64,000 nt of DNA from an uncultured Verrucomicrobiota bacterium. GTDB taxonomy: Bacteria > Verrucomicrobiota > Verrucomicrobiia > Opitutales > Opitutaceae. The stretch is from the NCBI GenBank assembly GCA_903898675.1, contig CAIUGM010000014.1, positions 1 to 64,000 on the forward strand. The letters are read 5' to 3'. Both the position numbers and the translations under genes were made by a program. A model generated the notes under the pieces. The model made no database searches, was not told where the DNA came from, and saw only the letters and a program-made list of their open reading frames with translations. Positions 1 to 64,000 of this stretch are shown here, piece by piece (the first letter of the stretch is position 1; the number at the start of each line of letters is the position of its first letter).

Positions 1-1
1 A

Positions 2-874
2 GTGGCTCTTTCAACCACTGGCACCCTGCTCGACGTTGCGACCGGCACCAGTGTCACGATCCAACGCCAGCGCGCCTATCAGACCGCGCCCTCGGCCAAA
101 TACCCGGGATTGATTGAAATGCGCTGGTATCCCACGACCTCGCGAACGAGTCCCCCGCTCCCTGGTGACACGGAAGCTTATCAGGTGATCTCCAGTAACC
201 TGGATACGGCCTCCCAGTATCCTTTCATCCAGATTGCCGGCCCAAGTTCGCTCCTGGCCGAGCCGGGCATCGGTTGGGAGTTCACCTACGCGGTCCCCTC
301 CAGCACCAGCCAGTACCTGAATGGCAAGGCGGGCTTCTATGAGGCAAACCACGTCGAGGGTGTGCTGATGCCCAAGAGCGGCGACCCGATGAATACCGGC
401 GGCATGTCGAATATTCCGTCCACGACCTCGACCACCTCGACGTCCACGTCTACGTCCACGAGCACCTCTACGTCTACAAGTACCTCGATCTCGACGACCA
501 CCACCTCGACGACCAGCTCGACCACTTCGATCTCGACCACCTCCACCACGTCGACCTCGACCGTCGCGACCACGACCACCTCCACGACCTCGACCACGTC
601 CGTGGCAACCACGACTACCTCGGTCTCGACGACGTCCACGTCCTCGACCACCTCGGTCTCGACTTCCTCGACGACCTCGACCTCGACGGCGCCGACGACC
701 ACCACCTCGATCTCGACGACCACCACCAGCACGTCCGCCACGACCACGGCGCCGACGACGACCAGCACCACTTCGTCCACCACCTCGGTGCCGACCACCA
801 CTTCGAGTACCTCGACGTCCACCACGAGCATTTCGACGACGACGTCCACGTCCACGATCGTATACGACGGTTGA
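2..874 (+). CDS. Secreted/pilin-associated protein with Ser/Thr-rich tail (5' partial)
   Basis: The frame is open to the left edge, so the true start is probably outside the window; a GTG at base 2 gives 290 visible residues. The first 135 residues are ordinary mixed-composition sequence that I do not recognise. From about residue 139 the protein is almost entirely Ser and Thr (with a few Val, Ile, Ala and Pro) and ends in TIVYDG. Such Ser/Thr tails are typical of extracellular stalks or linkers and are often glycosylated; that role is inferred. The gene lies 39 bases upstream of a pilin-like gene on the same strand, so both probably belong to one surface or pilus operon that begins outside the window. 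No enzyme motif is visible. Confidence 0.6.
   Translation: MALSTTGTLLDVATGTSVTIQRQRAYQTAPSAKYPGLIEMRWYPTTSRTSPPLPGDTEAYQVISSNLDTASQYPFIQIAGPSSLLAEPGIGWEFTYAVPSSTSQYLNGKAGFYEANHVEGVLMPKSGDPMNTGGMSNIPSTTSTTSTSTSTSTSTSTSTSTSISTTTTSTTSSTTSISTTSTTSTSTVATTTTSTTSTTSVATTTTSVSTTSTSSTTSVSTSSTTSTSTAPTTTTSISTTTTSTSATTTAPTTTSTTSSTTSVPTTTSSTSTSTTSISTTTSTSTIVYDG
419..864 (+). repeat. Low-complexity Ser/Thr-coding repeat
   Basis: About 445 bases are built from irregular repeats of short units such as acctcgacg, tcgaccacc and tccacgtct, all keeping the same reading frame. They encode the Ser/Thr tail of the upstream protein. The units are imperfect, so this is a diverged tandem array rather than a fresh slippage product. 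The opposite strand is also open here and reads as a Val/Glu-rich peptide, which is a by-product of the repeat. Confidence 0.85.
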
Positions 875-913
875 TCTTCCGCTGTCCGGAACGTCTTCAA
901 CCTTTTAATCGCC

Positions 914-2689
914 ATGACTATCAAATCCCAAGCCGGTAGCGTCCTGCTCTCGACCCTGTCCTTCATCATCCTCCTCTCGGTGGCGGCCGTCTCCCTCCTG
1001 GAGATGGCCAAGGGCAACTACATGCTGTCCCTGCGCAACGAGTGGCGCTCCCAGGCGCGCACCGTGGCGGAGAGCGAGATGGAATTCGTCTACTATCAGT
1101 TCAAGACGAAGATCATGACCGCCGTGCCTCCGGCGCAGGTGGCGACGGCCATGTCGGCCTGGTGCGAACTGGCGGCGGCCCCGACCAATTGCTCGTTGGC
1201 GCCCACCTCCCCCTCGTTTGTGGGCAAGTACACGGTGGGTCGTTCCATCAGCTATGATCCGACCTACGACTACGTGTACGGCACGATGCCCGGCACCACG
1301 AAGCTTGGGACCATTTATTACGTGACGGTGCACATCGAGGTCCGGCCGGACCCCAGCAGTCCGTTCAACACGCTCGCACCCTACCGCGTGGGTCGGCGGT
1401 TTCAGGCCTCCAACACGTCGATCTTCCAATACGGCGTATTCTACCAGGGCGACCTGGAGATGGCCCCCGGCGGCAACGTGACCATCACGGGTGACATTTC
1501 AGCCAACGGCAGCATCTACATGGGCGCCAGCGGCGGCGGCACCCTCACGATCAACAAGCAGGTGCGTTACCTGGCGAGCGGTTACTTCAATCAGGACAGC
1601 AGCGGCAACACGGTGTACCGCAAGCCCGGCACGCCGACCGGTGGCGCGCTTTCCCCGCCGGTCTTCGGCACTTCGCAGTCCAGCCAGGTTGAAACCCTCG
1701 CTTCACCCGAGAACCTCCTCGGCGGCACCGACGCCACGCAGGTGGCGACGGCACGCTCCGATTTGTTTCCCACGGAAAATGACGTCTACCGGGCGCTCAT
1801 CGTCCCGCCCCCCGGCCAGACGACGGAATACCCCACCGGCGCCACGGATGACCCTGTGATCTCTGTGCAGCGCGTGTACAATCGCGCGGGTTTGATTGTG
1901 ACCGTCAATACGGACAACACAGTGACGATCAATACCGCCACCAACGGCACGCTCGGGGCCGATGTTACCAGCACGTATGGCGCCGCCATCACCGCGCCGG
2001 TCAGCATGTACGACCAGCGCGAGGGCAAGAATGTCAGCGTGACCAACGTCGATGTCGGTGTGCTCGCCGCCACGATTGCCACCGCCAACCCGGGCTTCAA
2101 CGGCGTGCTTTATGTCAACGTCAAGGGCAGCACGTCGAGCACCCCCGGCGCCGTTCGGCTCTCGAATGCGTCCACGATTCCCTCGAACGGCAGCAACGGA
2201 TTTTCCGTCGCAACCAACGGCGGTCTCTACGTCAAGGGCAACTACAACACCACTACGCCGCCGCTTTCCGACGGCACCAATCCCCCGGCCATGCTGATGG
2301 GTGATGCGATCACGCTGCTCTCCTCCTCTTGGAATGATGCCAACTCCAGCGCCGCCCTGAGCAGCCGCGTCGCCGCCGCCGGCACCACCACCATCAACGC
2401 CGGTATCCTGACCGGCAACACCTCCGCCACGTCCACGACCGCCAGCGGCGGCGTGCAGAATGTCGTGCGCTACCTCGAAAACTGGAATGGTCGCTACGTC
2501 AACCTGAACGGCTCCATCGGGCGCTTGCTGGAATCCAAGTCATTCATCTCGCCCTTCCAACAGCCGGGCACGGTATACGGTATTCCCCAGACCCGCAGCT
2601 TCACCTTTGACTCCAATCTGGTGAAGCACCCGCCGCCCGGTGGCCCGACCACCACGGCCTTCTCCCGCGGCGCCTTTTTCACCTGGTGA
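914..2689 (+). CDS. PilX-like/type IV pilin-like surface protein
   Basis: A 591-residue protein starting MTIKSQAGSVLLSTLSF. After a short basic lead, a Gly precedes a run of about 22 hydrophobic residues and then a polar helix with ESEME, the layout of type IV pilin-like or PilX-type N-terminal helices with a prepilin-peptidase site. The remainder is Gly/Ser/Thr/Asn-rich and looks like extracellular beta-structure, with stretches such as NVTITGDISANGS. At 591 residues it is far longer than a major pilin, so a minor pilin, adhesin or pilus-tip protein fits better. It follows the Ser/Thr-tailed protein by 39 bases. The cleavage and export route are inferred from the N-terminus only. Confidence 0.65.
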   Translation: MTIKSQAGSVLLSTLSFIILLSVAAVSLLEMAKGNYMLSLRNEWRSQARTVAESEMEFVYYQFKTKIMTAVPPAQVATAMSAWCELAAAPTNCSLAPTSPSFVGKYTVGRSISYDPTYDYVYGTMPGTTKLGTIYYVTVHIEVRPDPSSPFNTLAPYRVGRRFQASNTSIFQYGVFYQGDLEMAPGGNVTITGDISANGSIYMGASGGGTLTINKQVRYLASGYFNQDSSGNTVYRKPGTPTGGALSPPVFGTSQSSQVETLASPENLLGGTDATQVATARSDLFPTENDVYRALIVPPPGQTTEYPTGATDDPVISVQRVYNRAGLIVTVNTDNTVTINTATNGTLGADVTSTYGAAITAPVSMYDQREGKNVSVTNVDVGVLAATIATANPGFNGVLYVNVKGSTSSTPGAVRLSNASTIPSNGSNGFSVATNGGLYVKGNYNTTTPPLSDGTNPPAMLMGDAITLLSSSWNDANSSAALSSRVAAAGTTTINAGILTGNTSATSTTASGGVQNVVRYLENWNGRYVNLNGSIGRLLESKSFISPFQQPGTVYGIPQTRSFTFDSNLVKHPPPGGPTTTAFSRGAFFTW

Positions 2690-2776
2690 TCCGGCGCCGG
2701 AACAAACTGTCCGCCTGTGCTGTTGCCCGGGCGGGGTGTCACCGACCCCGGCTCCGCCGTCCCGCCCCGTAATTCC

Positions 2777-3613
2777 ATGGATGACCACGGAGACATCATC
2801 CGGTTCGGCGAGGGCGAACGCCTTTTCGTGATCCGCCGTGCCCGGCGCATGCTGCGCCAGGGCCGGGCTGGCGCCGACGATTTTCTCCACGCCGAGGACC
2901 AACCCGATCCCGAGATCACGGCCGTGGTGCCGGCGCGCAATGAGGAGCTCACCGTCGGCCTCGTGGTGAGGGAATGCCTCAAGTACGCCGCCAGGGTCAT
3001 CGTGGTGGAGGGCGGCTCCACCGACCGCACCGCCGAGATCGCGGCCGCCGCCGGCGCGCAGGTGGTGCGCGACAACGGCCTGGGCAAGGGCGCCGCGCTC
3101 CGGCTGGCCGTGACCCACGTGACCACGCCCATCTGTGTGTTCGTCGACGCCGACGGCTCGCACGACCCGATCGACATTCCCATGCTGGCGGCGCCGATCA
3201 AGGCCGGCCTGGCCGAGCATGTCACCGGTTCGCGCCTCCTTGGCGGCTCGGATGAATTGCACGGCGGCGGGGACGAATTCCTGCGCCTCGCCGGCTCCGC
3301 CTTCATCACGTGTATGATCAACTGGCGCTTCGGCTCCAGCCTGTCGGATTCCCAAAACGGCTTCCGCGCCATCGGCACCGAGGTGTTCCGCCGCCTCGAC
3401 CTCCGGTCCCGCCACACCACGATCGAGATGGAAATGATCACCGCCACGCTGGCCGCCGGCCTGCGCATCACCGAGGTGCCGACCCATGAACGCCGCCGCG
3501 CCGCGGGTTACTCCAAGATCTCCCTTTCCAATCCGCTTACCTGGCTGGCCTATGGCTGGCACCTGGTGGCGGGGATCTGTCGCGCGCGCAGCTCGGGCCC
3601 CTTCCGCGCATGA
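2777..3613 (+). CDS. Family 2 glycosyltransferase, DPM1-like
   Basis: The start is taken at MDDHGD (278 residues); an in-frame GTG at 2717 would add 20 unconserved residues. GT2 features are clear: VVPARNEE at about 50-57, an acidic DADGSHDP metal/nucleotide-sugar motif at 124-131, and DSQNGFRA at about 191-198, which resembles dolichyl/polyprenyl-phosphate mannose or glucose synthases. The protein has no clear C-terminal membrane pair, so it probably acts at the cytoplasmic face of the inner membrane, loading a sugar on a lipid carrier. Its stop overlaps the start of the carbamoyltransferase gene by four bases, the first of a series of coupled overlaps. Donor and acceptor are unknown. Confidence 0.8.
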   Translation: MDDHGDIIRFGEGERLFVIRRARRMLRQGRAGADDFLHAEDQPDPEITAVVPARNEELTVGLVVRECLKYAARVIVVEGGSTDRTAEIAAAAGAQVVRDNGLGKGAALRLAVTHVTTPICVFVDADGSHDPIDIPMLAAPIKAGLAEHVTGSRLLGGSDELHGGGDEFLRLAGSAFITCMINWRFGSSLSDSQNGFRAIGTEVFRRLDLRSRHTTIEMEMITATLAAGLRITEVPTHERRRAAGYSKISLSNPLTWLAYGWHLVAGICRARSSGPFRA

Positions 3614-5361
3614 CCGAAAAATACAATGCCGTGATTGGGGTCTGGGACGGCCATGATGCCGGGGCGGCCCTGATCATCGACGGTCGCGTCGTGCTCGCGC
3701 TGAACGAGGAGCGGCTGAGCGGCCGCAAGCTCGATGTCGGGCTGCCGGTCCGGGCGATTGCCGCGATGCGGACCGCGGCCGCCGGCCGCCGCGTGGCCTG
3801 GGCTCCCACCACTTCGGACCCCGCGAAGGCGCTCACCCGGATATTTCCTTCCATGAAGGAAAATTACTACCACCTGCGCCGCCGGCTCGTACCCCCGGGG
3901 CCGATGCATGGGCTCACGCTGCGGGCCAAATACCGCCTGACCCAGTGGCCCACCAGCAACCCGCTGCGCGCGTGGGCCCGGCGCTTTTTCGCCTCGGCGC
4001 TCCACGCCCCGTTGCCGGATATTTTTCTCGTCGACCACCACGAAGCCCACGCGGCGGCGGCGGCGATGTGGCCCGGCTGGGACCGGGACGCCCTCATCGT
4101 CACGCTCGACGGCATCGGGGACGGTGAATCCGGCTCGGTGTGGCGCTGGACGGAAAACGGAGCCGCGCTGCAGAAGCTGATCTCGATCCCGGGCGCCGCT
4201 TCACTGGGCCTGTTCTTCGAGCACGTGACCAACGAGCTGCAAATGCGTCCGCTGGAGGACGAGGGCAAGGTGATGGCGCTGGCCACCTATGCCGCGAACA
4301 CCCCGACGAGCACCAATCCATTTCTTCCGTGGTTTTCCCTGACCCCGGACGCCAAGGGACTTCCCGTGCTGCGCTGCAGCATTGCCCCGGCCAGGATGGC
4401 GAAGGCGGTGGCCGGGGTTGTCTGGTCCTTGCCGCGCGAACAGGTGTGCCGGATGGCGCAGCAAACCCTGGAAACACTCGTCCCGCAGTTCTTCGCCATG
4501 CTGGCCGCCGCGACCGGTTGCACGGCGTTTGGCTACTCCGGTGGGGTCGCATCCAACATCAAGGTGAACCGGCTCATCCGGGCGACGCCCGGGGTCGAGC
4601 GCCTCGAGATCTGTCCCGCCATGGGTGACGGCGGCCTCGCCCTCGGCGCCGCGCTCGCCACCTGGCGCCAGGTGACCGGACAACGCCCGCAGCCTTTCAG
4701 CGATTTCCGCCTCGGGACCGATTACGGTGACCTTGGCCGCGACGCGGAGTCCATCGCGCGCGCCACTTCCGCCGAGCTGCTGCGGCCCGCCGATATTGCC
4801 GTCGCCGCGGCTGAGCGCGTGGCCGCCGGGGAAATCGTCATGTGGGCCCAGGGACGCATGGAGCTGGGCCCGCGCGCCCTCGGCGCCCGCAGCATCATTG
4901 CGCGGGCCGACAGTGTCGCGGCCCGTGACGACCTGAACCTGCGCCTCAAGCGGCGCGTCTGGTTCCAGCCTTTTTGTCCGTCCATTTTGCTGTCGGAGGC
5001 CCCCGCCCTCCTCGCGGACTATCGCGGGGCGCGGGACACGAATCTGCACATGACGATGGGCTTCAGGACGACCCCGCTGGGCCGCACCGGCCTCGCGGGT
5101 GCGATCGGCTGGGACGGTTCCTGCCGCCCGCAGATGGTCGCGGAGAACGAGGCTGATCCCTGGTTCCGGCTGCTCACCAACGTGAAGAAACTCACCGGCA
5201 CCGGCGCGATCATCAACACGAGCCTGAATATGCACGGGAAGCCCATGTCCGACACCGCCGCGGGCGTGGTGGAAGCGTGGCTCGAAAGCGGCGTCCAGCA
5301 CCTTGCCCTCGGTTCGGCCCTGCTCACCAAGACGGGGGCCGCCACGGCGCACCGCCCATGA
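3610..5361 (+). CDS. Carbamoyltransferase (NodU/CmcH family)
   Basis: A 583-residue protein of the usual length for O-carbamoyltransferases. The N-terminal half has the Kae1/ASKHA-like fold signature: GVWDGHDAGA at 10-19, HHEAHAAA at 143-150 (metal-binding histidines) and GYSGG at about 313. The C-terminal carbamoyltransferase part has the strongly conserved RMELGPRALGARSI stretch at about 417-430 and a FCPSIL motif. The family transfers a carbamoyl group from carbamoyl phosphate, through carbamoyl-adenylate, to a hydroxyl on a sugar or antibiotic. The gene overlaps both neighbours by ATGA, so it is translated with the glycosyltransferases and a sugar acceptor is likely. The actual substrate cannot be read from sequence. 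Confidence 0.88.
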   Translation: MTEKYNAVIGVWDGHDAGAALIIDGRVVLALNEERLSGRKLDVGLPVRAIAAMRTAAAGRRVAWAPTTSDPAKALTRIFPSMKENYYHLRRRLVPPGPMHGLTLRAKYRLTQWPTSNPLRAWARRFFASALHAPLPDIFLVDHHEAHAAAAAMWPGWDRDALIVTLDGIGDGESGSVWRWTENGAALQKLISIPGAASLGLFFEHVTNELQMRPLEDEGKVMALATYAANTPTSTNPFLPWFSLTPDAKGLPVLRCSIAPARMAKAVAGVVWSLPREQVCRMAQQTLETLVPQFFAMLAAATGCTAFGYSGGVASNIKVNRLIRATPGVERLEICPAMGDGGLALGAALATWRQVTGQRPQPFSDFRLGTDYGDLGRDAESIARATSAELLRPADIAVAAAERVAAGEIVMWAQGRMELGPRALGARSIIARADSVAARDDLNLRLKRRVWFQPFCPSILLSEAPALLADYRGARDTNLHMTMGFRTTPLGRTGLAGAIGWDGSCRPQMVAENEADPWFRLLTNVKKLTGTGAIINTSLNMHGKPMSDTAAGVVEAWLESGVQHLALGSALLTKTGAATAHRP

Positions 5362-7184
5362 GTCCGCGCTTTTACCGCCTGCTGTGGTTTGTCTCCGCCC
5401 TGCTGGTCCTCGGCGGCGCGGCGTACTGGGCCTACCGCGTGGCCACCCTGCCCAGCAACGACGCGCAGCGCAACGTCGTGCCGCTTTCCACGGTCTGGGG
5501 CATGCACGCCTGTCTGATCGCCGTGATCGCCGGCCTGGGTGGCATCGCGTGGCCGCTCCTGGCAATTCTCGGCCGGCGCCGCTGCCTGACCGCCCTGGCG
5601 CTGCTGGTGACCGGCTACCTCGCCTGCGGCCTGGCGCCGCGCGCCAACCGGATATTCTTTGACGAGCACATCTACATGCAGATCGGGCAGACCATCGCCC
5701 ACACCGGCCGGGCCGAGGGCGCCAACTATGCCCGGGTGGAGTATGGCAAGTTCGAGATGTACGCCTCCACGGTCAACAAGCAGCCCAACGGCCTGCCTTA
5801 CCTGCTCTCCTGGATCTACCGGATCGCCGGCGTTTCCGACGCAAGTTCGCACTTCCTGAATCGCTCGATGATCGGCCTCGGGGCGATGGCGCTCTATCTC
5901 GGGCTCACTCTGGTGCCATGGGCCCTCCCCGCCGGGACCGGCCTGGCCGCCGCGCTTTTGTTCTGCTTCACGCCGCTGGTGATGTGGTGGGGCCACACCA
6001 TGGCCGTGGAGCCCCCCGCCGCCGCGACCGTCTGCTTCGCCTTCCTGGCGGCGTGCGTTCACGCCCGGCTGCGCGACCGGGAGTCGGCGCAGGGCCTGCC
6101 GGCCAGTGCCCTCTTTCTCGCCGGGGCCACCGCGTTTGCCGTGTACTTCCGCCCCGAATCCCTGCTGGTTTTCCCGCTGGTCGCCGCCGTGCTCTGGTCC
6201 ACCGATGACCGCTTCATCGAGGATCTTTCCGCCTGGGGCGCCCTGGCGATGGCGGCCGCCCTGGCCACGCCGAACCTCATGCACCTGTGGTCGGTGCGCA
6301 CCGAGAACTGGGGGGCAAGCGACGGCCGGCGGTTTGCCTACGATTTTGTCGGCAAGAATTTCCAGTCCAACGCGGGCTACTTCGTGGAGTCGCACTGGTT
6401 TCCACTCGCCGGCACCGCCCTGGCCCTGGTCGGCGTGCTCTGGCTGCTGGGCCGCAACCGCACCGCCGGGCTCGCCCTCGGCACCTGGTTTCTTTTTTCA
6501 TGGGGCATCTTCGTGGTGTTTTATGCCGGCAGCTACCACTACGGCGCCAGTTCGCGCTACGCGGTGGTCTCGTGCGCCCCGGTCGCGGTCTTCATGGGCA
6601 TCGGGCTGGCGGCCCTCGTGGCGCAGCTGCAGCGCGTGCCGGTGCTGTTCTATGGACTGGCGGCGGGGGCGCTCATCAACTGGATCGCTGTGATGCACTA
6701 TGTGCCCACGCTGAGCCGCGAGGCGGTGGAAGCCCGCGCCGACATCGATTTCGTCGCGGAGATCGCGCCCACCCTGCCCAAGGGCTCGCTCGTCATCTCG
6801 CTCGACCCCTGCCTCTGGCTCCTGCAGGGCGTGAATTCCTCCCAGTTCTTTGTGATGGAACGAATGATCCACCATGAAATGCGCGAGCTGACGAACCAAT
6901 ACCCGGGCGGAATCTACATCCACTGGAGCTTCTGGCACAACGCCGAGCCCAACCTGGCGCGCGAGACCGCCGCCATCCTCGCGGAAACCAACGCCACGCT
7001 GGTCCGGCGCATGCAGTCGCAGTCGCACAAGCTCGCGGTCTATCGCATCGACACCCCCGAGTCCCTGGCCCGGTTCGGCGGCAACCCGGGGCCTTCCACG
7101 CGGCCCGACACCGACCTGGACAAGGTCCTCGCGCGTGCGCGCGAAGAACTCAAGTCCGTCCCGGCGACGGCCCCCGCCCAATGA
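5358..7184 (+). CDS. Polytopic membrane glycosyltransferase, ArnT/PMT (GT39)-like
   Basis: The start MSPRFYRLLW at 5358 overlaps the previous stop (ATGA) and gives 608 residues. The first two thirds hold about ten or more hydrophobic segments. After the second or third segment comes FFDEHIYMQIGQ, resembling the acidic first-loop motif (DE) of GT-C enzymes such as ArnT and protein O-mannosyltransferases; GEHTM-like and RPESLL stretches follow later. The last 170 residues are a soluble domain. GT-C enzymes take a sugar from a polyprenyl-phosphate donor, which fits the DPM1-like gene three positions earlier in the run. It could instead be a general DUF2029/PMT_2 membrane protein. Acceptor unknown. 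Confidence 0.7.
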   Translation: MSPRFYRLLWFVSALLVLGGAAYWAYRVATLPSNDAQRNVVPLSTVWGMHACLIAVIAGLGGIAWPLLAILGRRRCLTALALLVTGYLACGLAPRANRIFFDEHIYMQIGQTIAHTGRAEGANYARVEYGKFEMYASTVNKQPNGLPYLLSWIYRIAGVSDASSHFLNRSMIGLGAMALYLGLTLVPWALPAGTGLAAALLFCFTPLVMWWGHTMAVEPPAAATVCFAFLAACVHARLRDRESAQGLPASALFLAGATAFAVYFRPESLLVFPLVAAVLWSTDDRFIEDLSAWGALAMAAALATPNLMHLWSVRTENWGASDGRRFAYDFVGKNFQSNAGYFVESHWFPLAGTALALVGVLWLLGRNRTAGLALGTWFLFSWGIFVVFYAGSYHYGASSRYAVVSCAPVAVFMGIGLAALVAQLQRVPVLFYGLAAGALINWIAVMHYVPTLSREAVEARADIDFVAEIAPTLPKGSLVISLDPCLWLLQGVNSSQFFVMERMIHHEMRELTNQYPGGIYIHWSFWHNAEPNLARETAAILAETNATLVRRMQSQSHKLAVYRIDTPESLARFGGNPGPSTRPDTDLDKVLARAREELKSVPATAPAQ

Positions 7185-8323
7185 GCACGCTCTATTCCTG
7201 GAGCCGCCTCGCCGTGCGCACCGCCGCCGCCGCCACGGGGATGGAAAGCCGGCCGACCAAGCTGATTTATGTCGTGACCAAGCGCTGCCACTCGCGCTGT
7301 GTTTATTGCGACATCTGGAAGGTAAAGGACACGCCGGGCGGACTCGACAATGAGCTTTCGCTCGACGAGGTGCGCGCGGTGGCCGGGGCGAACCCGTTCC
7401 TGCAGTGGATCGACTTCACCGGCGGCGAACCCACGGACCGCCCGGATTTCGTCGAGGTCGTACAGGCCTTTGCCGCAGCCTGCCCCGATCTGCTGCTCGT
7501 GCACTTTCCCACCAACGGCATCGCGACCAAGCGGATCGAGGAAACCGTGCGGCAGCTGCAGGGCACGGTGCGCGCGCGGCTGGTGGTGACCGTCTCGATC
7601 GACGGCCCGCCCGAGCTGAACGACCGCCTGCGTGGCATCCGCAACGATTTTGCCCATGCCGTCGAAACCTTCGCCGCCCTGCGCAAATTGCTCGGTCCCG
7701 AGCAGGTTTACGTCGGCATGACCCTGCACGGCCACAGCGGCTCGTGCGGCCACACGACGTCAGCCCTGGTCGACCAGACCTTTGCCGCCATCAACGAGGC
7801 CCTGCAGAAGCGAAGCGAGGCGGCCATCGACTGGGACACCTTTCACCTGAACATCCCCCATTTCTCCTCGCACTACTACGGCAATGCCGCGAGCGGCGAG
7901 AAGGACGGCTTTGGCGGACCGGCTCATCGCGCCGAAATCGCCGCGGCCCTGCGGCTGGCGGCCGGCAAACCCAAGGGCGCGGGCGCATTGGCGATGCGCG
8001 CCATCGAGCGCATCTACCGGACCGAGGCCATGCGCTACCTGGCGGAGGGGAAGACGGCCATCACCTGTTCCGCCCTGCTTTCCACCGCGTACCTGTCGGA
8101 AAAGGGCGAAGTCTATCCCTGCACTATCTGGGATCGCCCGCTCGGGAATGTCCGCAACTCCCACTACGCGCTGATGCCGATCATCGAGGCCGCGCGCCAG
8201 GCCGGGATCCGCCGGGCGGTGGTGGAGCAGAAATGCCCCAATTGCTGGACCCCGTGCGAGGCCTATCCGGCCATCGGCGCCTCCCCCGGGCGCGCCTTGC
8301 TTGCCCTGGTGCAAGGCAGTTAG
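7181..8323 (+). CDS. Radical SAM protein with C-terminal Cys cluster
   Basis: A 380-residue protein coupled by ATGA to the membrane glycosyltransferase. Cys36, Cys40 and Cys43 form the CxxxCxxC motif (CHSRCVYC) that binds the SAM-cleaving 4Fe-4S cluster; TGGEPT follows at about residue 81. Toward the C-terminus there are further cysteines (one in ITCSA, one in YPCTIW, then CPNCWTPC), a spacing that resembles SPASM or twitch domains holding auxiliary Fe-S clusters. SPASM proteins often modify peptides, but other substrates occur, and no precursor peptide gene is obvious nearby. In this operon it may modify a sugar, a lipid carrier or a small metabolite. Confidence 0.8.
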   Translation: MSTLYSWSRLAVRTAAAATGMESRPTKLIYVVTKRCHSRCVYCDIWKVKDTPGGLDNELSLDEVRAVAGANPFLQWIDFTGGEPTDRPDFVEVVQAFAAACPDLLLVHFPTNGIATKRIEETVRQLQGTVRARLVVTVSIDGPPELNDRLRGIRNDFAHAVETFAALRKLLGPEQVYVGMTLHGHSGSCGHTTSALVDQTFAAINEALQKRSEAAIDWDTFHLNIPHFSSHYYGNAASGEKDGFGGPAHRAEIAAALRLAAGKPKGAGALAMRAIERIYRTEAMRYLAEGKTAITCSALLSTAYLSEKGEVYPCTIWDRPLGNVRNSHYALMPIIEAARQAGIRRAVVEQKCPNCWTPCEAYPAIGASPGRALLALVQGS

Positions 8324-8370
8324 GCTCCCCCCCGCTTTCTATGGAACACTCCGCTCGCTCAGGAAAACTC

Positions 8371-10446
8371 ATGGCCCAGGCCTTTCCGATCCTGGCCAGA
8401 ATCCTCGTGCCGCTGGCGGCATTCCTCGCGTTCCTGATTTTGCCGCTGCTGGGCAAACAACTGGTGCCCGCGTTCGGGGGCAGCGAGAGTTCGTGGCTCG
8501 GCTGCGTCGCTTATTTTTGCCTGGCCTTCCTGCTGGGCCAAGCCTGGGCCGCCTGGCTGGCTGGCAAGCGGCCCGTGGTGCAAATGTCCGCAATTGCGGC
8601 GCTGGGCCTGGTGGCCGTGATCACCTTCCGCCTTCCCGCCAACGATGCCGCCCCGGCCGGGATCGTCCGCGTACTCTGGCGGCTCGCGTTCGCCACCCTG
8701 CCCGCCCTGGTGCTGCTCTTCAGCACCGGCCCGATCATCCAGACCTGGCTCCGGCGCCGCGGCGAAGTGCTGCCTTATTATCTGCACGTCATCGCGAGCC
8801 TGGGCAGCCTCGCGGCGCTGGGGCTGTATCCCTTTTTCTTTGAGACCAGCCTGTTCCTCCCCGAACTGACCTTTTACTGGCATGGCTGCCTGCTCATTGT
8901 CGCGGGCATGCTGGCCGCGGCGGGTTATATTTTCCGCCAGACTTCCGACGAACGCGCCGCGGCCTCGTCCCACCCGGCGGAGCAGTTGACCCCCGGCTTC
9001 CTCCTCCTCGGCCTGTGGCTGAGCGCCCTGGCCATCAGCGGCCTGCTCGGCGCCACCCATCATCTCACGGCCGAAATCGGCTCGGGCCCGCTCGCTTGGG
9101 CCGGGCCTCTCGGGCTCTATCTTTTCAGCTTCATGGTCACGTTCTCCGGCCGCTGGCGCCGCTGGATGACGCTGTCCACCCTGGTCTGGCTGGCGGTCAG
9201 CCTGACGGGCTTCATGGTGACCAAGGGCTTCACGGCGGTCACGGTCAACCACCTGACGGCCTGGTGGCTCTTCTCCCTGACGGCCAGTGGCAGTTTCCTG
9301 GCGAACGCGCTGCTGCAAACCCTCTGCCCGGCGCAAAGCCGCGGGAAAATCCCGCTTCTCGCCGCGACCGGCGGCCTGCTCGGCGCGCTGGCGGTCGGAA
9401 TCCTCGTCCCGCATCTGCTGGTCCGTCCCACCGAGTTCCTGCTGGCCTCGGTCGCGCTGCTGACCACGGGGTTGCTCTGGCTGACCGGGCGGCGCGAACC
9501 CGCGACCGTCGCAGTCATCGCCTGCATTCTCTTCGCGCCAGTGCTGGGCCTCGGTCTTTACCAGGCGGCGCACGAAGGTGGCGGCGGCGCACGCATGCTG
9601 CACCTCCGCGACAACTACGGGCACCTGATGGTCAAGACCGACGCGCGCAGCGTCGTGCTCTCGAGCGAAACCACCACCCGCGCGTCGCAGCTGACGATGG
9701 ACGAGGCCGCGCGGCACCGGCCCACCCTCTATTACACCGAGAATTCAGGCCTCGGCCGGGTCATCGAGAAACTGGCGTCCGACCGCCCCAAATTGTCCGT
9801 CGGCGTCGCCGGACTCGGCGCCGGGACCCTGGCCGCCTATGCCCGCGCCACCGACACCTATGAGTTCTGGGACAGCGATCCCAAGTTCCATCGCGTGGCG
9901 CGCGAAAACTTCACCTTTGTCGCCGAGTCGGCGGGCACCATCAACCTGGTGCAGCGCGACGCCCGCGACGCGCTGGAGCACTCCAAGCAGGACTTCGACC
10001 TGCTCGTCATTGACGCCACCACGCCCGCCGGCACACCGGCCTACCTGCTGACCCGCGAGGCCATCGCGACCTATGAAATCCGCCTGGCCAAACGCGACGG
10101 CCTGCTGGTGATTCACGCCTCCAGCCGCTACTCCAAGCTCTTCCCCGTGGTTGAGGCCACCGCCCGGACGCTCGGGCTCGTGTCACTGGGCGTGACGACG
10201 GAGATCAGCGACTCAACCGCCTCCAGCGACTGGGATCCGACGCGGACCGACTACATCATTGTGTGCCGGCCCAACCAGATCCCGGCCATATCCGCCTGGT
10301 TCCAGGCGGAAGAGGACAAGGGCCGCGTCAAGCACCGGCTCACCACGGTCCAGGCGCCGCTCTTCAACCAGCAGCTGATCTGGCGGGATGACCGGAACGC
10401 GGCGCTCGATAACTTCGAGCTGGGCCGGTACTTGTTCGAGCCCTGA
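8371..10446 (+). CDS. Membrane protein fused to a spermidine-synthase-like domain
   Basis: The start is taken at ATG 8371, preceded by AGGAAA; ATG 8341 is an alternative adding ten residues. The 691-residue protein has about ten to twelve hydrophobic segments in residues 1-400, then a soluble Rossmann-type domain: MLHLRDNYGHL, GVAGLGAGT (SAM/dcSAM-binding loop), DSDPKFHRVAR and DLLVIDATTP. This architecture is the fused MFS-like/spermidine-synthase-like family. Such proteins are often annotated as spermidine synthases, but real polyamine synthesis is unproven for many of them. It starts about 20-50 bases after the radical SAM gene and closes the run. A role in transporting or alkylating the pathway product is inference. 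Confidence 0.75.
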   Translation: MAQAFPILARILVPLAAFLAFLILPLLGKQLVPAFGGSESSWLGCVAYFCLAFLLGQAWAAWLAGKRPVVQMSAIAALGLVAVITFRLPANDAAPAGIVRVLWRLAFATLPALVLLFSTGPIIQTWLRRRGEVLPYYLHVIASLGSLAALGLYPFFFETSLFLPELTFYWHGCLLIVAGMLAAAGYIFRQTSDERAAASSHPAEQLTPGFLLLGLWLSALAISGLLGATHHLTAEIGSGPLAWAGPLGLYLFSFMVTFSGRWRRWMTLSTLVWLAVSLTGFMVTKGFTAVTVNHLTAWWLFSLTASGSFLANALLQTLCPAQSRGKIPLLAATGGLLGALAVGILVPHLLVRPTEFLLASVALLTTGLLWLTGRREPATVAVIACILFAPVLGLGLYQAAHEGGGGARMLHLRDNYGHLMVKTDARSVVLSSETTTRASQLTMDEAARHRPTLYYTENSGLGRVIEKLASDRPKLSVGVAGLGAGTLAAYARATDTYEFWDSDPKFHRVARENFTFVAESAGTINLVQRDARDALEHSKQDFDLLVIDATTPAGTPAYLLTREAIATYEIRLAKRDGLLVIHASSRYSKLFPVVEATARTLGLVSLGVTTEISDSTASSDWDPTRTDYIIVCRPNQIPAISAWFQAEEDKGRVKHRLTTVQAPLFNQQLIWRDDRNAALDNFELGRYLFEP

Positions 10447-10458
10447 GTTCCGGTCGCG

Positions 10459-10498
10459 GCTTGGCGGCCCCGTTGCCGCCAAGCTCCAACGCGGCTAC
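10459..10498. repeat. Palindromic intergenic repeat, family B (truncated copy)
   Basis: A perfect ten-base stem (GCTTGGCGGC, loop cccgtt, GCCGCCAAGC; 10459-10484) followed by TCCAACGCGGCTAC. The right part (CGCCAAGCTCCAACGCGGCTACAC) recurs almost base for base at 50284-50307 and, more loosely, at 56149-56229. It sits between two converging genes, so it may also act as a bidirectional transcription stop, although no T-run follows the stem directly. Confidence 0.7.
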
Positions 10499-11133
10499 AC
10501 TTTTTTCGTGGCCGATTCAGCCTTCAGCCAGTCCGCCAGCAATCCAAACGCGCGGGCGCGGTGGCTGATGAGGTTCTTGGCGGCATCGCCCAGTTCGGCA
10601 TAGGTCAAGGCGTGGCCCATAGGCACGAACAACGGATCGTAACCAAAGCCAAATCCACCCGCCGGCTCCCGGCGCAGGCCGCCCTGACAACGGCCCTCGA
10701 ATTCCCGGCTGACGGCCGCCGGACCGCCCAGCAGGACCAGCACACACACGAAATACGCGCCCCGGCGATCATCCGGCACGGCGCGCATGACTTCGGTCAG
10801 TTTGCGCAGGTTCGCGGCGCTGTCACCCTGCGGGCCGGCGTAGTACGCGGACTCCACACCCGGCGCACCGCCCAGGGCCTCGACGCACAGCCCGCTGTCG
10901 TCCGCGAGGACCCATGCATCCGCGGGCAGCGCCGCCAACAACGCCGCGGCTTTTTTTCGGGCATTGCCGGAAAACGTGCCGGTGTCCTCCACGACCGGAG
11001 GCATGCGCCCGGCCGCACGGATCTCAACAGGCAGGCCGGCGGCCCGGACCAGGTCCTGAAACTCCCGCGCCTTGTGGGCGTTGCCCGAAGCCAGATGGAT
11101 CAGCATGACGGACGGCGTTGCGGGGAGCGTCAC
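10495..11133 (-). CDS. rdgB: Non-canonical purine NTP pyrophosphatase, HAM1/RdgB
   Basis: The family hydrolyses dITP, XTP and similar faulty nucleotides to the monophosphate, keeping them out of DNA and RNA. The signature LASGNAHKAREF near the N-terminus, VEDTGTFSGNARKKA, the DDSGL catalytic stretch, GVESAYYAG and FGFGYDPLF near the C-terminus are all present in order, ending with SHRARAF. A GTG start at 11133 overlaps the ribD stop (GTGA), matching the coupling used across this operon; ATG at 11106, right before LIHLASGN, is an alternative that matches the usual family start more closely. Third gene of the MBL-ribD-rdgB operon. Confidence 0.93.
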   Translation of the reverse strand: MTLPATPSVMLIHLASGNAHKAREFQDLVRAAGLPVEIRAAGRMPPVVEDTGTFSGNARKKAAALLAALPADAWVLADDSGLCVEALGGAPGVESAYYAGPQGDSAANLRKLTEVMRAVPDDRRGAYFVCVLVLLGGPAAVSREFEGRCQGGLRREPAGGFGFGYDPLFVPMGHALTYAELGDAAKNLISHRARAFGLLADWLKAESATKKV

Positions 11134-12302
11134 TCGCCGTACTGCTTCCGCGTGAAGACCGCCTCGTCGACGAACATCTTCTCGGGGTACTTCAGGTAGC
11201 CGCGCATCAAGGAATCGTCGCCATGGACTTCATGCTTCACGCGCTCGAGCCGGACCGCCTGGGCGAGCGATTCCGTCCGCAGGCCCCGCAGGATGCTCTT
11301 GCCCTTCTCATCCGCAAAGAGCACCGGGGCGTGATAGACAAAAAGATAGTCGAGCTCGCGGCCTTGCAGCAGTTCGCTCAGCAGTTGCGCCCCGCCCTCG
11401 AAGAAAACCCCGGTGATGCCTTCGCTGGCGCAGCGCTGCCGGAAGTCGCCAAAATTAACCTTGGGCGAACTGCCGGGCATAACCCACGTTTTTACCCCCA
11501 GCGTGTTGAGCTTGCGCACATAACCCATCCCACCGTGGGGCGTCGTCACCACGATCGTGCGCTCCCGAAACTCGTCGGTGTAGACGGCGGGCATGGATTT
11601 TTCCGTCACCGTGCGCAGAAGGCCGTCAAAGACAAACCGCCACGGACACCACTCGGTGTCGCCCACCCGAGCCGTCAGCCGCGGGTTGTCCGCCCGCACG
11701 GTGCCGGCCCCCACTGCAATCGCGGGAAACAACCGGCGCCAGCGGTGCCCGTCAGCCCGGGCCGGGGCCCCCGTGATCCACTTGGAGTCACCCGTGCGCG
11801 TCGCTACCTTGCCATCGAGGGTCACGCCGGACTTGGCGGCAAAGATCGGCCGGCCGGTGGTCATCATGTGGTTGAACACCAGGTTGAGATCGCTGCACTC
11901 CTCCGCCAGCACGCCGCTGATCACTTCCACGCCGCCGGCCTGGAGGACTTCGTAGCCCTTGCCCGCATGGGCGGGGTTCGGGTCGGTGGCGCCGGCGACG
12001 ACCCGCGCGATGCCGGCATCCACGATGGCGTCGGTGCAGGGCGGCGTCCGGCCGTGGGTACAGCAGGGCTCGAGGGTCACGTACAAGGTCGCATCCGGGC
12101 GTGGCTTCCGGCCGAGCGCCCGCAGGGCGTTGATCTCGGCATGCGGTTCGCCGGCCTTGAGGTGCCAGCCTTCGGCGACCACTGCCCCATCCTCGACAAT
12201 GAGCGCCCCGACCATCGGGTTTGGATGGGTGTCACCCCAGGCGCGCCGGGCCAGGTCCAGGGCGCGGCGCATGAAGGCCTCGTGTTGGGACTGGGTTGTC
12301 AT
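11130..12302 (-). CDS. ribD: Bifunctional riboflavin biosynthesis protein RibD
   Basis: RibD catalyses the second and third steps of riboflavin synthesis: deamination of the pyrimidine from GTP, then NADPH reduction of its ribosyl group. The 390 residues match the full two-domain length. The N-terminal deaminase has HAEINAL and PCCTHGRTPPC, the zinc-binding His and two Cys with the catalytic Glu. The C-terminal half contains SGVTLDGKVATRTGDSKWITG, typical of the reductase, and FFEGGAQLLSELL. The gene overlaps both neighbours by four bases. No FMN riboswitch is seen upstream, and the other rib genes are not in the window. Confidence 0.95.
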   Translation of the reverse strand: MTTQSQHEAFMRRALDLARRAWGDTHPNPMVGALIVEDGAVVAEGWHLKAGEPHAEINALRALGRKPRPDATLYVTLEPCCTHGRTPPCTDAIVDAGIARVVAGATDPNPAHAGKGYEVLQAGGVEVISGVLAEECSDLNLVFNHMMTTGRPIFAAKSGVTLDGKVATRTGDSKWITGAPARADGHRWRRLFPAIAVGAGTVRADNPRLTARVGDTEWCPWRFVFDGLLRTVTEKSMPAVYTDEFRERTIVVTTPHGGMGYVRKLNTLGVKTWVMPGSSPKVNFGDFRQRCASEGITGVFFEGGAQLLSELLQGRELDYLFVYHAPVLFADEKGKSILRGLRTESLAQAVRLERVKHEVHGDDSLMRGYLKYPEKMFVDEAVFTRKQYGE

Positions 12303-12970
12303 TCCGGGCGGTGCAATGGATCCATGCTGACGTAGGGATTGCCGGTCTTTTCCTCGCCCACGGTGGTGCGGGGACCGTGGCCCGGGAAAACAATGGTGTC
12401 GTCCGGCAGCGTGTAGATCTGCTCACGGATTGATTTCGCCAACAAATCGTAATTTCCGCCGGGCAGGTCCCAGCGGCCCACGCCGCGTTTGAACAACGCG
12501 TCGCCGACGAGCGCGGTTTTGGCCGCGGGCTCATAAAACAACACATTGCCCGGGCAATGTCCCGGGACATGCCGCACTTCAAATTCCCGGCCCAGGGCCT
12601 TGATGCGATCACCGGGCTCGACCCATGCGTCCACCACCACCGGCTCCAGCCCCATTTTGGCGCCCATGAATTCTTCCATCAGGTGCGGCGTCTCGATCAG
12701 GTTTTGGTCAGCGCGATGGGCCCGCACCAGGGCGCCGGTCTCCCGCTTCACCTTGGCGGAGTCCTGGGTGTGGTCCCAGTGGCCGTGCGTGAGCCAGAGT
12801 TCCTTCAGCGTGCAGCCTTCCTTCTCCAGCAGCGGCTTGATCTTGTCCAGAATACCGCCGGGCGCATCCACCAGCACCGCCTCGCCCAGCTTCGCCTCAG
12901 TGAGGAGGTAGCCAATGGTCTGGATCGGCCCGGAGGGCAGGACATGGATTTTCACTCGGGCTACATTCAC
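12299..12970 (-). CDS. MBL-fold hydrolase (glyoxalase II/YcbL-like)
   Basis: A 223-residue metallo-beta-lactamase-fold protein. The metal site is clear: LTHGHWDHTQD (HxHxDH) at about 59-69, GHCPGN with the next His, VGDALF with the bridging Asp and FPGHGPRTT with the final His. This set and length match the short hydroxyacylglutathione hydrolase-like group that includes YcbL; thioester hydrolysis is likely but the substrate is uncertain. The start at MNVARVKI is the first codon of the operon, which continues with ribD (ATGA overlap) and rdgB. The upstream neighbour, a hybrid kinase reading the same way, is separated by only 24 bases. Confidence 0.88.
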   Translation of the reverse strand: MNVARVKIHVLPSGPIQTIGYLLTEAKLGEAVLVDAPGGILDKIKPLLEKEGCTLKELWLTHGHWDHTQDSAKVKRETGALVRAHRADQNLIETPHLMEEFMGAKMGLEPVVVDAWVEPGDRIKALGREFEVRHVPGHCPGNVLFYEPAAKTALVGDALFKRGVGRWDLPGGNYDLLAKSIREQIYTLPDDTIVFPGHGPRTTVGEEKTGNPYVSMDPLHRPE

Positions 12971-12994
12971 GCACGCGACCGTTGCCGCGCAACG

Positions 12995-15328
12995 TCAAAG
13001 GGACCGGGCCGCCGGCCCGGGTCGCGTCAGCACCCGTTCCATGGCCGCGAGGAGCTCATCCGGCGCGAAGGGTTTGGCGAGCACTTCCCCGACCCCAAGT
13101 CCGGCCAGCTCCACGCCCTTCTCCTCCGGGCCCAGCCCGCTGCACGCCATCACCCGGATGCCCGGCTCGATCATCTGCAGGGCCCGGATGAAGGCCAGCC
13201 CGCCCATGCCCGGCATCATCATGTCGGTAAACACCAGCCGGACACCGCCATGCTGCTGGATGAATTTTCGGATACCTTCCTCGCCGCTTTCGGCCGTGAT
13301 CACGCGATAGCCGTAACGCTCGAGGACTTTCCGGACCGTCTCGCGGATCGGCTCCTCGTCATCCACGACCAAAATCAGCTCATTGTTTCCCCGCAGGGCC
13401 GCGGTGGCATCAGGCTTGGCCGGGACCGCATGCGTCTCGGTAATTGCCGGTAAATGAACCCGGAAGACCGTGCCCTTCTCCTTTTCGCTTTGCACCGTCA
13501 CAAACCCGCCGTGGCTCTTCACAATGCCCAGCACGGTGGAAAGCCCCAGGCCGGTGCCTTTGCCGATGTCCTTGGTCGTGAAAAAGGGATCGAAAATGCG
13601 GTTGATGACCGCCGGGGCGATCCCGTGCCCGGAGTCGGACACCTCGATCACCACAAAGGCCCCGGGTTCCACGCCGGACTGGGTCTGCACGGCGGCTCCA
13701 TCCAGCTGGACGTTCTTCGCGGCCAGGATCAGCCGGCCGCCCTCGGGCATGGCATCCCGGGCATTGACGCACAGATTCATCAACACCTGGTGCAGCTGCG
13801 TGGCGTCCGCGATCACAACCCACAGGTCGGCCGGCAGGTCCTCCTTGATCATCAGGTTGCGGGGAAAGGTCTCCCGCATGATCTGGATCGTCTCCCTGAT
13901 CAAATGCCGTGGCTGCACGTTCACGCGCGCACCCTCGATCCCCCGGCTGAAGGTCAGCAGCTGCGCAATGATGCTGGCGCCGCGTTGCGCGCTGTGCTCC
14001 AGCATCGCGAGGATCTCCCGGTCATGGGGATCCGGCAGGTGCTGCCGCAGCAGGCCCGGCACCATCAGCATCGGGGCGAGGATATTGTTCAAATCGTGGG
14101 CCACGCCGCTGGCCAGCGTGCCGATCGCCTCCATCCGCTGGGCGCGCAGGAATTTTTCCTCCATGAGCCGGCTTTCCGTGACGTCGCGCGAATTGGCCAC
14201 CACCAGCTTTTCCCCGTTCGCGTCGGTCATGGCCTTGCCGAGGGACTGCAGGAGCCGCCAGGTTCCGTTCTGGTGCCGCACCCGGTATTCCAAGGGCGTG
14301 GGCTTGGCCTGGCCCAATAAGGAACGTCCGACCGCCTCCTGTAACTTTGCCTGGTCTTCCGGATGGACGTAAGTCAGCAAAACCTGTCCGACCAGTTCCT
14401 CGGACCGGTACCCCATGATGCGGGCGGAGGACGGACTCTGATACCGGATGATCCCCTTGGCATCGATGACCGAGATGATATCCGAGCCATTTTCAATCAG
14501 CTGCCGGAACCGCTCCTCACTGGAACGGACGGCGGCCTCGGCCTGCCGCCGGGCGGAAATGTCCGAGTGCGTGACCACGGCCCCGCGTTTCAAGCCCGTC
14601 AGGGGCGAGACCCGCATCAAATACCAGCGCTGTTCCGTCGGTGAATCATCCCGGTACTCGCGCACGAAGGACTTCTTCGATCCATTCAGCACGGACGTAA
14701 TCCCTTCGTGGGCGTCGCGGGCATGGGCGTCACCACTTCCTTCAAAGCCAGACAGGCATGTGGTCAGGTAGTTCTGGCCCACCCAGTCGCTCCCGCCGTT
14801 GCCCCGGGCGAATTGCCGCCAGTTCTCGTTGACGGCGGTAATGACGCCCCGCTCATCCAGCACCACCAGGGCGGCGGTGAGCGAATCCATGACTTCCCGG
14901 ACAAACTCGGCATTCGCACGCACCGCCTCATCGGCGGCCCGGCGCTCGCCCCGCAGCCTGGCTTGCTCCAACGCATGCGCCACCGCCGGGCCCAGCCGCG
15001 CGAGTCGGTCCTTGAGGAGATAGTCGGCCGCGCCGTTCTTCATCGCGGCGACCGCCGTTTCCTCGCCGATGGTGCCCGAGATCAGGATAAACGGGATATC
15101 GAGCCCGTGGCTCTTGAGCTGCGCGAGGGCGCGCAAACCGTCGAATTCCGGCAGGGCAAAGTCCGAGAGGATGATCTCCGGCCGGTCCGCCAGCTTCCGG
15201 ATAAAGTCCGCCTCGGTCTCCACCCGCTGCCACTCTGGCGCATAGCCCGCCCGGCGCAATTCCCGCACGATGAGTTCCGCATCATGCGGATTATCCTCAA
15301 CCAGGAGTACGTGCAACGGCTGGGTCAT
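12995..15328 (-). CDS. Hybrid sensor histidine kinase (REC-PAS-PAS-HisKA-HATPase-REC)
   Basis: A 777-residue soluble kinase. An N-terminal receiver (LLVEDN, phospho-acceptor Asp in LSDFALP) covers residues 1-120, followed by two PAS segments (the second with RYQSPSSARIMGY), a HisKA segment with GVAHDLNNILAPM carrying the phospho-His, a HATPase domain with SDSGHGIA and GKGTGLGLS, and a C-terminal receiver (LVVDDEE, FTDMMMPG). The HDLNN form is typical of PAS/PAC hybrid kinases that lack membrane segments. It follows the Rcp1-like regulator by nine bases, so the three signalling genes form one transcript and phosphoryl groups may pass among them. No DNA-binding domain is present. Confidence 0.9.
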   Translation of the reverse strand: MTQPLHVLLVEDNPHDAELIVRELRRAGYAPEWQRVETEADFIRKLADRPEIILSDFALPEFDGLRALAQLKSHGLDIPFILISGTIGEETAVAAMKNGAADYLLKDRLARLGPAVAHALEQARLRGERRAADEAVRANAEFVREVMDSLTAALVVLDERGVITAVNENWRQFARGNGGSDWVGQNYLTTCLSGFEGSGDAHARDAHEGITSVLNGSKKSFVREYRDDSPTEQRWYLMRVSPLTGLKRGAVVTHSDISARRQAEAAVRSSEERFRQLIENGSDIISVIDAKGIIRYQSPSSARIMGYRSEELVGQVLLTYVHPEDQAKLQEAVGRSLLGQAKPTPLEYRVRHQNGTWRLLQSLGKAMTDANGEKLVVANSRDVTESRLMEEKFLRAQRMEAIGTLASGVAHDLNNILAPMLMVPGLLRQHLPDPHDREILAMLEHSAQRGASIIAQLLTFSRGIEGARVNVQPRHLIRETIQIMRETFPRNLMIKEDLPADLWVVIADATQLHQVLMNLCVNARDAMPEGGRLILAAKNVQLDGAAVQTQSGVEPGAFVVIEVSDSGHGIAPAVINRIFDPFFTTKDIGKGTGLGLSTVLGIVKSHGGFVTVQSEKEKGTVFRVHLPAITETHAVPAKPDATAALRGNNELILVVDDEEPIRETVRKVLERYGYRVITAESGEEGIRKFIQQHGGVRLVFTDMMMPGMGGLAFIRALQMIEPGIRVMACSGLGPEEKGVELAGLGVGEVLAKPFAPDELLAAMERVLTRPGPAARSL

Positions 15329-15337
15329 GGCTCTGGC

Positions 15338-15790
15338 TTAATCGACCACCTTCGGGGGCTGGTTGAGCAGCAACCAATAAAACCCGAGGTCGCGCACCGC
15401 CTCGGCAAAACGCTCGAAATTCACCGGCTTCACGATGTAGCTGTTCACCCCGAGCTGGTAGCTCTCGACCACGTCCCGCTGTTCCTTGGACGAGGTCAGG
15501 ACCACGACCGGAATCATCTTGGTCCGCGGGTCGCTCTTGATCCGCTTCAGGACCTCGAGGCCGTCCACCTTCGGCAGCTTCAGGTCGAGCAGGATCACCT
15601 TTGGGCCGTCGCTGATTTTTCGCCCGGCATAGGCGCCCTCGCCGAAGATAAACTCCAGCGCCTCCGCCCCGTCCCGGACAACTTCGATGTGGTTGCTGAC
15701 CTTGGCCTTTTGCAAGGCACGCAGGGCCAGTTCCAGGTCCTGCGGATTGTCTTCAACGAGCAATATTTTAACGGGGTCGGTCTTGTTCAT
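15338..15790 (-). CDS. Single-domain response regulator, Rcp1-like
   Basis: The start [10 protein letters not shown] at 15790 lies one base past the stop of the upstream kinase gene, so translation is probably coupled; 150 residues. It is one receiver domain: LLVEDNPQD with the acidic pair, [11 protein letters not shown] with the phosphorylated Asp, VVLTSS with the switch Ser/Thr, and IVKPVNF with the Lys. The inserted GEGAYAG stretch after the second helix is characteristic of Rcp1-type regulators partnered with phytochrome-like kinases. Without an output domain it probably shuttles phosphate between the two flanking kinases or acts by protein contact. Confidence 0.92.
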
Positions 15791-15791
15791 A

Positions 15792-18700
15792 TTAAACTGG
15801 TGGTAGGCCAAGGGTGAAAAAAAAGGTGGCGCCGCCGTCCAGGGTGGCTTCCGCCCAGACGCGGCCGCCGTGGCGGTGGATGATCCGCTGCACAATGGCC
15901 AGGCCGACACCCGTGCCCTCATAATCCTCGGCGCGGTGCAGGCGCTGGAACACGCCGAAAAGCTTGTGGGCATACTGCATGTCGAAGCCCGTGCCGTTGT
16001 CGCGCACGAAGAAGACATCCGCCCCGTCCCGTTGGAATGCGCCGATCTCCACGTTGGCCCGCGGCCGGCGGCGCGTGTATTTCAGGGCATTGGACAGCAG
16101 GTTGATCCACACCTGCTTCAATAACGCGGGGTCGCCGTCGCAGGCGGGCAGCGTACCGGTGCTGATCTCGACTTCCCGTCCGGCCCGCTGGGCATGCAGT
16201 TCACTCAGGGCCGAGCGCACCAGCTGGGCGGTCTCCACCGGCCGCCGTTGCAGTGCCTGCCGGCTGAGGCGCGAAAAGAGCAGCAGGTCGTCGATCAGCT
16301 CCGCCATGCGCTGGGCGCTCTCGCGGATCGTCCGCAGGTAGCGCTGGCCCTCGGCCGGCAGCGTTGTCCCGTAGTCCTCGAGGACCGCCTGCGAAAAACC
16401 ATCCACGGCCCGCAGCGGGGTCCGCAGGTCATGCGACACGGAGTACGAGAAGGCCTCCAGTTCCTTATTGGCCGCCTCCAGTTGCGCGGTGCGCTCGATT
16501 ACGCGTTGTTCCAACCCGGCGTTGAGTTGATTGATTTTCGCCTCCGCGGTCCGGCGCTCGATCGCCGCCCAGCAGCGTTCGACCACATCCTGCACCACGG
16601 TGATCTCGCCAGGCCGCCAATCGCGCGGGGTGGTCTGGTGGACCGCCATCATGGCGCGCAGCGTGCCTTCCTTGACCAGCGGGCAGGTGATGATCGCCTG
16701 GATGCCGATGGCCTTGAAGGTCTCCGCCCCATCCCCCGGCAAGAGCTCCGCCGTCACATTACGGATGATCAGTGTTTCCCCGCGGCCGAGCGTGGCTACG
16801 GCCCGGGCCCCAAACAGCGCAAGACGGTACTGACCGACGGTGCTCGCGCAGCCGTCGGTGTAATCGTGCAGGATGGTGAACCCGTCACCGTCCGGCTCCA
16901 CCTCGGCGTACGCGCAACGCGAGGCCCCCAGGTGCTCGCCCAGCATCCGGGCCGTCACCGCCATGATCCGCGCCGGATCCGCCAGCGCGCGCGTCGCGAG
17001 GGCCAGGTCGTTGAGAAACCGGAAATATTCCTCGCTTTCGCGCACCGCCGCCTCGGCCACCTTCCGCGCCGTGATGTCCATCACCGCGCCATGAAAATTC
17101 ACGGCCTTGCCGGCCGCGTCACCCTCGACGCGACCCCGGGCCTGCAGCCAGAGGTGGGGGCCGGTTTTCTGCCGGACCCGGTACTCGATATCGTAGCGTC
17201 CGCAGGTCGCGATCGCTTGCGCGAGGCCCGCGGAGACCCCCGCCTGGTCCTCCTCCACCACCGCCTGAAGGTAGGCGGCCGCGGGCAGGCCCCGGGCCGC
17301 TTCGTCGGCGTCGACGGAGAAGGCACGGGAAGTAAATTCGTCCGCAACCAGCCGGTCGTTCCCGATGTCCCACGTCCAGGTCCCGATGGACCCGGCGGCG
17401 AGCGTCGAAATCAGCCGCGCCCGCGAATCCCGCAGCGCCTCATCGGCCCGCTTGCGCTCGGTGATGTCCCGCGCCACCTTCGAGGCGCCGGTGATATTGC
17501 CCCGGGAGTCCTTGATGGCCGAGACGGTGACGGAGACATCGAGCCGGCTGCCGTCCTTGCGGACGCGGACCGTTTCCAAGTGGCGGACACTTTCGCCACG
17601 CAGCACGCGAGAAATTATCTCGGCCTCCTCATGCTGGCGTTCCGGCGGGATCAGCCGGGTGATCGACTCGCCGATGATCTCTTCGGCGCAGTAGCCGAAG
17701 GTTTTCTCCGCGCCGGCATTCCAGCTGGTCACCTTGCTCTGCAAATCCTTGCCGATAATCGCATCGTCCGAATATTCCACGATGGCGGCTAGCCGGGCCG
17801 CCGCGATCTCGGCCCGTTTGCGCTCAGTGATATCGCTCATGACACTGAGCACGCAGGTTTCGCCCTGGAGCGTGAGTTGCCGGGAGGAAACATTGAACCG
17901 TCCCAGCCGGCCGTCCTTCAGACGGAACGTGGTCTCATAGTTCAGGCATTCGCCTTTTTCGTGCAGGGTCCGCATGAAGGCGAGCCGCTCGTCCTCGTCA
18001 ACCCAGTTGGTGTATTCCCGCGTCGGCTTGCCGATGACTTCCTTCAGCGTGCTGCCCCACAGCCGGCAGACCGCCTCGTTGGCCTTGAGGACGGTCCGGT
18101 CGGCGAGCCGCACAATGGCGATGCAGTCGGGACTCAGCCGGAAGGCCTTGGCGAACAAGTCCTCGCTCGCCTGCAGGGCCTCGTTGGTCCTTTCCAGCTC
18201 GGCCGTGCGCTCCCGCACCCGGGCCTCGAGGTTTTCCTGGGCCTCACGCAGCGCCGCCTCCACGCGGCGCCGGCGAGTGAACTCCTGGTTCATGATGAAA
18301 AGCGCCACCGCCACAAAGACAAACGCCAGGGTGCCGCCCGCGATGATCACCGTCCGGGTGATCACATTGTCGTGCTGGGCGCGGTTCTCCCGGTCCCGCA
18401 GCAAGCCTTGCTCGGTCGCTTCCATCTTCGCCAGCAGCGCCCGGATGCGATCATGGAGTTCCTTGCCCTCGCCGGCCGCGAGCAGGGTTTGGGCGGGCAC
18501 CTGTCCTTCGTGGCGGCGCCGAATAATGATCTGTTCCGCCAGGGCCAGGCGGGCGGTGATCAGCGGTTCAAGCCGGTCCAGCTCGGCCTGCTGGATGCGG
18601 TTGTCGGCGGTCAATTGGCGCAGACCCGCCAGTTCCCCGTCGATCAGCCGCCGCGCGGCGTCGGATGGGCCCAGATAAATCTCCTCCCCGGTAATCACGA

Positions 18701-19313
18701 AGCCCCGCTCGGCGGTCTCGACATCAGTGAGCGTGGAAAGCAGCAGCCGCAGTGAGGCGATCACCTTCTCGGTATGGGTCGCCCACCCCGTCGCCTCCCG
18801 CAAGCGCGCCACGCTGAGCACGGAGATCGCGCCGATGACGACGAGGAAGGTGAGCGCCAGCCCGAAGCCGGCCTGCACCTTGCGTTCCGTGGCCAGACTC
18901 CGGCGGGCCGTGGTATTGGCGAGGGCGTTACGGCGCGCCGCGTGCAGGGATTCCGTCAGCACGCTGATAAGTACCCCGATCAGTACCAGAATCAGCCATT
19001 GCAGTGTGTCCACCGACCTTTCCATGGCGAAACTGTGCAATGGCGGGATGAGAAAATAGCTCGTACCCAAGCCCACCGTGGCGGTGGCCACCAATCCCGG
19101 ACCCAGTCCGCCGACATAGGCGCTGAGAATAATCGGGAGCACAAAGATAACCAACACCGGCCGGTCCCCAAACCACGGCGCAAAGGCCAGGCGCCCGCCC
19201 AGGGTCGCCGCGGCGGCCGTCACGGCCAGCAAATATGTCCAGATCTGTCCGCTGCGCGGTGCGGTCGTCGCGGCGACCGGTTCGGCAGGCGCTTTCAAAT
19301 CACCGGTGTTCAT
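15792..19313 (-). CDS. Large membrane sensor kinase (DUF4118-CHASE3-PAS-GAF-HisKA-HATPase)
   Basis: The start is taken at MNTGDLKAP (19313; 1173 residues). Residues 15-120 hold four hydrophobic segments like the KdpD/DUF4118 region; a further segment at about 145-170 begins a CHASE3-like helical sensor ([15 protein letters not shown]) closed by another membrane helix near 325-345. A coiled coil and several PAS/PAC units follow ([21 protein letters not shown], then another), then a GAF-like domain, a HisKA with [16 protein letters not shown] carrying the phospho-His, and a HATPase domain with RDNGTGFD and GTGVGLAI. This kinase core is the phytochrome-type that pairs with Rcp1-like regulators, and such a regulator is the next gene. 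The stimulus is unknown. Confidence 0.88.
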
Positions 19314-19740
19314 GCCTGATACTCTCTTACTCCGCCAAGCTTCCGCCCCGGTTTGACTCCGGTCTCCACTGGAAGTTTCCAAGCTACTACTCGCCATACC
19401 GGGGCGATCAAGCTGACGGCACCGTGATTCCGATCCGAAACCCGACCGTTAAAGTCGGGCTCCATCTGCGGTTGGTTTTAGGATTTTCATGGAGCAATTA
19501 ACGCTCCGCAGTAAAAGTCTCGTGGCCGTCACAACCGGCGTACCTTGCTGCGGAGTGTCAGAGGGGGTATCTCACACTACTTGTGACATATTTTGTAGCA
19601 GCTAAGTGCCAATGCAAGTGCACAACCCCCGCACTTTTGTAGGACCGGCCGTATGACAAGAATATCCTTTCCCCGGGGTGGGTCGTGATTTTAGCTGACC
19701 CGCTCCAGATTTTGCCCTCTAGCTTCTGGATCAACCCGCA
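19314..19740. other. Divergent intergenic region upstream of alaS and the sensor kinase
   Basis: This 427-base gap is lower in GC than its surroundings and holds no credible gene. It must carry the promoters of the kinase operon (minus) and of alaS (plus), but I cannot point to a convincing -35/-10 pair. Short inverted repeats are visible: CCCGAC/GTCGGG (19441-19459), GGAGC/GCTCC (19491-19507), CTCCGCAG/CTGCGGAG (19504-19555) and GGGTC/GACCC near 19680-19703. The second and third share bases and exclude each other. No T-box or known tRNA-synthetase leader motif was recognised. Confidence 0.6.
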
Positions 19741-22587
19741 ATGACCTCCGCCGAAATCCGCCAGTCGTTCCTCGATTTTTTTAAGTCGAAACAGCACACC
19801 ATCGTCCCGTCGTCCTCGCTCATGCCGACGGCGCCCAACCTGCTGTTCACCAACGCCGGGATGAACCAGTTCGTGCCCTACTTCCTCGGCGACCAGACCG
19901 CCCCGTGGAAGCGCGTGGCCGACACGCAGAAGTGCATCCGCGCCGGCGGCAAGCACAACGACCTCGAGGACGTGGGCTTCGATACCTACCACCACACGAT
20001 GTTCGAGATGCTGGGCAACTGGTCCTTCGGCGACTACTTCAAGAAGGAGTCACTCACCTGGGGCTGGGAACTGCTCACCAAGGTCTGGGGTATTCCGCCC
20101 AAGCGCCTGTTCGCGACGGTCTATTCGCCCGACAAGTCCAAGGGCGACCCGGCTGACTTCGACCAGGAAGCCTACGACATCTGGGCCGGCATCTTCAAGA
20201 CGGCCGGACTCGACCCCGCCGTTCATATCGTCAACGGCAACAAGAAGGACAATTTCTGGATGATGGGCGACACCGGTCCCTGCGGTCCCTGCTCCGAGAT
20301 CCATTTCAACCTGCTGCCCTCCGACGACGAGGCCGCCGGCCGCGCCAACGTCAACTCCTCCAGCCCGCGCTGCATCGAGATCTGGAACCACGTCTTCATC
20401 CAGTTCAACGCGAACGCCGACGGCACCTTTGCTCCGCTCGCCGCCAAGCACGTCGACACCGGCATGGGCTTTGAGCGCGTCGCCGGCATTCACGCCACGA
20501 CGAACGGCTTCAAGGACTTCACCGCCGAGCCGTCGAACTACAACGCCGACGTCTTCAAGCCGACCTTCGACAAGCTCGCCGAGTTGTCCGGCAAGACGTA
20601 CACCAAGACCGTCCCGACCAAGCGCGACGGCCTCACCGAACAGGAACAGACCGACATCGCCTTCCGCGTCCTCGCCGACCACGCACGCTGCGTGTCGTGT
20701 GCAATCGCTGACGGCATCCTCCCAGGAAACGAAGGCCGCAACTATGTCATCCGGCGCATCCTTCGCCGCGGGATCATGTATGGGCAGAAAAATCTAGGCC
20801 TGAAGACCGGTGACTTTTCTGCGCTTGTAGCCTCCGTTATTCAGTCACTCGGAGACGTCTTTCCCGAACTTAAGACCCAGCGTATCATGGTCGAGAAAGC
20901 CATTCGCGCAGAGGAGGAATCGTTTGGCCGCACCCTCGCTCGCGGACTTCAATTATTTGACCGAGGTTTAGCTGACGCCATTGAGGTGCTCGCTCTGACT
21001 ACGGGAGCCATCCGCCAATATAAGATCTGGGTCTTAGATCCGGTTCATCCAGGGTCAAAAACATCGATCGGAGCTGCAACTCTTGGTCTTCCAGAAATCA
21101 CCTTCGATCCCCAAAATCTCGATCTTGCTCTTGCAAAGAAAATCTTTGGCAGATTGCCGAATATTTCGGGCGAGCACGCGTTCGAGCTCTACGATACTTA
21201 CGGCTTTCCGCTAGACATGACGCAGCTATTGGGTGCGGAGCGTGGCATCTCTGTTGATACTGATGCCTTCGATATTGAAATGCAGTTGCAGCGCGAACGC
21301 GGCCGCGCCGCGCGCAAGACCGACATCATCGTCGCGTCCACCGAAGGCGAGACGGTCGCCGAGGCCACCAAGTTCGTCGGCTACGAGATCGATGCCTCCC
21401 ATGCAACGCACGCGAAGCTGGTCGACGTCGTGAAGACCGAGAAGGAAACCTACCTGGTATTCGACCAGACTCCTTTCTACGCCGAAATGGGCGGACAGGT
21501 CGGCGACACCGGGCATGCGCTCATCAACGGCGCCAAGTTCGACATCGTCGACACCATCAAGGACAAGTCCGGCCGCCACCTCCACAAGCTGGCTCCCGCC
21601 TCCAGCCTCCCGTCTCCCGCCTCCCCAGCGACACTTCACGTCGATCTCTTCCGCCGCCGCGCGATCTCGCGGCATCACTCCGCCGCGCATCTGATCCACT
21701 GGGCTCTCCGCAAGATGCTCGGCACGCACGTCCGGCAGTTCGGCACGCACAAGACTCCTGACCGGATGCGGTTTGACTTCACCCATTTCGAGGCGCTCAC
21801 GCAGGCCCAGATCAAGGAATGCGAACAACTCATCAACGAGAAGGTCATCGACAACGCCCGGGTCGTCTCCGCGGAGATCGACTACGACAAGAAGCCGGCC
21901 GATGTCCTCGCCTTCTTCGGCGACAAGTACGGCAAGCGCGTCCGCCTCGTCGACATCGGCGGCTTTTCCAAGGAACTCTGCGGCGGCACGCACGTGGCGA
22001 CCGCGGGCGAGATCGGCCTGATCAAGATCGTCGCCGAGATGGCCATCGCCGCCGGCACCCGCCGCATCGAGGCCGTCGCCGGCCAGGCCGCGCTGGATTT
22101 TGTCGCCCACGAGGAAGCCGCCCTCAAGGCCGTGAACACGCGCCTGAACGCCGGCTCGCACGATGTGGCCCAGAAACTGGAATCACTCCTCCTACACCAG
22201 AAGGAACTCGAGCAGAAGATCAAGGGCTTCGAGGCCAAGGCCTCCGCCGCCCTCGCCGAGGAACTGGCGGCGACCGCGACTACCAAGGACGGCCTCAAGT
22301 GGGTTTCCGCGGTGGTCACGACCGACTCGCCCGAATCACTCCGTTCCCTCGGCAGCCAGGTCCTGCACAAGCTCGGCGATGGCGCCGTGCAACTCGGGGC
22401 CAACTTCGACGGCAAGGTCAGTCTCGTCGCCTACTGCTCGCCCGCGGCGGTCAAGGCCGGCCATCAGGCCGGCAAACTGATCGGCGCCCTCACCGCCAAG
22501 CTCGGCGGCAAGGGCGGGGGCAAACCGGACTTCGCCATGGGCGGCGGCGGCGACGCCTCGAAGCTGGCGGAAGCGCTGAAATTGTAG
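19741..22587 (+). CDS. alaS: Alanyl-tRNA synthetase with atypical central segment
   Basis: AlaRS charges tRNA-Ala. The 948-residue protein is long for the family (about 875). The class II catalytic core is intact (FTNAGMNQF near 36-44, RAGGKHNDL near 67-75, WNHVFIQF, DTGMGFER near 239-246). The editing domain zinc/active-site motifs are HHSAAH and CGGTH, and a coiled-coil plus C-Ala region follows. Two oddities: about 60 residues (roughly 411-470) sit between the GRTL region and the conserved GEHAFELYDTYGFP where other AlaRS have a short link, and the DNA from about 20695 to 21290 uses many A/T-ending codons (cta, tta, gta, aaa) that are rare elsewhere in the gene. The frame is unbroken, so the enzyme is probably functional. 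Confidence 0.96.
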   Translation: MTSAEIRQSFLDFFKSKQHTIVPSSSLMPTAPNLLFTNAGMNQFVPYFLGDQTAPWKRVADTQKCIRAGGKHNDLEDVGFDTYHHTMFEMLGNWSFGDYFKKESLTWGWELLTKVWGIPPKRLFATVYSPDKSKGDPADFDQEAYDIWAGIFKTAGLDPAVHIVNGNKKDNFWMMGDTGPCGPCSEIHFNLLPSDDEAAGRANVNSSSPRCIEIWNHVFIQFNANADGTFAPLAAKHVDTGMGFERVAGIHATTNGFKDFTAEPSNYNADVFKPTFDKLAELSGKTYTKTVPTKRDGLTEQEQTDIAFRVLADHARCVSCAIADGILPGNEGRNYVIRRILRRGIMYGQKNLGLKTGDFSALVASVIQSLGDVFPELKTQRIMVEKAIRAEEESFGRTLARGLQLFDRGLADAIEVLALTTGAIRQYKIWVLDPVHPGSKTSIGAATLGLPEITFDPQNLDLALAKKIFGRLPNISGEHAFELYDTYGFPLDMTQLLGAERGISVDTDAFDIEMQLQRERGRAARKTDIIVASTEGETVAEATKFVGYEIDASHATHAKLVDVVKTEKETYLVFDQTPFYAEMGGQVGDTGHALINGAKFDIVDTIKDKSGRHLHKLAPASSLPSPASPATLHVDLFRRRAISRHHSAAHLIHWALRKMLGTHVRQFGTHKTPDRMRFDFTHFEALTQAQIKECEQLINEKVIDNARVVSAEIDYDKKPADVLAFFGDKYGKRVRLVDIGGFSKELCGGTHVATAGEIGLIKIVAEMAIAAGTRRIEAVAGQAALDFVAHEEAALKAVNTRLNAGSHDVAQKLESLLLHQKELEQKIKGFEAKASAALAEELAATATTKDGLKWVSAVVTTDSPESLRSLGSQVLHKLGDGAVQLGANFDGKVSLVAYCSPAAVKAGHQAGKLIGALTAKLGGKGGGKPDFAMGGGGDASKLAEALKL

Positions 22588-22621
22588 TCGGGCTCGCGAA
22601 CGGATAGCCATCAGTTTCACC

Positions 22622-22727
22622 GTAGGGGCGCAGACTTGCTGCGCCCCCCGTGCGAGGTATCCCAATCGAGGTCGCAGCCTCGGCCGTCGCCAAGCCTATG
22701 ACCCGACAAGAGCCTGCGCCCCCTACG
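22622..22727. repeat. Intergenic inverted repeat, family C
   Basis: The gap after alaS starts with GTAGGGGCGCAGACTTGC and ends with CTGCGCCCCCTACG, nearly perfect inverted arms around about 80 bases. The same left arm (AGGGGCGCAGACTTGC) and right arm (CTGCGCCCCTACG) flank another gap at 46691-46805. A short hairpin (GGGGCGCAGacttgCTGCGCCCC) is also present at the left end and could stop transcription after alaS. Confidence 0.75.
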
Positions 22728-22793
22728 AAAACCCATCCGCCCGCCGTATTTCCGGACTGGATTTATCCGCCCCGGTTTTCTTAGCCTTGGCCC

Positions 22794-23012
22794 ATGAATC
22801 CGGGCGCGATCGTTTCCGAAATCTGCGACCAGGCCGACGATTTCCTCGCCGGCGTCACCAAGCGCGACGAAGCCAAGGCCGGCATCGCGGAATGGCTGAC
22901 CATCCACTACTCCATGCTCCTCCCGGCCGACCGGAAGATCGTCATCGACCAGGCCATGCGTATTCTGGTGAGCGAGGGTTTCTTCGAGCGGTCGGCGGGC
23001 ATGGACGAGTGA
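22794..23012 (+). CDS. Small conserved-looking hypothetical protein
   Basis: A 72-residue protein (MNPGAIVSEICDQADDF...) of mixed helical composition with no signal peptide, membrane segment or motif I can name. Codon use matches the neighbourhood and the frame sits neatly in the gap between alaS and the DUF5069 gene, supporting a real gene. A C-terminal acidic end (GMDE) is seen. Function unknown. Confidence 0.6.
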   Translation: MNPGAIVSEICDQADDFLAGVTKRDEAKAGIAEWLTIHYSMLLPADRKIVIDQAMRILVSEGFFERSAGMDE

Positions 23013-23088
23013 CTGTGCCGGTCGGCGGCAGCCACCGCTGGCCGCCGGTAAAGTTGCAACGCGTCCGGTTGTGCACCAGTAAGGAGGC

Positions 23089-23541
23089 ATGATCTCTTAC
23101 CAAGCCCCCGACCTGTCCCAGCACCCCCCGCGCAGCCCGCACATCCGTCTCGGCGGTTATGTCGTCCTGCCTCGCATCCTCGACAAGGCCCGTGCCTATC
23201 TCGCGGGCCGGACCGGCGAGTACAAGTGGAACAACCCGCTCGACCAGCGCCTGCTCACTTTCCTCGGGCTCACGGCCGAGGACTTCCTCGCGGCGGTGAA
23301 GACCGGCAAGAGCGATTCGGAAATGCTGGAGTGGGTCAACGCCAGCAGCCAGCCGCAGCGCCAGGCCTGGGAAGTCGCGGCCTGGAGTCACTGGCTGGAG
23401 AACCTGGCCCCAGGCGACGCAAAGCGTCACACGACCTTTGCCGACGACATCACGCGAAACTGTCCGCAGCGCGACGATATCCGGACGCTGTTTGACCGGC
23501 TGGACATGGACGACTACGTGACCTTCGGCGGCGCAGCCTAA
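23089..23541 (+). CDS. DUF5069 domain protein
   Basis: A 150-residue soluble protein. The opening (PDLSQHPPRSPHIRLGGYVVLPRILDKARA), the internal YKWNNPLDQRLL and the helical end match what I know of the DUF5069 family, found mainly in Verrucomicrobiota and Planctomycetota. No catalytic residues are known for the family. It has its own gap on both sides (76 bases to the small protein before it, 54 to convergent pdxH), so it is probably monocistronic or paired with the small gene upstream. Confidence 0.75.
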   Translation: MISYQAPDLSQHPPRSPHIRLGGYVVLPRILDKARAYLAGRTGEYKWNNPLDQRLLTFLGLTAEDFLAAVKTGKSDSEMLEWVNASSQPQRQAWEVAAWSHWLENLAPGDAKRHTTFADDITRNCPQRDDIRTLFDRLDMDDYVTFGGAA

Positions 23542-23595
23542 GCGGGAACCATGCTGTGCGTCTGCTGATCGCACGGCCGGGCCCTCCATTCACCG

Positions 23596-24234
23596 CTAGG
23601 GCATCAGCCGGCTGATCGCCCACTGGTCATCCGGCTGGCGCACATAGCGGAACCGGTCGTGCAGGCGGCTGGGCCGACCCTGCCAGAACTCGAAGCTGGC
23701 CGGGGTCACCCGGTAGCCGCCCCAATAGTCGGGCAACGGCACCTCGCCGCTGAGAAACTTCGCCTTCATCTCGGCAAACTTGGTTTCGAGCAGCGAGCGG
23801 GTCGTGATGACCTCGCTTTGCCGGGAGGCCCACGCGCCGATCTGGCTGTCGCGGGGCCGGCTGAGAAAATACTTCAGAGATTCAGCCGCGGAGATCTTCT
23901 CCGCCCGGCCTGTGACGCTGACCTGCCGCTCCAACGGCAGCCAGGGAAACAGGAGCGCCACCGCCGGGTTGGCCGCGATGTCCCGCGCCTTGCTGCTTTC
24001 GTAGTTGGTGTAGAAGACAAAACCCCGGGTATCAAAGCCCTTCAGCAGCACCACGCGAACCGATGGCGTCCCCACCGCGGAAACCGTGGCCAGCGCCATG
24101 GCATTGGGCTCCAGCAACTCGGTGGCGATCGCCTCACGCATCCAACCATCGAACTGGACGAAGGGATCCGCCTGCAGGTCCGTCAACTCCAGCTCCCGAC
24201 GGGCGTAAGTGCGGCGCATGTCCTCAAGATTCAT
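23596..24234 (-). CDS. pdxH: Pyridoxamine/pyridoxine 5'-phosphate oxidase
   Basis: PdxH uses FMN to oxidise pyridoxamine or pyridoxine phosphate to pyridoxal phosphate, the last step of vitamin B6 salvage and synthesis. The 212-residue length from MNLEDMRRTY is typical. Diagnostic stretches are present: RVVLLKGFDTRGFVFYTNYES, ANPAVALLFPWLPLERQV, SRPRDSQIGAWAS-type sequence, FWQGRPSRLHDR and the end WAISRLMP. A longer open frame continues upstream, but nothing in it resembles the family. It is divergent from the ispH-like gene, 96 bases apart. Confidence 0.96.
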   Translation of the reverse strand: MNLEDMRRTYARRELELTDLQADPFVQFDGWMREAIATELLEPNAMALATVSAVGTPSVRVVLLKGFDTRGFVFYTNYESSKARDIAANPAVALLFPWLPLERQVSVTGRAEKISAAESLKYFLSRPRDSQIGAWASRQSEVITTRSLLETKFAEMKAKFLSGEVPLPDYWGGYRVTPASFEFWQGRPSRLHDRFRYVRQPDDQWAISRLMP

Positions 24235-24330
24235 CCCGGGACCGTGCGCGGAATCGCGTCCGACCGCAAGCCAGTGTCCCGCCGCACGCCGTCGTTGACG
24301 CGCGGGCAGGTTGTGCTTCCGTGGAACCGA

Positions 24331-26070
24331 ATGATCGCGCCTCCCCCGGCCACCTCCGCCATGTGCGTGCTGCTCGCCTTCAATCCGAGCAACCAGCTCG
24401 CTGTCCGGCAGGCCGGCACCAAGCTCGGCCATGCCTTCGTCGGCGCCGACGCGGCCATGGCCCAGGCGCGGCTGGCGGCCTGTTTTCCGACCCATACGGC
24501 GGTCACCGAGTATTTCACCTGCGCGGTCAACGGCCTGGGCTACCGGGTGTATTTCACCCAGGTGAGCGGCAACCCGGCCGACAGCGAGGTCAGCTTCCAT
24601 ACCCTCGACCAGCTCGATGCCCTGCGGCCGTCCCTGGCCCCGTCGTTGGCCGCCGTGCTGGACCAGCTTGGGCCGTATCTCATCGAGATCCCCTACCTCC
24701 ATCTCGGCGAGCACGACTACATTTATAAATTCCGGGTCGAGAAGGACCGCAACCGGATCATCTACCAGCAGGACGAGGCCGCCCGGAGCCTGTACCAAAG
24801 CCGGCTGTGCGAGGCGATCAAGGCCCTCGCGCGCACCAACGAGCGCTCCGCCTCCCGGCCGGCCACGCTGGACTTCGGCGCGGTGCAGTACCTCATCCCC
24901 AGTCATTTCGGCTTCTGCCTCGGCGTGAAGAACGCCATCGAGCGCGCCTACGAGTCGCTAGCCGAGAATCCCGGCCGCCGGGTGTTCATGCTGAGCGAGC
25001 TGATCCACAATTCATTCGTAAACGAGGACCTGCTGCGGCGCGGGCTGCGCTTCCTGCAGACCGACAAGGGCCTGCCCTTCACCGTCGACGGCACCGTGGC
25101 CGCACCCGGCCAGCCGCGGGCGCTGCTCTGGGATTCGCTGACCGCGGACGACATCGTCATCATCCCCGCCTTCGGCGCCACCGACGAGGACAAGATGAAG
25201 CTCGTGCGCAAGGGCATCCGCGTCGCGCAATTCGACGCGACCTGCATGCTCGTGGAAAAAGTCTGGAAAGCCGCGCGTGGCTTCGGCCGCGAGGGTTATA
25301 CGGTGATCATCCACGGCAAGAGCGAGCACGAGGAGACGAAGGCGACCTTCTCCAACAGCCGGCGCCACGCCCCCTCGATCATCATCCGCAATCTCGACGA
25401 GGCCCGGCTGCTGGGCGATTACATCGCCGTCCCGACCGACGAGAAGCGCGCCGCCCTGCTCCAGCGCTTCGCCGGCCTGCACACGCCGGGCTTCGACCCC
25501 GCGGTGCACCTGGACCGCGTGGCCATCGTCAACCAGACCACCCTGCTGATGAACGAAACCGCCGCCATCATCGACTACTTCAAGTCGCTTTTCGTGGCCA
25601 AATACGGGGAAGCCGCCGGCCCCGGCCACGTCGGGGGCGCAGGCAAGAAAGACACGCTCTGCTATGCGACGCAGGTGAACCAGGATGCCTTGCAGCGCGC
25701 GCTCGCCGAGCCACTTGACGCGGCCTTCATCATCGGCGGCACGAACAGCTCGAATACCTACCAGCTCTACCGGCTGTGTGAGCAGAAACTCGGGCTCCGG
25801 GCGTTTTTCATCCAGTCGGAAGCCAACATCCGGTCGCGCGACCAGATCGAGCACTACGTCTTTCCGGCGGCCAGCCATGGCCGGGGCGGGCACACCGAGG
25901 TCCACACTCTCTGGCCGGGGGACGACTCGCCGAAGCGCGTGCTGATCACCGGCGGCGCCTCGTGCCCGGACGGACTCGTGCAACAGGTGATCTGCCGCAT
26001 CAATTCATTCTTCGCGCCGGAGAAGCTGCAGACGGTGGACACCGTCCTCGCCAGCCTGACCGCAGGCTAA
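24331..26070 (+). CDS. ispH: IspH-type HMBPP reductase with long N-terminal extension
   Basis: IspH makes IPP and DMAPP from HMBPP in the last step of the MEP isoprenoid pathway. The catalytic part begins near residue 186 and has the three cluster-ligating cysteines: Cys196 in FGFCLGV, Cys305 in DATCMLVEKV and Cys545 in GGASCPDGLV, with NQTTL at about 401 and SNTYQLY at 474. Spacing resembles the longer cyanobacterial/plant-type enzymes. Residues 1-185 are extra; they start MIAPPPATSAMCVLLAF (a second ATG at 24361 is possible) and show no domain I recognise, with the aromatic-rich run IPYLHLGEHDYIYKF near 120-134. The longer upstream frame overlaps pdxH and is a shadow. Confidence 0.88.
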   Translation: MIAPPPATSAMCVLLAFNPSNQLAVRQAGTKLGHAFVGADAAMAQARLAACFPTHTAVTEYFTCAVNGLGYRVYFTQVSGNPADSEVSFHTLDQLDALRPSLAPSLAAVLDQLGPYLIEIPYLHLGEHDYIYKFRVEKDRNRIIYQQDEAARSLYQSRLCEAIKALARTNERSASRPATLDFGAVQYLIPSHFGFCLGVKNAIERAYESLAENPGRRVFMLSELIHNSFVNEDLLRRGLRFLQTDKGLPFTVDGTVAAPGQPRALLWDSLTADDIVIIPAFGATDEDKMKLVRKGIRVAQFDATCMLVEKVWKAARGFGREGYTVIIHGKSEHEETKATFSNSRRHAPSIIIRNLDEARLLGDYIAVPTDEKRAALLQRFAGLHTPGFDPAVHLDRVAIVNQTTLLMNETAAIIDYFKSLFVAKYGEAAGPGHVGGAGKKDTLCYATQVNQDALQRALAEPLDAAFIIGGTNSSNTYQLYRLCEQKLGLRAFFIQSEANIRSRDQIEHYVFPAASHGRGGHTEVHTLWPGDDSPKRVLITGGASCPDGLVQQVICRINSFFAPEKLQTVDTVLASLTAG

Positions 26071-26075
26071 TCCGC

Positions 26076-27341
26076 TTAGAAGCGGATGTTGACGCCGCCA
26101 CGGACACCCGAGGAGGTGCCGATATCGATATGCGCGGTGCGCCCTTCCAGCGTCTGATCGTAGGCGCCCAGTTTCTGGAGGCTCACGCCGCCGTACAAGC
26201 CGGTGCGCTCATTGGCGGCGAACTCCAGGTTCAAATCCGCATAGTAGCCGCTCAACAGCTTGTTCGCCGAACTCGTCACGGTGGACTCGGTGATGGAAGT
26301 GCCCACCACGGGGATCAAAAATGACTCGGTGGCGGAATAAGTCGTGCCCGAATAAGCGCCCGCCAGCCCGAGGCTGGCCGTCAGGGTCAGGCGGCTGGTC
26401 ACCTGGGCCCGGAGAGACGGCCCGAAGCGCAGCATCATGTAGGCGCCCTTGACTTCCCACAAGCCATGCACGGTCGTGCCACCGGTGACGGCGGTCAGCG
26501 TGTTGGCATCAGGCTGGGCGCTGATCGGCACGGTGGTCTCGAAACCGTTGCTGAAGACGACGCCATTGGAGGTCAGGTCCGAAAAGGTCGGGCTGCTGTA
26601 GACGGCGGTCAGCGAGGTCGTGGGGGCGGCCTGGCCGTGCAGCGAATAATAATCGGTGTACGTGTTGAGGGTCGCGGAGACGTCACCGGTGGTCTTGTTG
26701 TTGATGCCATTGATGGCCAGACCGGCCGAGAGGCCGACACTGATGCGCTTGGTGACCTGATAAAGGGTGTGCGACAACTGCAGCTCGACGCCGAGCGAAG
26801 CCCCCTGCTTCTTGTCCGCCATGGCCCCGTCACTCGTGGCGCTGTAACTGCTCAGGGCGATGTAGCCCGGCCGGGTGAGCGCCTGATCCGGGGTTGAATA
26901 ACTCCAGATGCGCGTGAGCCCGGGCGTGTAGGCCAGCAGATCATTGGTGGTCGTGAGGGTGCCGGATGCGTCGGTGGTGCCGATCTGATACCGGCCGCCG
27001 GGCTGAGAAGTCTGATTGCCGTTGGCGTCTTGCTCATTCGACCGGGCCCGATCCACGCTGACCGACCCGTTGTTGTAGGTGCGGGCGACCAAACCGTCCG
27101 AACCCGGCGCAGGAATGGAGTTGTAAGGCACGGTGCCCAATTTTCCGAAATGAACTTTCACACCCGAGCTCAACATCCGGAACCCCATCGAGAAGTCGGT
27201 CTTGGGCGTATACCAGTCGGTGCTGCGGGCCAGGGCCGCCAGCCGCTCCTCCTCGCGGGCGCTCTCTTCCTGGGCGAAGACAGCCGCCGGAACGGCCAGT
27301 AGGACGAGAAGTGCGGTGTGACGAAGCAAAGGGAAGCTCAT
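26076..27341 (-). CDS. Exported outer-membrane beta-barrel-like protein
   Basis: From MSFPLLRHT (421 residues) there is a classic signal peptide (TALLVLLAVPAAVFAQ, cleavage after AFA/Q). The mature protein is rich in Gly, Ser, Thr and alternating hydrophobic/aromatic residues, with strand-like repeats such as SVGLSAGLAING and LTLTASLGLAG, and ends in Phe (GVNIRF), a usual outer-membrane barrel ending. It follows the coiled-coil gene on the same strand by 61 bases and may be the last gene of the ParA operon, or be separate. No specific family recognised. Confidence 0.7.
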   Translation of the reverse strand: MSFPLLRHTALLVLLAVPAAVFAQEESAREEERLAALARSTDWYTPKTDFSMGFRMLSSGVKVHFGKLGTVPYNSIPAPGSDGLVARTYNNGSVSVDRARSNEQDANGNQTSQPGGRYQIGTTDASGTLTTTNDLLAYTPGLTRIWSYSTPDQALTRPGYIALSSYSATSDGAMADKKQGASLGVELQLSHTLYQVTKRISVGLSAGLAINGINNKTTGDVSATLNTYTDYYSLHGQAAPTTSLTAVYSSPTFSDLTSNGVVFSNGFETTVPISAQPDANTLTAVTGGTTVHGLWEVKGAYMMLRFGPSLRAQVTSRLTLTASLGLAGAYSGTTYSATESFLIPVVGTSITESTVTSSANKLLSGYYADLNLEFAANERTGLYGGVSLQKLGAYDQTLEGRTAHIDIGTSSGVRGGVNIRF

Positions 27342-27402
27342 GAAGGGAAATTTAATAGGGGCGGGTTTCAGACTTGGAAAGGGCAAATCGCGATAGGTTC
27401 CC

Positions 27403-28098
27403 TCAGGCCTTCTCCATTGGCTCCTTGGGCTCTTCTTTCACCAAGCCGGCCTTCTGCATGGCGCGTTTCAGATCCTCGGCCTTCTGCTCAAGTTCGGTCT
27501 CCTTTTCCTGCTGGTCCTGCATTTTCTGGAAGAGGGCGGACTCGCTTTGCTCGAGGAATTCCTCGCGCTCCTTGATGGCCTGGCGCTGCTCCTTCATGTA
27601 GGCTTCCTGCCGGTCCAGTTCCTCCTTCAGCTTGCCCAGTGCCTCCATTTCCTCGGGGTTGACCACCGCGCCGGTGGGCGCCACCGGCTGCTTGCGCATG
27701 GCGTCGATGACTTTTTCGCGGGCCTGCAACAACGCCTCGGTTTCCGCCAGTTCGCGGTCGCGCTCGGCGAGCTTGTTTTCCGCCTCGGCCAGGGCCATTT
27801 CCCGCTCTGCCACCTTGGTTTCAAGGGCCCGCAAGGCCTTCTCGAGGCCCTCAACCTGCGCGCCGCTGAGCGAAGGCTTCCCGCCCCACGGCGGACGCGA
27901 CTGGGACATGATCACGCCGATGGATTTGCGGGCCTCGGCCGTGGCCTGCGACGCCTCCTGGGCGCGCTGCAGCGGGCTGATGCGACGCGGCAGGACCAGC
28001 GGCTTGATCCCCGCGGGCTTCAGCGGAAACTTGACGGCACCGGGTGCGGGAAACGCAGGGCCAGCGGCCGCGGCCTTCGGTGGCGGTTGATTATCCAC
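27403..28098 (-). CDS. Coiled-coil protein in the ParA operon
   Basis: A 231-residue protein, GTG start, Pro/Ala-rich for the first 75 residues, then a long Glu/Lys/Ala/Leu heptad-rich coiled coil (about 80-220) broken by a short Pro/Gly stretch (APTGAVVNPEEM). There is no membrane segment or signal. A PRRISPL stretch near 38-44 may be a binding site. In ParA systems, partners that stimulate the ATPase often have basic or disordered N-termini and coiled coils; whether that is the role here is inference. It lies 18 bases after the 322-residue gene. Confidence 0.65.
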   Translation of the reverse strand: MDNQPPPKAAAAGPAFPAPGAVKFPLKPAGIKPLVLPRRISPLQRAQEASQATAEARKSIGVIMSQSRPPWGGKPSLSGAQVEGLEKALRALETKVAEREMALAEAENKLAERDRELAETEALLQAREKVIDAMRKQPVAPTGAVVNPEEMEALGKLKEELDRQEAYMKEQRQAIKEREEFLEQSESALFQKMQDQQEKETELEQKAEDLKRAMQKAGLVKEEPKEPMEKA

Positions 28099-28116
28099 GG
28101 GCGGAGTTCAGGGCGT

Positions 28117-29085
28117 TCAGCCCTTGCCGAACAGGCGGCCGAAGAATCCGCCCTTTTTGCCCTCGACCGGCGTCGCCGACGGAGCGGCGGCCTTGGCCTC
28201 GACCTTGAGAAGATTGGAGGTCAGCCGGACCGCGATGGCCTCGCGGGCCGGGTCGTTGATCACAACAAAGTAGCGTTCGTAGGTGCCGCCGTCGGACACA
28301 TGCTTGACCAGGGCAGCCTTGCCATCCTTGAACCAATCCAGGGCGGCTTGCACCGTGGCGCGCAGCATCGCCTCGTGCTTTTCCGCCTGATCCTTGGTGA
28401 GGGATTTGGCCAGGCTCGCATCTGTCGGATTCAATTTCGCGCCGTAATACTTGCCGAGGCTGAGTTGCTCCACGCGGGGCAGACCGGCGGACACAAGCCC
28501 GATGGCCTCGGCGAGGTGCAGCCCCGTGGAGCCCTTACGGAACGGGAGAAACTGGCCGATCCCCTCCTCGTCGCCATGCGTGAGCGCATTGAGCGCCGTG
28601 CGGAAATCACCGCCCAGCACCACGCGGGTGGACATCTGCTGGCCCAGATTCGCAAAGCCACCGATGGTCTTGACGCCCTCGGACGCGCAGACCATCCGGG
28701 TGCCCTCGGAAAAATTCGCGAGCATCAACGGGTAGTCCTCGGGAATGCCCAGGCGGCCCAGGGTCTTGAGAATGGGATTTTCCTTGGAGGCGGTCTCCTC
28801 GACTTGCGCGACCATGTCGCCAAACGGGTCGTCAAACGCGAGCGTCTCCTTCAGGATGCCGATGAGGTGGTCGGCGCGATCGGTGCTGCCGGCGATTTCC
28901 GGGAGCATCAGCAGTTCATCGTAAGCAAAGTCGATGTACTTGGAGGGCTTCTCATCCTCCGCCTTGTGCGGCCACTCCTTCGTGTCGAGATTTTGCGCCA
29001 GGCTGACGAGCGAGGTATCCGCCATGATGGAATGGTGGAATTTCTTCCGGATCTCGTCCCATTCGGTATTGCTGAATTTTGCCAT
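28117..29085 (-). CDS. Hypothetical protein between ParA and coiled-coil genes
   Basis: A 322-residue soluble protein beginning MAKFSNTEWDEIRKKF. I do not recognise a family. The body is helical, with MADTSLVSLAQNLDTKEWPH near the start and a compact alpha/beta-like end (YERYFVVINDPAREAIAVRLT). A linker rich in Ala, Pro and Lys then leads to a distinct C-terminal peptide, KKGGFFGRLFGKG, basic and aromatic. It lies 22 bases downstream of parA on the same strand and is probably co-transcribed; it could be an adaptor between ParA and a cargo. Confidence 0.65.
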   Translation of the reverse strand: MAKFSNTEWDEIRKKFHHSIMADTSLVSLAQNLDTKEWPHKAEDEKPSKYIDFAYDELLMLPEIAGSTDRADHLIGILKETLAFDDPFGDMVAQVEETASKENPILKTLGRLGIPEDYPLMLANFSEGTRMVCASEGVKTIGGFANLGQQMSTRVVLGGDFRTALNALTHGDEEGIGQFLPFRKGSTGLHLAEAIGLVSAGLPRVEQLSLGKYYGAKLNPTDASLAKSLTKDQAEKHEAMLRATVQAALDWFKDGKAALVKHVSDGGTYERYFVVINDPAREAIAVRLTSNLLKVEAKAAAPSATPVEGKKGGFFGRLFGKG

Positions 29086-29107
29086 ATGCGGTGAGCGTGA
29101 TGAGGGA

Positions 29108-29998
29108 TTAGACCGGGGCGTTTTCCATGATCTCGGCGGCCAGCTTCATGAAGTCGTTGGCGACGGTGTCTTCGTCATTCCCCTCGGAACCAACGAGGAA
29201 AACCGGCAGGCCGAGCGTAACGGCGCGGCGCACGATCATGGCGTCGCGGATCTGCGTGGTGCAGATCTTCGCGCTGGGCGCGCAGCCGCGCTTCTGCGCC
29301 TTGAATTGATTCAGGCGAAGCTGCATGCGCATCTTGGGGACCTCGATGTCGGTGTTCGACTTGATCGAGTTGAAGACGATGCCGTAGACCATCGCGGCGG
29401 GGCCCATCGCGGTGGTGCGGAAGCTCGCCGACGTCTGCTGGAAGCGCATGAGCTTCTCGATCAGCAGGGTGAAACCGATGAGGCTGAGTGCATCCGGATT
29501 CGACGGCACGTAGAGCTCGTTCGCGCAGAACACGCCGTTCTGCGACGCGCGCAAAACGTTCGGCGGACAGTCGAACAGCACGAAGTCGTAGTTGCCCTCG
29601 ATCTCCGCGAGCTGCTCCTGGAAAATGACGTACGACGGCCGCTTGGGGTCCGGCTTGTACTCGCCTTCCAGGTCCACAAGGTTGAACGACGTCGGCACGA
29701 GATCCAGGCCCGGCAGGAGTTTCTCGCCGTCCTTGCCCTCGACCACATCCTTGATCACGCAGTCCTTGAGGCGGGCCGTGCCCGGATCAAAGATCGAATA
29801 AATGGAGCCGGTGCCGGAGGAGTTGATCTTGTTCCAACGATCGAGCTTCATCAGCCAGATGCTCGCGTTCGACTGGGTGTCGAAATCCAAGAGCAAAACA
29901 CGCATGCCGCGACGCGCCAAACTGGCGGCCGTATTTACGATTAGCGATGTCTTGCCGACACCGCCCTTGTAGTTGAGGAAGGCTATCTTGCGTGCCAT
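29108..29998 (-). CDS. ParA/MinD-family ATPase (orphan)
   Basis: From MARKIAFLNYKGGVGKTS (296 residues) the deviant Walker A box KGGVGKT lies at 11-17, switch-like DFDTQSNAS at about 42-50 and the Walker B-like DFVLFDCPPN further on. These place it in the ParA/Soj/MinD group, which form ATP-dependent dimers that bind DNA or membrane and position plasmids, chromosomes or protein complexes. There is no amphipathic C-terminal helix typical of MinD, and no parB or parS-like site is next to it. The two following genes are unrecognised. A role in placing some cell structure is more likely than chromosome partition. The upstream frame extension is not conserved. Confidence 0.85.
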   Translation of the reverse strand: MARKIAFLNYKGGVGKTSLIVNTAASLARRGMRVLLLDFDTQSNASIWLMKLDRWNKINSSGTGSIYSIFDPGTARLKDCVIKDVVEGKDGEKLLPGLDLVPTSFNLVDLEGEYKPDPKRPSYVIFQEQLAEIEGNYDFVLFDCPPNVLRASQNGVFCANELYVPSNPDALSLIGFTLLIEKLMRFQQTSASFRTTAMGPAAMVYGIVFNSIKSNTDIEVPKMRMQLRLNQFKAQKRGCAPSAKICTTQIRDAMIVRRAVTLGLPVFLVGSEGNDEDTVANDFMKLAAEIMENAPV

Positions 29999-30104
29999 TA
30001 AATGGAATGGATATTGCTCACGGCACCATGTCAAGTAAGCCCACGGGCGCCAGTTAAAAATCTTACGAACTTTTTGATTTATACCGGGAAACATTCCCGG
30101 CTTC

Positions 30105-30578
30105 ATGAGTCTCATGACCGAACCGAGCCTGCAGGAAAAGTATGCGCCCTTGAGCAGTTGCTTCGGTTGCGGCCCGGCCAACGCAAAAGGACTGCATATC
30201 CGCAGCTTCGTCCAAGGCGACACTGTCATAGCCACGTGGCACGCCGAACCGCACCACGAGGCGTTTCCCGGCATGCTCAACGGTGGAATCATCGGTTCCC
30301 TGCTCGATTGCCACTGCAACTGGACGGCCGCCTGGCATCTCATGCAACGGCTTAAACTGGAGCAGCCGCTCTGCACGGTGACGGCGGAATACGCGATCAA
30401 GCTGCTCCGGCCGACGCCGACCGACGGTCCGATCGAGTTGACCGCCCGGGTGGTCGATTCGACGGCGGATCGCGCCACCATCGAGGGCGTGCTCACTGCC
30501 GCCGGCAAGCCCCGCGCGACCTGCCGGGGGCTTTTTGTGGCGGTTCAACCCGGTCACCCGGCCTTCCACCGCTGGTAG
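30105..30578 (+). CDS. PaaI-like hotdog-fold thioesterase
   Basis: A 157-residue protein. SSCFGCGPANAKGL at about 17-30 and FPGMLNGGIIGSLLDCH near 53-69 match PaaI/4HBT-type acyl-CoA thioesterases, in which the Asn-Gly-Gly turn and acidic residue in the central helix form the active site. Hydrolysis of an acyl-CoA or acyl-carrier thioester in the cytoplasm is likely; the acyl group is unknown. The gene is divergent from parA with 106 bases between the starts. Confidence 0.82.
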   Translation: MSLMTEPSLQEKYAPLSSCFGCGPANAKGLHIRSFVQGDTVIATWHAEPHHEAFPGMLNGGIIGSLLDCHCNWTAAWHLMQRLKLEQPLCTVTAEYAIKLLRPTPTDGPIELTARVVDSTADRATIEGVLTAAGKPRATCRGLFVAVQPGHPAFHRW

Positions 30579-30645
30579 GCCAGAGTTTGCCTGATCGTCA
30601 CACGCCGCTCACCGGATCGTCACCGGGCAGTGGCAAGGTCTCCGC

Positions 30646-31029
30646 ATGTTTTATGCAGCAAAAATCCTCGCGGTGGACGACGAACCTGAGCTGACCGACC
30701 TCATGCGCTTTCATCTGGTGCGCGCGGGCCACGAGGTTGTCACGGCCGCGAACGGCTGGGAAGCCATCGATGCCATCCAGCACTCCCGGGCGGACATCAT
30801 CATCCTCGACTTGATGCTGCCCGACCTGGATGGATTCGGCGTCTGCGAGATTCTGCGGCGCGATCCCCTCACCGCCACCATTCCGATCATCATTATTTCC
30901 GCGTGGGCCTCGCCTGATTCCCGCAACCTTGGGCTGGAGCTTGGGGCGCTGGACTACATCACCAAGCCGTTCAGCCCGCATGAGCTGGTCGACCGGGTCA
31001 ACCAGCTCCTCCACGCCCGCGCGGTCTGA
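30646..31029 (+). CDS. Single-domain response regulator
   Basis: A 127-residue receiver domain: AVDDEPE near residue 8, phospho-acceptor Asp in IILDLMLPDLDGFG, IIISAW with the switch Ser, and ITKPFSPHEL with the conserved Lys. No output domain follows. It has no kinase next to it; the nearest is the hybrid kinase gene 2 kb downstream. The stop is only one base from the converging TonB-like gene end. Confidence 0.9.
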   Translation: MFYAAKILAVDDEPELTDLMRFHLVRAGHEVVTAANGWEAIDAIQHSRADIIILDLMLPDLDGFGVCEILRRDPLTATIPIIIISAWASPDSRNLGLELGALDYITKPFSPHELVDRVNQLLHARAV

Positions 31030-31030
31030 G

Positions 31031-31702
31031 TCAGTCCGCGGCCAGGTTGAATTCGATCGGCACCGCCATCCGAAACGGCACCGGCCGGCCGTTGCGGCGT
31101 CCCGGTTCAAAGTGCCACTGCAGGACGGCCCGCACCGCCGGATCGGCAAACTCGCGGTGCGAACAATGGATCGCCACGGCCCGCACCACCCGTCCGGCCG
31201 TATCCACGTCGAATTCAACCGTGACTGAACCGGCGATGCCCGCCTGCTGCATCGCAGCCGGATAGGCGGGCGGCGGCCGGACCGTGGCCCGCGGGACACG
31301 GTCGAGCTGCGTAGGCGAAAAAATCTGCGGCTGATTCACGCCAGGGCCGGCAATACCCAGTCCCCCTGGGCCGAAGTCTGGCGGAACGAGAGGCAGATTC
31401 TTCGTGAAATTCCTCGCCCGGTCGTCGACCGGAATGGGGAAATCTGCCGGCTTGGGTGTCATGATCTGGTCCTCAATGACCGGCGGGGTCGGTCCACCGG
31501 CCAGCGGCTGAACCGGCTGCGGCGTTTCATTTTTATCCTCCGGTGGCAGCACGACCGGGTCGTCCGGTTTCGGCGGTGTCGGCAGGGGAATCTCAATGAT
31601 TTTCGGGCTGGGGTGATACGGGGTTTCGACCCATCCCCAAAGCAACGCGACATGCAGGGCCGCGGCAATCGATGCTGGCAGAATATGGTTTTGAATGTTC
31701 AT
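31031..31702 (-). CDS. TonB-family energy transducer
   Basis: A 223-residue protein with a single N-terminal membrane helix (HILPASIAAALHVALLWGW), a Pro-rich linker (EIPLPTPPKPDDPV and beyond) spanning the periplasm, and a C-terminal TonB domain (AYPAAMQQAGIAGSVTVEFDVD ... VRAVLQWHFEPG). TonB couples the proton gradient made by ExbB/ExbD to outer-membrane transporters; no exbBD or receptor gene lies here. A GGAG ribosome binding site precedes the ATG. The 5' end overlaps no credible gene once the thioesterase start is set at 31801. Confidence 0.88.
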   Translation of the reverse strand: MNIQNHILPASIAAALHVALLWGWVETPYHPSPKIIEIPLPTPPKPDDPVVLPPEDKNETPQPVQPLAGGPTPPVIEDQIMTPKPADFPIPVDDRARNFTKNLPLVPPDFGPGGLGIAGPGVNQPQIFSPTQLDRVPRATVRPPPAYPAAMQQAGIAGSVTVEFDVDTAGRVVRAVAIHCSHREFADPAVRAVLQWHFEPGRRNGRPVPFRMAVPIEFNLAAD

Positions 31703-31800
31703 GGGTAACTCCAGCAGGACTACGTTTGCGGCAGAGGTTTCTTAGACGTGATCGCATTTCCGCCGTTGCCATCCGGCGCCGCGCTGGCGCAATCAGCGGC

Positions 31801-32235
31801 ATGAAGGCGACCGACCTCGCGCTCAACCAGCTGCTCGGCATTCGCGCAGCCCCGGCCGGAGCGGTTCATCTCTTGGAAATGCCCCACGGTCCCGCGGTTC
31901 TAAATCACCTGGGCACGATCCATGCCGCCGCCCAGTTCGCGCTGGCCGAGGCCGCGAGCGCCGAATGCCTGCAGCGGCATTTTGGCGACCGGGTGGGCCG
32001 GGTCAGGGCCATCGTGCGGCGCGTTGAGGTGAAATACCGCACGGCCGCGACGGGCGACCTGCTGGCTGATGGCGCACCGGATGCCGACACGTTCAATGGA
32101 TTGCTGACCGAGCTGGCCACCCGCGGACGGGCGGCCGCCGTGATCCTGATTGATCTGAAGGACCGCTCCGGCACGCTGACTTTCCATGGCAAGTTTGAGT
32201 GGTTTATTTCGTCACTTCCGCCCGCGGCCCCCTGA
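31801..32235 (+). CDS. Hotdog-fold protein, DUF4442-like thioesterase
   Basis: From MKATDLALNQ (144 residues). An N-terminal LNQLLGI segment, LNHLGTIHAAAQFALAEAAS in the central helix and the strand pattern VEVKYRTAAT are typical of DUF4442/YiiD-type hotdog proteins. The likely role is hydrolysis of an acyl thioester, with unknown substrate. Its 3' end overlaps the next gene by 50 bases in another frame. An upstream in-frame ATG at 31672 would overlap the start of the TonB-like gene and is rejected. Confidence 0.75.
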   Translation: MKATDLALNQLLGIRAAPAGAVHLLEMPHGPAVLNHLGTIHAAAQFALAEAASAECLQRHFGDRVGRVRAIVRRVEVKYRTAATGDLLADGAPDADTFNGLLTELATRGRAAAVILIDLKDRSGTLTFHGKFEWFISSLPPAAP

Positions 32236-32923
32236 GGGCAAGGCGGCCACCTGGCTGCTGGTCGTGATGCTCGCTGCGCTGCTGGCCCCGGAGATGGCGC
32301 AGGCTGAAATGCCCGCGTACCTGCGGGAAGCGCTCGGGAAATTCAACCCCGAGGTCCCACGGGAGTGGGCGTACACCGTGACCACCGAGCGCGATGGCAA
32401 GCGGACGACCGAACGGTTCGATGCCTCCCAACCGCCGGAAAACCAATGGCAGCTGCTTTTAATGGAAGGCCGCCCGCCAACCGCGGACGAGCAGACGAAG
32501 TATTTCAAATACAAGGCCGGCCAGGCGCCGGGAGCCACGCAGGCCACGTTCAAGCGGAATGACATTGAGCCCGGCACAGTCGAGCTGGTGCGCGAGACCG
32601 CCGACCGGGCCGAGTTCACCTGTGCTTTTCGGGACGAATCGGCCGCCTCCGACAAGATGCTGGCCCACCTCCGCCTGCGTCTCAGCGTCACCCGGCATGA
32701 TCCCCACGTGGAAAAATACACGCTGGAGCTGCGCGAACCCTATTCTCCGGTACTGGGCGTGAAAATGCATGAGTTGCTGGTGGAAATGACTTTCGCTCCG
32801 CCCAGCGCCGGCCGCCCCAGCCTGCCGGCCCGCAGTTCCTCACATTTTGTCGGCCGGATATTCTTCGTTCCCGTCGAGGAAAACCTGCGTTACGTTTATT
32901 CGGATTTCGTCCGCCTGCCCTGA
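32186..32923 (+). CDS. Exported hypothetical protein
   Basis: A 245-residue protein with an N-terminal basic segment and a hydrophobic signal (TWLLVVMLAALLAPEMAQA, predicted cut after AQA). The mature part is charged, has GKRTTERFDASQPPENQWQLL and a beta-rich C-terminal half, but no known family comes to mind. The annotated start overlaps the thioesterase gene by 50 bases; ATG 32267 would remove most of the signal peptide, so the longer form is kept. It ends 90 bases before the hybrid kinase gene. Confidence 0.65.
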   Translation: MASLSGLFRHFRPRPPEGKAATWLLVVMLAALLAPEMAQAEMPAYLREALGKFNPEVPREWAYTVTTERDGKRTTERFDASQPPENQWQLLLMEGRPPTADEQTKYFKYKAGQAPGATQATFKRNDIEPGTVELVRETADRAEFTCAFRDESAASDKMLAHLRLRLSVTRHDPHVEKYTLELREPYSPVLGVKMHELLVEMTFAPPSAGRPSLPARSSSHFVGRIFFVPVEENLRYVYSDFVRLP

Positions 32924-33013
32924 TCGGGGCGCTCCAACGGCCGCTCATCAGCAAAGGCGTTTGACTTTATGCTGTAATCTTATGGCCTATGCCGGTTAAC
33001 GCCCTTTTCGCCC

Positions 33014-35371
33014 GTGAAAAGACTGCCCTTTCGCTGGAAGCTAATCCTTTTTATAGTCCTGATCTGCGGTGTGAGTCTCTCACTCGCATTTGCGGGGCTG
33101 TATTTCTACGAGGACCGGGAGTTCAACACGGAAGTGCAGCGGCGCGTGGAAAATTCCCGCCGCGTGATGGTCGAAAGCCTGGTGAACCGGCTCGAGCAGG
33201 ACCCGAATTCCACCGACCTGCCGCTCAAGGTACTCGGGACTGACTCGCAGATTGTCGCGCTCGCGGTCTTCGCTCCCGACAACCGGCTTCTGGCCAAGTA
33301 CGTCCGGCCCGGATCGTCTGAAACCATTCCCCCGCCCCAGCGGATCTCCGGCTTGTTCTCCGATGAGCGGGCGGTCGTCTGGACTCCCATCCGCAGCGGC
33401 CAGCGCAACCTGGGCACGCTTTATATCAAGGCCGAGCTCACGCCGGAGGACCTCGACCGCTTCAACAACCTGCTGCGGGGCTCGGGCATCATCTTTTTCT
33501 TCTCCGTCCTGCTGGCCCTCGTGGTCGCCTACCGCCTGCAGGGACTCATCACCCGGCCCATCACCGAGCTGGCCCGCGTCTCGGCCGACATCCAGCGCAA
33601 CCGGGATTACAGCCAGCGCGTGGAGGTCAATGCGTCCGGGGAAATCGGCGAACTGCTCGAATCCTTCAATGCGATGCTGGACACCATCCAGTCCAACACC
33701 GCGGACCTCGAGCTCGCCCGCGTCGTGGCCGAGGAGGCCCGGGAAAAGATCCGCCAGAGCAACGAACAGCTGGAGGAGGCCAACCGCACCCTCGAGGGGC
33801 GCGTGCAGGACCGCACCAAGCTGCTCGCCAAGGCCGTCCAGGACGCCGAGGAAGCGAGCAAGGCCAAGAGCACCTTCCTGGCGAAGATGAGCCATGAGCT
33901 GCGCACGCCGTTGAACGCCATCATCGGCTACAGCGAAATCCTCCAGGAGGACGCCCAGGACGAGGGTGACACCCGCACGGCCGACGACCTCGACAAGGTC
34001 CTCAGCGCCGCGCGCCACCTGCTCGGTCTCATCAACGACGTGCTCGACATCTCGAAGATCGAGGCGGGCAAGATGGAGCTCTTCCTCGAAAGCTTCGAGC
34101 TGACCAAGCTGATCCGCGAGGTCGCCTCCACCGTTTCCCCGCTGATCGGCAAGAAGGGCAACCGGCTCGCCATCGAATGTCCGCCGGACATCGGCTCGAT
34201 TCACGCCGACGCCACCAAGCTGCGGCAGATCCTCCTCAACCTCCTCAGTAACGCCAGCAAGTTCACCGAGCACGGCACCGTCACCCTGCGGGTCGCGCGG
34301 ATCCCGGGCGTGGTCACCGACATCATCGAGCTGGCCATCATCGACACCGGCATCGGCATGACGCCCGAGCAGCTCACCCGTCTTTTCCAAGCCTTCAGCC
34401 AGGCGGATGCATCGACCACCAGCAAGTACGGCGGCACCGGACTCGGCCTCGCGATCTCCAAGCAATTTGCGCAGATGATGAAGGGCGACATCACGGTCAG
34501 CAGCGTGGCGGGCACGGGCTCGACCTTCCTCGTGCGGATGCCGGCCGACGTGGAGACCGGCTCGCCCAAGGTCGTGCACACCACGGACAACAAGCTGACC
34601 AAGTCGCCGTTCCCCTCCACCACCAAGCCGCGGATCCTCATCGTCGACGACGACAAGGAAATCCGGAACGTCGTGGCGGAACTGCTCGAGTTCAGCGGCT
34701 ACGAAACCTACCAGGCCGCCTCCGGCAAACAGGGGCTGGAAATGGCCGAGGATAAACTGCCCGACATGATCCTGCTGGATGTCATGATGCCCGGCATGGA
34801 CGGCTGGACGGTGCTGACCAAGCTGCAGGCCAATCCCCGGCTGGCCGATATCCCGGTCATCGTGCTCAGCGCGGTCGGGGACACGGACATGGCCCTTTCC
34901 CTCGGTGGCGCCACGGTCCTGCTCAAGCCGGTCGACGCCGGCCGTCTCACCGCCGAGATCGCCGCCCAGCTCAGTCCGCTCGCCCGCTGCTATGTCCTGC
35001 TCGTGGAGGATGACCCCGATTCCCGGACCATTATCACCCGCATGCTGGAGAAGGAAGGCTGGCAATTCCGCTCCGCCGCAAACGGCAATGCCGCCCTGCG
35101 CGTCCTCAAGAAAGGCCGGCCCGTCGCCATCGTCCTCGACTTGAAGATGGCCGGTATGAACGGATTTGAATTGCTGGAAATCCTGCAAAAGACCCCCGAC
35201 TGGGCCGGCATCCCGGTCATCGTCGTGAGCTCGATCGACATGACCCAGGACATGAAGGACTACCTCGCCTCCCGGGTCGTCGCCATTCTCCGCAAGGGCC
35301 AGTTCAACCGCGAGGAACTCACGGAACTTATCCGCCCCGCCGTGCAGTCGTGCGCCCTTGCCGAAAGCTGA
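33014..35371 (+). CDS. Membrane hybrid histidine kinase with two C-terminal receivers
   Basis: A 785-residue protein, GTG start. Membrane helices at about 8-31 and 155-175 enclose a periplasmic sensor of about 120 residues, followed by a HAMP domain (RPITELARVSADI) and a coiled coil. HisKA has KMSHELRTPLN with phospho-His294; the HATPase domain shows DTGIGM and GTGLGLAI. Two receivers follow: residues about 543-655 (LLDVMMPGMDG) and about 662-780 (VLDLKMAGMNG). The second has EDDPDSR and an atypical ending LRKGQFN where the conserved Lys is shifted. It starts a coupled three-gene signalling operon with a receiver protein and a cyclase. Confidence 0.92.
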   Translation: MKRLPFRWKLILFIVLICGVSLSLAFAGLYFYEDREFNTEVQRRVENSRRVMVESLVNRLEQDPNSTDLPLKVLGTDSQIVALAVFAPDNRLLAKYVRPGSSETIPPPQRISGLFSDERAVVWTPIRSGQRNLGTLYIKAELTPEDLDRFNNLLRGSGIIFFFSVLLALVVAYRLQGLITRPITELARVSADIQRNRDYSQRVEVNASGEIGELLESFNAMLDTIQSNTADLELARVVAEEAREKIRQSNEQLEEANRTLEGRVQDRTKLLAKAVQDAEEASKAKSTFLAKMSHELRTPLNAIIGYSEILQEDAQDEGDTRTADDLDKVLSAARHLLGLINDVLDISKIEAGKMELFLESFELTKLIREVASTVSPLIGKKGNRLAIECPPDIGSIHADATKLRQILLNLLSNASKFTEHGTVTLRVARIPGVVTDIIELAIIDTGIGMTPEQLTRLFQAFSQADASTTSKYGGTGLGLAISKQFAQMMKGDITVSSVAGTGSTFLVRMPADVETGSPKVVHTTDNKLTKSPFPSTTKPRILIVDDDKEIRNVVAELLEFSGYETYQAASGKQGLEMAEDKLPDMILLDVMMPGMDGWTVLTKLQANPRLADIPVIVLSAVGDTDMALSLGGATVLLKPVDAGRLTAEIAAQLSPLARCYVLLVEDDPDSRTIITRMLEKEGWQFRSAANGNAALRVLKKGRPVAIVLDLKMAGMNGFELLEILQKTPDWAGIPVIVVSSIDMTQDMKDYLASRVVAILRKGQFNREELTELIRPAVQSCALAES

Positions 35372-35398
35372 AACCCAACTACTTTATCCCCTCTCCCT

Positions 35399-35779
35399 AT
35401 GCCCAAGATCCTTTTAGTCGAAGACAACGAAATGAATCGCGACATGCTGACGCGCCGCCTCGAAAAGCGCGGCTACACGCTCCTCATCGCCGCTGACGGC
35501 GGGGTCGGGGTCGCCCTCGCCAAGAGCGCCCTGCCCGACCTCATTCTCATGGATATGAGCCTCCCGGTCATCGACGGTTGGGAGGCCACCAAACTGGTCA
35601 AGGCCGACCCGACGACCAAGGCCATCCCCATCATCGCCCTCACCGCCCACGCCATGGACAGCGATCGCGTCCAGGCCCTGGCGGCCGGCTGTGACGATTT
35701 CGACACCAAGCCGGTCGAGCTCGCCCGCCTGCTGGGCAAGATCGAGGAACTGCTGAAGAAATTCCCGCCCAAGGCATGA
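35399..35779 (+). CDS. Single-domain response regulator (DivK-like)
   Basis: A 126-residue receiver domain with LLVEDNEMNRD, phospho-acceptor Asp in LILMDMSLPVIDG, ALTAHAM with the switch Thr, and DTKPVEL with the conserved Lys; the sequence style (EDNEMNRDML, ALTAHAMDSD) matches DivK-type shuttle regulators. It lies 27 bases after the hybrid kinase and overlaps the cyclase gene by four bases (ATGA), so it is well placed to carry phosphate from the kinase to the next protein. Confidence 0.92.
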   Translation: MPKILLVEDNEMNRDMLTRRLEKRGYTLLIAADGGVGVALAKSALPDLILMDMSLPVIDGWEATKLVKADPTTKAIPIIALTAHAMDSDRVQALAAGCDDFDTKPVELARLLGKIEELLKKFPPKA

Positions 35780-37434
35780 GTGGTACGAGTTCCACGCCCT
35801 TCTCCCGGGACACCACCCCGCCGACCTCGCTGACGCCCTTCATCAAGGCGTTGAAGTCGCGCGACCTCGAGGCGCTTTCCAAGCTCCGCCACGCGCTGCG
35901 GACCCCGCTCAACCAGATCATCGGCTACAGCGAGCTGCTGATGGAGTCGGCGGAGGAAAACAACGTCACGGCCATCATGGTCGACCTGAAGCGCATCCAT
36001 ACCGCCGGCGGCCAGCTGCTCGCCCTGATCAACGACGCCCTGGCGCCCTGGAAGATCGAGACCGGCAAGATTGATTTCCCGGCGATGCGCCACGACATGC
36101 GCACCCCGATCAACGCGGTGATCGGCTACGCCGAGCTCTGCGTGGACGAGGCCCGCGCGAGCAAACACGAGGAACTGGTCAAGGACCTCGAGAAGATCCA
36201 GCGCGCGGCGCAAAACCTTTACGCGCTTTTTGAGAGCGACTCCTACCCGGACTCGATGGAGATCGGCGGCGGCTCCGGCGACATCGGCATCGCGGGCGAC
36301 GTCACGCTGGGCGCAATCACTCCCCCGGTGATTCCCGTCACCACGCCGCAGGATTTCGGCGTCTCGACTCCCCCGCTGCCCACGGCCCGGCTGCTGGCCG
36401 TCGATGACGACGACATGAACCGCGAGATGCTGGTCCGGCGCCTGCAAAAGCTCGGCTACGATGTCGGCGAGGCCGCCACCGGCCGCGAGGCACTGACCAA
36501 GCTCAAGGACGGCAACTTCGACCTGGTCCTGCTCGACATCCTCATGCCCGACCTCGACGGCTTCCAGACGCTCGAGTTCATGAAGGCCGACCCCCGGCTC
36601 CGCCACATCCCGGCGATCATGCTGACCGCGCTCGACGACGTGGAGAGCACCGTGCGCTGCATCGAGGCCGGCGCCGAGGACTACGTCCCCAAGCCCTTCA
36701 ATCCCGTCATCCTGCGCGCCAGGATCACCGCCTCGCTCGAAAAGAAAAGGCTCCGCGACCAGGAGCAGGACTACCTGGACCAGTTGCAGCTCGAGCGCGC
36801 CAAGTCCGAGCGCCTCCTCCTCAATGTGCTACCCAAGGCGATCGCCGAGCGGCTCAAGGCCGGCCAGCGCACCATTGTCGACAGTTTCATCGACTCGACC
36901 GTGCTCTTTGCCGACATCGTCGGCTTCACCCGGATCGCCGCCAAGCAGTCGCCGCACCGCACGGTCCAGCTGCTGAACGAGATTTTTTCCGGCTTCGACC
37001 GCATTGCCGAGCAGCTGGAACTCGAGAAAATCAAGACGATCGGCGATGCCTACATGATGGTCAGCGGCGTGCCCTCCATGCGCCCCGACCACGCCGAGGC
37101 GTGCGCCAACGCCGCGTTCGAGATGCTCGAGGCGGTGCGGGTCTTCAACCGCCGCCACCAGCTGGAGTGGACCATCCGCATCGGCATGAACAGCGGGCCC
37201 GTCGTCGCCGGCATCATCGGCACGCGGAAATTCTCCTACGACCTGTGGGGCGACACGGTGAACATCGCCAGCCGCATGGAATCGCACGGCCAGCCGGGCA
37301 AGATCCAGATTTCCGAGGTGACCATGAAACTGCTGGGCACCAAGTTTGACTACGAGCCGCTCGGGGTGATCGACATCAAGAACTCCGCCGCGATGCCCGC
37401 CTACCTGCTACACCGCAAGGCGCCGCGTAAGTAA
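35776..37434 (+). CDS. Tandem HisKA-like/receiver/class III adenylate cyclase protein
   Basis: A 552-residue soluble protein. Two segments resemble HisKA dimerisation/phosphoacceptor helices: RHALRTPLNQIIGY (His39) and RHDMRTPINAVIGY (His106), but no HATPase domain follows either. A receiver spans about 205-325 (LDILMPDLDG, Asp254). A coiled linker leads to a class III nucleotide cyclase at about 350-548 with metal-binding Asp in LFADIVGFT and GDAYM, the Lys in EKIKTIGDAYM and Asp in YDLWGDTVN that specify adenine, and NIASRM with the transition-state Asn and Arg. cAMP is thus the expected product. It is coupled by ATGA to the receiver gene upstream, suggesting phosphorelay control. Confidence 0.9.
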   Translation: MSGTSSTPFSRDTTPPTSLTPFIKALKSRDLEALSKLRHALRTPLNQIIGYSELLMESAEENNVTAIMVDLKRIHTAGGQLLALINDALAPWKIETGKIDFPAMRHDMRTPINAVIGYAELCVDEARASKHEELVKDLEKIQRAAQNLYALFESDSYPDSMEIGGGSGDIGIAGDVTLGAITPPVIPVTTPQDFGVSTPPLPTARLLAVDDDDMNREMLVRRLQKLGYDVGEAATGREALTKLKDGNFDLVLLDILMPDLDGFQTLEFMKADPRLRHIPAIMLTALDDVESTVRCIEAGAEDYVPKPFNPVILRARITASLEKKRLRDQEQDYLDQLQLERAKSERLLLNVLPKAIAERLKAGQRTIVDSFIDSTVLFADIVGFTRIAAKQSPHRTVQLLNEIFSGFDRIAEQLELEKIKTIGDAYMMVSGVPSMRPDHAEACANAAFEMLEAVRVFNRRHQLEWTIRIGMNSGPVVAGIIGTRKFSYDLWGDTVNIASRMESHGQPGKIQISEVTMKLLGTKFDYEPLGVIDIKNSAAMPAYLLHRKAPRK

Positions 37435-37480
37435 GGCGCGCGCCTTGGTCGAAGACTGGGGTGACTAGGCAAAACCGACT

Positions 37481-37570
37481 TGTCATCCTGAGCAACGCGA
37501 AGGATCCACGCGTTCGTGCGCGATGCCACACGCGGAGCCGTCTGGATTCTTCGCTGCGCTCAGAATGACA
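37481..37570. repeat. Intergenic inverted repeat, family D
   Basis: Left arm TGTCATCCTGAGCAACGCGA followed by AGGATCCA; right arm TGGATTCTTCGCTGCGCTCA followed by GAATGACA, a long imperfect palindrome filling the gap between the cyclase gene and glgB. A half copy of the left arm (TGTCATCCTGAGCGTAGCGA) occurs at 56855-56881. This type of repeat is known from gaps of many bacterial genomes. Lying between converging genes, it can form a long hairpin in either transcript. Confidence 0.8.
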
Positions 37571-37601
37571 GCATAGGCCTGCTAGAGGTTCGAAACACTC
37601 C

Positions 37602-39818
<2,217 letters not shown>

Positions 39819-39947
39819 GGGGCTAAGTGCCACAACTGTGCCGAGCTCTCCGACCGCGTCTAGCCGAAACGGAACAATCTCCGGCCGCCCGCCGTGGGAA
39901 TGGGAAATCTCATTGCACCCGCCCGCCCCGCCCGCCACTTCAGATTA

Positions 39948-42041
39948 ATGATTTTTACTCCTGCCCGCCGCCTGTCCGTCATGGCCGGTGCCATGCTGTG
40001 CCTGCTGGCCCCACTGGCCTCGGCGCAGGGCCTGCAGCCGGTGCTCGACGGCAAGAAATTCGACTCCAACTACGCCACCAAGGAAACGGTTGTCACGGGC
40101 GATGCCCGGATCGTTTACGGCGACACGGTGCTGACGGCCGACGAGATCCGCTACAGCGGCTCCACCAACCTGGCCACGGCCACGGGGCATTTCGTCCTCA
40201 CCTATGGCAAGCGCCGCCTGGTCGCGGACAGCGGCTCCTTCAACCTCGCGACGAAGGCCATTCACGTCCGCAATCTCCGCCTCGGCGAATTCCCCATCTA
40301 CCTGTCCGGCGACACCGTCGACGGCACACTCGACGAGATGGTCTTCACCAACGCCACGGTCTTCTTCCGCGAGAACGCCGGCTACACGCCGTCCATCCAC
40401 GCACAGAGCCTGACCTACGCCCGCGGCAAGATCCTCAAGGCCGAGGGCCTGAGCCTCGGGCTGCTCAGCGGGCGCTTCATCACCCTGCCCCATTTCGAGC
40501 AGACCCTCGACGCCGCCTTTGTCTCCTACCTCAGCGCGAAGGTCGGCTACCGCGGCAACCTCGGCGTCTTCACCGAGCTCGGCCTGCATGTGCCGGTGAC
40601 GCCCGGGGTGCAACTCGGGGCCGATGCCGGCCTGTACTCCTCGCGCGGCCTCATGGTCGGTCCGTCGGGGCGCTATCACCGGACCGACATGGACAGCACC
40701 ATGGATGGTTTTTTCCGCTCAGGCTACATCTATGATTCGGGGGACCGGAAAACGGACGTGCTCGGCGACGCCGTGCCGGCCAACCGCTCCTATTTCGAAT
40801 GGCAGCACCTGCAGCAGATCGGCGAGCACTTCACCCTCGCCGGCCAGCTCAACTACTGGAGCGACTCGGAGATCCTGCGCGACTTCCGCCACCAGGAATT
40901 CTACGCCGTCCAGCAGCCCGACTCGTTTCTCGAGGCCGCCTACACCGGCAACAATTACTCGCTCAGCGCCTTCACCCGCGTGAATCCGAATACCTATTTC
41001 CGCATGCAGGAGCGCCTGCCGGAAATCAGGTTCGACCAGCTGCCGACCGCGCTGCCGCTGGGGGTTTTTGAGCGATTCAATTCCAGCGCCGCCGTGCTCG
41101 AGGCGCCCGCCTTTGGGGCGGCGCCCAGCCTGCGGACCGACCGCCTCGACGCCTATTACGGGCTGGAGCGGCCGATCACCCCGGTGCCCTGGTTCACCTT
41201 CACGCCGGTCGCCGGGGGCCGCGTCACTTATTACTCCGACGCCCTGGGCGGGAAGAACACCTACACCCGGACGTTCGGCGAAGTGGGTTTCGACGCCAAG
41301 CTGCTCAGCAGCGGCACGTTTGATTACAAGAATCCCGTCTGGGATGTCGACGGCCTGCGCCACCTCTTCGAGCCCATGCTTTCGTACCGGTATGCCCCGG
41401 AGGCGGCCCGCGGCCGGCAGTACATTCCGCCGATCGACAGCCAGGTCTTCTCGACTTACCTCCAGCCGCTCTCCATCGCGGACTCGCGCAACATCGACAC
41501 GCTGTCGGCCCTCAACACCCTGCGGCTGCAGTTCAACAACACCCTGCAGACCCGCGACGCGGCCTACGGCTCGCGCAATCTCGCCGAGCTGAATTTTGCC
41601 GCCGACTACCGGTTCGACCATCTGGCCGGGGTGAAACCCCTCTCGGATATCTACACCGAACTCGCCCTGACCCCGGCGCCCTGGCTGCGCTGGGAGGTTT
41701 TCAACCGCTTCGATCCGCACACCCCCAGCCAGCAGGAGTTCAACACCGCGCTGGAGATTTCCGACCAGGAATGGTGGAAGCTGCGCTTCGCGACTCATTA
41801 CCTGCGCAACAACTACCAGGAATATTACCTCGAGTACCGGCACCGCTTGAACGAGGTCTATGACGTCACGGCACTCTGGCGCTACGACGCCCTCAACCGC
41901 CGCTTCAACGAGCAGAGCTACGGCATCTATCAGCGCCTCGGCCAGACCTGGGCGGTGCGCTACGAGGTCGCCTTCTACCGCGGCCAGACGCGGGAAGGCT
42001 CCTTCGCCCTCAACATCGAGGTCGAGCTCCTGAAGTTCTGA
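39948..42041 (+). CDS. lptD: LptD-like LPS-assembly outer-membrane protein
   Basis: From MIFTPARRLSV (697 residues) with a signal peptide ending SAQG. The N-terminal domain has the OstA/LptA-type jelly-roll pattern (GDARIVYGDTVLTADEIRY, ATGHFVLTYGKRRLVADSGSF), followed by a large beta-rich C-terminal region with alternating aromatic residues (LFEPMLSYRY, a typical LptD stretch) and a final KF. LptD, with LptE, inserts LPS in the outer leaflet. The LFEP-type element and jelly-roll support the call; overall the sequence is divergent. An upstream ATG at 39894 would put unrelated residues before the signal. Confidence 0.82.
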   Translation: MIFTPARRLSVMAGAMLCLLAPLASAQGLQPVLDGKKFDSNYATKETVVTGDARIVYGDTVLTADEIRYSGSTNLATATGHFVLTYGKRRLVADSGSFNLATKAIHVRNLRLGEFPIYLSGDTVDGTLDEMVFTNATVFFRENAGYTPSIHAQSLTYARGKILKAEGLSLGLLSGRFITLPHFEQTLDAAFVSYLSAKVGYRGNLGVFTELGLHVPVTPGVQLGADAGLYSSRGLMVGPSGRYHRTDMDSTMDGFFRSGYIYDSGDRKTDVLGDAVPANRSYFEWQHLQQIGEHFTLAGQLNYWSDSEILRDFRHQEFYAVQQPDSFLEAAYTGNNYSLSAFTRVNPNTYFRMQERLPEIRFDQLPTALPLGVFERFNSSAAVLEAPAFGAAPSLRTDRLDAYYGLERPITPVPWFTFTPVAGGRVTYYSDALGGKNTYTRTFGEVGFDAKLLSSGTFDYKNPVWDVDGLRHLFEPMLSYRYAPEAARGRQYIPPIDSQVFSTYLQPLSIADSRNIDTLSALNTLRLQFNNTLQTRDAAYGSRNLAELNFAADYRFDHLAGVKPLSDIYTELALTPAPWLRWEVFNRFDPHTPSQQEFNTALEISDQEWWKLRFATHYLRNNYQEYYLEYRHRLNEVYDVTALWRYDALNRRFNEQSYGIYQRLGQTWAVRYEVAFYRGQTREGSFALNIEVELLKF

Positions 42042-42050
42042 TCTGATTTT

Positions 42051-42234
42051 TGACCACGGATTTCACGGATTGCCACGGATAGAGACTGTAGCCAGCCCGG
42101 ATCCTCGGGGGATTTCCTGGCCACAACTTTCTCTTTAGGGCTGATCTGCTTTTTGCGACTTATCGTGACTTTTTGTGGCCAAACCCTTCCGTTGGTTTCC
42201 CATTCGTGTTCATTCGTGAAATCCGTGGTTAAAA
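42051..42234. repeat. Intergenic inverted repeat, family A
   Basis: Left arm TGACCACGGATTTCACGGAT, right arm CGTGAAATCCGTGGTTAAAA, separated by about 145 bases. The left arm is followed by GGATAGAGACTGTAG, which is shared (GGATAGAGACTTTAA) with the copy at 44889-45044, so the relationship extends beyond the arms. It fills the gap between the lptD-like gene and the rRNA methyltransferase gene. Confidence 0.8.
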
Positions 42235-42253
42235 TTCTTTTTCCCAACACCTG

Positions 42254-43510
42254 ATGAATCCCAACATCGCCGCCAACCAGCAGCGCCTGTTCCTGGAATT
42301 CGTCGCCGAGCTGCGGCCCCACCTCGGGCGTGACAGCGCGCTGCCGCGCCGCATCAAGGAGATCTTCGCCCGCAACCGCTCCATCGGTTCCCGCGACCGC
42401 AAACTCTACCGCGAACTCGTCTACACCTACCTGCGGTTCCTGCCGTGGATCGATCCGCTCCTCGACACCGACGCGGCGACCGCCGCCAAGATCACCGCCT
42501 GGCTCGCCCCGGAGCTGAAACCCACCTCCGCCTACCGCGCCGCCCACTGCGGCGACTGGCCCGCCGTCCCCGCCACTCTCGCCGATAAGGCCAACATCCT
42601 TACCGCTCTTGTTACCAGTCTCCGGCCTCCGGCCTCCGGCCTCCCGCCTCTGTCTTTTTCCCCTTCAACTCTGCTGCCTTCTTGGTTCGAAGAGCACTGT
42701 CCCGCTGCGTTCGAATCCCCCCACCTCGACGCCATTAACAGCCGCGCGAACGTCTGGGTTCGCATCCAGTGCAACGACCGCAACCTCGTGCTCGACGAAT
42801 TCCGCGCCCAAAACTGGGCGTTCACCGTCTCCGCGGAATTTCCGGACGCCATTTCCCTGCCGCCCAATGCCGAGGTCGCCAACAGTGACGCCTACCGCCG
42901 CGGCTTCGTCGAGATCCAGGACCTCGGTTCGCAACTCGTCCTGCTCCACGCGCCGGTCACGCCCGGCGGCCGCTGGCTCGACGCCTGCGCCGGGGCCGGC
43001 GGGAAGACGCTGCAACTCGCGCGGCTGCTCGGCCCCGCCGGGCACGTGGACGCCACCGACATCCGCGTGGAAATCCTCGACGAGCTTGACGACCGCGCCA
43101 AGCGCGCCCGGCTCACGAACATCACCATCGTCCGCGAACCGGCCGGACTGTACGACGGCGTGCTCGTCGACGCCCCGTGCTCCGGCTCGGGCACTTGGCG
43201 CCGCCAGCCGCACCTCAAATGGTACGTGAAGCCCGAGACGATCGCCGCGTTCGCCCGGACCCAGTTGCAGATCCTCACCGCCAACGCACCGCGCGTGAAA
43301 CCCGGCGGCCTGCTGCTCTACGCCACCTGCTCGCTCAGCCACCATGAGAACCGCGACGTCGTCGCTGCGTTCCTCCAGGCCCACCCTGACTTCAAACCTG
43401 AAGCTCCGGCGAAACACTATGGCGCAAATTTTGACGGCCTTGGAACCGCCCTGCTGCCCGGCACGCTCGACACGGACGGTTTCTACGTGGCTAGTTTGCG
43501 AAAGGCTTGA
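42254..43510 (+). CDS. RsmB/NOP2-family RNA cytosine-C5 methyltransferase
   Basis: A 418-residue protein. The N-terminal 150 residues are helical and resemble the NusB-like RNA-binding part of RsmB. The SAM-binding domain starts at DACAGAGGKTLQLA, followed by DIRVEILDEL, DAPCSGSGTWRRQPHLKW with the conserved Cys after Pro, and YATCSLSHHENRDVV with the catalytic Cys. Family members methylate C5 of cytosine in rRNA, RsmB at 16S position 967; whether this copy has that target is not certain. A stretch at 42600-42690 (codons rich in CCT, TCC) encodes a Pro/Ser-rich linker unlike the rest. Confidence 0.88.
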   Translation: MNPNIAANQQRLFLEFVAELRPHLGRDSALPRRIKEIFARNRSIGSRDRKLYRELVYTYLRFLPWIDPLLDTDAATAAKITAWLAPELKPTSAYRAAHCGDWPAVPATLADKANILTALVTSLRPPASGLPPLSFSPSTLLPSWFEEHCPAAFESPHLDAINSRANVWVRIQCNDRNLVLDEFRAQNWAFTVSAEFPDAISLPPNAEVANSDAYRRGFVEIQDLGSQLVLLHAPVTPGGRWLDACAGAGGKTLQLARLLGPAGHVDATDIRVEILDELDDRAKRARLTNITIVREPAGLYDGVLVDAPCSGSGTWRRQPHLKWYVKPETIAAFARTQLQILTANAPRVKPGGLLLYATCSLSHHENRDVVAAFLQAHPDFKPEAPAKHYGANFDGLGTALLPGTLDTDGFYVASLRKA

Positions 43511-43542
43511 AGCGCGATGAAGCGGGGTAAACATCACCAGAC

Positions 43543-43764
43543 ATGAAATGCCGCAGCTGTGACCGGGAAATGATCCAGAAGAGCCGCTGGCGGCTTTTCG
43601 CCGCCGGGGTCGCTTTTTGCGCCGCCATCGGCCTCGCCTTTGTGATCCCGCACTTTGAGGTGCCGGGGATCCTCCTGTCGTTTGCCGGGGCCTACCTCAT
43701 CTTGTGGGCCACGCTCGGCCATGGCCGCTGGTGCCGGAACTGCAAGAAATTCGACATCGGTTAG
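43543..43764 (+). CDS. Small zinc-ribbon-like membrane protein
   Basis: A 73-residue protein with CRSC at residues 3-6 and CRNC near 66-69, separated by two hydrophobic stretches (LFAAGVAFCAAIGLAFVI and GILLSFAGAYLILWATL). The two CxxC pairs could together bind a zinc ion on one side of the membrane. No family is recognised. It lies 32 bases after the methyltransferase and 69 before scpA on the same strand, so it is probably co-transcribed. Confidence 0.6.
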   Translation: MKCRSCDREMIQKSRWRLFAAGVAFCAAIGLAFVIPHFEVPGILLSFAGAYLILWATLGHGRWCRNCKKFDIG

Positions 43765-43833
43765 GCCGCGCGCGGGCACGATTCTGGCGTTTTTCCGGTT
43801 GCTTGCCGTCCCGCCGGCCCCTCGACTCGGCCC

Positions 43834-44643
43834 GTGGTTGCCGAAGCTGATTATCGCATCAAATTGCCCGTCTTTGAGGGGCCCCTGGACCTGCTGCTCT
43901 TCCTGATCCGGAAGAACGAGCTGGATATCTACGACATCCCGATCGACACCGTGACCCGCCAGTACCTGGAGGTCATCTACGCGATGAAGGAGCTGTCCCT
44001 CGAGGTCGCGGGTGAGTTTTTCGTGATGGCCGCGACCCTCATGGAGATCAAGAGCCGCATGCTCCTGCCCAAGCACCAGCAGGCCGTCGACCCCAACGCC
44101 GACGAGGATGACCTCGATCCCCGCTGGGAGCTCGTCCACCAGCTGCTCCAGTACAAGAAGTTCAAGGAAGCCGCCGGCAATCTCGGGCAGATGTCCCTCG
44201 ATGCCCAGAACATGCTGGCCCGCCCGGGCTCGGCGTTCTCCCCGGCCTCGGAGCGGCCGCTGAAGCACGTCGACCGCATTGATCTCTGGAATTCCTTCAA
44301 CCTCGTCCTGCGCCGACTCGCCGAAAAGCTGGTCGTGGGCGAGATCCACGCGGAACAGGTGACCGTCGCCGACCAGATGGAATACGTCCTGGAACAGATC
44401 AAGACCCGGAAGTCCTTCGTCTTCTCCCAGCTGTTCCCCGAAAGGATTTCGCTGCGCCGGCTGGTCGCCACTTTTCTCGCCGTCCTGGAGCTGACCCGCC
44501 TCGCCAAACTCCGGCTGGAACAGAACGAGGCCTTCACCGACATTATCTGCACGGCCGTGGAGGAAAAGGCACTTGAAACGCCGCCCGAGGCGAGCACGGT
44601 GATGACGCACGATGAAGAAAGCATCCCGCCGCCGCAAAGCTAA
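43834..44643 (+). CDS. scpA: Segregation and condensation protein A
   Basis: ScpA is the kleisin of the Smc-ScpAB condensin complex, which compacts and separates sister chromosomes. From the GTG at 43834 (269 residues), the N-terminal kleisin signature FEGPLDLLLFLIRKNELDIYDIPI is textbook, followed by LEVAGEFFVMAATLMEIKSRMLLP and the C-terminal winged-helix stretch FLAVLELTRLAKLRLEQ. scpB, which commonly follows, is not in the window; instead a small gene overlaps the last 32 bases. Confidence 0.95.
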   Translation: MVAEADYRIKLPVFEGPLDLLLFLIRKNELDIYDIPIDTVTRQYLEVIYAMKELSLEVAGEFFVMAATLMEIKSRMLLPKHQQAVDPNADEDDLDPRWELVHQLLQYKKFKEAAGNLGQMSLDAQNMLARPGSAFSPASERPLKHVDRIDLWNSFNLVLRRLAEKLVVGEIHAEQVTVADQMEYVLEQIKTRKSFVFSQLFPERISLRRLVATFLAVLELTRLAKLRLEQNEAFTDIICTAVEEKALETPPEASTVMTHDEESIPPPQS

Positions 44644-44866
44644 GAGCGCCCACCTCCTGGGCGTCGGCTTGGACAACGCGGACGGCCACAAGCGCCTCAC
44701 GTCCGCCGAGCAGTTCACCATCGTCGGCGGCTCCGACGAAACCCACGGCCGCATGACCGAGACGGTCATCAAGACGTTCGAGGAACTGAAGACCCGCGGC
44801 AAGGCCCTGCAGGCCGTCGAGCCCCAGGAACTGGCCGAGATCATCCATAAATCCACCCCGCGCTGA
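44612..44866 (+). CDS. Small hypothetical protein overlapping scpA
   Basis: An 84-residue protein starting MKKASRRRKAKSAHLLGVGLD. It has a basic N-terminus, the middle HKRLTSAEQFTIVGGSDETH and a helical C-terminal half (MTETVIKTFEELKTRGKAL). It overlaps scpA by 32 bases in another frame; no other gene fits the gap, and codon use is normal, so expression coupled to scpA is likely. Function unknown. Confidence 0.6.
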   Translation: MKKASRRRKAKSAHLLGVGLDNADGHKRLTSAEQFTIVGGSDETHGRMTETVIKTFEELKTRGKALQAVEPQELAEIIHKSTPR

Positions 44867-44888
44867 CCCGGAGCTATTCAAACCTTTT

Positions 44889-45044
44889 TGACCACGAATT
44901 TCACGGATGAACCCGGATAGAGACTTTAAGAACAAAACTGGCAGCTCGATCAGCCCTCCCATCCAGAACATGAATTGACCGGCTGCTTGAGGTTTTTTCG
45001 CCTCCGGAATATCCGTGATCCATCCGTGAAATCCGTGGTTAAAC
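44889..45044. repeat. Intergenic inverted repeat, family A
   Basis: Left arm TTGACCACGAATTTCACGGA, right arm CATCCGTGAAATCCGTGGTT followed by AAAC, with about 115 bases between. It matches the copy at 42051-42234 in both arms and in the GGATAGAGACT block after the left arm. It fills the gap before trxA. Confidence 0.8.
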
Positions 45045-45101
45045 TGTCTGAGTCCTGCGCCCCCGGCTTGCCTTTCCCCCACCCCTGACTTCAATTCCCC
45101 C

Positions 45102-45425
45102 ATGTCTGAAAAAATCGCCCATCTCGATACCAACACTTTCAAGACCGCCGTTGCCGGCGCCACTCCCGTCCTCGTGGACTTCTGGGCCCCGTGGTGCGGA
45201 CCGTGCAAGGCGATCGCCCCGATCCTGGACGAGCTCGCCACCGAGTTCGCCGGCAAGCTGACCATCGCCAAGGTCAATGTGGACGACAACGGCGACCTCG
45301 CCGCGCAGTACGGCGTCCGCGCCATTCCCACCATGCTGCTCTTCAAGGGCGGCCAGATGGCCGAACAGTTCGTCGGCATGATGGACAAGGCCTCGCTCAA
45401 GGCGAAGCTCGCCGGGAAAATCTGA
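45102..45425 (+). CDS. trxA: Thioredoxin
   Basis: A 107-residue classic thioredoxin: FWAPWCGPCKAIAPIL carries the redox-active WCGPC site at about 28-33, followed by DDNGDLAAQYGVRAIPTMLLFKGG with the cis-Pro loop. It keeps cytoplasmic protein thiols reduced with thioredoxin reductase, which is not in the window. A strong terminator follows at 45449, so the gene is transcribed alone or as the end of a unit starting upstream of the repeat. Confidence 0.97.
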   Translation: MSEKIAHLDTNTFKTAVAGATPVLVDFWAPWCGPCKAIAPILDELATEFAGKLTIAKVNVDDNGDLAAQYGVRAIPTMLLFKGGQMAEQFVGMMDKASLKAKLAGKI

Positions 45426-45448
45426 ACACCGGCCAGTTCATCGCCTCC

Positions 45449-45475
45449 GCCGGAGCCATCATGCTCCGGCTTTTT
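45449..45475 (+). terminator. Rho-independent terminator of trxA
   Basis: A perfect eight-base stem GCCGGAGC, loop catcat, GCTCCGGC, followed directly by five T. It starts 24 bases after the trxA stop. Confidence 0.93.
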
Positions 45476-45509
45476 GTTGGCCGACTCAGAAGTCAGACTC
45501 CTGATTTAC

Positions 45510-45597
45510 TGCCCACGGAACACACGGAGTTTTGTTATTTGAGCCAACCCTCTCTCGAAAAATTTTCTCTTCCGTGTGTTCGGTGTATTCCGTGGGC
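45510..45597. repeat. Intergenic inverted repeat, family A variant
   Basis: Arms TGCCCACGGAACACACGGAG and, at the right, TTCCGTGTGTTCGGTGTATT followed by CCGTGGGCA. A tail of related, degenerate text (CTCCGTGTCTCTGTGCCTCT, 45612-45640) follows and could be the half of another copy. It lies between the trxA terminator and the converging menA-like gene. Confidence 0.75.
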
Positions 45598-45709
45598 AAA
45601 ATCAGCCTCTGCCCTCCGTGTCTCTGTGCCTCTGTACCTCCGTGGTATAATCTCCGGGCCTTGTTTTATCCGCAGGCGTGACCGACCAGACGCTTGAGGG
45701 AGAGTAGCG

Positions 45710-46606
45710 CTACCGTCCAAGAATCACGCCCACGCTCAGCAGCACCCCAAACACCGCCAGAAACTTCGCCGTGACCCCGAGCAGTTCGATCTGTTCGCCC
45801 GGAGCGCTCGAGCGCGCGAGCCGGCGGGTCAGCGACGATGCCCACGGCGCAAGCAACACCGGCAGCAACACCGGCCAGCGATAGCCGTAAAGCAGGAGGG
45901 CCGCCGGGCAAAGCAAGGCGCAGACCGCCGAAAGTGCATACTGCCAGACGGCAAACTTCCGCCCGAAGCGCACCACGAGGGTCCGCTTGCCCGCCACGGT
46001 ATCGGTGGCGACGTCGCGATAATTATTTGCGACGAGTATATTCGCAGCGAGCAGCCCGACGGCAGCCGCCGCCGACGTGACATCCGGGCTGACGTAGCCC
46101 ACCTGCACATAAAAAGTCGTGCTCACGGCAACGAGGCCGAAGAAAATAAAGACGAACAGGTCGCCGAGTCCGTTGTAGCCGAGCGGCCAGGGTCCGCCCG
46201 TGTAGGCAAGGCCGCACAGGATGCTCACGATCCCGATGGGCAGCAGCAGCCAGCCGCCTTCGTGCACCAGCAGGAGTCCGGTGCAAAAGGCGGCGGCAAA
46301 CACCAGGCCCATGGCCAGCCGCATCCCCTCCGGGGCAATCAGCCCGGCGGCGACCGCGCGCCGCGGCCCGACGCGATGCGGGGTGTCCGCGCCCTTGACG
46401 AAGTCGTAGTAGTCGTTCGCGTAGTTGGTCCCGATCTGCACCAGCAAGGAGAACAGCAGGCAGACCACCGCCTTGCCGTAATCCGCCTGCCCGTGCGCCT
46501 TGGCCAGCGCCGTGCCGACCATCACGGGAATCACCGCCGCCGGCAGCGTCCGCAGCCGCGCCGCCTCGACCCAGACGCGCCATGAGATTGCCGGTGAAGG
46601 AGACAA
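45710..46606 (-). CDS. menA: 1,4-dihydroxy-2-naphthoate polyprenyltransferase (MenA/UbiA family)
   Basis: UbiA-type membrane enzymes attach a polyprenyl chain to an aromatic acceptor; MenA makes demethylmenaquinone. About eight hydrophobic segments span 298 residues. The first Asp-rich motif NYANDYYDFVKGAD and the second, NNYRDVATDTVAGKRTL, bind the Mg-pyrophosphate and match MenA rather than UbiA. RTLPAAVIPVMVGTA near the N-terminus is typical. The only in-frame start near there is a TTG at 46606, so the exact start is uncertain. No other men gene is in the window. Confidence 0.88.
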   Translation of the reverse strand: MSPSPAISWRVWVEAARLRTLPAAVIPVMVGTALAKAHGQADYGKAVVCLLFSLLVQIGTNYANDYYDFVKGADTPHRVGPRRAVAAGLIAPEGMRLAMGLVFAAAFCTGLLLVHEGGWLLLPIGIVSILCGLAYTGGPWPLGYNGLGDLFVFIFFGLVAVSTTFYVQVGYVSPDVTSAAAAVGLLAANILVANNYRDVATDTVAGKRTLVVRFGRKFAVWQYALSAVCALLCPAALLLYGYRWPVLLPVLLAPWASSLTRRLARSSAPGEQIELLGVTAKFLAVFGVLLSVGVILGR

Positions 46607-46690
46607 GATGGAAAATTGGTAGTGCAGCGCGGATTCATGTCAAAAGACATTCAACGATCCCATAGGACTTATAATTCTGAAGCTCTCGTT

Positions 46691-46805
46691 GGCAGGGGCG
46701 CAGACTTGCCCGTTCGACAGGCTCAGGGCCTAGAGCTTGTCGAGGAGCTTCGCCCTGCGATTGTGATGCCACGGGCGAAGGGCGCAGCAAGCCTGCGCCC
46801 CTACG
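46691..46805. repeat. Intergenic inverted repeat, family C
   Basis: Arms GGCAGGGGCGCAGACTTGCC and GCCTGCGCCCCTACG surround a core with GTTCGACAGGCTCAGGGCC and GAGCTTGTCGAGGAGCTTCG, itself part of a second, nested inverted repeat. The arms match the copy at 22622-22727. It separates the TPR-like gene from the menA-like gene. Confidence 0.75.
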
Positions 46806-46809
46806 TAGC

Positions 46810-47529
46810 TCAACGCGCCGCGACCTCCTGCTCCAGCGCTTGGATCCGCGCCAGCACCACCTCCCGGCGCGCCAGGGGATCATCCGCACGCAACCCGGGC
46901 AGGACCTGCCGCAACCAGGCCAGCGCTGCCTCCGGCCGGCCCAGTGCGCGCAGCAGCTCGCCGTGAATCCGCGCCGCATACGGTGGCGCCCCGGGCTGTC
47001 CTGCGGCCAGCCGGTAGCAGCGTGCCGCGGCGGCAGGATCGTTGCGCCGTCGCAGATGGATGTTGGCCATCTCAATGTAGAGCGCCGCATCCGGACCGTG
47101 CCAGCGCACCCCTTTCTCCAACAGGCGCAAAGCCTGCTGGGCATAGGCCTCATTCACGCTCATCCGCCATGCCACCGGTGCGAGCGGATCCTGGCGCCAC
47201 TCCGGCAGATCATAAGCCAGCATCCGGGCGCCGTTCAGCCAGAAGGTCAGCGGACGCTCATCCAGCGCGACGGTCAGCTCGATCAGGCCGGCCGTCGTCG
47301 CGGCATCCCGGCGCTCCCACGCCAGGTTCGTCCGCAGCCAGCACAGGCTGGCCAGCAGGGAGCGCATCCCGCCCAGCACCGCAAGTGGGCCGCCGCGCCC
47401 GGCTGCTTCCGCCATTTGCTCCGCCGGCCGCAGGCGGGAAATCGTCAGCCCATGCTCGAGAGAGCGAAGGGGAAAGCCGGCCGCGAACAACGTGGCCGCG
47501 GTCAGGAGGAGGATCAGCCTAGAACTCAC
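46810..47529 (-). CDS. TPR-like exported protein downstream of ABC transporter
   Basis: From a GTG at 47529 (239 residues; a TTG at 47562 is the alternative) the protein begins with a hydrophobic stretch (LILLLTAATLFAAGFPL), a signal or anchor. The rest is helical with TPR-like repeats (AYAQQALRLLEKGVRWHG, ALYIEMANIHLRRRNDPAAAARCYRLA, AALAWLRQVLPGLR). It overlaps the permease stop by 11 bases and so belongs to the acylphosphatase-ABC operon. It probably serves as a periplasmic scaffold; no specific family is recognised. Confidence 0.65.
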   Translation of the reverse strand: MSSRLILLLTAATLFAAGFPLRSLEHGLTISRLRPAEQMAEAAGRGGPLAVLGGMRSLLASLCWLRTNLAWERRDAATTAGLIELTVALDERPLTFWLNGARMLAYDLPEWRQDPLAPVAWRMSVNEAYAQQALRLLEKGVRWHGPDAALYIEMANIHLRRRNDPAAAARCYRLAAGQPGAPPYAARIHGELLRALGRPEAALAWLRQVLPGLRADDPLARREVVLARIQALEQEVAAR

Positions 47530-48301
47530 GGCGCTTGAACGCGTAGGCCGCGAGCTGGCCAAGGATCATGACATAGCCAGCCCAGTAAACCATCACCGCC
47601 AGTAGCGTGGCCGCGGGGGGAACCTGCCCGGCCGCCAGGAGTGCGCCACCGTCAAACAGTTCGAAATCCGGCCAGACGCGCAACCAGTGCAGCCGGCCGC
47701 TCTCGCCGGCCAGCGGCCGGAGATGCCCGAGCAACGCCAGGAGCAGACCAGCGCTGCTGGCAAAGAGCGCCGAACCGGCATAACTGCAGACCAGCAGCGT
47801 CATCGCCGCCACCAGGCTCAGCTTCAGCCAGAGAACCGCGACCGCGCAGGCGAAGACCGGCGTCGCCACCGGGATGCCGCGCCAGACAAGCAGCCCGGCC
47901 AGGACCAGCCCGATCGCCGCACTGAACAACGCCAGCACGGCGAATACCCCGGCGAGTTTGCCCCAGACAAATTCCCACCGGCGCACCGGCCGTGTCAGCA
48001 GAATGCACGCCGCGCCACCGGCGATGCTGCTGAAGAACAGGTGCGCCATCGCCAGGGCGGCCAGCAGCATGCCACTCAGGCCGAGTGCCCCGAGGCCGAA
48101 GTCGGCGAGGAATTTCCCCTCGGAGCCGCCGAAGTTGAACTCGCGCAGCTCCAACGCCGAGAACACCAGGCCTCCGCCAGCCAGCGCGATCAGTCGGGTG
48201 AGGCGCAGGTGCAAGGCCTCGCGCAACGTGTGCCGGGCAATGAGCCCGATGCGCCGCAGCGACGCGCCCATCCCGGTCCGGGTTGGCTCAGTCATGGGCA
48301 T
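47519..48301 (-). CDS. ABC transporter permease
   Basis: A 260-residue membrane protein with six or so hydrophobic segments (LTRLIALAGGGLVFSAL, LGALGLSGMLLAALAMAHLFF, LAGVFAVLALFSAAIGLVLAGLLV and others) of the ABC-2 permease type. The phrase LLTRPVRRWEFVWGKLAG matches the conserved loop of ABC-2/NosY-like permeases. It overlaps the ATPase gene by 14 bases. It probably exports a lipid, drug or polysaccharide, or supports a membrane complex; the substrate is unknown. Confidence 0.85.
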   Translation of the reverse strand: MPMTEPTRTGMGASLRRIGLIARHTLREALHLRLTRLIALAGGGLVFSALELREFNFGGSEGKFLADFGLGALGLSGMLLAALAMAHLFFSSIAGGAACILLTRPVRRWEFVWGKLAGVFAVLALFSAAIGLVLAGLLVWRGIPVATPVFACAVAVLWLKLSLVAAMTLLVCSYAGSALFASSAGLLLALLGHLRPLAGESGRLHWLRVWPDFELFDGGALLAAGQVPPAATLLAVMVYWAGYVMILGQLAAYAFKRREF

Positions 48302-49064
48302 CGACCTTTTCCAGGTAGAGTTTCTCCAGCCGGCACGGCTGCGGCAGTGTGACCGGTTCCACCCCGAGCAACTCAGCCGGCGTGCCTTCGCTGAGCAATC
48401 GGCCCCGGCCTAGAATCGCGATGCGATCGCACACCGCCTCGGCTTGCGGCAGCAGGTGCGAACTGAACACCACCGTCTTGCCGCGCGCGGCCAGATCACG
48501 GATGAGCCGGTGCAGGGCCAGCCGTCCCGCCGGGTCGAGTCCGCCGGCAGGCTCGTCGAGCAGCACGAGCGGGGGATCATGCACGACCGCCTGCGCGAGC
48601 CCGATCCGCTGCAGCATGCCCTTGGAATAGGTACCCAGGCGCTGATCCGCCGCCGCCCCCAGACCGGTCCACGCCAGCACCTCCGCGATCCGCGGCCCGG
48701 CGGTGGCCGGGTGGAGCGAACTCAGCCCGGCGCAGTAGTGCAGCAATTCCCGGCCGGAAAGATACGCGGGGAATTGCGGCGACTCGGGCAGATACCCCAC
48801 GAGGGCCCGCGCGGCATTGCTGCCCGCCAGGTGCCCGAAAATCCGGCATGCCCCCGCCGTCGGGGCGAGCAAACCGGCCAGCGCCTTGAGCGTGGTGCTC
48901 TTGCCGGAGCCATTGGGCCCGAGCAGGCCCAAGACCTGGCCTGGCGCCAACCGTAACGAAAGCGGATGAACTGCAACCCGGCCCCGGCCCAGCCAACTGG
49001 TGGCATAGCGCTTGACGAAGCCGCTGAGTTCGATGGCCCAGGGAACGTCCGGCGCCGCGGTCAT
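48288..49064 (-). CDS. ABC transporter ATP-binding protein
   Basis: A 258-residue ATPase of the ABC-2/drug-export type: Walker A GPNGSGKST near 49-57, Q-loop GYLPESPQFP, signature YSKGMLQRIGLAQA, Walker B LVLLDEPAGGLDP, and switch His in VVFSSHLL. The SKGMLQ signature is common in NosF/CcmA-like exporters. It overlaps the acylphosphatase stop and the permease start, so the transporter is made as a unit with both. Confidence 0.93.
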   Translation of the reverse strand: MTAAPDVPWAIELSGFVKRYATSWLGRGRVAVHPLSLRLAPGQVLGLLGPNGSGKSTTLKALAGLLAPTAGACRIFGHLAGSNAARALVGYLPESPQFPAYLSGRELLHYCAGLSSLHPATAGPRIAEVLAWTGLGAAADQRLGTYSKGMLQRIGLAQAVVHDPPLVLLDEPAGGLDPAGRLALHRLIRDLAARGKTVVFSSHLLPQAEAVCDRIAILGRGRLLSEGTPAELLGVEPVTLPQPCRLEKLYLEKVDAHD

Positions 49065-49336
49065 CGGATGGCGAACCCTTGGAATTGCGGCGGACGTTTC
49101 GCCTCGGACTGCTCGACCTTGCGAATGTAACTTTCCATCCGCTCCTGCACCGCGACGAGAAAATCCCGCACTTCATTCGCCGTACCCTCGGCCTCCAGGT
49201 GGACGCGGCCGTCACCCAGATTTTTGACGAAACCCGAGACGTCGAACTCCTTGGCGACCTGCAGGGTCTGGTAGCGAAAGCCGACGCCCTGCACTCTTCC
49301 GGTAAACAGGGCCGTGGCGTGGTGCACTTCAGTCAT
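49061..49336 (-). CDS. acyP: Acylphosphatase
   Basis: A 91-residue enzyme that hydrolyses acyl phosphates such as carbamoyl or 1,3-bisphosphoglycerate. The signature FTGRVQGVGFRYQTLQVA carries the catalytic Arg, and VSGFVKNLGDGRVHLEAEG holds the catalytic Asn. The length is as expected. It is the first gene of the ABC transporter operon (ATGA overlap with the ATPase). Confidence 0.95.
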   Translation of the reverse strand: MTEVHHATALFTGRVQGVGFRYQTLQVAKEFDVSGFVKNLGDGRVHLEAEGTANEVRDFLVAVQERMESYIRKVEQSEAKRPPQFQGFAIR

Positions 49337-49530
49337 ACAAAAAAGAGAAGCGGCCCGTGCGACTGACTCAACACCAACCTAAGTGTTTGACCAGCCTGAA
49401 TGTATCCCGGCCCCGACCCTGCCGGCCGGATCGGTCTCACGGGGCTCGCCAGGCCGGGCCGGAATTTTATTTGCCAGACCGGCCCGCCTGCGCACAGTTC
49501 CTGCTGACGCTTCTCAAGCGCCTTCATTAC

Positions 49531-50211
49531 ATGACCAATTCTGATTCCGACGGGTTGTTCGAGAACGACTGGGAAGACCGCGGGGAGCTCTCCTGGACCG
49601 AGAAAGATTGGAATAAGTACCTCGGCGAGCAGGAAGCCGCCGTCAGCGAGTATATCAAACATTACGATCAGCTGGCCGAGACCACGGATCGCATTGACGA
49701 GGTGGCCAAGCGCATGGGCTGGGAACTCGCCGACGTCACGGCCACAGACGAAGTGGATGAGGATGACGAAGACGAGGACGACGATGAGACCTTCGCGGGC
49801 GACTGGGATCCGTATACCCTGCACCGCAATCCCGTCTACATCGCCAGCCGCGCCCTTTACCTGAGCCTGATCTCCCACTGGGAACGCGTGGCGGCGCAGC
49901 CCGGCCGCGTCCCCGCCGCCTTGGGCATCACGCTGCAGGCTTCACTCTACAAGGGCAACGAGCAGGTGCTGCAGGCCGTGCAGGCGCTCGAGATGGGCGA
50001 CTACACGCTCGCCGTTTGTCTCTTCAAGCTGGCCCTGCGCGAACTCAATCTCACGCTCGCCCGCCTGAGCCAGCCCGATGTGGCCGGCACCCCGCTGGCC
50101 GTGCGCTACCGCGAGTACGCCATGCCGCGCCTCTTCGACCTGCGCGAAATCTGGCTGCGGGTCATGAACGAATGCCGCCAGAGCCAGGGCGACGACTCGA
50201 AGTCGGAGTAA
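49531..50211 (+). CDS. Hypothetical protein with acidic stretch
   Basis: From MTNSDSDGLFEND (226 residues). An acidic run (DEVDEDDEDEDDDE) at about 73-86 separates an N-terminal charged, helical part from a C-terminal helical domain (YIASRALYLSLISHWERVAAQ, LALRELNLTLARLSQ). No signal or membrane segment. The family is unrecognised; the longer frame upstream lacks conserved sequence. It is divergent from acyP with 194 bases between starts, and no clear promoter could be assigned. Confidence 0.6.
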   Translation: MTNSDSDGLFENDWEDRGELSWTEKDWNKYLGEQEAAVSEYIKHYDQLAETTDRIDEVAKRMGWELADVTATDEVDEDDEDEDDDETFAGDWDPYTLHRNPVYIASRALYLSLISHWERVAAQPGRVPAALGITLQASLYKGNEQVLQAVQALEMGDYTLAVCLFKLALRELNLTLARLSQPDVAGTPLAVRYREYAMPRLFDLREIWLRVMNECRQSQGDDSKSE

Positions 50212-50226
50212 GGTTGCGGGCATTCT

Positions 50227-50305
50227 GTAGCCGCGCTTGAGTCGGAGACTAAGGCGTGGTTCCGATAACCCCGACCACGTTGTCGCCAAGCTCCAACGCG
50301 GCTAC
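50227..50305. repeat. Palindromic intergenic repeat, family B
   Basis: Starts GTAGCCGCGCTTGAG and ends CTCCAACGCGGCTAC, near-perfect inverted ends of about 80 bases. The right end (CGCCAAGCTCCAACGCGGCTACAC) equals that at 10475-10500. It separates the acidic hypothetical protein from converging uvrB. Confidence 0.82.
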
Positions 50306-50320
50306 ACTTCGCCCCACCAC

Positions 50321-52336
50321 TCACTTCTTCCCGCGCTTCTTCTTCCCCGGATACGCGGCCGCCTTCGGGCCGGTTTTCTTGTAGTCGCCTGACTTGAGCG
50401 AATTGATCTGGTCGCGCAGCAAGGCCGCGCGCTCGAACTCCAGCTTGTTGGCCGCCTCCTGCATGTCGTCCTCCAATTCGGCGATCACGGCCGCCACATC
50501 GTCGCTCCCCTCGGCCACGGCGACGCCCTCCTGCCGCTGCGTGCCATCGTAGACATGCAGGCTGGACTGCACGCCCCGCTTCACGCTGCGGGGCGTGATG
50601 CCGTGCTCCAGGTTGTAGGCCAGCTGCTTCTCGCGGCGATGGGTCACCACCTCCATCGTGCGGCGGATCGATTCGGTCACCACGTCGGCATAAAAAATCA
50701 CGCGTCCCTTCTCGTGTCGCGCCGCGCGGCCGGCGGTCTGCATGAGGCTGGTGGCGCTGCGGAGAAAACCCTCCTTGTCGGCGTCGAGGATCGCAACCAG
50801 CGCCACCTCGGGCAGGTCGAGCCCCTCGCGAAGCAGGTTGATGCCGATCAGCACGTCAAAATTTCCCTGCCGGAGGTTGCGGAGGATCTCCACCCGCTCG
50901 AGGGCGTCGATGTCCGAGTGCAGGTACTCGACCCGGATCTTCGCCTCGCGGAAGTGGGTGGTCAGGTCCTCGGAGAGCCGCTTGGTGAGCGTGGTGACCA
51001 GCACGCGCTCGCCCTGCTCCGCGGCCCGGCGGCACTCACTGATCAAGTCCTCCACCTGCCCCTTCGTCGGCCGCAGGGTGATCACCGGGTCGAGCAGGCC
51101 CGTGGGCCGGATCAGCTGTTCCGCCACGACGCTGGAGAGCTCCAGCTCGAGCTTCGCCGGGGTGGCCGAGACAAAGAGGGACTGGCCGGTGATCTGCTGG
51201 AATTCCGGGAAACTCTGCGGCCGGTTGTCCAGCGCCGAGGGCAGCCGGAAGCCGAAGTTGACGAGAGTCTTCTTGCGCGCGATGTCCCCGTTGTACATGC
51301 CGCCGATCTGCGAGAGGGTCACGTGGCTCTCGTCCACCATCGTCAGGAAATCCTTCGGGAAGAAATCGATCAGGCAGAACGGGCGGTCGCCGGACTTCCG
51401 GCCGGTCAGGTGCAGCGAGTAGTTCTCGATGCCGTTGCAAAATCCCATCTCCTGCAGCATCTCGAGGTCGTAGTTGGTGCGCATCCGGATGCGCTGCGCC
51501 TCGAGGTACTGCTGGTTGCGCTCGAAGAAGCCCACCCGCTCCTCCAACTCGGCCTTGATGCCGCCGATGGCTGCGTCAAGCCGGCCCTTAGTGGTCACAT
51601 ACTGGTTCGCCGGATAGAGGTCGAACTGCTCGGCCTTGCGGATCACCGCGCCGCCCACCGGCTCGAATTCCGTGAGGGACTCGATCACATCGCCGAAAAA
51701 CTCGACGCGCAGGCCGTGCTCCAGGTAGGCCGGCATCACGTCCACCACGTCGCCGCGCACGCGGAAGCTGCCGCGCTTCAGCTCATAGTCGTTCCGCTCG
51801 TACAGGTTCTCCACGAGCCGCTCGATGAACTTGTTGCGGTTGAACGTGGCGCCCGCGCGGATCTCGATCCGCATCGCGGAGAAATCCTCGGGCGAGCCCA
51901 GGCCGTAGATGCAGGAGACGCTCGCCACCACGATCACGTCGCGCCGGCTGACCAGCGAGCTGGTCGTGGCAATGCGCAGGCGCTCGAGCTCCTCGTTGAT
52001 GGAGGAGTCCTTCTCGATGAAGGTGTCGCTCGTCGGCACATAGGCCTCGGGCTGGTAGTAGTCGTAGTAGCTGACAAAATACTCGACGGCGTTTTCCGGG
52101 AAGAAACTCTTGAACTCCGAGTAGAGCTGGGCCGCGAGCGTCTTGTTGTGGGAAATGATCAGGGCCGGCCGGTCGAGCTGCGCGATGATGTTCGCCATGG
52201 TGAACGTCTTGCCCGAGCCCGTCACCCCCAGCAGGGTCTGGTTCCGGTTACCCGCCCGCAGCGAACGCACCAGCGTGTCGATCGCCTGGGGTTGGTCGCC
52301 GGTCGGCGTATAGTCGGCGTGCAGCTTGAATAACAT
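50321..52336 (-). CDS. uvrB: Excinuclease ABC subunit B
   Basis: UvrB is the damage-verifying helicase of nucleotide excision repair, working with UvrA and UvrC. The 671 residues carry Walker A (GVTGSGKT), the beta-hairpin region YYDYYQPEAYVP, DESHVT (motif II), ATPAKLELE, the helicase C-terminal motifs (LREGLDLPEV, QTAGRAAR) and a C-terminal UVR domain (LEDDMQEAANKLEFERAALLRDQI). A basic tail (YPGKKKRGKK) follows. A GTAGGAGTGGAG ribosome site lies just upstream of the ATG. A large antisense frame covering the whole gene is a shadow. Confidence 0.98.
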   Translation of the reverse strand: MLFKLHADYTPTGDQPQAIDTLVRSLRAGNRNQTLLGVTGSGKTFTMANIIAQLDRPALIISHNKTLAAQLYSEFKSFFPENAVEYFVSYYDYYQPEAYVPTSDTFIEKDSSINEELERLRIATTSSLVSRRDVIVVASVSCIYGLGSPEDFSAMRIEIRAGATFNRNKFIERLVENLYERNDYELKRGSFRVRGDVVDVMPAYLEHGLRVEFFGDVIESLTEFEPVGGAVIRKAEQFDLYPANQYVTTKGRLDAAIGGIKAELEERVGFFERNQQYLEAQRIRMRTNYDLEMLQEMGFCNGIENYSLHLTGRKSGDRPFCLIDFFPKDFLTMVDESHVTLSQIGGMYNGDIARKKTLVNFGFRLPSALDNRPQSFPEFQQITGQSLFVSATPAKLELELSSVVAEQLIRPTGLLDPVITLRPTKGQVEDLISECRRAAEQGERVLVTTLTKRLSEDLTTHFREAKIRVEYLHSDIDALERVEILRNLRQGNFDVLIGINLLREGLDLPEVALVAILDADKEGFLRSATSLMQTAGRAARHEKGRVIFYADVVTESIRRTMEVVTHRREKQLAYNLEHGITPRSVKRGVQSSLHVYDGTQRQEGVAVAEGSDDVAAVIAELEDDMQEAANKLEFERAALLRDQINSLKSGDYKKTGPKAAAYPGKKKRGKK

Positions 52337-52572
52337 TCTCCACTCCTACCCACTCGGCCGCGTTCGGCAACTCCTGTTCAGATCCGACTGGATGAGGGCA
52401 TTCGCCGGTTCCACCCCAGCGACCGTTTGGCGGAATAAATCAATCGGCCTTTTGGGTGAATTAGGGGATTTGCTGCCGCCGCCATTTCGCTTGGAAGCCA
52501 ATTGCTAAAAAGGGCCGGCTGGCCAGACTGCTGGCAAATAAACAACCCCTCGGGCTTCGGCCCAGTCACCCC

Positions 52573-53841
52573 ATGTCCCTCACCAATACCATCTATAACT
52601 CACCCGTCTTCCAGCAGGCGTGCAACCAGTTCGACATCGCCGCCGATATCATCGGCATGGATGCCGGCTTGCGCGAGCGCACCAAGCGCCCCCGCCGCTG
52701 CGTCATCGTCTCCATGCCGGTCCGCATGGACAGCGGCGCCATCGAGATTTTCGAGGGCTACCGCGTCCAGCACAACCTTTCCACCGGCCCGGCCAAGGGC
52801 GGCATCCGCTTCCACCAGGATGTCACGCTCGGCGAAGTCGCCGCCCTCGCCATGTGGATGAGCTGGAAATGCTCGCTCGTCGGCCTGCCCTACGGCGGCG
52901 CCAAGGGCGGCGTGGTCGTCAATGCCCGCGACATGTCCACCACCGAACTTGAGCGGCTCTCGCGCCGCTACATGCAGGAGATCACCCCCTTCATCGGGCC
53001 GAACATCGACATTCCCGCCCCCGATGTCGGCACGAACGAGCAGGTCATGGCTTGGATGATGGACACCTACTCCAATCACGTCGGCCACTTCGACCCGGGG
53101 GTCATTACCGGCAAGCCCATCGCACTCGGCGGCTCGCTCGGCCGCCGGGAGGCTACGGGCGAAGGCGTCGCCTGGTTCGTCAAGGCCTACCTGCAGGACC
53201 TGGGCATCACGCCGGAGAAAACCACCGTCGTCATCCAGGGTTTCGGCAACGTCGGCAGCGAGGCCGCCCTCGCCCTTTACGACTGGGGCGCAGAGGTCAC
53301 GGGCATTTCCGATTTCACGGGCGGCGTCTACAATCCGAAGGGCATCAACCTCAAGGAGGCGATCGCCTACACGGCGGCCCACAAATCCCTGCAGGGTTTT
53401 CCCGGCGGCCAGGCCGTGACCAACGACGAACTGCTGGAATTGCCCTGCACCGTCCTGATTCCGGCCGCGCTGGAGCGGGTTATCACCGCCAAGAACGCCG
53501 GCAAGCTGAAGTGCCGCATGCTCGCCGAGGGCGCCAACGGCCCGACGACCAACGAGGCCGATATGATCATCAACCAGCGCGGGGACATCGACCTGATCCC
53601 GGACGTGCTCTGCAATTCCGGCGGCGTGATCGTCTCCTACTTCGAGTGGCTGCAGAACCTGCAGAACTACTATTGGTCCAAGGGCGAGGTCTTCGACAAG
53701 TTGTACCGGATGCTCGCCAAGGCGAAGGCCGCGGTGGACGAGACGCAGAAGAAATACAACTGCAGCCGCCGCACCGCCGCCCTGGTCCTGGGCATCTCCC
53801 GCGTCGCCGAAGCAAAGGCGAAGCGCGGGCTGTTCCCCTAA
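52573..53841 (+). CDS. gdhA: Glu/Leu/Phe/Val-type glutamate dehydrogenase
   Basis: A 422-residue NAD(P)-dependent dehydrogenase interconverting glutamate and 2-oxoglutarate plus ammonia. LPYGGAKGGVVVN contains the catalytic Lys, PAPDVGTNEQVMAWMMD the substrate-side Asp, and VVIQGFGNVGSEAAL is the dinucleotide-binding motif. The 420-residue size matches the hexameric class. Cofactor preference cannot be set from sequence. It is divergent from uvrB (236 bases apart) and converges on the antiporter gene across a repeat. Confidence 0.93.
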   Translation: MSLTNTIYNSPVFQQACNQFDIAADIIGMDAGLRERTKRPRRCVIVSMPVRMDSGAIEIFEGYRVQHNLSTGPAKGGIRFHQDVTLGEVAALAMWMSWKCSLVGLPYGGAKGGVVVNARDMSTTELERLSRRYMQEITPFIGPNIDIPAPDVGTNEQVMAWMMDTYSNHVGHFDPGVITGKPIALGGSLGRREATGEGVAWFVKAYLQDLGITPEKTTVVIQGFGNVGSEAALALYDWGAEVTGISDFTGGVYNPKGINLKEAIAYTAAHKSLQGFPGGQAVTNDELLELPCTVLIPAALERVITAKNAGKLKCRMLAEGANGPTTNEADMIINQRGDIDLIPDVLCNSGGVIVSYFEWLQNLQNYYWSKGEVFDKLYRMLAKAKAAVDETQKKYNCSRRTAALVLGISRVAEAKAKRGLFP

Positions 53842-53852
53842 ACCAAACCCGA

Positions 53853-53945
53853 TTAACCACGGAACACACAGAATACACGGAAGACCTGCACCAGCCGACA
53901 GGCACTTTTGGGCATTCCGTGTGTTCTGTGTTTTCTGTGGTTAAC
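53853..53945. repeat. Intergenic inverted repeat, family A variant
   Basis: Arms TTAACCACGGAACACACAGA and, at the right, GTGTTCTGTGTTTTCTGTGG followed by TTAA, around about 32 bases. It sits between the converging gdhA and antiporter genes and could form a 30-base stem in either transcript. Confidence 0.82.
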
Positions 53946-53948
53946 CCC

Positions 53949-55433
53949 TCAGAGCACCATGAACGACACCGCCACAATCAGCGTCGGGATCACCGCCCCG
54001 AGCAACAGGCCCAGCGCGGACACCCCGCCCGGGAAATAGCGCTGCAAGATTGACTGCCCGGCCGGATTCGGGGCGTTGGCAATCACCGTCAACCCGCCGC
54101 CGGTCACCGCACCGGCGACCACCGCGAACTTCAGGTTCTCGGTGAAGCCCGGCACTAGCGTGGCCAGATAAGTGATCAGTGCGTTGTCGTTAAAGGCGGT
54201 CAGGATGGTCGCGCCGGCGAAAAGCGGTTTCTCCCCGAGGCTGCCCAGCACCGGCTCGATCCACCAGCCCTGCAGGCCGCCATGGATCACCAACCCCGCC
54301 AGAAAGAATCCGACCAGCAGCGGACTGCGCAGCTCCACCTTGCTCTGGTGGTGCGCCGTGGCCTGGGCGAACGCGAGGAAGAACAGGAATCCCCCGATGA
54401 ACAGGGGCGGGTGATGCGCCATCCAGACCGTGAAGCCGAGAAACGCCAGGTGCACCAGCGTCACCCAAACCGGCACCGGTTCCTCCACCGGCCCGGCCGC
54501 CGGCGCCGCCGGCTTCAGGGCCAGCAGCTCGCGCCGAAACATGAAAAAGTAGACCGCGTTGGCCACCACGATGCCGCCGATCGCGTGCCAGCCGAAATGT
54601 GTGAACATGTAGGCCATGTCCCAGCCCCACGGCGCGGCCACCATGAGCACAGGCGGTGCGGCAAAGTGGGTCAGCGTCCCGCCGATCGAGATATTCACGA
54701 ACAGCAGGCCGAGCGTGGCATACTTGAGTTTCGTTCCCGGCTGCAACTCATAGAACTGTTTTGCCAGCAACAGTGCCGCAATTGTCATGGCCGCGGGCTC
54801 CGTGATGAACGACCCGAGCAGCGGCGCCACCGTCAGGATCGAAAACCACCACGCCACCGGGCGGCCTTGGCCGAGCGCGGCGACCGCGCGCAGGCTTTGC
54901 TCGGCCAGCCGCATGACCGGCCGGGTCGAGGCCAGGGCCATGATCACCACCACAAACATCGGTTCGGTGAAATTCACGGTCCCGCCGATATAATCCACCG
55001 CCGTGTCAAGCCCCTTGCCCCACACGATGGCGCCACCGAGCACGATGGCCCAGATCCCAAACACCGCCTCGATCTCGCCGAGGAAATGCAGCATCTGTCC
55101 GCCAAAGCTGACCTCGTGAGGCTGACCCTCGTCGTTGTTCGCTGCCGGTTTAAGTTTCAGCCGGGCCCGGTGCCGCTCCTCGATCACGTGGGACAAGTGA
55201 AGGATTTTCGGGGCAAAGAAAGTGTGCAGCACCGCGAGGGCAAAAATCACCGTGGCCACCACATTGAACGGCTCGGCCCCGGCCCGGGCCTTGATCACGG
55301 TCCAAACGCCGGTCGAAGCGGGATCAGCGTAGGAGGACAGATCACGCGGAAATACCTCCGCCGAAGCCTGCGTTGCTGCCTGCATGGTGGCCGCAAAACA
55401 AGCCAGCAGCAGAAGCCTGGAAAACAGCTTCAT
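53949..55433 (-). CDS. Putative Na+/H+ antiporter (PF07399-type)
   Basis: From MKLFSRLLLLACF (494 residues) with a signal-like N-terminus ending SAE. There are ten or so membrane helices, among them FVNISIGGTLTHFAAPPVLMVAAPWGW, FITEPAAMTIAALLLAKQFYEL and GAVTGGGLTVIANAPNPAGQSIL near the end; the TEPAAMT and IANAPNPAG phrases are typical of this family of sodium/proton antiporters. The stop lies at the repeat edge, and the ATG overlaps the stop of the SerB-like gene (ATGA), so the two are co-expressed, phosphatase first. Confidence 0.82.
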   Translation of the reverse strand: MKLFSRLLLLACFAATMQAATQASAEVFPRDLSSYADPASTGVWTVIKARAGAEPFNVVATVIFALAVLHTFFAPKILHLSHVIEERHRARLKLKPAANNDEGQPHEVSFGGQMLHFLGEIEAVFGIWAIVLGGAIVWGKGLDTAVDYIGGTVNFTEPMFVVVIMALASTRPVMRLAEQSLRAVAALGQGRPVAWWFSILTVAPLLGSFITEPAAMTIAALLLAKQFYELQPGTKLKYATLGLLFVNISIGGTLTHFAAPPVLMVAAPWGWDMAYMFTHFGWHAIGGIVVANAVYFFMFRRELLALKPAAPAAGPVEEPVPVWVTLVHLAFLGFTVWMAHHPPLFIGGFLFFLAFAQATAHHQSKVELRSPLLVGFFLAGLVIHGGLQGWWIEPVLGSLGEKPLFAGATILTAFNDNALITYLATLVPGFTENLKFAVVAGAVTGGGLTVIANAPNPAGQSILQRYFPGGVSALGLLLGAVIPTLIVAVSFMVL

Positions 55434-56077
55434 CCGAGCAACGCCGGGACCTCGGCCAGGCTGTAAACATAGGCATGCGCCTCCGCCTTGACCTTGGGCC
55501 GGGCGGTGTAGCGGCCGAAGCCAATGAATTGATCGACCACCGGTTGGGTTTCCAAATCGCTGGCGCCATCGCCGACCATCACGATGCGGGCCGGTGAGAG
55601 TTCCTGCTTCAGCGCGGCGATGCACACCGGCTTGCCACCCGAACGAGTGGATGGAAATTTGTCGTCAAACCCGGTGTAGGCGCCGCCGGCATCGAAGAAA
55701 AGATCCACCGCCTCAACCCGGGCGACGCCGAGCCAGTCAGCCAGCGGCCGGATGGCCTGACGAAAACCGCCGCTCAGGATGAGCGGCGTCCAGCCGGCCG
55801 CCTTGAGCCGGGTGATGGTCTCGCGCGCCGTTGGCTCGACCGTGTCGATGTATTGCTGGCCCACTGCCGCCACATCGGACCGGCGCGGACGGATGATCTC
55901 CAACCGCCGGGCGAACACTTCCTGAATCGGAATCTTTCCGTCCATGGCCGCGCTGGTCATGGCCTCGACCTGGGCAAAAACGTCCGGTCCGCGTACCCGC
56001 GCCAACTCATCGATGCCCTCGATCGCACTGAGCGTCGAGTCGCAGTCAAAAATGATGAGTTTCAGCGGGGTGCCCAC
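55430..56077 (-). CDS. HAD phosphatase, SerB-like
   Basis: A 215-residue HAD hydrolase: motif I IIFDCDSTLSAIEGIDELA with nucleophile Asp and acid Asp, motif II LILSGGF with the Ser, and motif III MVGDGASDLE. The layout and capping region resemble phosphoserine phosphatase, the last enzyme of serine synthesis, but substrate specificity is not certain. A GTG at 56077 is preferred; a longer frame to 56095 would be translated from the repeat that abuts the gene. Four-base overlap with the antiporter gene downstream. Confidence 0.82.
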   Translation of the reverse strand: MGTPLKLIIFDCDSTLSAIEGIDELARVRGPDVFAQVEAMTSAAMDGKIPIQEVFARRLEIIRPRRSDVAAVGQQYIDTVEPTARETITRLKAAGWTPLILSGGFRQAIRPLADWLGVARVEAVDLFFDAGGAYTGFDDKFPSTRSGGKPVCIAALKQELSPARIVMVGDGASDLETQPVVDQFIGFGRYTARPKVKAEAHAYVYSLAEVPALLG

Positions 56078-56099
56078 GGAACACACGGAACACACAGAA
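56074..56099. repeat. Half copy of family A repeat overlapping a gene start
   Basis: CCACGGAACACACGGAACACACAGAACC, a single arm with no partner arm within the gap. Its first bases overlap the GTG start proposed for the SerB-like gene, so the repeat or its decay may have reset the start. Confidence 0.6.
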
Positions 56100-56148
56100 C
56101 CAGCCGGTGGAAAGGATTTTTGGCCGGGATGACCGGCGTGCTTTCTGC

Positions 56149-56229
56149 GTAGCCGCGTTGGAGCGGAGCGACAAGGTGGCCGGCCGTTGCGGCCGGAACC
56201 ACGCTTTCGCTACGCTCAAGCGCGGCTAC
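56149..56229. repeat. Palindromic intergenic repeat, family B
   Basis: Starts GTAGCCGCGTTGGAG, ends CTCAAGCGCGGCTAC, with internal inverted repeats (GGCCGGCCGTTGCGGCCGG). Matches the family B copy at 50227-50305 at both ends. Confidence 0.78.
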
Positions 56230-56288
56230 AAAACCTTCGCAAAGAAAGGCACGGCGACGAGCGCCGGCCCTACGCACTGCACCCGCCC

Positions 56289-56318
56289 ATAAAAAAGCCC
56301 TCCGCATCGGGAGGGCTT
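56289..56318 (-). terminator. Rho-independent terminator of rpmJ-rpmE
   Basis: Read on the minus strand: AAGCCCTCC, loop cgatgc, GGAGGGCTT followed by a T-run (TTTTTT) in the direction of transcription, 24 bases after the L31 stop. Confidence 0.92.
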
Positions 56319-56341
56319 CGGCGAACCGGCGGAACGGGGTC

Positions 56342-56596
56342 TTACTTGACCTTCGTGGCGCGCTTGAACTTGGTCGTGAACTTCTCGACGCGGCCGGCGG
56401 TGTCGACCATGCGCTTCTCGCCGGTGTAGGCGGGATGCGAATCCATGGTGACGTCACGCACGATCACGAAGTATTCCTGGCCGTCGATCTGCTCGGTACG
56501 GGCGGACTTCATCGTGGACTTGGTGAGAAATTTCTTGCCCGTTCCGATGTCGAGGAAACAGACGTTGTTGAGTGCGGGATGGCCTTCGGTCTTCAC
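56342..56596 (-). CDS. rpmE: Ribosomal protein L31, type B
   Basis: An 84-residue large-subunit protein with a GTG start (MKTEGHPALNNVCFLD). The sequence lacks the four-Cys zinc-binding site of type A L31 and has the type B features IGTGKKFLTKST and VIVRDVTMDSHPAYTGEKR, ending in a basic tail. It follows rpmJ on the same transcript by 18 bases and ends in a terminator. Type B L31 paralogs are zinc-independent forms, which often serve under zinc limitation when a type A copy exists elsewhere. Confidence 0.93.
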   Translation of the reverse strand: MKTEGHPALNNVCFLDIGTGKKFLTKSTMKSARTEQIDGQEYFVIVRDVTMDSHPAYTGEKRMVDTAGRVEKFTTKFKRATKVK

Positions 56597-56614
56597 GGTA
56601 AAAGTGTGGTTGGA

Positions 56615-56740
56615 TCAGCCTTGGCGTGCTTTGTAGCGCGGCTCGACTTTGTTGATGACGTAGATACGGCCCTTGCGGCGGACGACCTGGCAGGCCGGGT
56701 GACGTACCTTGGCGGATTTGATGGAGGAAACGACTTTCAT
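56615..56740 (-). CDS. rpmJ: Ribosomal protein L36, type B
   Basis: A 41-residue protein read directly from the DNA: it starts [17 protein letters not shown], continues [13 protein letters not shown] and ends PRYKARQG. This matches L36, with one Cys in place of the zinc-binding Cys set, the form paired with type B L31. It is too short to be obvious by length but the sequence is convincing. It is upstream of rpmE on the same strand, with a TTGACA box further upstream. Confidence 0.93.
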
Positions 56741-56749
56741 AAAAACTAA

Positions 56750-56780
56750 GGAAGAAGATGGCCGGCCCCACCCCTGTCAA
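56750..56780 (-). promoter_or_regulatory. Candidate promoter of rpmJ-rpmE
   Basis: On the minus strand TTGACA (56780-56775) lies 35 bases upstream of the L36 ATG and matches the sigma-70 -35 consensus fully. The -10 element is weak (CATCTT or TCTTCT at 15-17 bases), so only the -35 supports the call. Confidence 0.35.
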
Positions 56781-56854
56781 AGCAAAAGATTTCGCCCCGG
56801 GCCAACCGGACCTGCGCAGTGATCGGCCGCCTTCTGCCGAACCCCCAAAGCGCC

Positions 56855-56881
56855 TGTCATCCTGAGCGTAGCGAAGGATCC
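56855..56881. repeat. Half copy of family D repeat
   Basis: TGTCATCCTGAGCGTAGCGA followed by AGGATCC, the left arm of the element at 37481-37570, with no matching right arm in the gap between rpmJ and yqgE. Confidence 0.78.
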
Positions 56882-56963
56882 AGCGAGCCGGCGCCTACGT
56901 CACCGTCATCGCTTGGATTTTCCTAAAATAGCCCCCTCTAAAAAGCCTAACCTCCTGCCCCGG

Positions 56964-57527
56964 TTAATTTACCGTTGGATCCTCGGGTTCCTCCGCCAGC
57001 AGCTTCAACTCGGGGTCAACGCGGACCAAAATCGAACGCCACAGGGGAACCGTGTCGAGCCGCACCAGCTCGGTGCCGGCGACGACCGTGACCAGCCACG
57101 TCGCGTGTTTCAGCTCGTTTTCGAGCTGGCCCTTGCTCCAGCCGGAGTAGCCAAGAAACGCCCGCAAAGTCACGCCCGGCGAGCCGATCAGTTCGGCCGC
57201 TTTTTCCGGCTCGATGCCGAAGTGCAGCTGGAAGGCATTCTCAGGCTCGATCCACTGCCAGGACACGATGATCAGCTGCTCCGGCTCCACGGGGCCGCCG
57301 CAGTAGACCGGCACGCCGGCCAGCGGGCCGAGGGCGAACTCCGCATTCAGCTCGCCCAGCTGCCGGTCCAGCGGGCGGTTGAGCACCACACCCATCGCCC
57401 CGTCGGCATTGTGCACGGAAAGCAAAATCACGGTGCGGCGGAAGTTGGCATCGCGCAGCCCCGGGTGCGCCAGCAGGAGCTGCCCGGCGAAGGTCTCGGC
57501 TTTGCGCGTGGAGCGACGTTCCCGCAT
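56964..57527 (-). CDS. YqgE/AlgH family protein
   Basis: A 187-residue protein of the UPF0301 family: FAGQLLLAHPGLRDANFRRTVILL at the start, DGAMGVVLNRPLDRQL, YCGGPVEPEQL, FLGYSGWSKGQLENEL and W followed by basic/hydrophobic turns. The family has no proven enzymatic activity and is often called a putative transcriptional regulator on old evidence. It is separated by 24 bases from the dCMP deaminase gene on the same strand and may share its transcript. Confidence 0.88.
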   Translation of the reverse strand: MRERRSTRKAETFAGQLLLAHPGLRDANFRRTVILLSVHNADGAMGVVLNRPLDRQLGELNAEFALGPLAGVPVYCGGPVEPEQLIIVSWQWIEPENAFQLHFGIEPEKAAELIGSPGVTLRAFLGYSGWSKGQLENELKHATWLVTVVAGTELVRLDTVPLWRSILVRVDPELKLLAEEPEDPTVN

Positions 57528-57551
57528 GATGACTGGGACCCGGGCGGCGGA

Positions 57552-58025
57552 CTAAAGTTTGCTAATCTTCACCCCGGCGTCGGCCAGGATCGGTCCCACC
57601 AGCGGGTCGTTGTGGTAGTCCTCGTGAAACTTGATCTCCGCAATACCCGCGGCGGCGAGGATCTTCGCGCAATTGATGCAGGGGTAATGCGTCACATAGG
57701 CCACGCAGGCCTCGACGCTTGAGCCCCGGCGGGCCGCGTCGGCGATGGCGTTCTGCTCGGCGTGCACCGTCGCCTGCTCGTGACCGTCGCGGATGCGCGA
57801 ATCGTGGGGCGTGCCGGGCAGAAAGCCGTTGTACCCGGCCGCCACGAGCCGGTTCTTGCGCTCACCACCGGTGACGATGACGCAGCCCACGTTGAGCCGC
57901 TCGCAGTTCGAGCGCGACGCGATGAGCTTGGCGGTCGCCATGAAGTATTCGTCCCAGCTGGGACGGTGCGGGAAGGCCTCCGTGGCTTGGGCGATGAGAT
58001 CGATCGGGCTGGGCGTGGGATCCAT
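57552..58025 (-). CDS. dCMP deaminase/ComEB-type cytidine deaminase
   Basis: From MDPTPSPIDLIAQ (157 residues). The zinc site is textbook: VHAEQNAIADA with the His and catalytic Glu, and PCINCAKIL with the two Cys. The surrounding SNCERLNVGCVIV and GYNGFLPGTPH stretches match deoxycytidylate deaminases, which convert dCMP to dUMP for thymidylate synthesis. A longer frame upstream overlaps the next gene and is not used. Divergent from the methyltransferase gene, 58 bases apart. Confidence 0.92.
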   Translation of the reverse strand: MDPTPSPIDLIAQATEAFPHRPSWDEYFMATAKLIASRSNCERLNVGCVIVTGGERKNRLVAAGYNGFLPGTPHDSRIRDGHEQATVHAEQNAIADAARRGSSVEACVAYVTHYPCINCAKILAAAGIAEIKFHEDYHNDPLVGPILADAGVKISKL

Positions 58026-58083
58026 GGAATTACGGCCTGACACTGGACAACTCCGGTGACATCGGCAACCTTCGTCTCCATCC

Positions 58084-58728
58084 ATGAAGCGCGAGCTGAA
58101 ACCCGAGCTGCTCGACTCGCTGCCGCCGGACCACCCGGACGCCCTGCACAACCGGCGCGACCTGCGCCTGACGAACGGCGTCATGGGCAATCATCGCTGG
58201 TTCGCCCGCACCCTGCCCCCGCTGCTGCGGCCCGGCGAAACCGCGCTGGAAATCGGCGCCGGTACCGGCGAACTCGGCATCCGCCTCGCCGCCAAGGGCG
58301 TCGCGCTCGACGGCCTCGACCTTTGGCCGCGCCCCGCCACCTGGCCGGTCGCACGGGCCTGGCACCAGGCCGACTTGCTGACCTTTGACGGCTACGCCGG
58401 CTACCCCGTCGTCATCGGCAACCTGATCTTCCATCAATTCAGCACCACCGATCTCGCCGCGCTCGGCCGGAAACTGCGGCAGTCCGCGCGCCTGATCGTC
58501 GCGTGCGAGCCGTGGCGGCGAAAGCTCTCCCAAGTGTGCTTCGCGCGGATCGCGCCCCTGCTGGGCGCCAACTATGTCAGCCTGCATGACGCGGACGTCA
58601 GCATCGCCGCCGGCTTTGCCGGCGAGGAGCTGCCGCAAATGCTCGGCCTCGACGCGGCGGAGTGGGATTGGCGCTGCCTCTCCACGACCCTCGGTGCCTA
58701 CCGGATGACCGCCACCCGCCGGCCATGA
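58084..58728 (+). CDS. Class I SAM methyltransferase, PKS-associated
   Basis: A 214-residue protein. The SAM-binding motif ALEIGAGTGELGIRLA lies at about 54-69, with GLDLWPRP after the second strand and a later acidic turn. It opens a plus-strand run with an FAD oxidoreductase (ATGA overlap) and a type III polyketide synthase, so it probably methylates the polyketide or a pathway intermediate. The N-terminus MKRELKPELLDSLPPDHPDA is similar in style to small-molecule methyltransferases from such clusters. The target is inferred. Confidence 0.82.
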   Translation: MKRELKPELLDSLPPDHPDALHNRRDLRLTNGVMGNHRWFARTLPPLLRPGETALEIGAGTGELGIRLAAKGVALDGLDLWPRPATWPVARAWHQADLLTFDGYAGYPVVIGNLIFHQFSTTDLAALGRKLRQSARLIVACEPWRRKLSQVCFARIAPLLGANYVSLHDADVSIAAGFAGEELPQMLGLDAAEWDWRCLSTTLGAYRMTATRRP

Positions 58729-59738
58729 AGCCCATCGAGATCATCGGCGGCGGGCTCGCGGGACTTTCGCTCGGCCTGGCCCTGCGCCGCGCCGGGGTGC
58801 CGGTCACCGTCAGCGAGGCCGGCAGTTATCCGCGGCACCGGGTCTGCGGGGAGTTCATTGCCGGCCTGTCCGTTGACACCATCGAACGCCTGGGACTCGG
58901 GCCGGTGTTGCACGACGCCCAGCTCCATCACGAGGTCGCCTGGTTCATTGGCGGAAAACTACTGCGCACCCAACGTCTGCCCGCGCCCGCCCGGGCCCTC
59001 AGCCGGCATGCCCTCGACGCGCGGCTCGCGGCCGCCTTTGTGCAGGCCGGCGGCCGGCTCCTAACCGATACCCGCGTGCCCGCGACCGGTGACCGCCCCG
59101 GCCTGGTTTGCACCACCGGCCGCCGGCGCGCCGACTCACCCTGGATCGGCCTGAAGATCCATGCGCTCAATCTCCCGCTCCACCGCGACCTCGAGCTACA
59201 CCTCGGTACGGATGCCTACCTCGGTTTGACCCGGGTGGAGGATGGCCGGGTCAACCTCTGCGGTCTCTTCCGCCGGCGCGAGCTCAGCGCCAAGGGCCCG
59301 GAACTGATCCTGGCCTACCTGCGGGCCGCCAAGCTGACCGTCCTCGCGGAACGCCTCGCGGCGGCGCAATTTGACCCTGCGTCATTTTCTGCAGTGGCAG
59401 CGGTCGCCTTTGACCGGCGGTTTCCCGCGGCCGACCAACTCGCGCTGGGCGACGCCGGCGCGATGATCCCGCCATTTACCGGGAACGGCATGGCGATGGC
59501 GTTTCAAGGCGCCGAACTCGCGCTCAATCCGCTGGTCTTATATGCCCACGGTCGCGCCGGCTGGCCGGCCACGTCGACCGCCATCCACACCGCCCTCAAA
59601 AATCATTTCCGCACCCGCCTGGCCGCCGCCGGCTTCCTGCACCCCTTCCTTTTGGAACCACCGCGCCAGCGCTGGCTGACCCGGCTGGCGCAGACGCGGC
59701 TGCTGCCGCTCCGGCCGCTCTATTCCATCCTGCACTGA
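58725..59738 (+). CDS. FAD-dependent oxidoreductase (geranylgeranyl reductase-like)
   Basis: From MKPIEIIGGGLAGLSLG (337 residues), overlapping the methyltransferase by ATGA. The FAD-binding GxGxxG is GGGLAG at 8-13; HRVCGEFIAG near 40-49 and LGDAGAMIPPFTGNGMAMAFQG near 250 are characteristic of the GGR/para-hydroxybenzoate hydroxylase group. It ends 9 bases before the PKS start. The likely role is reduction or hydroxylation of the aromatic or alkyl product of the PKS; the reaction is unproven. Confidence 0.85.
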   Translation: MKPIEIIGGGLAGLSLGLALRRAGVPVTVSEAGSYPRHRVCGEFIAGLSVDTIERLGLGPVLHDAQLHHEVAWFIGGKLLRTQRLPAPARALSRHALDARLAAAFVQAGGRLLTDTRVPATGDRPGLVCTTGRRRADSPWIGLKIHALNLPLHRDLELHLGTDAYLGLTRVEDGRVNLCGLFRRRELSAKGPELILAYLRAAKLTVLAERLAAAQFDPASFSAVAAVAFDRRFPAADQLALGDAGAMIPPFTGNGMAMAFQGAELALNPLVLYAHGRAGWPATSTAIHTALKNHFRTRLAAAGFLHPFLLEPPRQRWLTRLAQTRLLPLRPLYSILH

Positions 59739-59747
59739 CCGACCTTC

Positions 59748-60779
59748 ATGTACCTCCACGCCCTCGCCACCGCCGTGCCGGCGACCACCTTCACGCAGCA
59801 CGAATGCTGGGACATCGTCCAGCGCTCCAAGGTGCGCGAACGCCTCAAGAAACGCTCGATGCTCATCCTCCAGACGATCCTGAAGGGCGACCACGGCATC
59901 GCGACCCGTCATTTCGCCGTGCCCGCCATCGAGGGGGTTTTCGACCTGACCTCGGACCAGCTCAACGCGGCCTTTCGCGCCGAGGGTCCCGCGCTCGCCG
60001 CCCGCGCCCTCACGGCGGCCCTCGCCCAGGCCGGCGTCAAACCCGCGGAACTCGACGCGCTCCTGATCTGCACGTGCACGGGTTATTTGTGTCCCGGTCT
60101 CACCAGTTACACGGCCGAATTGCTCGGCCTGCGGCCCAATGCCTTTCTGCAGGACCTGGTCGGACTCGGCTGCGGCGCCGCGATCCCCGCGCTGCGGGCC
60201 GCGCGCAACGTCCTGAGCGCCCAGCCGGGCGCGACCGTCGCCTGCATCGCCCTCGAGGTCTGCTCCGCGGTGTTCTACCTCGACGACGATCCGGGTGTGC
60301 TCATCAGCGCGTGCCTGTTCAGTGACGGCGCGGCGGCGACGATCTGGCGGTCGACGCCGGGCCCGTCCGGGCTCCGCTGCTTCGATTTCAACACGCTGCA
60401 CCTGCCGGCGGAACGCGACAAACTCCGCTTCGAGCAGCGCGACGGCAAACTCCGCAACTTGCTCCATCGCTCCGTCCCGGAGCTGGCGGCCGGGGCGGTC
60501 GCCCGGCTCTGGGCCGAGCGCGGCCCCCGGCCGGTCGCCCAGGTGGTGACCCATCCCGGCGGACGCGATGTGCTTGAGGCGCTCGCCCCGGTGCTGGCGC
60601 CGCATTCCCTGGCGGCGAGTACCAAGGTGCTGCGCGACTACGGCAACATGAGCAGCCCGTCCGTGCTGTTCGCGCTCGAGGAAACCCTCCGGGCCTCGCA
60701 CCCAAACGCGGATGGTGATTTTTGGCTCGTGAGTTTTGGCGCGGGCTTTAGCGCACATAGTTGCCGAATCGGCCTCTAG
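59748..60779 (+). CDS. Type III polyketide synthase (chalcone/stilbene synthase-like)
   Basis: A 343-residue homodimeric-type ketosynthase. The catalytic Cys is in LVGLGCGAAIPAL (about residue 144), the His in VTHPGGRDVLEAL (about 265), and the Asn in DYGNMSSPSVLF (about 298), the complete Cys-His-Asn triad of type III PKSs. These enzymes extend an acyl-CoA starter with malonyl-CoA units and cyclise the product into pyrones, phenols or resorcinols. The neighbours fit tailoring by methylation and oxidation. Starter and product are unknown. Confidence 0.93.
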   Translation: MYLHALATAVPATTFTQHECWDIVQRSKVRERLKKRSMLILQTILKGDHGIATRHFAVPAIEGVFDLTSDQLNAAFRAEGPALAARALTAALAQAGVKPAELDALLICTCTGYLCPGLTSYTAELLGLRPNAFLQDLVGLGCGAAIPALRAARNVLSAQPGATVACIALEVCSAVFYLDDDPGVLISACLFSDGAAATIWRSTPGPSGLRCFDFNTLHLPAERDKLRFEQRDGKLRNLLHRSVPELAAGAVARLWAERGPRPVAQVVTHPGGRDVLEALAPVLAPHSLAASTKVLRDYGNMSSPSVLFALEETLRASHPNADGDFWLVSFGAGFSAHSCRIGL

Positions 60780-60782
60780 CCC

Positions 60783-61535
60783 ATGCCCACCCTCACCGAG
60801 CTGACCAATTACTGCGACAAACGAACCCGGCGCGGCGCCTTCAAGGATTTCCCCGGCGCCTGGAACGGCCTGCAGGTCGCCAACGACGGCCGCGTAACCA
60901 AGATCGGGGCGGCGGTGGACGCCGGGCTCGTCCCCTTCGAGCAGGCGGTGGAGCGCGGCATCGATTTCCTCATCGTGCACCACGGCCTCTTCTGGGGCGG
61001 CGTCCAACCCCTGACCGGCCCGGTCTACGGCCGCTTCGCCGCGCTGGTCAGCGGCAACTGTGCGGTTTACTCGAGCCACCTGCCCCTCGACGCGCACGAG
61101 GAGATCGGCAACAACGTCCTGCTCGCCCGTCAGCTCGGGCTGAAGGCCCGGCGCCCGTTTCTCTTCCACGAGGGCGAACCCATCGGCTGGATCGCGCCGA
61201 ACAAGCTGAAGCGGGCCCAACTGCAGGCGCGGCTCGAGGAACTCTACCCCCGCGTGGTCAGCATCGACTGCGGTTCGGCCACCCCGCGGCAAATCGGATT
61301 CTGCAGCGGCAGCGGCAACAGCGCCGTGCCCCAGCTGATCGCCGCCGGCGTCGACACGCTCGTCACCGGCGAACTCCGCGAGGAGTGGTTCAATTACGCC
61401 CAGGAACACCACCTCAACCTGATCTGCTGCGGCCATTACGCCACGGAGATGCACGGGGTGAAGGCCCTCGCCGCCGAGGTCGCGAAGAAATTCCGCCTGC
61501 CCTGGGAGTTCATCGAGACCCCCAACCCGCTTTAG
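60783..61535 (+). CDS. Nif3-like dinuclear metal-centre protein
   Basis: A 250-residue protein starting three bases after the PKS stop. Nif3/DUF34 features: GTP-cyclohydrolase-like fold with VHHGLFWGG (metal His residues), SSHLPLDAHEEIGNN and VTGELREEWFNYAQEHHLNLICCGHYATE, the C-terminal metal ligands. Biochemical function of the family is uncertain. Its tight position after the PKS may be only co-transcription. Confidence 0.9.
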   Translation: MPTLTELTNYCDKRTRRGAFKDFPGAWNGLQVANDGRVTKIGAAVDAGLVPFEQAVERGIDFLIVHHGLFWGGVQPLTGPVYGRFAALVSGNCAVYSSHLPLDAHEEIGNNVLLARQLGLKARRPFLFHEGEPIGWIAPNKLKRAQLQARLEELYPRVVSIDCGSATPRQIGFCSGSGNSAVPQLIAAGVDTLVTGELREEWFNYAQEHHLNLICCGHYATEMHGVKALAAEVAKKFRLPWEFIETPNPL

Positions 61536-61609
61536 CCACCACGAAATACCCCAACCCCGCGAAAAAAATTCTCCTCTTTCGTGTGTTTCGTGTGTTTCGT
61601 GATGACCAC
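61535..61609. repeat. Short intergenic repeat, family A-like
   Basis: Left part ACCACGAAATACCCC right after the Nif3-like stop and right part TTTCGTGTGTTTCGTGTGTT at 61578, inverted to each other with the same flavour as family A (GTGTGTT and CACGAAAT blocks). It fills the gap before aroQ. Confidence 0.5.
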
Positions 61610-61614
61610 GTCAG

Positions 61615-62046
61615 ATGAAAAAGATCGCCATCCTCCACGGTCCCAACCTCGACCGGCTCGGCCGCCGCCAGCCGGGCATCTACGGCACCGGCACGCTCCG
61701 CGAGTTGGAGCAGCTGATCCGCGCCGAGGCGAAGCGGCTCGGTTTCACCGTGACGTTCTTCCAGTCCGCCCACGAGGGCGCCCTGGTGGACAAGATCCAC
61801 GCCCTCACCGACCGCGGGGTCGAGGGCTTCATTGTCAACTTCGGCGCCTACTCGCATACGAGCATTGCCCTGCGTGACGCCCTGAGCAGCGCCAACCTGC
61901 CGGCGGTCGAGGTGCACATCTCCGACATCAAGCAGCGGGAGAAATTCCGCCGCACCTCCATGACCGCCGGCGCCTGCCGGGCCATGATCTCCGGCAAGGG
62001 TTTCCCCGGCTACCTCGAGGCGTTGCAGCTTCTGGCCGGCCTGTAA
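61615..62046 (+). CDS. aroQ: Type II 3-dehydroquinate dehydratase
   Basis: AroQ is the third enzyme of the shikimate pathway. The 143 residues start MKKIAILHGPNLDRLGRRQ and keep the Asn, Arg and Tyr (IYG) of the active-site lid, the VNFGAYSHTSIALRDAL stretch, and VEVHISDIKQREKFRR with the catalytic His. Compared with the usual NGPN, HLSN and AREEFR wording several positions are changed (HGPN, HISD), so the protein is divergent but probably active. It is separated from the next gene by one base. Confidence 0.92.
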   Translation: MKKIAILHGPNLDRLGRRQPGIYGTGTLRELEQLIRAEAKRLGFTVTFFQSAHEGALVDKIHALTDRGVEGFIVNFGAYSHTSIALRDALSSANLPAVEVHISDIKQREKFRRTSMTAGACRAMISGKGFPGYLEALQLLAGL

Positions 62047-62047
62047 G

Positions 62048-62560
62048 ATGGGTCAGCACCTGCCCGATTTTGCCGCGCCGCACTGGTTCGTCTGCCACAC
62101 CAAGCCGCGCTGCGAGAAGAAATTCGACGCCCTCATGGGCCAGGAGAAATTCGCCCGCTACCTGCCGCTGATCCAGAGCGTGCGCCGCTACGGCACCCGG
62201 GAAAAGACCTTCACCAAGCCATTGTTCCCGGGCTACGTGTTCGTCCAGCTCGAGCCGGAGCGCAAGGACCGGGTCTACCAGCAGGACCTGCTGGTGCGCG
62301 CCCTGCCGGTGGCGAACGAGGCGGTCTTCCTGCGGCAGCTGGAAGCCGTGAAGACGATCTGCGCCTCCGGGCTGGAGGCGGCGCTGCACCCTCTGATGAA
62401 AAAGGGAACCCATGTCCGCGTGCAGGGCGGGCCGCTGCACGGGCTCGAGGGTTATGTCGACGATCCGGCGAACCCGCAGGGCATTGTCGTGTCAATAGAC
62501 GTGCTGCAGCAGGGCCTGTTGGTCCGGCTGCCGTTCAACACCCTGCAACTCCTTCCCTGA
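62048..62560 (+). CDS. NusG paralog/UpxY-RfaH-like antiterminator
   Basis: A 170-residue protein. The NGN domain begins HWFVCHTKPRCEKKF and contains KPLFPGYVFVQLEPE; a C-terminal KOW motif follows (GTHVRVQGGPLHGLEGYV). The layout is that of NusG family elongation factors; the spacing and FPGYVFV phrase match specialised paralogs such as RfaH and UpxY that act on particular long operons. It starts one base after aroQ and precedes an exported protein by 5 bases. The target operon is not clear from this window. Confidence 0.88.
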   Translation: MGQHLPDFAAPHWFVCHTKPRCEKKFDALMGQEKFARYLPLIQSVRRYGTREKTFTKPLFPGYVFVQLEPERKDRVYQQDLLVRALPVANEAVFLRQLEAVKTICASGLEAALHPLMKKGTHVRVQGGPLHGLEGYVDDPANPQGIVVSIDVLQQGLLVRLPFNTLQLLP

Positions 62561-62564
62561 CTCA

Positions 62565-63476
62565 ATGGTTCGCCGCCTGACCGCCATCCTCGTTCTCGGC
62601 CTCTCGGCCCGTTCCGCTTGCGCCCAGGAACCGGCGCCGAACATCCAGACGCCGCAGGAAGACCGGCCGTTCTTCTCCCGCATCAGCGGTCTCTTTGGCG
62701 GCGACCTGCCGCAGCTCGACCGGCCCGACTCGGTGAAACTCATCCTGCGCCCGCATTTCGGCGACTTCGTGCGCCGTGACTACCTGCGCGTCGACACCGG
62801 CCTTGGCTGGGCGCTGAACGATCACTTCGAGGTCAACTCGGAGGCCATGTTCTATGCGACCCACGGTTTCAAAAGCAGCTCCGACGGCTACGGGATCGGC
62901 GAACTCCAGTTCGGCTCCAAGTACGTGTTCGAGGAACTGCCCATGCGCGGCTACGAGACCACGCTCGCGCTGAACGTCGCGCTGCCCGTGGGCCACGCCC
63001 CGATCGACATGACCGACGGCTATTACCACGTGACGCCCACGCTGGTCGTGCAGCACAACTGGATCAGCAAGCCGCGCCTGACGACTTATGGCGGCGTCGG
63101 CGTCGACCTGATCACCAAGAGTCGCGTGCCGGGCCGGTTCTCCACCAACCAGCCCCACGACGATTCCGTCTCCCTGACCTACGGCGGCCTCTACGACGCA
63201 GGCCAGCTCAAGTGGACGCTCAGCGGCACGTTCGCCACGACGGCCGGGATCAGCGAGACCGGCCGCCAGTTTTTCTATCTCCAGCCTGGCGTGCTCTGGT
63301 ACGTGCCCAAACACTACACGTTCCGTTCCAAGACGCAGTGGATCGTCGGTCTGTCGGCCCGTACGACCTTCGGCCCCGACGGCGTCGACTTCAGCCTGAG
63401 CTCCCGTCTCCGCGCCGAGATCACCTTCCGCCAGGTCATGGACAAGCTCCGCGGCCGCAGCAACGACAAGCCGTAG
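62565..63476 (+). CDS. Exported hypothetical protein, outer-membrane barrel-like
   Basis: A 303-residue protein with a signal peptide (LTAILVLGLSARSACAQ). The mature sequence has strand-like stretches with aromatic residues (DYLRVDTGLGWALNDHFEV, YGGVGVDLITKS, LSGTFATTAGISE), and a late FSLSSRLRAEITF, consistent with an outer-membrane beta-barrel, but no family is recognised. The NusG-like gene upstream ends 5 bases before, so they are co-transcribed. The terminal sequence DKLRGRSNDKP lacks the usual final Phe. Confidence 0.65.
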   Translation: MVRRLTAILVLGLSARSACAQEPAPNIQTPQEDRPFFSRISGLFGGDLPQLDRPDSVKLILRPHFGDFVRRDYLRVDTGLGWALNDHFEVNSEAMFYATHGFKSSSDGYGIGELQFGSKYVFEELPMRGYETTLALNVALPVGHAPIDMTDGYYHVTPTLVVQHNWISKPRLTTYGGVGVDLITKSRVPGRFSTNQPHDDSVSLTYGGLYDAGQLKWTLSGTFATTAGISETGRQFFYLQPGVLWYVPKHYTFRSKTQWIVGLSARTTFGPDGVDFSLSSRLRAEITFRQVMDKLRGRSNDKP

Positions 63477-63499
63477 CCCTGCGCGCACTCGGTCGCTTT

Positions 63500-63982
63500 T
63501 CAGCGGAACGTCCAGAGCCACGCGCCGAGGTGCAGGGTGGCGCAGGCGGCGAGGGCGGCGGCGACGTCGTCCACCACGACACCCCAGCCGCCGGGCCAGT
63601 CTTGCAGGCGGGAGATGCCGAGGGGCTTCAGGATGTCGTAGAAACGGAACAGGCCGAAGCCGGCGAGGAAGATGACCCAGTGCGGCCAGCCGGTCGCGGC
63701 CACCAGGCGCCAGCCGAGGAAGCAGAGCGGCATCACGACAAACTCATCGAGGATCACCTGCCCCGGGTCCTTCCGCTTCATCCGGATCTCCGCCTCGCCG
63801 CAGAACGCCACGGCCAGGTAGACGGCCACCGCCGACAGCAGCAACGTGGGCGCCAGGCCGAGCGGGAGAAAAAAAAGGCAGAAGTAAAGCAGGCCGGCCG
63901 CCGAACCCCACGTGCCGGGCGCCGGCAGCTTCATCCCGACCGGACCCAGCGTGGCGATGCCCACGACTAGTTTGGTCGGCAA
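63500..63982 (-). CDS. pgpA: Phosphatidylglycerophosphatase A (5' end cut by window)
   Basis: PgpA dephosphorylates phosphatidylglycerol phosphate to phosphatidylglycerol in the inner membrane. The 160 visible residues show GPVGMKLPAPGTWGSAAGLL, DPGQVILDEFVVMPLCFLGW with the acidic metal-binding residues, FRFYDILKPLGISRLQDWPGGWGVVVDDVAAAL, and three or four membrane segments. The frame has no good ATG before the window edge: the TTG at 63982 is followed upstream by open sequence, so the true start probably lies beyond 64000. Confidence 0.9.
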   Translation of the reverse strand: MPTKLVVGIATLGPVGMKLPAPGTWGSAAGLLYFCLFFLPLGLAPTLLLSAVAVYLAVAFCGEAEIRMKRKDPGQVILDEFVVMPLCFLGWRLVAATGWPHWVIFLAGFGLFRFYDILKPLGISRLQDWPGGWGVVVDDVAAALAACATLHLGAWLWTFR

Positions 63983-64000
63983 CGGTCCGGTCCAGCGCGG

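Follow-up and report, generated by a model that had tools for sequence, protein, structure and literature searches.

What do two histidine-kinase phosphoacceptor segments do in a cyclase protein that has no kinase domain? This question is raised by a gene in a 64,000-nucleotide stretch of DNA (hereafter the window; contig CAIUGM010000014.1, positions 1 to 64,000, assembly GCA_903898675.1) from an uncultured Verrucomicrobiota bacterium. A first-pass annotation of the window had proposed that the two segments could act either as a dimerisation module or as a His-phosphotransfer element connecting two receivers.

A tandem DHp-REC-cyclase gene and its apparent operon

The open reading frame at 35776-37434 (+ strand) encodes a protein of 552 aa with the order DHp1-DHp2-REC-class III adenylyl cyclase, where DHp is a HisKA-type phosphoacceptor helix pair. 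A Pfam search of the protein matched HisKA in two stretches with 70.2 bits (cut-off 26.9), and HATPase was found neither in the protein (E up to 1) nor at the locus in the genome search. The two HisKA-like segments without a kinase domain, as first annotated, are thus borne out. Each stretch alone passes the Pfam cut-off in the genome-wide search (41.5 and 38.5 bits), so the tandem is far from a chance similarity. HisKA membership was judged by a match over the curated cut-off together with an H-x-[LM]-R-T-P box, and the tandem has both. DHp1 (35863..36075, +; about aa 30-100) comprises the Pfam HisKA match at aa 32-96 and model helices at 31-61 and 68-88. DHp2 (36076..36243, +; about aa 101-156) is the second HisKA stretch and a degenerate partner copy in most orthologues. 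Both histidines do occur in RHxxRTPxNxxIGY sequences, as had been stated: His39 (codon 35890..35892, +) in LRHALRTPLNQIIGYSE and His106 (codon 36091..36093, +) in MRHDMRTPINAVIGYAE. They are followed by a cis REC (36388..36735, +; about aa 205-320; Response_reg at aa 207-317, E 1.6e-27) with the phosphoacceptor Asp254, and by the class III adenylyl/guanylyl cyclase domain (36892..37416, +; about aa 373-547; Guanylate_cyc at aa 374-546, E 4.7e-58). Among the 45 HisKA domains of this 3.52-Mb genome, 42 are directly followed by HATPase_c (lists matched by eye); two of the remaining three are the window tandem and one lies 369 bases from a contig end.

The protein is not a histidine kinase, as it lacks both HATPase_c and an acid at H+1 (A40). 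Membership in the Spo0B, ChpT or HPt families was also rejected. Neither Hpt (PF01627) nor Spo0B- or ChpT-type Pfam models matched the protein (E up to 1), and DHp2 is followed by a linker (low confidence in the model) and the REC, with no CA-like domain.

This gene is the third of an apparent operon. It is headed by a hybrid histidine kinase (33014..35371, +) with HAMP, HisKA (aa 284-352), HATPase_c (aa 399-511) and two C-terminal RECs in Pfam, followed by a stand-alone receiver of 126 aa (35399..35779, +; Response_reg E 3.4e-24), whose stop codon overlaps the start codon of the DHp-REC-cyclase gene (ATGA). The kinase has no Hpt (Pfam, E up to 1) and only 22 aa after its last REC; two HPt domains over the cut-off are encoded elsewhere in the genome, one of them in a 124-aa frame. 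The operon offers three possible intermediate receivers and one invariant histidine ahead of the last receiver. The kinase-REC-cyclase order is kept in 17 of 18 orthologue stretches (L031-L048), the exception being L045, which ends at a contig edge.

Conservation of the two histidines

We collected 20 orthologue rows from 57 genomes (the window's own included), one being the window protein and one (L018) partial. R38, H39, L41, R42, T43, P44, L45, N46, Q47, I49, G50 and Y51 are invariant in all 19 full-length orthologues, including the window protein. Position 106, in contrast, is H in just 3 of the 20 rows covering it (R 7, Q 4, D 3, E 2, L 1), and equal roles for His39 and His106 were therefore rejected. 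This restriction of conservation to His39 escaped the first-pass annotation. It had named two grounds for abandoning its idea. One, loss of conservation at both histidines, applies to His106 and fails at His39. The other, a known family covering the region, holds to the letter for Pfam HisKA, but that family is the phosphoacceptor domain of kinases and is silent on kinase-less copies.

Where kinases carry an acid directly after the phosphoacceptor, 18 of the 19 orthologues have A or S following His39 and L048 has D. In the cis REC, D210, D211, D254, T284 and K306 are invariant in the 19 full-length orthologues. The cyclase residues D380, K418, D424, D489, N496 and R500 are likewise invariant (19/19); we take D380/D424 to be the metal-binding aspartates, N496/R500 the transition-state residues and K418/D489 the adenine-selecting pair. 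By these residues the C-terminal domain is a class III adenylyl cyclase with predicted activity. The window's genus also contains DHp-less REC-cyclase paralogues (L051, L052, L053 and L054), which are 44-52% identical to the REC-cyclase part of the window protein.

Predicted structure

The full-length model (pTM 0.51) shows four long helices, a REC and a cyclase. Modelled by itself from 37 sequences (residues 28-158 of the window protein), the tandem forms four long helices with a pLDDT of 91.5 and a pTM of 0.85, and is probably a single-chain pseudo-dimer with a predicted intramolecular four-helix bundle. The top VIA row for the tandem is a ROP dimer re-engineered to a single-chain four-helix bundle (Z 14.9, 2.1 A over 115 residues); a Z near 14 is weak, supporting evidence only, because four-helix bundles match many unrelated chains. 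A Foldseek search with the tandem returned nothing at E 0.001 or below. The 50 VIA entries listed include none named as a DHp or HPt domain (those of TorS are its sensor domain), which excludes nothing. Fold matches of the cyclase domain include class III cyclases of bacteria and animals, 5o5k being the best (Z 27.7, rmsd 3.7 over 215 residues).

CA-less DHp-REC proteins in seven phyla

A search for the same architecture had been suggested by the first-pass annotation, and it was productive. We scanned genomes with DHp1 as the query, took the best 80 loci of at least 586 matched stretches and assigned architectures with purpose-built profiles. CA-less DHp(-DHp)-REC arrangements, with one or two DHp copies, are joined to class III cyclase, SpoIIE phosphatase, sigma-54 activator, HD_5, HisKA_3-HATPase and DUF1003 outputs. 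The set of 60 distinct proteins spans Verrucomicrobiota, Myxococcota, Pseudomonadota, Armatimonadota, Thermodesulfobacteriota, Acidobacteriota and Cyanobacteriota. Twelve of the 60 entered the set through the neighbouring kinase and not through their own DHp (L105, L108, L109, L113, L121, L125, L132, L135, L138, L140 with two proteins, and L141); no other protein of this set comes from Armatimonadota, Thermodesulfobacteriota, Acidobacteriota or Cyanobacteriota.

In a separate search, 398 Pseudomonadota and 244 Cyanobacteriota genomes were screened with a profile covering one DHp and a REC, with 7 or 12 candidates scored per genome. Matches spanning DHp and REC were found in at least 12 Pseudomonadota and at least 9 Cyanobacteriota genomes (rows read by eye; each count includes the centre genome, known beforehand). 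Judged from these matches, the DHp-REC module looks broad but uncommon.

Several unusual frames were seen. A tandem DHp-REC stands ahead of a PAS-HisKA-HATPase-REC kinase part in L186:5089-7851, adjoining another hybrid kinase, and before a HisKA-HATPase-REC part in L189:3590-6292 and L190:48-1895 (L190 shows HisKA only), also beside another hybrid kinase. In these three, the tandem may pass phosphate on to a second kinase. Pfam recognised no output domain in the covered frame parts of L183, L191 and L195; in L183:5054-10999 the tandem DHp-REC opens a frame of 2816 aa, and the rest of the 1982 aa covered has no Pfam match (E up to 0.01). Directly after the DHp-DHp-REC-cyclase gene of L121, a further open stretch of 112 aa, matched twice by HisKA, runs to the contig end (L121:9399-9734), possibly a further tandem DHp protein.

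A recurrent kinase and receiver neighbourhood

We investigated the genetic loci of the 60 proteins. A kinase lies within 2.5 kb of 54 of them, and 48 of these kinases have at least two RECs. A stand-alone REC is found just upstream in 48 of the 60, and all five active-site residues are kept in 48/48 of these receivers. The two proteins with neither a kinase nor a stand-alone REC (L045 and L055) sit at contig ends. In the cassette kinases of this set, 15-47 aa follow the last REC, too few to leave room for an HPt.

The stretches from the separate search (19, of 7 to 11.5 kb; L199, a partial match to an ordinary hybrid kinase, was left out) were compared with 20 control stretches around REC-only matches. 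A kinase is present in 16/19 cases and 7/20 controls, one with two or more RECs in 13/19 and 3/20, and a stand-alone REC in 19/19 and 15/20. Both a REC-REC kinase and a stand-alone REC occur in 13/19 cases versus 1/20 controls (Fisher p 3.9e-5), a rough comparison, the controls being hand-picked and all from Pseudomonadota and 8 of the 19 cases being cyanobacterial. Many controls resemble PleD/DivK pairs by architecture, and the lone positive control, L201, looks like a DHp-less cassette (reading by eye).

In L116, L200 and L201, a kinase and a stand-alone REC accompany a REC-cyclase or REC-SpoIIE protein without any DHp. The existence of such cassettes and of the DHp-less paralogues L051-L054 indicates that the DHp is not always needed and is an optional addition. 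L116, L200 and L201 provide natural comparisons with and without the putative relay unit.

The aromatic switch residue was considered as a marker of receiver roles, an idea taken from passages of PMC9981736. It is present in 58/58 cis RECs with letters there and in 0/47 REC2 domains of the kinases, a pattern consistent with terminal and intermediate receivers, respectively. REC1 (32/47) and the stand-alone REC (48/48) keep the residue, so the evidence on receiver roles is mixed. The FATGUY motif was tried as a sign of intermediate RECs and is absent from all four REC groups; the same passages report it for some intermediate RECs and call its significance unresolved (PMC9981736). REC2 of the cassette kinases, including that at 33014-35371, appears to be an unusual receiver subtype: the aromatic switch is absent in 47/47, and the proline after the active-site lysine is outside the five commonest letters.

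Histidine retention and a distinct signature

Retention was counted over 79 CA-less DHp-REC proteins, leaving out L055 (incomplete at a contig edge) and L154 (a duplicate). In all 79, one DHp copy or more has a histidine at the corresponding alignment position, although His-less members may be missed because the search queries carried the histidine. Twelve of the 79 are single-copy. The 67 two-segment proteins have it in the first segment only (40), the second only (7) or both (10), while in the other 10 one histidine is kept and the other (weak) segment is unalignable there. A second match in L091 (11 bits) was set aside, and the other weak second segments (13-27 bits) were kept. Two-segment proteins lacking both histidines number 0, versus 7.0 expected under independence (hypergeometric 7.4e-7, a value that ignores relatedness and is not taken as proof). 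On the tree, 4 changes are needed for the first histidine and 12 for the second; a phylogenetic paired test of whether the two losses exclude each other had no power, with 1 independent pair on supported branches and 4 on all. The histidine-bearing copy varies by lineage. It is the first in Opitutae and in 8 of the 9 cyanobacterial two-segment proteins found, and the second copy alone keeps the histidine in 8 of the 12 found from Pseudomonadota. Ten REC-output frames without a DHp (3 cassette-like ones, 4 paralogues and 3 controls) showed no His-less DHp remnant, suggesting that the whole unit is lost, not the histidine alone.

The CA-less copies also differ from kinase DHps around the histidine. 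At H-1, R is found in 56/59 CA-less first or only copies versus S in 98/101 kinase DHps; at H+1, E in 3/59 versus 96/101; at H+8, Q or H in 54/59 versus A in 94/101. The histidine itself is kept in 57/59 and the Thr at H+4 in 58/59. The two misses of the histidine are L105, which has it in the second copy, and L055, whose incomplete contig shows the second copy only. Over the 46 tandem first copies, H+1 is A 19, S 11, D 11, E 3 and K 2. A tree of 203 DHps, built on 69 columns only, does not reject a single clade of first copies (p-AU 0.83) or a single clade of second copies (p-AU 0.91).

A proposed relay and its alternatives

A relay is favoured by the make-up of the operon: its kinase has no HPt, three receivers could act as intermediates, and an invariant histidine precedes the last receiver. 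We are inclined to think, with some reserve, that DHp1-DHp2 is a DHp-type histidine phosphotransferase without the kinase half, fused to its own terminal response regulator and relaying through His39. The neighbouring hybrid kinase would autophosphorylate and pass the phosphate to its own REC(s) and/or to the stand-alone REC. The phosphorylated REC would donate to His39, and His39 to Asp254 of the cis REC, where phosphorylation may alter adenylyl cyclase activity; we infer this order and this effect. DHp2 would complete the four-helix bundle within one chain, so that the pair would be a single-chain pseudo-dimer with one working face. By sequence, H39 qualifies as the conserved, putative relay histidine on a DHp hairpin without autokinase that defines such phosphotransferases. 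The idea of a phosphotransfer element therefore stands for His39, which is invariant, has lost the H+1 acid in the window's genus and lies in an operon with a REC-REC kinase and a stand-alone REC; it gains no such support for His106, where R, Q, L, E, D or H occurs. Distant relatives keep at least one histidine and are joined to many output enzymes, suggesting a built-in phosphate relay. The chances seem to us evenly balanced that these genes form an undescribed, phylum-spanning cassette: an HPt-less hybrid kinase, a stand-alone REC and an output protein with an asymmetric single-chain tandem DHp, either half of which may be catalytic, before its REC. The tandem would serve as a plug-in relay for cyclase, PP2C, HD, sigma-54 and kinase outputs.

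The main rival casts the DHp unit as a phosphatase acting in cis or a sink for phosphate, which would bind the phosphorylated REC (cis or stand-alone), remove or draw back its phosphate and limit the cyclase signal. We regard this as possible but rather doubtful. According to passages of PMC3510030, HisKA proteins need the H+1 acid for kinase and not for phosphatase activity, so that its loss would spare the latter, and they need Thr or Asn at H+4 for phosphatase activity; T43 at H+4 is invariant here, which would suit such a role. The same passages describe the DHp alone as sufficient for phosphatase activity in EnvZ and NtrB, with a great boost from the CA domain. However, they give a variable histidine requirement for phosphatases (PMC3510030), whereas the histidine is never missing from both copies in our 79 proteins. 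A plain phosphatase would not call for an adjacent REC-REC kinase and stand-alone REC, and PhyT, first read as a phosphatase, was later shown to relay, as passages of PMC5898713 recount.

The two segments might, in an explanation that we find unlikely, be a mere dimerisation or spacing module for a cyclase that works as a dimer. The known dimerisation of DHp domains and the requirement of class III cyclases for a pair of catalytic domains fit this, as does the retention of the DHp2 helices while the histidine of DHp2 decays. Yet dimerisation as the sole role, one of the two originally annotated options, leaves His39 and its invariant box unexplained, together with the histidine kept by some copy in every protein examined. 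SpoIIE, HD, sigma-54 and kinase outputs are served by the same DHp module too, and in the prediction the two halves of the tandem pair with each other inside one chain. We consider it very improbable that the protein is a decaying relic of a CyaC-like hybrid kinase-cyclase that lost its ATPase domain, even though CyaC has kinase, REC and cyclase in a single chain. DHp1 is invariant across genera, the CA-less copies have a signature of their own (R at H-1, and Q or H at H+8, in most), one clade each for the first and second copies is unrejected (on those 69 columns), and the arrangement occurs in seven phyla.

If the relay through His39 is correct, the missing HPt step of REC-REC hybrid kinases lies inside the response regulator itself, and a homodimeric kinase domain can turn into a single-chain relay, one half of which is free to decay. 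Bacterial cAMP and PP2C signalling would also gain a route through a phosphorelay. The paired live and dead DHp halves form a natural alignment of what the phosphoacceptor box needs for transfer versus autophosphorylation.

Comparison with known systems

The first-pass annotation did not know this arrangement from described cyclases, and we agree: descriptions of tandem, double or duplicated HisKA, of this cassette or of this cyclase were not found in the open-licence literature searched, which leaves their absence from print unproven. The passages of PMC11210211 and PMC12189002 that we consulted do not describe the cassette.

The resemblance to HPt (PF01627), a different family, is a four-helix bundle presenting one relay histidine, both predicted here. 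Spo0B of Bacillus and ChpT of Caulobacter are DHp-type phosphotransferases, and ChpT cannot autophosphorylate (passages of PMC3433190 and PMC5231405). Like these, the window protein has helical hairpins with a putative relay histidine in a predicted four-helix bundle. Their bundle is built from two subunits, whereas the window protein has both hairpins in one chain; ChpT has an ATPase-like C-terminal domain, whereas none follows the window hairpins and the unit is fused to a terminal response regulator. PhyT and PhyP of Sphingomonas melonis are also kinase-like DHp proteins relaying from a single-domain receiver to a response regulator, as we infer for the window protein; PhyT, initially taken for a phosphatase, passes phosphate from the single-domain SdrG to PhyR by way of a conserved histidine (PMC5898713). 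They differ in being membrane-anchored, in having an HRxxN motif in the DHp and a degenerate ATPase domain, and in being separate from the regulator.

One further system likewise combines a DHp, a REC and a class III cyclase in a single polypeptide. CyaC-type cyanobacterial adenylyl cyclases have the architecture REC-kinase-REC-cyclase and keep the ATPase domain. The window protein, in contrast, lacks this domain and its kinase is a separate gene. Its cyclase domain matches that of CyaC (1wc1; Z 25.3, 23% identity) more distantly than 5o5k (Z 27.7, 43%). AphC purportedly phosphorylates and activates CyaC, according to literature passages. In archaea, proteins with HisKA and no HATPase, some with REC, are already in print, and a phosphoacceptor or phosphotransfer role was suggested for them; the relevant passages describe no tandem copies, cyclase output or kinase/REC cassette (PMC5847659). 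What the window locus adds to these CA-less HisKA proteins is the tandem single-chain form, the cassette and the cyclase.
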